Source of the DNA: a virus
Strand: one strand, 5' to 3'
DNA length: 20,436 nt
Virus record (IMG/VR): IMGVR_UViG_3300036770_003082
Location: 1 to 20,436 of that record
Part shown: one piece after another, positions 1-20,436 of the stretch
How the letters are laid out: the number at the start of each line of letters is the position of its first letter
How positions within the stretch are numbered: position 1 is the first letter of the stretch
Program-made: the position numbers and the translations under genes
The notes under the pieces: model-generated
Database searches by the model: none
What the model was told of the DNA's origin: nothing
The model's input: the letters and a program-made list of their open reading frames with translations, nothing else

Positions 1-13
1 ATTGTCACCTCCT
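1..13 (-). promoter_or_regulatory. Strong ribosome-binding site of the next gene, cut off at the left edge
   Basis: Read on the minus strand, bases 13-7 are AGGAGGT, followed by GACA and then AT at the window edge. If the next base outside the window gives a G, the ATG of a new gene starts at base 2. The site lies 11 bases past the protease/scaffold stop codon. In portal-protease-capsid clusters the next gene is usually the major capsid protein, so a highly expressed product would fit this strong site. The identity of that gene is inference only. Confidence 0.6.
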
Positions 14-23
14 AAGTGATTAC

Positions 24-608
24 TTAATTAAATAAGTCGGCTGTTTTGAGGAAACGTCCGCCCCATAGGGATTTTTCAACCATTTCTGGTTGCTCCTGTA
101 CGATCTCGCCTAGATCGCCAGACTTTCGGAATGCTGTATCTGCTTCTACTGCGTCAACACGCTTTCCAAACTTATCAACTTGTTCTACTGTTGCAGCAAT
201 GTCTTTGGCGACTGCTTCAAGAGAACTTTTTACTGCTGCTGTATCAACCTTTGTAGACTTAAGCATTTCTACTTCTGCCTGCAAAGACTTTACAGTTTCA
301 ACTAAATCGCTAAAGGCTGATGTAATTGTGTTCTTGATTTCAGCAATTGATTCAACAACTGCCTCATCTGATTTAGATACTTCTGCATCAACTTCTACTG
401 CTGGAGCCTCAACTGATTCCTCAGCCTTGACAACTTCTTCTGTTGCTTCAGTCTCTTCAGACTTTTCAACAGTATCTTCTGCTACCTCTGTCTCTTCAGA
501 CTTTGCGGTAACTTCTGCAGCAGGAGCCTCAACAACGGCATCTGCCTCTGGAGCGACTTCTTCTGACTTTGCAACTTCGACTTCTTCAGTCTTTGGTTTT
601 CTTGCCAT
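24..608 (-). CDS. Possible separate scaffold protein from an internal start (nested)
   Basis: In-frame Met251 of the protease gene (ATG at 608-606) is preceded by AAGGAGG at 623-617 with an 8-base spacer, a near-ideal Shine-Dalgarno. Initiation there would yield a 194-residue protein starting MARKPKTEEV. It would contain only the acidic Ala/Glu/Lys repeat segment and the coiled coil, with no protease residues. This reproduces the lambda C/Nu3 arrangement, in which the scaffold is made in excess from a start nested in the protease gene. The site and frame are seen directly. The separate product is inferred. Confidence 0.55.
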   Translation of the reverse strand: MARKPKTEEVEVAKSEEVAPEADAVVEAPAAEVTAKSEETEVAEDTVEKSEETEATEEVVKAEESVEAPAVEVDAEVSKSDEAVVESIAEIKNTITSAFSDLVETVKSLQAEVEMLKSTKVDTAAVKSSLEAVAKDIAATVEQVDKFGKRVDAVEADTAFRKSGDLGEIVQEQPEMVEKSLWGGRFLKTADLFN

Positions 609-1358
609 AGGATTATCCTCCTTTGTTATCTTAGCATCAATGCCTTTAGCACTATCTACTAAGAATTTGACTATATCCATTTTTTCGTTGTCTTGTTTTT
701 CAACGAAACCTATATTTTTCATTGCATTTCCTGTAATTGGACTTGTAACCGATTCTTCATCTGAAACCATTACTATCCCAGACTCTTCATCATAAAAAAC
801 ATTTTCTAACTCAACGTCTTGACCTTTTACAACATCAACCCCGTCTACTTTTTCTACATGCATGATATTTGCAAATTGATTTGCTGGAGAATCTACAAGA
901 CTCAACTCAACAAGATCATAATCTTTAATAATTCTAATTGTGGAATCTGATTTCTCATCATATCCGTCATCCCACTTATTCATACGACCACCAATTGAAA
1001 ATCCTGTTAGTGTACCGTCCAAAACTTTTTCCCATGTGTCTTGTGCGCCTTTTGATACGTAGGCAGACACAAAAACTCCAGAGTAAAACTTTTTAGATTC
1101 TGGATCAAAATATTTATCTTCTTTAAAATTAACCATTTTGCCAACTGCAAGTGGCTGATGCATTTCACGGATGTTGCCACGAAACTTTGAAAATGCTTTC
1201 ATGGATGCTTCTGATGTAACTATATCTCCTTGCTTATCAAGGTTATCAAGTGAGGCAAAACCTGAGACGATACGTCTCTCTTTGTCAACCTTCGCAAATG
1301 GAAGGGAAAGCCTTACGGAGTCGCCATCGGTATCCCAATGGGCTTTAGATATAGTCAT
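24..1358 (-). CDS. Prohead maturation protease fused to a scaffold domain
   Basis: A 444-residue protein. Residues 1-170 look like a phage prohead serine protease of the S78/XkdF type. It has an early strand followed by GFAS and the DKQGDIV segment, a candidate catalytic His67 in REMHQPL, a candidate Ser121 in TGFSIGGR, and the family-typical DLVELSLVDSPANQ at 148-161. Residues 255-335 are acidic and rich in Ala, Glu and Val with repeated KSEE motifs. Residues 335-405 look like a coiled coil, which fits a scaffolding domain that is cleaved during capsid maturation. The upstream in-frame TTG at 1391 is rejected as the start because it would lie inside the promoter. The ATG at 1358 is 10 bases after a TATAAT box. 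The gene follows the portal and precedes the presumed capsid gene, the classical HK97/lambda head order. The protease assignment rests on motifs read by eye, and the third catalytic residue was not identified. Confidence 0.78.
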   Translation of the reverse strand: MTISKAHWDTDGDSVRLSLPFAKVDKERRIVSGFASLDNLDKQGDIVTSEASMKAFSKFRGNIREMHQPLAVGKMVNFKEDKYFDPESKKFYSGVFVSAYVSKGAQDTWEKVLDGTLTGFSIGGRMNKWDDGYDEKSDSTIRIIKDYDLVELSLVDSPANQFANIMHVEKVDGVDVVKGQDVELENVFYDEESGIVMVSDEESVTSPITGNAMKNIGFVEKQDNEKMDIVKFLVDSAKGIDAKITKEDNPMARKPKTEEVEVAKSEEVAPEADAVVEAPAAEVTAKSEETEVAEDTVEKSEETEATEEVVKAEESVEAPAVEVDAEVSKSDEAVVESIAEIKNTITSAFSDLVETVKSLQAEVEMLKSTKVDTAAVKSSLEAVAKDIAATVEQVDKFGKRVDAVEADTAFRKSGDLGEIVQEQPEMVEKSLWGGRFLKTADLFN

Positions 1359-1368
1359 ACTAGTATAT

Positions 1369-1398
1369 ATTATAGAGCCCTTTTTACACAAATGTTAA
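1369..1398 (-). promoter_or_regulatory. Promoter of the protease/capsid transcript, leaderless type
   Basis: On the minus strand TTAACA (1398-1393) and a perfect TATAAT (1374-1369) are separated by 18 bases, close to the housekeeping sigma consensus. The ATG at 1358 is only 10 bases after the -10 box. Transcription would therefore begin within a few bases of the start codon, leaving no room for a Shine-Dalgarno. The head genes downstream could be driven independently of the portal transcript from here. Confidence 0.6.
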
Positions 1399-1424
1399 TA
1401 AACTGTGAATAACCTTGTGGATAA
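1393..1424 (-). promoter_or_regulatory. Cluster of DnaA-box-like 9-mers
   Basis: Minus strand, immediately after the portal stop codon: TTATCCACA (1424-1416), TTATTCACA (1412-1404), then TTATTAACA (1401-1393). The first two match the bacterial DnaA-box consensus TTATNCACA exactly. The third differs at one base and overlaps the promoter -35 element. Starts are 12 and 11 bases apart, so all three lie on roughly the same helix face. They could be DnaA binding sites acting on the promoter, or part of a replication origin. No AT-rich unwinding element or larger box array was recognised. Confidence 0.6.
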
Positions 1425-3005
1425 CTATTCTGAAGATCTACCCTCACCCTTTGGGTTTCTGCCATTTAAAGTAGCAGGGCCGTCAGACTGATTGTTAGTT
1501 CTTTCTCCATCCCTAGCACGTTCTGAATCTGGCTTAGGCTGGAAAGGCTCATCTCCTCCTTCCCTTTGTGGAAGACCCAATACGGATCTTGCTTCATTAG
1601 GAAGCATAACCTGAGTCTTTACATATCGTTCCAAAATCTGAGATTGTGCAATTTCGTCTGTTAAGGTTAATTCTTTAAACTTTAAAACCAATACGTCTGT
1701 TTTTTCTTTAATAATCTTGTTTATGATTTTTTCAAGTTCTTTCTGTGCTGGCCTTGATACCTGCTCTTTAAATGTTCGATCTTGTGCGAGGGCTGCTGCT
1801 ATAGATCCAGAATCTCCTCCGCCAATCTTAGATAAAGGAACTTGGTGTGCAATTAAAATATCATCACGGTTTTGATTTCTATACCTTTCAAATGAGCCTT
1901 CTTGAACACCATTTTCAATGGGCTCCATTTTAAACTCAACCTTATTATTATCGCTATCTCCAGGAAGCGGTATATACAAAGTTCTGTGTGATTGCCCCTT
2001 AAGGCTTGTCTGTAAAAATCTAAACATCTTATCTTCGGCATCTGCAGAAAGTCTGGCACCCTTTAGTGTCACAACATAACGAGGGACAGCCTTATTGCTA
2101 AAGTAGTCAATGTTATATTGTGACGCTAACTGGTCTCCATGGAGCGAGTTTATTGCCGACATTATATCTGGTACACCATAAAAAGTATTTAAAGGCGAAT
2201 ACTGTTTAAAGTGTATGATTTCATTAGGCCTTGGATCAGAGGTTACTGGATTAGTATTCTTTGCTCCAAAGTTTCTGAAATAAACAACTTTTTGTCCAAT
2301 GATCTGAACAAAACCATCACGTAGTCTACGAACACGCATAGTGGTTGCTGGAATATGTCCGATATACCCAATCTCACCACGAGTGGTTCTGCCTACTTCT
2401 AAATATCCATTGCCTACGGCCTGCACGTCTGTATAAACCTTCATCATTGTTGTAGTAAATGAATCATCATCATTTAATGATTCTATCCATTCATGCATTT
2501 CAATCTTTGCACGTTCAATTCTATTTCTTGCTCTTTCAACTTGTCCAGAATCTTTATTGGATTCTAAACGAAGCATTGTGCTTGGAGAAACCTCAAAGTC
2601 ATATCCAAGGCCAACAATGTTTTCTACTTTTGCATCAATTGCAGCATGGTTAGCAAACGATGTATCATAATAATTAGCAAGTTCATAAACATTCCATGGT
2701 GGTGTTATTACATCAAATAATCCATATCCATTACGATAAACTGTTCCTGGATTAATTTCTTTTGACTTTGCTCCATCTAATCCAGACTGCTCTGCCCTAG
2801 CACTATCAAGATATCCTTGTGTAGGATTCATCCTGTCTGCTTTTTCTACAAGTCTTGTTGTTCTTCGTCTAAAATTATTGTCCAAACCATTGTATGATTT
2901 AAGTTCTCCCCACGGTTTATTGAATGGGTCCTCTGCTTTAAATTGATCTAGTGGATTAACTAAATTGTCAATACTAGCCTTAATAACATACTCTTTTTCT
3001 TCCAT
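1425..3005 (-). CDS. Portal protein
   Basis: A 526-residue protein recognised as a phage portal of the HK97/PBSX (Phage_portal) type. Diagnostic segments are NEIIHFKQYSPLNTFYGVPD near 261-280 and the following helix with YFSNKAVPRY near 301-310, and the C-terminal half has the helical crown-type composition. The portal forms the dodecameric ring at one capsid vertex through which DNA is packaged and to which the tail attaches. The length fits the family. The start ATG overlaps the stop of the upstream 122-residue gene in a TGATG arrangement with no Shine-Dalgarno, which suggests translation by re-initiation. The polar tail after residue 480 (PKPDSERARDGERTNNQSDG) is probably disordered. The stop codon abuts the DnaA-box cluster. 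No terminase large subunit is visible in the window, although it usually neighbours the portal. Confidence 0.88.
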   Translation of the reverse strand: MEEKEYVIKASIDNLVNPLDQFKAEDPFNKPWGELKSYNGLDNNFRRRTTRLVEKADRMNPTQGYLDSARAEQSGLDGAKSKEINPGTVYRNGYGLFDVITPPWNVYELANYYDTSFANHAAIDAKVENIVGLGYDFEVSPSTMLRLESNKDSGQVERARNRIERAKIEMHEWIESLNDDDSFTTTMMKVYTDVQAVGNGYLEVGRTTRGEIGYIGHIPATTMRVRRLRDGFVQIIGQKVVYFRNFGAKNTNPVTSDPRPNEIIHFKQYSPLNTFYGVPDIMSAINSLHGDQLASQYNIDYFSNKAVPRYVVTLKGARLSADAEDKMFRFLQTSLKGQSHRTLYIPLPGDSDNNKVEFKMEPIENGVQEGSFERYRNQNRDDILIAHQVPLSKIGGGDSGSIAAALAQDRTFKEQVSRPAQKELEKIINKIIKEKTDVLVLKFKELTLTDEIAQSQILERYVKTQVMLPNEARSVLGLPQREGGDEPFQPKPDSERARDGERTNNQSDGPATLNGRNPKGEGRSSE

Positions 3006-3373
3006 CAGTCGTCTGCCCCATACTTTTTAATAGTTTGTTGTGCAGCGTGTACAGCACCGAGATCATTGAGGTTTGGTATTAGTCCTTCAGACATTCTTTG
3101 TTTTTGTTCTGCATACTCTTCATCAGATATTCTGTTTAGTCCCGCAAAAAATATAGGCTCTCCATCTGGCTCACCATAATGGGCTGCTGCTGCTCTTAAT
3201 TCTGCAAGTTTTCCAAAGTCTCCACGCATTGCAGGTATGTTTAAAATGTTTCCCTCTCCGTCTGTAAACCACTTACCGTTTGATTTTTTCCAGACGTACA
3301 CTCCCCAGTCATAGTTCTTATCGATGACTTTAATGCTTGACTTACCAAGTTTGCTCGATTTTTGCTTTTTCAT
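3005..3373 (-). CDS. Small phage protein of unknown function upstream of the portal
   Basis: A 122-residue protein, starting at ATG 3373 rather than the TTG two codons upstream, because a -10 box lies just ahead of the ATG. It begins with a Lys/Ser-rich basic stretch (KKQKSSKLGKSS). A Trp/Tyr-rich segment follows (YDWGVYVWKKSNGKWF, residues 21-36), then an Ala-rich helix (LAELRAAAAHYGEP, near 58-70), and a C-terminus with the helix GAVHAAQQTIKKYGADD. No membrane segment or catalytic motif is visible. It overlaps the portal gene by one base and is probably translationally coupled to it. The position suggests a head-assembly or packaging accessory role, but I do not recognise the family. Confidence 0.75.
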   Translation of the reverse strand: MKKQKSSKLGKSSIKVIDKNYDWGVYVWKKSNGKWFTDGEGNILNIPAMRGDFGKLAELRAAAAHYGEPDGEPIFFAGLNRISDEEYAEQKQRMSEGLIPNLNDLGAVHAAQQTIKKYGADD

Positions 3374-3380
3374 TACCAAT

Positions 3381-3389
3381 AGTATACCA
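3381..3389 (-). promoter_or_regulatory. Extended -10 promoter before the portal operon
   Basis: Minus strand TGG followed by TATACT (3386-3381), an extended -10 element. The ATG at 3373 follows after 7 bases, so the transcript would be leaderless or nearly so. No convincing -35 was found. It sits in an 18-base gap that begins immediately after the stop of the LamG-like gene. Confidence 0.5.
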
Positions 3390-3391
3390 CA

Positions 3392-6300
3392 CTATACTGC
3401 GTCTGATATTTCTGATTGCCACAAAATGTCTTTAAATACAGAGTACTCGTACCCCTCTATACTAAAAACCCGATCATCGTCAACAATAATCTTATTTGTT
3501 CCAGTATAAGCCTTATATAGGTCTGATGGATTTACTCCATAATAACTAACAGATGATTGTACCAATACCCCTTGCCATAGGAAAAAGTCGTTCCAGTATT
3601 CCCAATCAAACAAGCCATCGACTGCAAACTTAACCCTGGCCCAAGGTCTTTTAGTAACTGTCTGAATAGCCTGAAGGTTTGTGGTTTGATAATATGAAAG
3701 ACTATTAAAAATAATAGGACCATTTATCATAATAGAGCCAGCATACGATTTAAAGTTCAAAATGCTTGGAAATCCTATGCCCAGCATGATCCATTCATTA
3801 ACATTTAATATCGGCTCTTTAACAATTTGACCATTAATATAAAAAACAATACCATTATAAAGTGCTCCACTATTTGCATCAATTGCATATATCTTTGCCC
3901 TTTTCCCAGTAGGATGATTTGCTACCATGTAGAATTTAATTATTTTATTTTTTGCATTTATTTGCATTATTTCTGTTGGTGCATATGGGAAAAAGTCTCC
4001 ACTGAATCTAACTAAAGACTGCATTGCCATAACTTCATAATTTTCTGTTTTACTTGAATTGATGGGTATAGCAACACCACGATTAATTAGTGGATCGTAA
4101 TCGCCCCGCATCTCTAAACCTGAATATCTTGTAAGATATAAATATGGCGAAGATCCTTTGTATATAGTAAAAGGATTTTTTGCCTTATAGTTATAATAAT
4201 ATCCAGTATTTAAATATGGATAAACATTAGTACCAAATCTGGTACCAACATTATTTGCTGTATTATAGTTAAATGCTTGAGAGGCTAGTTGTAAATTTTT
4301 AATTCTAATTGGCTTATAGGAGACACCATTAACATTAAATTCTAAATGTACTACTAATGCTACTTTATTAAAGTCAACATTCTTAGGAGGATAGATTACT
4401 ATATTATCCACCACTTCATATTTTGTGTTTATCCAGTCTGTTCCTGGAGTAATTACTCCATTTTTAGGAACGTCTTCTGTTTTTGTAAAAAAACCACTTG
4501 ATGCATTGGCACCAGTTTCAAGATACTCAAAAGTTATATATGTTTTTAAAATAGCATCTGATGTGTCATAAGAATATGTCTTTATTGATTTTTCTGCTAA
4601 ATCTTGATAGTCTACATAACCAGTATATAAATAATTGTCTAAAGACTCATAAGTTCTTTGAATTGGATAAGAATATTGTTCTGCAAGTTCAGAATAAGGC
4701 CACCCCTCTGGGCTTACCGTCTCTGTTTCTTTAAACTTAGAAGGAGCAGGATAGTTTATGTTAAATTGAATAAAATCTAAACCAAACTTACTATCTCCAT
4801 ATTCATCTGTTATATACTGACCAAAATAAGATAGTGGAACATAATCTTTCCACGATCCTTTTGCATCTATGTCTAAATAAAAACTATCAAAATAATTTTT
4901 TGGAACAATTCCACAACTTGGTTTATGGTCTAACAATGTAATAGTAATAAAAGAAGATGGAGAAAATTCTTCTGGGTTTGATCCAATATAGTAATTCCAA
5001 AAATCTTGATCTGCATCTCCACCATCATAGTCAGTAGGACCGTTATATAAAGAAAATATATTTTCATAGTCTTTTGGTACACCAAATAAATTAAATAAAT
5101 TAGATATCTCTTTTACATTTTTTTCTGAACATATAGCAATCTTATATATATTTCCAGTAAATGTTTTGTCAAAGTTTTTTGTTCCTCCAACATACATAGA
5201 TAGGCTTGAGTTTGCAAAAAATGAAGTTAGATTATTACCAAAATAATCTCTAAAAATATCTATTTCAACGCCTACAGCAAATATTTCCTCATTAGAAACA
5301 GAAAGAGCCTCATAAATTGTTTCTGGCTCATTATCTGCATATTTTAATATGTATCTTACGTCATTTCCTACGCACTCTATAGAAAAGTAATTTGAAGATT
5401 GATCCTCTAGTCTTATTAAAACCTCAGTTTCAGAAAAGGTTGAAGATTTTTTAAACAATCCATAAAAAGCGTGTGGAGATTCTCCATTTATAGAAAAATT
5501 ATTAAAGTATAGATATGAATTTACAGAATCCCAACTCTCGTTCGGCCTTAGATCTAAGAATAAAGAGTCTTCGTTTTGAATTATTGCACAATCAGTAAAG
5601 AGGTCTGACTCTGTTTTAGATGCATCATCTATAAAAATTTCAGGAGTTGAAAAGTTTATTGATGTAAGATAATTGTCTTCTATAAGAACGTTATCAATTG
5701 ATGCCTGATTCCACGATCCAAGATCTGGGTAGTTGTAATTTTTAGTATAGTCAGCAAAAGCATAATCAAAAAGAACTGTGCTTCCTCCATACGAGGCATT
5801 TAAGTTTTCTGGATATTGAACTCCTTGTCCATAAACAAACCTTCTTTTTGCCACCAAAGAAGGGACAAGATATGGATATATTGCAACACAGTCCAATTCA
5901 ATTGGCTGAATATCTGTGTATGCATAAAATCCTATCCAGTCTTGATTTTTACCATCATTATTTAATTTATCTGGCAAACTAATATTATCGCTATCTAGAG
6001 TTAATGATATAACTTCTTCTCCGTTTAAAAGAATAGTGGATAAATTTGTTGTATATCTCCAATCAATTAACATTGGACGCTCCCACTGCCCTACGTAGTA
6101 AGACGCATACTCATTATTTATTTTTAATACCAAAAATGGTCCATCTAAATATATACCATCTGTTGAACCTATGGGCCCAACTATTCTTTTTGATGTTGTT
6201 GAGTTATTACTAGTTCTAAGCCAAAACTCTAAAGTAAAATCTCTATATCTTCCCCCGTTAGATAGCATTCCTGTTGATGGAACAATTACGCTTGGATTAT

Positions 6301-7093
6301 TTTGGTTTTCGTATAATTTAGTTATGTTTTGAGATCCATAAACCATTGGCACACCAAAATTTTTAGCAACTAATGAATTGTTGTTTACAAAATAATAACC
6401 AGAATAGTCAGAAAACCCATATGCTGCTGCAGGAATAACATTTGAAGAAGTTAGTGCTACATCCGATGGCAAAGATACTGGAGTAACACCAAGAGAACTT
6501 GACTGAAATTCTTCTGCCCACTGACCGAAAGTTATTCCATTAATATAAAAAATATAGTCATCTAAACTTTCTGAAGTTCCAATATAGTTAATTTTAATTA
6601 CTAATCTTATAGAAGAATTTTCAAACTCTGGACTAAATGTTTCTGAAATAAAATACCATCTGTTTTGTAATGAAGCGTCATAATTTTTTAATACATCAAC
6701 AAATGACTCTAAGGCATCATCATAATATCTATATCCAATTTCTATACTTAGGGCATAAGGGCTTGCTGTGTAAAAATACGATCCAATAGCAAATGTTTTA
6801 AGTGTTTGATTTAAATCATCTACATTAACAAGTTCTGGACTAACCAAAGTAGTAGAAAATGTTTCTGATAAAACGACGGTTGGGGTTATTTTATTAATTA
6901 TACTATCAGGAAATGGTGCATCTAATAATTCTTCTGTTTCAATAGAAGAGCCATTATCTATAGACCATACCAAGGTATCTCTGTTTGCTTCAGATATAAT
7001 AGAAACATAGTCAGCCTCATCGTCAAGTGCCCACAGAAATTGCGGATGCTCTGAATATATTTTCTCTGCGTATAGATTTGATGGACTAGGCAT
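3392..7093 (-). CDS. Large virion surface protein with LamG-like (concanavalin-type) domains
   Basis: A 1233-residue protein rich in Tyr, Asn, Asp and Ser, with no signal peptide. Residues about 230-410 form a recognisable LamG/concanavalin A-like jelly roll: RDFTLEFWLRTSNN at 284-297, GIYLDGPFLVLKINNEYASY near 313-332, and TILLNGEEVISLTLDSDN at 353-370. A second likely jelly roll is in the middle (HAFYGLFKKSSTF...YFSIECVGNDVRYILKY) and a third near the C-terminus (IIKFYMVANH...GIVFYINGQIVKEPILNVNEWIMLGIGF). These beta-sandwich domains commonly bind carbohydrates, and in phages they occur in minor tail and adhesion proteins. The gene sits between the class II RNR gene and the portal-side genes and has its own -10 box 9 bases before the ATG. 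It is probably a minor tail or host-surface-binding protein. The exact virion location is unknown. Confidence 0.7.
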   Translation of the reverse strand: MPSPSNLYAEKIYSEHPQFLWALDDEADYVSIISEANRDTLVWSIDNGSSIETEELLDAPFPDSIINKITPTVVLSETFSTTLVSPELVNVDDLNQTLKTFAIGSYFYTASPYALSIEIGYRYYDDALESFVDVLKNYDASLQNRWYFISETFSPEFENSSIRLVIKINYIGTSESLDDYIFYINGITFGQWAEEFQSSSLGVTPVSLPSDVALTSSNVIPAAAYGFSDYSGYYFVNNNSLVAKNFGVPMVYGSQNITKLYENQNNPSVIVPSTGMLSNGGRYRDFTLEFWLRTSNNSTTSKRIVGPIGSTDGIYLDGPFLVLKINNEYASYYVGQWERPMLIDWRYTTNLSTILLNGEEVISLTLDSDNISLPDKLNNDGKNQDWIGFYAYTDIQPIELDCVAIYPYLVPSLVAKRRFVYGQGVQYPENLNASYGGSTVLFDYAFADYTKNYNYPDLGSWNQASIDNVLIEDNYLTSINFSTPEIFIDDASKTESDLFTDCAIIQNEDSLFLDLRPNESWDSVNSYLYFNNFSINGESPHAFYGLFKKSSTFSETEVLIRLEDQSSNYFSIECVGNDVRYILKYADNEPETIYEALSVSNEEIFAVGVEIDIFRDYFGNNLTSFFANSSLSMYVGGTKNFDKTFTGNIYKIAICSEKNVKEISNLFNLFGVPKDYENIFSLYNGPTDYDGGDADQDFWNYYIGSNPEEFSPSSFITITLLDHKPSCGIVPKNYFDSFYLDIDAKGSWKDYVPLSYFGQYITDEYGDSKFGLDFIQFNINYPAPSKFKETETVSPEGWPYSELAEQYSYPIQRTYESLDNYLYTGYVDYQDLAEKSIKTYSYDTSDAILKTYITFEYLETGANASSGFFTKTEDVPKNGVITPGTDWINTKYEVVDNIVIYPPKNVDFNKVALVVHLEFNVNGVSYKPIRIKNLQLASQAFNYNTANNVGTRFGTNVYPYLNTGYYYNYKAKNPFTIYKGSSPYLYLTRYSGLEMRGDYDPLINRGVAIPINSSKTENYEVMAMQSLVRFSGDFFPYAPTEIMQINAKNKIIKFYMVANHPTGKRAKIYAIDANSGALYNGIVFYINGQIVKEPILNVNEWIMLGIGFPSILNFKSYAGSIMINGPIIFNSLSYYQTTNLQAIQTVTKRPWARVKFAVDGLFDWEYWNDFFLWQGVLVQSSVSYYGVNPSDLYKAYTGTNKIIVDDDRVFSIEGYEYSVFKDILWQSEISDAV

Positions 7094-7102
7094 TATGAGT
7101 CT

Positions 7103-7111
7103 ATTTTATCA
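7103..7111 (-). promoter_or_regulatory. Extended -10 promoter of the LamG-like gene, leaderless type
   Basis: Within the 20-base gap after the RNR stop codon the minus strand reads TGA-TAAAAT (7111-7103), then 9 bases, then ATG. There is no Shine-Dalgarno in the gap. The predicted start of transcription falls 1-3 bases from the ATG. Confidence 0.5.
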
Positions 7112-7113
7112 CA

Positions 7114-9144
7114 TTAGGATATTTTAATCTCGCAAGAATCTGTAGTGCAGTACATTTCTCCCTGAGCCTCTAAATTTTCTACGCCGTCATAAATAGCAGA
7201 CCAGTCGATTTTCTTTATCTGCCCAATATAATTGTTATATTCTTCTTCGGTTATTTCTGTATATGGTTGCTGGGGATAAGTATGATTTCCCATGGGTAAG
7301 AAGGAAACTGCTTTTAGTTGTCCTTCATACATATGTAAGGCAGGCGCTACATGCTTTGCTTCAGTCTCTTTGTCAAATGAAAGCGTTACAGAAACGCCGT
7401 TGTCAGACCAATATTTCTGAGCAGTAGCAGCAAGCGCAATTTTCTCAAATAGGGTAACATCTTTTTCAGATCTTGAATGCCCAGAATGCACTGGAAAATA
7501 TACGACAGTTGTATTCGCAGATACAAGGTCATCTTCCATTTTATATCCAGCAGCCCTGAATAAGTGAATCATTGGGTCGGTATTCCCAAATCTAATTGCT
7601 CTCAAGAAATAATTTCCACCTGGTGCCCAGTGAACTCCTGGCGTTGCGCCAGAAAGAATTGATACAGACCCTGATGGCTTAACAGTTGTGACTCTAATGG
7701 AATCACGAACACATAGCCATTCAGAATAAGAGTGATCATATTTACGAATAGTCTTGTATCCTTCGTCCATCCATTCACGCACAACAGGCAAGCCAAATTT
7801 GTCTGAGAATGAAGCAATACCTGTAAGCGATGTTCCAATGCGACGATTACGCTGCATAATTCCATTTGTCTGCTGCCAGTGTGTTGGGATCAGCGTTACC
7901 GTCTTGCCATACAAATATGCAAACTTTAATGTACGCAAGAAATCTTCTTTAGACTCATGACGATTTAGGTGCACTTCAACCAAGGTACACAATTCGTATG
8001 ACTCCAATGGTTGCTCTGCACATGGATTAAAGCCCATGACACGATAATCTTTTCCATCCTTTGGATCAGCCAAACGACCATAGTTACGTGCTACATCAAG
8101 CCAAATGAATCCTGGCTCTCCATTGTTTACTATTAGGTCTACATAGTCTTCGTACTTTGTACCTACCGTCGCAGCAATGGAGTTATTAGACATCCATGCC
8201 CACCCTGGATTTTCTGGATCAAATGAATTACGCTCAGGGAAAACCTCAGCATTCTTCAAATTCATAAAGTCTTTATCTTCTGCTCCGCCCAAAGCCAAGG
8301 TAGCAGATCGTCTAACATTTCCTGATACCACACAAGTACCAATAAGGTTTACAAGGTCTACTATTGCTCTTGAGTCTAGGGTTTCTCCAGCCCTACCGCC
8401 GATTACAGCCCTGATCTGCTTGTGTAACTGTATAAGTGGTGCAGGACCGCTTGCGGTGCCTCCAAAACCCTTAATAGGAGCACCCAAAGGCCTAATAAGA
8501 TCATAATTAAACTCCTGAATATACATATTAGGCTTTAAAAATGAATTGATAAGTAATCTAACAGACTCTACCCATCCTTCACGAGTATCTGGTATTTGAT
8601 ATACTTGTGGTGGTTCTGTAGGATTATAAATAGATAGATTTTTATCCCCGCCCAAAGTATCAAATCCGACTCCAACTCCCATCATTAGGGCATCCATAAC
8701 CCAACCAAATAGTTGGCCTGGATCATTGCGATCTATGTCCTTTGTGGAAACCATAGCGCAATTCTGTAAAGCAGCCGAGTTTTTCTTTTCCATAGTAAGG
8801 GCTGTTCCAAAAGACCATAGGCCTCTTCCTGGTGGAGTCCACTTTAATTCAAATAAACGTTGATAGGCTTCTTTGGCAGATGCTTGAGCCTTATAGTCAT
8901 TCCAGGGTAGTCTGTTTTCTTTTGCGTGATTCTTCTGCGCTGAGTACATACCCTCGATTACTCTACGACAAACCTCATGCCATCTTTCTTTAGTTCCATC
9001 TTCTTTCATACGTGAGTAAGTGCGGATAAATGTAATCTCTCCTAATGAATTACCCCCAGCGTCTGTAAAACCAAATGGGGGTTCCTTTGTTTTATACTCA
9101 TTGATGAACTCTTCAGACAAACGAAAACTAAAAAAATCAGACAT
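7114..9144 (-). CDS. nrdJ: Class II (adenosylcobalamin-dependent) ribonucleoside-triphosphate reductase, monomeric
   Basis: A 676-residue protein, complete and close to the size of the Lactobacillus leichmannii-type monomeric enzyme. It reduces ribonucleoside triphosphates to deoxyribonucleotides using a cobalamin-derived thiyl radical, and works with or without oxygen. Key residues are present. Cys129 in LQNCAMVS and Cys386 in YELCTLVE form the reducing pair. Cys375 is the thiyl-radical cysteine and Glu377 the catalytic glutamate, both in FNPCAEQPLES. A C-terminal Cys666-x4-Cys671 pair (CTTDSC) relays electrons from thioredoxin. No intein interrupts the active site. The gene has a good Shine-Dalgarno (AGGAGA, 5 bases before the ATG) and its own strong promoter, unlike several leaderless neighbours. 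It would supply dNTPs for phage replication but is embedded among virion genes. It depends on cobalamin from the host or environment. The assignment is near certain. Confidence 0.97.
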   Translation of the reverse strand: MSDFFSFRLSEEFINEYKTKEPPFGFTDAGGNSLGEITFIRTYSRMKEDGTKERWHEVCRRVIEGMYSAQKNHAKENRLPWNDYKAQASAKEAYQRLFELKWTPPGRGLWSFGTALTMEKKNSAALQNCAMVSTKDIDRNDPGQLFGWVMDALMMGVGVGFDTLGGDKNLSIYNPTEPPQVYQIPDTREGWVESVRLLINSFLKPNMYIQEFNYDLIRPLGAPIKGFGGTASGPAPLIQLHKQIRAVIGGRAGETLDSRAIVDLVNLIGTCVVSGNVRRSATLALGGAEDKDFMNLKNAEVFPERNSFDPENPGWAWMSNNSIAATVGTKYEDYVDLIVNNGEPGFIWLDVARNYGRLADPKDGKDYRVMGFNPCAEQPLESYELCTLVEVHLNRHESKEDFLRTLKFAYLYGKTVTLIPTHWQQTNGIMQRNRRIGTSLTGIASFSDKFGLPVVREWMDEGYKTIRKYDHSYSEWLCVRDSIRVTTVKPSGSVSILSGATPGVHWAPGGNYFLRAIRFGNTDPMIHLFRAAGYKMEDDLVSANTTVVYFPVHSGHSRSEKDVTLFEKIALAATAQKYWSDNGVSVTLSFDKETEAKHVAPALHMYEGQLKAVSFLPMGNHTYPQQPYTEITEEEYNNYIGQIKKIDWSAIYDGVENLEAQGEMYCTTDSCEIKIS

Positions 9145-9149
9145 GTATT

Positions 9150-9205
9150 TCTCCTAATTGAAAACTGTAATGATTCAAGTATACCAGAGTTTTTGTTTTT
9201 ATCAA
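9150..9205 (-). promoter_or_regulatory. Promoter and ribosome-binding site of the nrdJ gene
   Basis: Minus strand: TTGATA (9205-9200), a 16-base spacer ending in TGG, then TATACT (9183-9178). This is a -35 plus extended -10 and the best-formed minus-strand promoter in the central region. The leader of about 25-30 bases carries AGGAGA (9155-9150), 5 bases from the ATG at 9144. This contrasts with the leaderless arrangement of the genes on either side. Confidence 0.65.
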
Positions 9206-9210
9206 ACTCT
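9186..9210. repeat. Inverted repeat over the nrdJ promoter -35 region
   Basis: The plus strand has AGAGTTT (9186-9192) and AAACTCT (9204-9210), perfect 7-base arms around 11 bases. The right arm overlaps the -35 hexamer and the spacer fills the loop, so the structure could be an operator for a repressor (NrdR-type or phage). It could also be a weak stem after the upstream gene, but no T-run follows it on the minus strand. It does not resemble a known NrdR box closely enough to call one. Confidence 0.35.
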
Positions 9211-9233
9211 AATGTTATTATTGAGACTTATTA

Positions 9234-9980
9234 TTAAATATAACTTTTTTTATTCCACATTAATTTTCTATATCCAGAATTAAACATTGTTCTTACTTTA
9301 TTAGTAATCATTTTTACTTTATCATTTTCTACTTGATCTCTAATAATTTCAGAAACAAAATCTTGTCTCATAAAAGGAATAACTTGAACCAATGGCGTAC
9401 CCCTATGGATGTATCCCTTAAAATCTTTTTTAACTAAAAAGGATAAAAGTCCATCTGATGGATATCCATCTATATCTATAACTGCAGCAATAGCATACAA
9501 AGGAGAAACTTCATGGTGTTGCGGTTGAATAAACAAAGCACTAACGCCCCTGCTGCCTTTTGCTACCCAAATAGGATTTATTCTAAATATGTGCTCTATA
9601 TATTGATCCTTATCTATAGGATATCCTTCTACCTGCTTCATATCATGATTACCAATCATTGGCTTTATTCCAAGATTTGAAAAACCCTCTAATGATTTTG
9701 GGATTTGAAATATTTTTTGTCCATTAGTAGTATCAATATATATATCAAAAGGTGCTTTAATTATATATCCACTTGAAAGCATATCTAAAAATGCTACACA
9801 TCTTTTTACTGTTAATCTTTGCATACCGTCGACTGGGGTATCGTCATTATTATAAAATGGCATTACTTTTTTAAACCATGAAGGTATTTCTTTAAATGCT
9901 GGAACTGGTTCTGGAAATAAATCTACATTTTTTGGCATTGTAGATATAAAAGAAATCTTAGCAGATTTTTTATCACTCAT
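9234..9980 (-). CDS. Phage protein of unknown function (PSWFKK...GTPLVQVIPF type)
   Basis: A 248-residue protein with no signal peptide or membrane segment. Visible landmarks are EIPSWFKKVMPF (31-42), KRCVAFLDMLSSGYIIKAPFDIY (59-81), FIQPQHHE (150-157), and near the end FKGYIHRGTPLVQVIPF (187-203). This combination recalls a recurrent phage family of unknown function, possibly related to the DUF6065 type, with a beta-rich core and a conserved ...GTPxxQVIPF strand. I could not confirm the family. The C-terminal 35 residues are basic and helical (VKMITNKVRTMFNSGYRKLMWNKKS). The ATG lies 6 bases after TGA-TATACT, so the gene is probably leaderless and separately promoted from the adhesin gene upstream. 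It lies just upstream of nrdJ. No function is assigned. Confidence 0.75.
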   Translation of the reverse strand: MSDKKSAKISFISTMPKNVDLFPEPVPAFKEIPSWFKKVMPFYNNDDTPVDGMQRLTVKRCVAFLDMLSSGYIIKAPFDIYIDTTNGQKIFQIPKSLEGFSNLGIKPMIGNHDMKQVEGYPIDKDQYIEHIFRINPIWVAKGSRGVSALFIQPQHHEVSPLYAIAAVIDIDGYPSDGLLSFLVKKDFKGYIHRGTPLVQVIPFMRQDFVSEIIRDQVENDKVKMITNKVRTMFNSGYRKLMWNKKSYI

Positions 9981-9986
9981 ATTAAC

Positions 9987-9995
9987 AGTATATCA
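9987..9995 (-). promoter_or_regulatory. Extended -10 promoter, leaderless type
   Basis: Minus strand TGA-TATACT (9995-9987) followed by exactly 6 bases and the ATG at 9980. The predicted transcription start coincides with the A of the ATG. It occupies the 26-base gap between the 463-residue adhesin and this gene. No clear -35 is present. Confidence 0.55.
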
Positions 9996-10006
9996 TATAT
10001 AATGAA

Positions 10007-10513
10007 CTATACTTGTGTATCAGGGCGATCAAATACTAACATTTTTGTAGTGAAAAAGTTATCATATGGTTCACAGTTAATTGAAACTTTATCTAAATTC
10101 ATATAAATCATTTCTACCAAAGAAATGTCAACAAAAGAATTTGTTTCTGGAGAGAAAATTTTATATGATGTATCAATGTCTACTGCTTTAATAAACTTAG
10201 TAGCCTGTCCTTTTTGAACAAGAACATAGTGAGACTTAGAGAATAAATCTCCATCAATATATACAAACTCGTCTTCTGTTGCAATATCTATAGCAACAAT
10301 TTGAGTTTCAACCCTGTTTGACTCATCAAGACTTATTGTTGACGAATCTACTTCCCACTCAATCCAATCCGTATTTGAAGGATTAGGAATATCTAATGCC
10401 AACAAAGTGTCTCCTACCTGAAGTTCTCCTGCTGTTTTTGTAGAACCTGGAACTCCTGCAGTTAAAACTTCAGTTAATATGCTAATTGAATTATAGAAAG
10501 CAAAACCTCCCAT
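10007..10513 (-). repeat. Hint-domain direct repeat, copy A
   Basis: This segment encodes GGFAFYNSIS through the C-terminus. It is similar at both protein and DNA level to 18187-18687, in the same orientation about 8.2 kb away. For example, both contain the identical 20-mer TCATATGGTTCACAGTTAAT (near 10061 and 18244). Recombination between the copies could delete, duplicate or exchange the intervening genes. Confidence 0.75.
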
Positions 10514-11398
10514 AGGAGCAAAACTAAATGATGGAGAAAATACGAATGCTACGAATGCACCAAACATTGGTGTAAAACTAAACGCTCCGAATGCTCCAAA
10601 GGCTCCAAATGGTGTAAAACTGAAGGCTCCGAATGCACCGAATGGTGTAAAACTGAAGGCTCCGAAGGCACCGAATGGTGTAAAACCAAATGGTGTGAAA
10701 CCGAAGGCACCGAATGGTGTAAAACCAAATGGTGTGAAACCGAAGGCACCGAATGGTGTAAAACTGAATGGCACAAAACTAAATGGTGTAAATGTAAATG
10801 TTGTCACTGTGCCAGAATTTGCTGATGTTCCAGAAGATCCATTACCATTATCTGCTCTAACATTATATGTTTGCTGTGATCCAGCCTCTTGGTTTACAGT
10901 TACTGATGTATTTGCAGTATTTCCAGACTTTCCATCTGATGATGTCCAATAATAATTTGTAATAGCCTTGCCACCATTATTTGGTGCTGACCAGGAAACT
11001 GTATCCTGTGCTGTGCCATTAACAGTAGATGCTGATGGAGCAGATGGAGTTGCTGGTACAGTAGTTGCTGTAGTTGCTGGAGCATTTACTCCTGAAGATT
11101 CTCCATAAGAGTCATATGCTTTTACTGTATATGTATATGATGTGCCACCCGACAATCCAGTTATTTGTGCAGTATTTGTTGGATGTGCAACAGTTGCTTT
11201 AAGAGTAGCACCATCATATACCTTGTATCCTGTTGGTGTATTTCCTGCTGTTGGATTAGTCCATGACACATTAATTGCACCATTACCAAACGCTCTACCA
11301 GTTCCTACATCTGATGCAGTTACGTTAGTAACATTGTTTGGTCCAATAAAGTTATCCTGTGCTGAGGCCTTTAGACCTCTTTTTCTTGCTTGTGCCAT
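10007..11398 (-). CDS. Modular phage adhesin: two FN3 domains, FTPFG repeats, C-terminal Hint-like domain
   Basis: A 463-residue protein. Residues about 22-110 and 115-200 are fibronectin type III-like beta sandwiches (AINVSWTNP...TGYKVYDG...ITGLSGGTSYTYTVKAYD; DTVSWSAPNNGGKAITNYYWTS). Residues 201-298 are a low-complexity tract of Phe-Thr-Pro-Phe-Gly and Phe-Gly-Ala units. Residues about 304-463 match a Hint (hedgehog/intein) fold: candidate nucleophile Ser304 in NSISILTEV, the GELQVGDTLLALD strand, His390 in DLFSKSHYVL, and CEPYDNFFTTKMLVFD at the end. The usual C-terminal His-Asn is replaced by Phe-Asp. The final 160 residues closely match those of the 584-residue protein at 18187-19941. 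A good Shine-Dalgarno (AAAGGAG) lies 7 bases before the ATG, 22 bases after the 645-residue fibre gene. The protein probably sits on the tail and contributes to host recognition. Self-cleavage is possible but unproven. Confidence 0.75.
   Translation of the reverse strand: MAQARKRGLKASAQDNFIGPNNVTNVTASDVGTGRAFGNGAINVSWTNPTAGNTPTGYKVYDGATLKATVAHPTNTAQITGLSGGTSYTYTVKAYDSYGESSGVNAPATTATTVPATPSAPSASTVNGTAQDTVSWSAPNNGGKAITNYYWTSSDGKSGNTANTSVTVNQEAGSQQTYNVRADNGNGSSGTSANSGTVTTFTFTPFSFVPFSFTPFGAFGFTPFGFTPFGAFGFTPFGFTPFGAFGAFSFTPFGAFGAFSFTPFGAFGAFGAFSFTPMFGAFVAFVFSPSFSFAPMGGFAFYNSISILTEVLTAGVPGSTKTAGELQVGDTLLALDIPNPSNTDWIEWEVDSSTISLDESNRVETQIVAIDIATEDEFVYIDGDLFSKSHYVLVQKGQATKFIKAVDIDTSYKIFSPETNSFVDISLVEMIYMNLDKVSINCEPYDNFFTTKMLVFDRPDTQV
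10505..10798 (-). repeat. FTPFG/FGA repeat tract
   Basis: It encodes about 98 residues made almost wholly of Phe, Gly, Ala, Thr, Pro and Ser in units such as FGAFGFTPFGFTP and FGAFGAFSFTP. All repeat lengths are multiples of three, so copy-number change would alter protein length without a frameshift. Confidence 0.85.
10677..10754 (-). repeat. Perfect 39-base tandem duplication
   Basis: Bases 10677-10715 and 10716-10754 are identical 39-mers, each coding for a 13-residue FTP/FG unit. A diverged partial copy continues on each side. Perfect identity at synonymous positions indicates very recent slippage or unequal recombination. Confidence 0.9.
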
Positions 11399-11420
11399 GT
11401 TTGTTCTCCTTTAATTTTTA

Positions 11421-13358
11421 TTAAGCAGTTAAGTCGCCCATTACTACCCATGTATCTGTTGCTCTCTTAAATAGAGTTGCAGAAGACCATTGAGTACGTA
11501 ACTTTAGACCTGGTGTAGCATTTACTGTCACGCCAGAAGCGCCAGCAATTGTTACCTGTCCAGCGCCAGTTTGAAGAATATCAATAGATGTTCCTACTGG
11601 ATATGCTACTGTAGCATTTGTTGGAATTGTAACAGTTTGAGCAGTTGCCTTACCCATTTCAATTAATGAATCTCTTTCTGTCAATGCTGAAAGAGTATAA
11701 GAATCTGTCTTTTGAGAAATTGGTGTGCGTGATGCAACACCTTCCTTTGTTTGTGTACCATCTGTAAAAGCAATTCCTGATGCTGCTACAGTTACTGTTC
11801 CAGTAAATGTAGGAGAGGCAAGAGGAGCCTTGAGTGCTAGTGAGTTTGTAACTGTTGATGCAAAGTTAGCATCATCACCCAATGCTGCAGCGAGTTCATC
11901 AAGAGTATTTAATGCTCCTGGTGCTGATGCAATTAAATCGCTTACTGCGCCAGTTACGAACTCTGTTGTAGCAATTTGAGTTGTATTTGTTCCTGCAGTT
12001 GCAGTTGGGGCAGTTGGAGTTCCAGTAAGTGCTGGAGAAGCCAATGGCGCCTTTAGTGCAAGATCTGAAGTTAAGTCAGTAACATCTGCTTGTGCAACTG
12101 CTGCAGAAGAAGACAATACTCCAGAGGAGTCTGTCTTAACATATCCTGCAGTTGAAAGTGGGGCTGTTACTGTTCCAGTAAATGTTGGTGAAGCAATTGG
12201 TGCATAAGTCGATGCTGCGGTTGCAGATGCCAACTTAGAATCAATTTGAGTTTGAATTGAAGAGGTAACACCGTCTAGATATCCCAATTCTGTTGAAGAG
12301 ACATCCCCTATTGAAGTAGTTGTTGGAAGTGTTACAGTTCCAGTAAATGTTGGACCTGCAAGAGGAGCCTTATCGTTAAGGCTATCTGTTAGCCCATCAA
12401 TTTTTCCTTGTGATATGGCAGCAGTTGTTGAAATATCTGTATCTACAATTGTTCCATTTTCAATTTTATCAGAAGTAATTGACCCATCTGCAATTTTTGA
12501 GGTAGTAACATTAGAGTCTAAAATTTTTGCAGTTGTTACAGCATCATCTGCAATTTTTGCAGTAGTTACTGTACCATCTGTAGGGGTTCTTGTGTCAGAC
12601 AATCTTGAGTCATTTGTATATACTAAATCTGCAGTATTTGTTATACCGTGAACTGATGTTGTTTCATCAGCATGTGATGATAGATCTGTTACATATACTA
12701 AATCTGCAGTATCGCTAATGCCGTGAACTGATGTTGTAACGCTATTATGTGTTCCAACAGCGCTATCTGCATAAGATTTTGTTGCTAATAATGTTGTATC
12801 TGGAATTCCATGTACATCTGTTGTGTCGGAATTATGTCCAGACAAATCTGCTGTTAAAACTAAGTCTGTTGTATCTGCTATACCGTGTACGTTGGTTGTT
12901 ACATTTTTGTGTGTAGTAACGGCACTGTCAGCATAAGACTTTGTTGCTAGTTCTGCCACATCTGTAATTCCATGAACGTTTGTTGTTGCACTTTCGTGAT
13001 TAGTAAATGCTGTCAATCCAGCCTTTTGAGAAAGTGCATTTGTAATTGTTGTAGCAAATGAAGAGTCGCTATCAATAGCCAATGCTAGTTCATTTAAAGT
13101 ATTAAGTGCTGCTGGTGCTCCAGCAACCAAATCACTTACTGCTGTAGCAACCTTTGAATCAATTGTAGATTCAATTGCTGCTGTATCAAAATCTGATGAA
13201 TCTGCGAAGTAGGAGAGAGCAGACCATGCAGATGAACCATTACCCATCTTGAACTTGCCTGTGTCAGTCTCAAATCCGATTTCTCCTGCTGCTAAAATAG
13301 GGTTTGCAGATGTCCACTGTGCTGCGGTTCCTCTGCGCTGTTGCATTCTTGTTGCCAT
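11421..13358 (-). CDS. Tail fibre protein with Mtd-type N-terminus, VHGI repeats and GDLTA C-terminal domain
   Basis: A 645-residue protein. Residues 5-50 (QQRRGTAAQWTSANPILAAGEIGFETDTGKFKMGNG...) are the attachment module common at the start of phage fibres. Residues 120-240 contain five VHGI motifs at 128, 157, 182, 211 and 236. Residues 262-310 carry four to five TTAKIxD-type decamers. PLAxPTFTGTVT-type repeats follow near 332, 388, 438 and 512, interspersed with APAALNTLNELA-type helices. The last 100 residues form a compact domain ending TDTWVVMGDLTA that is shared with the truncated gene at the right edge. The composition is that of a trimeric beta-structured fibre. The gene has a good Shine-Dalgarno (AAGGAGAG) and an extended -10 about 45 bases upstream. 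It probably forms a fibre that displays or carries the adhesin encoded next. Confidence 0.85.
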   Translation of the reverse strand: MATRMQQRRGTAAQWTSANPILAAGEIGFETDTGKFKMGNGSSAWSALSYFADSSDFDTAAIESTIDSKVATAVSDLVAGAPAALNTLNELALAIDSDSSFATTITNALSQKAGLTAFTNHESATTNVHGITDVAELATKSYADSAVTTHKNVTTNVHGIADTTDLVLTADLSGHNSDTTDVHGIPDTTLLATKSYADSAVGTHNSVTTSVHGISDTADLVYVTDLSSHADETTSVHGITNTADLVYTNDSRLSDTRTPTDGTVTTAKIADDAVTTAKILDSNVTTSKIADGSITSDKIENGTIVDTDISTTAAISQGKIDGLTDSLNDKAPLAGPTFTGTVTLPTTTSIGDVSSTELGYLDGVTSSIQTQIDSKLASATAASTYAPIASPTFTGTVTAPLSTAGYVKTDSSGVLSSSAAVAQADVTDLTSDLALKAPLASPALTGTPTAPTATAGTNTTQIATTEFVTGAVSDLIASAPGALNTLDELAAALGDDANFASTVTNSLALKAPLASPTFTGTVTVAASGIAFTDGTQTKEGVASRTPISQKTDSYTLSALTERDSLIEMGKATAQTVTIPTNATVAYPVGTSIDILQTGAGQVTIAGASGVTVNATPGLKLRTQWSSATLFKRATDTWVVMGDLTA

Positions 13359-13404
13359 ATTTTTTCTCTCCTTATGGTATTTCTACCGTTTTATTTCTGT
13401 GCTT

Positions 13405-13413
13405 ATTATAACA
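13405..13413 (-). promoter_or_regulatory. Extended -10 promoter of the 645-residue fibre gene
   Basis: Minus strand TGT-TATAAT (13413-13405), about 46 bases before the ATG, with AAGGAGAG just upstream of the start. Upstream of the -10 box lies TCAATT-AAA-AATTGA (13411-13426 region), a 6-base-arm inverted repeat that overlaps the end of the preceding gene. It could be an operator or a weak stem. No clear -35 was seen. Confidence 0.5.
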
Positions 13414-13420
13414 TCAATTT

Positions 13421-13876
13421 TTAATTGAAGTTATCTATTGCGCTGCCTCCATCATAAACCAAAGTCCATGAATTAGTATTATAGGATCCCCCATCTACTG
13501 GAGAACCCTGTGGGTCGTTAAAACTACCTCCACTTATGAAGGTAGAAACTATAAGTCCGTTTCCATCAATTGATGTATCATGAATATGGTCTGGAAGACC
13601 TAATGTGTCATCAATTGCTGCCATGGTAATCCATGTATCAGAATAATAAACATTAACTCTTGAGGTTAATGTGTCAAACCATAAATCTCCATTTGATGGT
13701 GATTCGGGAGCGGTAGATCCAACAACCATACCGCTTGCTAATGAATCTACATAAGCCTTAGTAGCAGCATGTGTGTCAAGTGTAGGTGTTCCTACAACTA
13801 CAGATCCTCCAAAACTACCGCCATTAGTGACGACTAGTCCGTTTTTGACCTTGAAATCTTTATCTACTGTTGCCAA
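13421..13876 (-). CDS. Short tail-fibre-like structural protein
   Basis: A 151-residue protein. The start is a TTG at 13876, chosen because MATVDKDFKVKNGLVV matches MATVTKDFKVKNGLIV at the ATG start of the next gene upstream. A GAGGGAG Shine-Dalgarno also lies about 9 bases ahead. DTHAATKAYVDSLA (about 34-47) is the trimerisation-helix motif typical of fibres. NGDLWFDTLTSRVNVYYSDTWITM (about 62-85) is a small beta module common in marine phage fibres. The tail half is Gly/Ser-rich with HIHDTSIDGNG. It is probably a fibre or collar accessory that shares its N-terminal attachment module with the 566-residue protein. The exact role is unknown. Confidence 0.75.
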   Translation of the reverse strand: MATVDKDFKVKNGLVVTNGGSFGGSVVVGTPTLDTHAATKAYVDSLASGMVVGSTAPESPSNGDLWFDTLTSRVNVYYSDTWITMAAIDDTLGLPDHIHDTSIDGNGLIVSTFISGGSFNDPQGSPVDGGSYNTNSWTLVYDGGSAIDNFN

Positions 13877-13907
13877 GATCTACCACTCCCTCTTTTTATT
13901 TATTTTG

Positions 13908-15608
13908 TTATGCTAAAAGTGTACCTACAACAGTAACTGTTGAGTTATTGTTGACGGTTGCCACACGAAGACGAACATCAGATCCGCTAACATCTGCAGA
14001 GATTGTCATTGCAGAGCCATTGGTTCCTACCATAGCGTATTCTGTGATAGCAATATTATCTGATGTATCAAGAGTCAAAAGAACTTCTGCTACATCTGTG
14101 TGTGTTCCATAAGCAGTCTTAACCAAGAACTTTGCAGTTCTGTAGTCTGCTGCTGCCCATGAGAATCCTGTAACTGTTGAGGCAGTTGGGACAGAAACTG
14201 TTGCTGCTACTTGCTTTGCAAGTGAGTCAATTTCTACTGCTTCAAAGTTTGGAACAACTGCTTCAAGAGCAGATACTGCACGAGCATCTGTGAAATAAAG
14301 GTTTGTTGAACCTTCAACAAGATCATCTGTATCAGAGTCTGCAACACCGTTTTCTGCGGTAATTGTAAGACCATTTCCATCACCAGTGATCTGAATATTT
14401 GTTAATGTAGCACCTGTAAGTAGTGATGCTGCATCACCTTGAGCACGAGCAGTTGTGTAATATAGGTTATTTACACCCTCTTCAATATCATCTGTGTCAA
14501 GTGCATTAATAGCATTTGTTGCAAATGTTTCTGCTGCTGACTGTGCTGCGGATGCAGAACCTGCTGCATCATAATTAACAGCAAGGCCATCTGCATAATC
14601 TTCTGCATCTAACAAAGCCTGTGCTGCTGCACCTGCAACATCATATGCTGCTGAAGTTGCTGAAAGTGCTGCTGAGTTGAAATCAGAGATTTCTGCTGAT
14701 GTTAATCCAGTTACAGAAATAACATCGTTTCCATCAATGCTGATATTTGAACCAGCAGTTAATGCATCTTGCTTTCCTGCAGCGATTCCCTGAAGGTCAG
14801 AAATGATATCTGGGTTATCTTGAAGTGCTGCTGCCAACTCGTTGAGGGTATCAAGAGTTGCTGGGGCAGAATCTACTAGGTTAGCAATTTCTGTATCAAC
14901 ATAAGATACTGTAGCAATGTCAGTTGTATTAACTGCTACAACACCTGTTGCTGAATCATAAGAAATTCCTGTTCCTGCAGAAATTGATCCACGAGCACGA
15001 GAATCTGTGTAGTAAAGATTGTTTACACCTTCTTCAATATCGTCAGTATCTAGTGCATTGATTGAGTTATCAGTATATGTGTTAGCATTTGATTCTGCGG
15101 TTGATGCTGCTGAACTAATACGAGCAGTAACTGTATTTCCTGCTGTGCCATCTACAGTATTATCACCAATCTTAGAATCTACGCTTGTGGCTGCATCTGA
15201 GATTGCTTCGCCCTTTGCTGTAGCAACTTCTGCATCTGTTGCAAAAGAGCCATCAATTGTTGCTGTAATGCTTACATTTGCTGTACCATCAAAAGATACA
15301 GAACCTGTTACATCGCCAGCCAAAGAAATTGTACGAGCAGTCTCAAGTGCTGTTGCTGTATCTGCATTACCAGTTACATCACCAGTTAGATCTGCTGTTA
15401 TTACTCCCGCAGAAAAGTCGCCATTAAGATTACGCTTTACGACTGTATTTGCAGTGTTTTCTGAAGTGGCTGTGCCACCAATAAGACCAACAATATAATC
15501 TTGGTCATCTTGCTTCTTAGTAAGAATGTCTTGTCCGTCGATGGTACCTGTTGTGCCTTCAACAATAAGACCGTTCTTTACTTTAAAGTCTTTTGTTACT
15601 GTTGCCAT
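13908..15608 (-). CDS. Tail fibre protein with repeated beta modules
   Basis: A 566-residue protein, very rich in Ala, Thr, Asp and Ser. The N-terminal MATVTKDFKVKNGLIVEG module is followed by the LNGDFSAGVITADLTGDVTGNADTATAL type of fibre repeat (61-88) and LAGDVTGSVSFDGTANVSI (96-114). Three copies of a DTDDIEEGVNNLYYTDSRA-type repeat lie near 187, 371 and 427. An APATLDTLNELAAAL helix (248-262) is also present in the 645-residue fibre. Residues about 480-566 form a C-terminal domain (AAADYRTAKFLVKTAYGTHTDVAEVLLTLD...) homologous to most of the upstream 148-residue protein. A good Shine-Dalgarno (AAGGAG) precedes the ATG. It is a structural fibre by composition and repeats, and the domain sharing suggests co-assembly with its neighbours. 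Confidence 0.8.
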   Translation of the reverse strand: MATVTKDFKVKNGLIVEGTTGTIDGQDILTKKQDDQDYIVGLIGGTATSENTANTVVKRNLNGDFSAGVITADLTGDVTGNADTATALETARTISLAGDVTGSVSFDGTANVSITATIDGSFATDAEVATAKGEAISDAATSVDSKIGDNTVDGTAGNTVTARISSAASTAESNANTYTDNSINALDTDDIEEGVNNLYYTDSRARGSISAGTGISYDSATGVVAVNTTDIATVSYVDTEIANLVDSAPATLDTLNELAAALQDNPDIISDLQGIAAGKQDALTAGSNISIDGNDVISVTGLTSAEISDFNSAALSATSAAYDVAGAAAQALLDAEDYADGLAVNYDAAGSASAAQSAAETFATNAINALDTDDIEEGVNNLYYTTARAQGDAASLLTGATLTNIQITGDGNGLTITAENGVADSDTDDLVEGSTNLYFTDARAVSALEAVVPNFEAVEIDSLAKQVAATVSVPTASTVTGFSWAAADYRTAKFLVKTAYGTHTDVAEVLLTLDTSDNIAITEYAMVGTNGSAMTISADVSGSDVRLRVATVNNNSTVTVVGTLLA

Positions 15609-15624
15609 TTTGTTATCTCCTTAG

Positions 15625-16071
15625 TTATGCCTTAAGTCCAATTCGTGCATAACGAACTGTGACTGGCTTAATCGCAGGATCTGGAGTAACCGTTAAGGAT
15701 ACTGTATTTCCAGCCCTGGAGACGCTAATGGTGCCAATATTCCCATCATTGTCTATTGTTCCATATTCGCTGACATTTACATTTGTGCCGTCAACCAATA
15801 TAGTCAATTCTGTTGCATAAAATTTATTATCTCCTGCCGTTGTTTTGGCGATAGAAACAATATATTTAATCATGCGCCATTCTGTGGCGTCAAAGTTGTC
15901 AATTACTGTAGGATTTTCAATTCCTGAAATTGTATTCTCATTATTACCTGAAGAACCTAAGTCTAGTGATTGACCAGCACTGCTGTCAATTAAATCTTCG
16001 TAGTCCTGTTGACTTGGACGGTCTCCAGATTCGAATTTTGTTTTTAGTGTAGCAAGGGATATTTTTGCCAT
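15625..16071 (-). CDS. Small fibre-associated protein sharing the C-terminal domain of the 566-residue fibre
   Basis: A 148-residue protein. Residues 1-50 (MAKISLATLKTKFESGDRPSQQDYEDLIDSS) resemble a short attachment or chaperone-like helix seen in phage structural proteins. Residues about 58-148 (FDATEWRMIKYIVSIAKTTAGDNKFYATELTILVDG...SEYGTI) align with the end of the 566-residue fibre: TEWRMIKY/ADYRTAKF, ATELTILVDG/AEVLLTLD and VSEYGTI/ITEYAMV. The domain is a beta-rich module frequent in marine and freshwater phage virion proteins. The TATAAT 6 bases before the ATG suggests a leaderless mRNA. An AAGGAG at 13 bases is too far away to be a usual ribosome-binding site. It is probably a baseplate or fibre component. 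Confidence 0.72.
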   Translation of the reverse strand: MAKISLATLKTKFESGDRPSQQDYEDLIDSSAGQSLDLGSSGNNENTISGIENPTVIDNFDATEWRMIKYIVSIAKTTAGDNKFYATELTILVDGTNVNVSEYGTIDNDGNIGTISVSRAGNTVSLTVTPDPAIKPVTVRYARIGLKA

Positions 16072-16077
16072 GGCCTT

Positions 16078-16083
16078 ATTATA
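16078..16083 (-). promoter_or_regulatory. -10 box 6 bases before the 148-residue gene
   Basis: TATAAT on the minus strand (16083-16078) with exactly 6 bases to the ATG. It is preceded by AGT rather than TGN, so it is not an extended -10, and no clear -35 is present in the A-rich upstream sequence. An AAGGAG (16090-16085) overlaps the region but lies 13 bases from the ATG. Confidence 0.42.
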
Positions 16084-16104
16084 ACTCCTTTTTTATATTA
16101 TTTT

Positions 16105-16350
16105 TTAAAGGATATAGTTATTGTAACCAACAACTGCTACCCCAATGCCTGCTGGATTGTTTTTAGAAAAACCAAAAACCCCAACATTAATAAATTGCAC
16201 CTTAAATGGCACAATTTCTTCTATTTTTGCTTTATGATTTATATCATTAATACGAATAGATCGTTTTTCTAAGTCTTTTATTTGTGCATGTGCTAATCGA
16301 TGAGTTGTTCTATATACTTGGTCTGATATTGGTAGTAGATTTGATGGCAT
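16105..16350 (-). CDS. Small virion-associated protein of unknown function
   Basis: An 81-residue protein whose ATG overlaps the TAA of the upstream gene (TAATG), so it is translated by coupling. The first half is helical and basic (YRTTHRLAHAQIKDLEKRSIRIND). The second half is hydrophobic beta (KVQFINVGVFGFSKNNPAGIGVAVVGYNNYIL) and ends the protein abruptly at the strand. There is no signal peptide and no obvious transmembrane helix. The company of baseplate and fibre genes suggests a structural accessory role. I do not recognise the family. Confidence 0.65.
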   Translation of the reverse strand: MPSNLLPISDQVYRTTHRLAHAQIKDLEKRSIRINDINHKAKIEEIVPFKVQFINVGVFGFSKNNPAGIGVAVVGYNNYIL

Positions 16351-16739
16351 TATTGTGTTATGTCTTCAACAACAACCATTGATCCTTTGGCTACCGTCCA
16401 AACTCTGGCGCCAGAATCAAGTTCTGTAAGTTGTATGTCAAAAACATCTCCCGTTTCTAAGACTTCAGATTGGACAGAGGTTAGAGAAACGGTAAAACTT
16501 CCTTCGCTATCCTGAAATTCAATTGGTCCTGGAGTTAAAGATAAAACCACCTCATCTGTTGATGGACGATAAATATCCATCGCTATTTCCCAATCTTCAA
16601 TTAATAGTGGTTCTCTTTCATCATCTGTGACATATACTCTAAATGCTGCAGAGTCTCCTCTGACTACCGTCCATCGTATTTCTGGTGGGGTTGACCCTAA
16701 AGCATAACTATCTGTTGTCTGATTTCGGAAGGTCGCCAT
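16350..16739 (-). CDS. Baseplate/fibre Ig-like protein (BppU N-terminal-like)
   Basis: A 129-residue, all-beta protein. The pattern PEIRWTVVRGDSAAFRVYVTDDEREPLLIEDWEIAMDIYRPST...LETGDVFDIQLTELDSGARVWTVAKGSMVVVEDIT resembles the small N-terminal domain of siphophage baseplate upper proteins (BppU/DUF2479-like). In such proteins a forced input is described by a strand ending GD and an output by a strand ending in VVxD(I/V)T. The protein is only this domain long, so it may be a stand-alone connector. It has a TGA-TATAAT box 6 bases before the ATG and no Shine-Dalgarno. It overlaps the next gene by one base. The family link is by pattern only. Confidence 0.6.
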   Translation of the reverse strand: MATFRNQTTDSYALGSTPPEIRWTVVRGDSAAFRVYVTDDEREPLLIEDWEIAMDIYRPSTDEVVLSLTPGPIEFQDSEGSFTVSLTSVQSEVLETGDVFDIQLTELDSGARVWTVAKGSMVVVEDITQ

Positions 16740-16745
16740 GTGTTG

Positions 16746-16754
16746 ATTATATCA
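16746..16754 (-). promoter_or_regulatory. Extended -10 promoter, leaderless type
   Basis: Minus strand TGA-TATAAT (16754-16746), 6 bases, ATG at 16739. It is the clearest example of the recurrent spacing in this window. The whole intergenic gap is 17 bases and contains nothing else. Confidence 0.6.
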
Positions 16755-16756
16755 TA

Positions 16757-17272
16757 TTAGGCTAATCCAGCCTTCAATGCTCCCCAAGTTCCATTGCCCT
16801 TTGCTTGAATGACTATTACTCCAGCAGATGGTTCTGCCACTGCAACAATTCCTATTGCGCCACCTGTGACGGTAGTTGTAAGGGCGCCATAAGCATCTAC
16901 ATATAATAATTCTCCTACAGAAAAACTACTTGTATTTACATTTGTTAAAACGCCAGCAACAACAACCTCTCCGCTATCTCCATCGTCCAATGATGTTTTT
17001 GTCAAACCAAGGAATGGATAATTATCTGATAAATCTGATGTAAATAATTCTATTTGTGTTTTATTATTTGTATGCCCTACAGCATATACTGGTTTTGCTG
17101 CACCTATACTTGATCCTGAATTATTAATTACTTTTATCCGCACATTTGAGGCATCAAGAGAAGAAATAGCATCATCAACATCATCTGCTAATTTTTTAAT
17201 ATCATTGTGCACATTAACAGAATCTGTTGATTCTGGATATGTTAAGCCATAATTATTAGTTATTTCAGCCAT
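16757..17272 (-). CDS. Fibre/decoration-type structural protein
   Basis: A 171-residue protein. It opens with MAEITNNYGLTYPESTDSVNVHNDIKKLADDVDDAISSLDAS, a module found at the head of many phage fibre-like proteins (a Tyr/Pro hook followed by a coiled helix). The rest is a beta domain with the pattern VRIKVINNSGSSIGAAKPVYAVGH...PFLGLTKTSLDDGDSGEVVVAGVLTNVNTSSFSVGELLYVDAYGALT, a recurrent knob or decoration domain of marine phage virion proteins. It has TGA-TATAAT 8 bases before the ATG and no Shine-Dalgarno. It is divergent from the lysozyme gene across overlapping promoters. The virion location is inferred. Confidence 0.72.
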   Translation of the reverse strand: MAEITNNYGLTYPESTDSVNVHNDIKKLADDVDDAISSLDASNVRIKVINNSGSSIGAAKPVYAVGHTNNKTQIELFTSDLSDNYPFLGLTKTSLDDGDSGEVVVAGVLTNVNTSSFSVGELLYVDAYGALTTTVTGGAIGIVAVAEPSAGVIVIQAKGNGTWGALKAGLA

Positions 17273-17280
17273 AGAAAATA

Positions 17281-17310
17281 ATTATATCACTATTTGACTA
17301 CCGTTCTCAA
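17281..17310 (-). promoter_or_regulatory. Minus-strand promoter of the divergent pair
   Basis: TTGAGA (17310-17305), 18 bases, then TATAAT (17286-17281) preceded by TGA. The ATG at 17272 is 8 bases downstream, so the mRNA would be almost leaderless. The -35 box lies inside the spacer of the opposing plus-strand promoter, so the two cannot be bound at once. Confidence 0.6.
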
Positions 17311-17323
17311 ATTGTGTTATACT
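17294..17323 (+). promoter_or_regulatory. Plus-strand promoter of the lysozyme-like gene
   Basis: TTGACT (17294-17299), 18 bases ending in TGT, then TATACT (17318-17323): a near-consensus -35 with an extended -10. It yields a leader of about 45-50 bases containing a hairpin and a strong Shine-Dalgarno. It interleaves with the divergent minus-strand promoter. Confidence 0.65.
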
Positions 17324-17333
17324 AAGAAATGTT

Positions 17334-17358
17334 AAACACCCTTAAACAAGGTGTTTTT
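17334..17358 (+). terminator. Leader hairpin, possible attenuator
   Basis: AAACACC (17334-17340) and GGTGTTT (17350-17356) form a 7-base stem with a 9-base loop, followed by TT then CG. It lies between the promoter and the Shine-Dalgarno AAGGAGG (17366-17372). It resembles a short intrinsic terminator within the mRNA leader, or a stabilising 5' stem. The T-run is short, so termination is uncertain. Confidence 0.4.
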
Positions 17359-17377
17359 CGTTTCTAAGGAGGAAACT

Positions 17378-17941
17378 ATGATTAACTTTATGAATAATAA
17401 CAGGAACATCATTGGTACACTCAGCATATTGGCTATGTTTGCCGTTTGGGGAAATATCGCCAATGCTTCTGAAAACCGATTAAACGATATTAAACCTATC
17501 GTGCTTGAAGAGACTATTGAGGCCACGGAAGTGGCCAAAAGTGTTTCTAGGGCTAAAGAAGATCAGTTAGAAAAATATAAAAACGCTACATCTCTATCTG
17601 ATAATGACCTTAAAGAACTACTTAAACTAGTAGGATTTAGGGGACAAAATCTCAAGAAGGCATGGGCTATTGCTAAAAAAGAAAGTAATGGTAGGCCATT
17701 TGCATTCAATGGAAATTCCAAGACTGGTGACAGTTCATATGGTATTTTTCAAATCAATATGATTGGAATGCTTGGCCCTGATCGTCGTGAAAAATTTAAT
17801 CTAGATCACAATGCAGACTTGTTTAATCCAGTTTTAAATGCAGAAATTGCATTTCATATGTCTCAAGGAGGAGAAAACTGGAATGCTTGGAAAGGTATAT
17901 CCGCTAAAACAAAAGAATGGATAGAAAAATTTCCTAATTAA
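17378..17941 (+). CDS. Exported lysozyme-like/transglycosylase (SLT-type) protein, probable endolysin
   Basis: A 187-residue protein and the only plus-strand gene. The start is the ATG after AAGGAGG, not the in-frame GTG at 17351, which lies inside the leader hairpin. Residues 1-30 form a Sec-type signal or anchor: a short basic start, a hydrophobic core IIGTLSILAMFAVWG, and ANA-S as a cleavage site. Residues 31-75 are a charged helical linker. Residues about 85-175 match the lysozyme-like/SLT fold: the candidate catalytic Glu102 in AIAKKESNGRPFAFN, SSYGIFQINM (119-128), and LFNPVLNAEIAFHM...NWNAWKG (148-172). It would cut the peptidoglycan glycan strand after export. It could be an endolysin needing only limited holin help, or a moron-type exclusion or cell-wall protein. 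It has its own promoter and a perfect terminator. Confidence 0.82.
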   Translation: MINFMNNNRNIIGTLSILAMFAVWGNIANASENRLNDIKPIVLEETIEATEVAKSVSRAKEDQLEKYKNATSLSDNDLKELLKLVGFRGQNLKKAWAIAKKESNGRPFAFNGNSKTGDSSYGIFQINMIGMLGPDRREKFNLDHNADLFNPVLNAEIAFHMSQGGENWNAWKGISAKTKEWIEKFPN

Positions 17942-17948
17942 TTTGGTT

Positions 17949-17975
17949 AGTGGGGGATATTTATTCCCCCACTTT
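17949..17975 (+). terminator. Intrinsic terminator after the lysozyme-like gene
   Basis: AGTGGGGGA (17949-17957) and TCCCCCACT (17965-17973) form a perfect 9-base GC-rich stem around a 7-base AT loop, followed by TTTA and a T-rich region on the plus strand. It lies 7 bases after the stop codon and touches the stop of the convergent 67-residue gene. No T-run follows on the minus strand, so it is mainly a plus-strand terminator. Confidence 0.8.
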
Positions 17976-18177
17976 ACCATTTATTTAAAGGACATGTGGC
18001 ATGCTCTAATTTTGTTTTTAATTTCATAAAACATCCACATTCTTTACATGTACCAGTCAATGTAATATATTTTGGACACCAATTGCATATATCAAATCTT
18101 CTATCTGCCTCTTGGTCAGAAACATATTTTGTATTTGGATTTAAAAAATCCCATGGCCTGGCTTCTTTTTTACTCAT
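17974..18177 (-). CDS. Small Cys-rich, probable zinc-binding protein
   Basis: A 67-residue protein with six cysteines arranged C31-x2-C34, C44-x2-C47-x-C49 and C62. The segments are RRFDICNWCPKY, GTCKECGCFMKLKTK and HATCPLNKW. The signature CKECGCFMKxKTKxxxAxCPxxKW recurs in many phage genomes as a short protein of unknown function, and resembles the end of DUF6171-type proteins. Four of the cysteines could bind one zinc ion. No Shine-Dalgarno precedes the ATG, which lies 9 bases after the upstream stop codon. Being next to fibre genes is suggestive only. A regulatory or virion role is possible. Confidence 0.72.
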   Translation of the reverse strand: MSKKEARPWDFLNPNTKYVSDQEADRRFDICNWCPKYITLTGTCKECGCFMKLKTKLEHATCPLNKW

Positions 18178-18186
18178 AATATATTA

Positions 18187-18687
18187 TTACACATCACTGT
18201 CTGGTCTGTCAAATACAAGCATTTTAGTTGTAAAGAAGTTGTCATATGGTTCACAGTTAATAGATACCTTATTTAAATTCATATAAACAACTTCTACTAA
18301 CTGAATATCTATAAAAGAATTTGTTGTAGGAGAGAATATTTGGTATGTTGTATCAATATCTACCGCCCTAATAAATTTAATAATATTATCTTTCTTGACT
18401 AACACATAGTGTGATTTAGAAAATATATCTCCATCAATGTAAATAAAATCATCTTCTGGAACAATATTAATAGATACAATCTCTGTTTCAACTACATTAT
18501 CTTCAGTAAGATTTAGATTAGAAGATTGCCACTGAGTCCAATCTATATTTTCTGGATTTGGTATATCTAACGCTCTTAGTTTATCTCCTACTTTAAGTTG
18601 TCCTGCTGCCTTAGAAGATGTTGGAGAACCAGCAAGCAAAACCTCTGTAGTTACTGAAATAGAATTAAAGAATGCAAATCCACCCTG
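18187..18687 (-). repeat. Hint-domain direct repeat, copy B
   Basis: This is the partner of 10007-10513. Both encode GGFAF(Y/F)NSIS...FDRPD with few gaps. The identical block IDGD(L/I)FSKSHYVLV and the identical CEPYDNFFTTKMLVFDRPD show strong conservation. The copies are in the same orientation. Confidence 0.75.
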
Positions 18688-19941
18688 TGGAGTAAATGAA
18701 AATGCTCCTGGTGTAAAGTTAAATGATGGTGTAAAGTTAAATGCTGGTGTAAAGGAAAAGGCGTCAGGCGTAAATCCAAATGGTGTAAAACTGAAGGCCC
18801 CAAATGGTGTAAAACTAAATGCTGGAGTAAATGTAAATCCAGTACTGCATGATTGTGAATCTTCCTCTATATATGGAATACAATTTCCTCCTACAAGTTC
18901 ATAATTAGTTCTTGTTCTGGTTTGCGTTCCACCAGAGCATGTTCCCCATGCACTCCATGACCCTGGCTCTGGACATGGGTTGCTTGCTGGAGTAAATGTA
19001 AAGGCTGGTGTAAATGTAAAGGCTGGAGTAAAACCGAATGGTGTAAAGGAAAATGCTGGTGTAAATCCAAATGGTGTAAAGGAAAAGGCTGGAGTAAAGT
19101 TAAATGTTGGGGTAAATGTAAATGTTCCAGATCCTCCGCATGACGTAGTGTTTGCCTCTATTAAATTGCCAAAGCCTACAAATGTTGACTGGCAACTTTC
19201 ATATGTTCCACCGCAGTTTCTTCTTCTAGGTTGATAAATTCCCTCATATGTATCTTCTCCATTACATGTTGGAATAATTACTGTGTCTCCATAATCCTCA
19301 CAATCTCCGCAAGGACTTGGTGTAAAGGAAAAGGCTGGTGTAAAGGTAAAGGTTGGTGTAAATGTAAATGTTCCAGCACATGGTACACCTTCTCCGCCAC
19401 TTCCTCCGCAACTACTCACATTTGATGAGATACACTCTCCAAAACTGACAAAGGTTGCAGATGTACAATCTACCCAAGTACCACTACCTGCTGGGCACTC
19501 TTTTCGTGTTTTTGTATAGTTTCCAACATATACGTCTTCTCCATTACAGGTTGGCTGAGTAAAGTTATACTCTACACAATCTCCGCAAGGTTGCGGGGAT
19601 GGAGTAAACCCAAATGGTGTAAAGCCAAAGGCTCCAAATGGGGTAAAGTTAAATGTTGGTGTAAAGCCAAATGGAGTAAAACTAAATGATGGTGGCTCTA
19701 CATAATACTCATATGTTTTAAAATTAATGGTTGTTTCATAATCAACTAATGTATTAAAGTTTATATTTTGATAAGAAACCCTATTCGCTAAATTTGAATT
19801 TTCTGTTTGATCAAGTCCAATAAAGTTTGGAACTAGTCCATTTGCTACTAATGTTGCTTCTGCCTCTAACTGAGTTAATCCGCTTAAATCTGGAACTGTT
19901 ACCATTCCTTTGGATGACCATCTACCTATCCAATAAGTCAT
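18187..19941 (-). CDS. Modular phage adhesin: PASTA-like, Cys-rich modules, TSP1-like, FTP repeats, Hint-like domain
   Basis: A 584-residue mosaic. Residues 13-82 resemble a PASTA domain (VTVPDLSGLTQLEAEATLVANGLVP), a fold known to bind peptidoglycan stem peptides. Two related Cys-rich modules lie at 118-181 and 210-272: both start CGDC, contain PTCNGED, and end SSCGGSG or TSCGGSG. A thrombospondin-1-like module lies at about 326-366 (GSWSAWGTCSGGTQTRTRT...C). Four FTP/FTPFG tracts (85-114, 190-208, 273-318, 369-418) act as linkers between them. Residues 427-584 are the Hint-like domain: Ser427 in NSISVTTEVLLAG, LKVGDKLRALD, His511 in IFSKSHYVL, and CEPYDNFFTTKMLVFD. This is the counterpart of the 463-residue protein's C-terminus. 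The gene follows a fibre gene by 7 bases without a strong Shine-Dalgarno, so coupling is likely. A host-surface adhesin is the best inference. Confidence 0.75.
   Translation of the reverse strand: MTYWIGRWSSKGMVTVPDLSGLTQLEAEATLVANGLVPNFIGLDQTENSNLANRVSYQNINFNTLVDYETTINFKTYEYYVEPPSFSFTPFGFTPTFNFTPFGAFGFTPFGFTPSPQPCGDCVEYNFTQPTCNGEDVYVGNYTKTRKECPAGSGTWVDCTSATFVSFGECISSNVSSCGGSGGEGVPCAGTFTFTPTFTFTPAFSFTPSPCGDCEDYGDTVIIPTCNGEDTYEGIYQPRRRNCGGTYESCQSTFVGFGNLIEANTTSCGGSGTFTFTPTFNFTPAFSFTPFGFTPAFSFTPFGFTPAFTFTPAFTFTPASNPCPEPGSWSAWGTCSGGTQTRTRTNYELVGGNCIPYIEEDSQSCSTGFTFTPAFSFTPFGAFSFTPFGFTPDAFSFTPAFNFTPSFNFTPGAFSFTPQGGFAFFNSISVTTEVLLAGSPTSSKAAGQLKVGDKLRALDIPNPENIDWTQWQSSNLNLTEDNVVETEIVSINIVPEDDFIYIDGDIFSKSHYVLVKKDNIIKFIRAVDIDTTYQIFSPTTNSFIDIQLVEVVYMNLNKVSINCEPYDNFFTTKMLVFDRPDSDV
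18688..18837 (-). repeat. FTP repeat tract 4 of the 584-residue adhesin
   Basis: About 50 residues of FSFTP, FNFTP and FGFTP units leading directly into the Hint-like domain. The base-level unit is about 15 bases (a GGTGTAAA-type word on the plus strand), always in multiples of three. Confidence 0.8.
18988..19125 (-). repeat. FTP repeat tract 3 of the 584-residue adhesin
   Basis: About 46 residues, including two consecutive AFSFTPFGFTP units and AFTFTP doublets, between the second Cys-rich module and the TSP1-like module. Two further short tracts lie at 19318-19374 and 19600-19689. Confidence 0.8.
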
Positions 19942-19948
19942 GGCTAAC

Positions 19949-20436
19949 CTACGCTGTCAAATCGCCAATAAGTACCCAGGTATCTGTACCAGTTTTGATA
20001 AGAGTTGCACCAGAATACCTTGCAGCAATTTTCTTGTTAGAGTTTTTACTATTAATTGTTACTCCTACTGTTGCCCCAGCGAAAGTAACATTTCCAGTAT
20101 TTAATCTTATTACGTCTAGTCTTTGACCAATTGCAAATGGCACAGAAGAATTAAGTGGAACTGTAACTGTTCTGTCAATAGTAGAATCAACTAATATTGT
20201 TTGTCCTGCATCTCCAAGAACTAAAGAGTAATCTGTTGTTTTTGTATTTAAATAAGCAGTATCTAACATTCCTACCCATGATGTACCATTATAAATTTGA
20301 ACTTGGTTTATATCAGTACCGCCGTCTGTTTGCTCAACAAAACATACAGTACCTTTAACTGGAGAAGGAATTACTGTATCTCTGGCGGTAGGGTTTTGAA
20401 ATCTATTTACTCCACCTTTTGCTCTAATAACATCAT
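19949..20436 (-). CDS. Tail fibre-type protein, C-terminal part (5' end outside the window)
   Basis: The frame is open to the right edge. An internal Met at 20269 is not the likely start, because coding sequence continues upstream (RAKGGVNRFQNPTARDTVIPSP, then VQIYNGTSWVG). The visible 162 residues hold a small beta module related to the QVQIYNGTSWV type found in fibres. A 100-residue C-terminal domain follows (TTDYSLVLGDAGQTILVDS...TVTVPLNSSVPFAIGQRLDVI...TDTWVLIGDLTA). That domain is clearly homologous to the end of the 645-residue fibre (TDTWVVMGDLTA). As in that case, an FTP-repeat/Hint-like adhesin gene follows directly, here after 7 bases. It is probably the carrier fibre for the 584-residue adhesin. 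Confidence 0.8.
   Translation of the reverse strand, partial: DVIRAKGGVNRFQNPTARDTVIPSPVKGTVCFVEQTDGGTDINQVQIYNGTSWVGMLDTAYLNTKTTDYSLVLGDAGQTILVDSTIDRTVTVPLNSSVPFAIGQRLDVIRLNTGNVTFAGATVGVTINSKNSNKKIAARYSGATLIKTGTDTWVLIGDLTA

Follow-up and report, generated by a model that had tools for sequence, protein, structure and literature searches.

A serine-type, putatively non-splicing Hint domain fused to phenylalanine-rich adhesins of uncultured phages

From conserved motifs and predicted structure, we identify a serine-type, non-splicing variant of the Hint domain (Ser-Hint) that is fused to phenylalanine-rich phage adhesins. Judged by these motifs, the domain keeps the N-terminal apparatus of Hint chemistry and lacks the C-terminal one. 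With moderate confidence, we favour a reaction in which an N-to-O acyl shift at Ser304 would be followed by cleavage or transfer of the adhesin on the N side of the domain. Ser-Hint proteins are surface proteins of environmental phages and form a large, uncharacterised family, with two members in the DNA analysed here, an IMG/VR viral record of 20,436 bases (the window). The window carries genes for a head maturation protease, a portal protein and a ribonucleotide reductase, and also encodes tail-fibre-like proteins and a lysozyme-like protein. The nearest matches of its head maturation protease, at 42% identity, are from Streptomyces phages of ~130 kb, which makes an actinobacterial host likely.

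The host proteins and the Hint fold

The two Ser-Hint domains of the window, which are 71% identical, belong to a 463-aa protein and a 584-aa paralogue. The features concerned, all on the minus strand, are these:

9234..9980 (-): phrog_7084 protein, downstream of the Ser-Hint gene
10007..11398 (-): 463-aa phage surface protein with two fn3/Ig-like domains, a Phe-rich linker and a C-terminal Ser-Hint domain (ORF; fn3 by Pfam, E 1.6e-9; full-length AF2 model)
10799..11338 (-): pair of fn3-like beta domains, residues 21-200 (Pfam; AF2 pLDDT ~88-97)
10490..10798 (-): Phe-rich low-complexity linker with FTPFG/AFG repeats, residues 201-303 (composition; AF2; tandem DNA repeats)
10487..10492 (-): Asn303-Ser304, presumed scissile bond (by alignment with Hint block A)
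10028..10489 (-): Hint domain, residues 304-457 (AF2, Foldseek, hhalign)
10229..10240 (-): block B, S387-K-S-H390, TxxH equivalent (family alignment)
10073..10075 (-): Cys442, block F
10028..10033 (-): Phe456-Asp457, at the terminal His-Asn position (family alignment)
11421..13358 (-): tail-fibre-like protein directly upstream
18187..19941 (-): 584-aa paralogue with an N-terminal PASTA module, Phe-rich segments and a Ser-Hint domain (ORF, Pfam, alignment)
18208..18663 (-): Hint domain of the paralogue, with Ser427, S508KSH511, Cys563 and F577-D578 (sequence)
19714..19902 (-): PASTA domain of the paralogue (Pfam E 8.3e-7, above the cut-off)

Both proteins are best explained as phage surface adhesins in which an fn3 or PASTA module is followed by a disordered Phe-rich linker and a Ser-type Hint domain. 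The linker of the 463-aa protein is 36% F, 16% G and 12% P, is made up of tandem DNA repeats and is predicted to be disordered (residues 201-300, pLDDT 31-59 in the full-length AF2 model). The first-pass annotation had placed the protein among virion adhesins, and the context agrees: tail-fibre genes adjoin it, fn3 and PASTA modules precede the Hint domains, and homologues are annotated as virion structural or tail proteins. The upstream tail-fibre-like cluster is represented in 115 of 131 loci and the downstream phrog_7084 protein recurs in 97, overlapping loci included in both counts. The phrog_7084 protein also has relatives in haloarchaeal tailed viruses.

Positions 10007-10513, which encode residues 296-463, had drawn attention earlier; the last 160 residues were read as Hint-like and an AlphaFold comparison with Hint structures was proposed. 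That comparison returned a Hint fold. An AF2 model built from the domain and its relatives (56 rows) reached a mean pLDDT of 88 and a pTM of 0.82, with most of the domain above 90 and low values restricted to the upstream linker and the tail. The C-terminal domain was likewise confident in the full-length AF2 model. The best 50 Foldseek matches in the PDB were all Hint structures, led by Tetrahymena BIL2 (6y75, E 2.5e-7) and the Ssp DnaB intein (1mi8, 3.2e-6), with a Clostridium thermocellum BIL (7.2e-6) and Hedgehog (1at0, 1.4e-5; also 6tyy) among those that followed. Furthermore, the family profile matched that of a Pfam-recognised jumbo-phage Hint domain with a probability of 98.6 and an E-value of 8e-16 (hhalign). 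The features that characterise the Hint superfamily are present: the predicted fold, Cys or Ser at position 1, and T/SxxH in block B, with Val as its first residue in five rows. Predicted structure and profile comparison thus strongly support a true Hint domain.

A search of the 463-aa protein against Pfam and NCBIfam gave no Hint match, and a PDB sequence search matched only the fn3 region and, weakly, block A. When the family profile was compared with the 2lwy sequence by itself, the block-A stretch was the only part aligned (probability 35). No listed family member exceeded the curated cut-off of the Pfam Hint models PF07591, PF13403 and PF14890, the best score among those listed being 24.3 bits against the 35.8 needed for PF14890. 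In viral models, Foldseek matched proteins of uncultured phages that bear the names 'Hint', 'PASTA' or 'Fibronectin type III'; members of the family have therefore already been deposited under other names.

Conserved residues and the predicted reaction

Relatives were gathered by three pattern scans of viral contigs, one of which yielded 195 confirmed stretches, 80 of them kept. After merging, and with the window's two domains excluded, there were 91 distinct relative domains, comprising ~80 Ser-Hint relatives and 11 from jumbo phages. Mean column identity across the family alignment is 47%. Two of the scan patterns included the INCEPYDN/NCEPYDN motif and the third included His390, so that the invariance of both is partly a matter of ascertainment; none covered Ser304, whose invariance is free of this bias. 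Loci recovered solely by the His-containing pattern still have Cys442. Patterns from the block-F/G motif alone found no relatives in bacterial and archaeal genomes. A literature search that covered few subscription papers found no description of the family, and we found no proteomics for the uncultured phages that carry it.

Blocks A, B (SKSH) and F/G were all located where the first-pass annotation had claimed them, block A reading S304-I-S-I-L-T-E-V-L...L-x-V-G-D and block F/G INCEPYDNFFTTKMLVFD in the 463-aa protein. Position 304 is Ser in all 81 Ser-family rows that cover it, and its counterpart is Cys in all 11 canonical relatives. The serine is encoded by TCA in 55 cases, TCT in 17, TCC in 4, TCG in 4 and AGT in 1; as every TCN codon is in use, besides a single AGT, it is the residue and not the DNA that is kept. 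His390 occurs without exception across the family rows, and position 387 is Ser or Thr in 88 of 93 and Val in the remaining 5. Alignment and invariance therefore bear out the placing of Ser304 at the nucleophile position and of His390 as the block-B histidine. The canonical rows combine Cys at 304 with Thr at 387, His at 390, Val at 442 and a terminal His-Asn. This His-Asn is replaced in the Ser family, mostly by an aromatic residue, Lys or Leu followed by Asp or Glu, and usually by aromatic-Asp; in the 463-aa protein it is Phe456-Asp457, as had been noted. Only ~3-12 residues follow this position, and with His-Asn lost the earlier view that the domain does not splice is supported.

Block F departs further from the canonical pattern. 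Its usual Asp is replaced by Ser, Thr or Ala and its usual His by Asp, so the active site is non-standard. Position 442 is Cys in 80 of 80 Ser-family rows and Val in 11 of 11 canonical Cys1 relatives. The invariant cysteine is found only together with Ser1, and we know of no other Hint class that has one at this position.

The residue before Ser304 varies across the family (Y, N, G, D, F, E, H, W and others), and the residues preceding the serine are common only to paralogues of one genome. A conserved GGFAF(Y/F)N-S junction had been proposed; it is shared by the window's two paralogues and does not extend to the family. Behind the unconserved linker, conservation sets in at Ser304, a position that fits a cut site.

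The first acyl shift is used alone by some Hint domains, and either Cys1 or Ser1 works in class 1 inteins (PMC7664689). B-type BIL domains, which are without the C-terminal motif, cleave on their N side (PMC7765530). In Ser-Hint, the N-terminal apparatus is present and the C-terminal one absent, and cleavage or transfer at Asn303-Ser304 would thus be expected. Once the protein has folded, Ser/Thr and His of block B may activate the Asn303-Ser304 bond, upon which Ser304 would attack the preceding carbonyl in an N-to-O acyl shift. Either water or an external nucleophile could then resolve the resulting ester, and the adhesin with its linker would part from the Hint domain by release or by transfer. 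Asn cyclisation being impossible and a C-extein absent, the chemistry would end at this N-terminal step. Conservation and fold make these steps plausible. In our view, Ser-Hint most likely acts as a C-terminal maturation domain which leaves once the adhesin has been made or placed, as intramolecular-chaperone auto-cleavage domains do on other phage fibres, transfer to an acceptor being our second choice. If cleavage is real, widespread uncultured phages mature or anchor their adhesins by intein-type chemistry halted after its first step, with serine in place of cysteine, and Ser-Hint would be a natural C-terminal Hint domain that forms an ester.

It is possible, though rather unlikely, that the domain is unreactive and serves as a folded cap, an oligomerisation unit or an attachment point. 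The loss of His-Asn and of the block-F Asp and His, the change of Cys1 to Ser and the unusual block-F cysteine would all suit such a role. Nonetheless, the catalytic Ser304 and His390 never vary, despite a mean column identity of 47% and freely varying synonymous codons, and a mere scaffold need not retain both.

We consider it unlikely that the ester is instead used for attachment, with a nucleophile of the virion or host envelope attacking it so that the adhesin becomes covalently bound, as Hedgehog does to cholesterol. The presence of one linker-Hint cassette on two different adhesins per genome (see below) fits a common acceptor or partner, but is also compatible with plain duplication or gene conversion. 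Moreover, the few residues after the Hint domain contain neither a sterol-recognition region nor another domain that could bind an acceptor, and inspection of the alignment found no conserved Asp where Hedgehog has Asp303.

A class-3-like route, in which Cys442 would attack the N-terminal bond directly and Ser304 be secondary, draws on the Ser-family-specific invariance of that cysteine but is highly improbable, for class 3 inteins carry a Trp-Cys-Thr motif (PMC7664689) and have no Ser or Cys at position 1, whereas Ser304 is invariant, the aligned Cys lies three residues later at another block-F position, and the Trp and Thr positions do not match.

Comparison with known Hint and fibre systems

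Among isolated phages, homologues are distant and confined to jumbo phages of Erwinia, Dickeya and Yersinia. A tblastn search of phage isolates with the window Hint domain alone gave no match, and these homologues were reached with the paralogue and divergent relatives as queries. They are PT-HINT domains (PF07591) of Alexandravirus-type phages (Erwinia pEa_SNUABM_33, Dickeya AD1 and a virion structural protein of Yersinia fHe-Yen9-02), and the Erwinia homologue scores above the PF07591 cut-off. Like Ser-Hint, they are C-terminal on a structural protein and adjoin tail-fibre genes, and they are annotated as virion structural, tail or hypothetical proteins. Unlike Ser-Hint, they keep Cys1, THEH and His-Asn and have Val at the Cys442 position. 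The one homologue examined throughout has a collagen-like stalk with repeats in place of the Phe-rich linker.

Ser-Hint resembles B-type BIL domains in having an N-terminal nucleophile and a block-B motif while lacking the C-terminal splicing motif, and differs in its Ser nucleophile, phage adhesin context and invariant block-F Cys. B-type logic appears to suit Ser-Hint better than that of Hedgehog, the comparison being by which motifs are kept and which are absent. The absence of the C-terminal His-Asn sets the domain apart from A-type BILs, and that of both the terminal His-Asn and a C-extein Cys, Ser or Thr from class 1 inteins.

The first-pass annotation had proposed a possible Hedgehog-type self-cleavage, a label that finds no support in its specific features. 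The fold (1at0, 6tyy), the C-terminal position and the lack of His-Asn are shared with the Hedgehog Hog/Hint domain. Hedgehog additionally has Asp303, Cys400 and a sterol region (PMC9163320). In Ser-Hint, the sterol-recognition region is missing, the nucleophile is Ser and not Cys, and Cys400 has no counterpart; inspection of the alignment showed no conserved Asp in the region of Asp303. By our alignment, the Cys400 position would be Asp in Ser-Hint. Cys442 was considered as its counterpart and rejected, since Cys400 aligns to the terminal Asn position.

A functional analogy is offered by T5 pb1 and the K1F endosialidase, whose C-terminal chaperone/auto-cleavage domain removes itself at a Thr-Ser bond with a Ser nucleophile (PMC4690869). 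Those fibre domains differ from Ser-Hint in fold and use Ser-Lys type chemistry.

The linker-Hint cassette and its neighbouring genes

Eight co-genomic pairs were compared. In seven, identity between the Hint domains is 64-98% and the final linker residues agree, while the N-terminal parts are distant or unrelated (20-38%); the exception, L026, disagrees at 43%. Several of the seven pairs come from closely related genomes, leaving about five independent cases. On the tree, the PASTA label requires at least seven changes on well-supported branches. Since co-genomic Hint domains and junctions are alike, N-termini differ and the PASTA label changes, linker and Hint domain act as one cassette on different adhesins. 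Two adhesins of one genome, L043 and L046 (contigs 3300043570_002078 and 3300034168_000196), have Hint domains that are 98% identical to each other and at most 57% identical to any from another genome, which suggests that the cassette was recently duplicated or underwent gene conversion.

The Ser-Hint domain is preceded by a disordered linker of ~30% Phe, and 2OG-Fe(II) oxygenase genes neighbour it in 71 of 131 loci (overlapping contig copies included). PF13640 was confirmed in three of these oxygenases. The window's own 20 kb record contains no such gene. The comparison took in 65 distinct linkers that have 5 kb or more of sequence downstream, and oxygenase genes were counted within 6 kb. Oxygenases accompanied 0 of 22 linkers with 0-2 Pro per 70 residues, 8 of 14 with 3-8, 8 of 13 with 9-15 and 16 of 16 with at least 16, the last group averaging 4.4 oxygenase genes. 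Oxygenase number and linker proline correlated with a Spearman coefficient of 0.80, and independent contrasts on the Hint tree gave r 0.40 (sign-randomisation p ~0.011). Phe, Gly and Hint proline had no comparable effect in the contrasts, nor N-terminal proline in the raw test. The bins and the 6-kb span were chosen post hoc, the FFPP linker type is largely one clade, and clade effects are only partly removed; we treat the association as a lead and not as a result. It points to a candidate substrate for phage 2OG-Fe(II) oxygenases, which are without a known target. A further, quite unlikely scenario is that of hydroxyproline-bearing aromatic 'glue' adhesins, whose Phe/Pro linker would be modified by the prolyl-hydroxylase-like neighbours and whose product Ser-Hint would free or attach through its ester. 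Loci including L058, L054, L055, L064 and L172 have one to seven oxygenase genes downstream within 6 kb.

A third linker type precedes the Hint domain in L242, L244, L237, L053, L069 and their relatives. It is rich in Gly, Phe, His and Tyr, with almost no proline (for example GFYHGFGHGYGG and GFSHYAGF), and is reminiscent of the coacervating proteins of squid beak.
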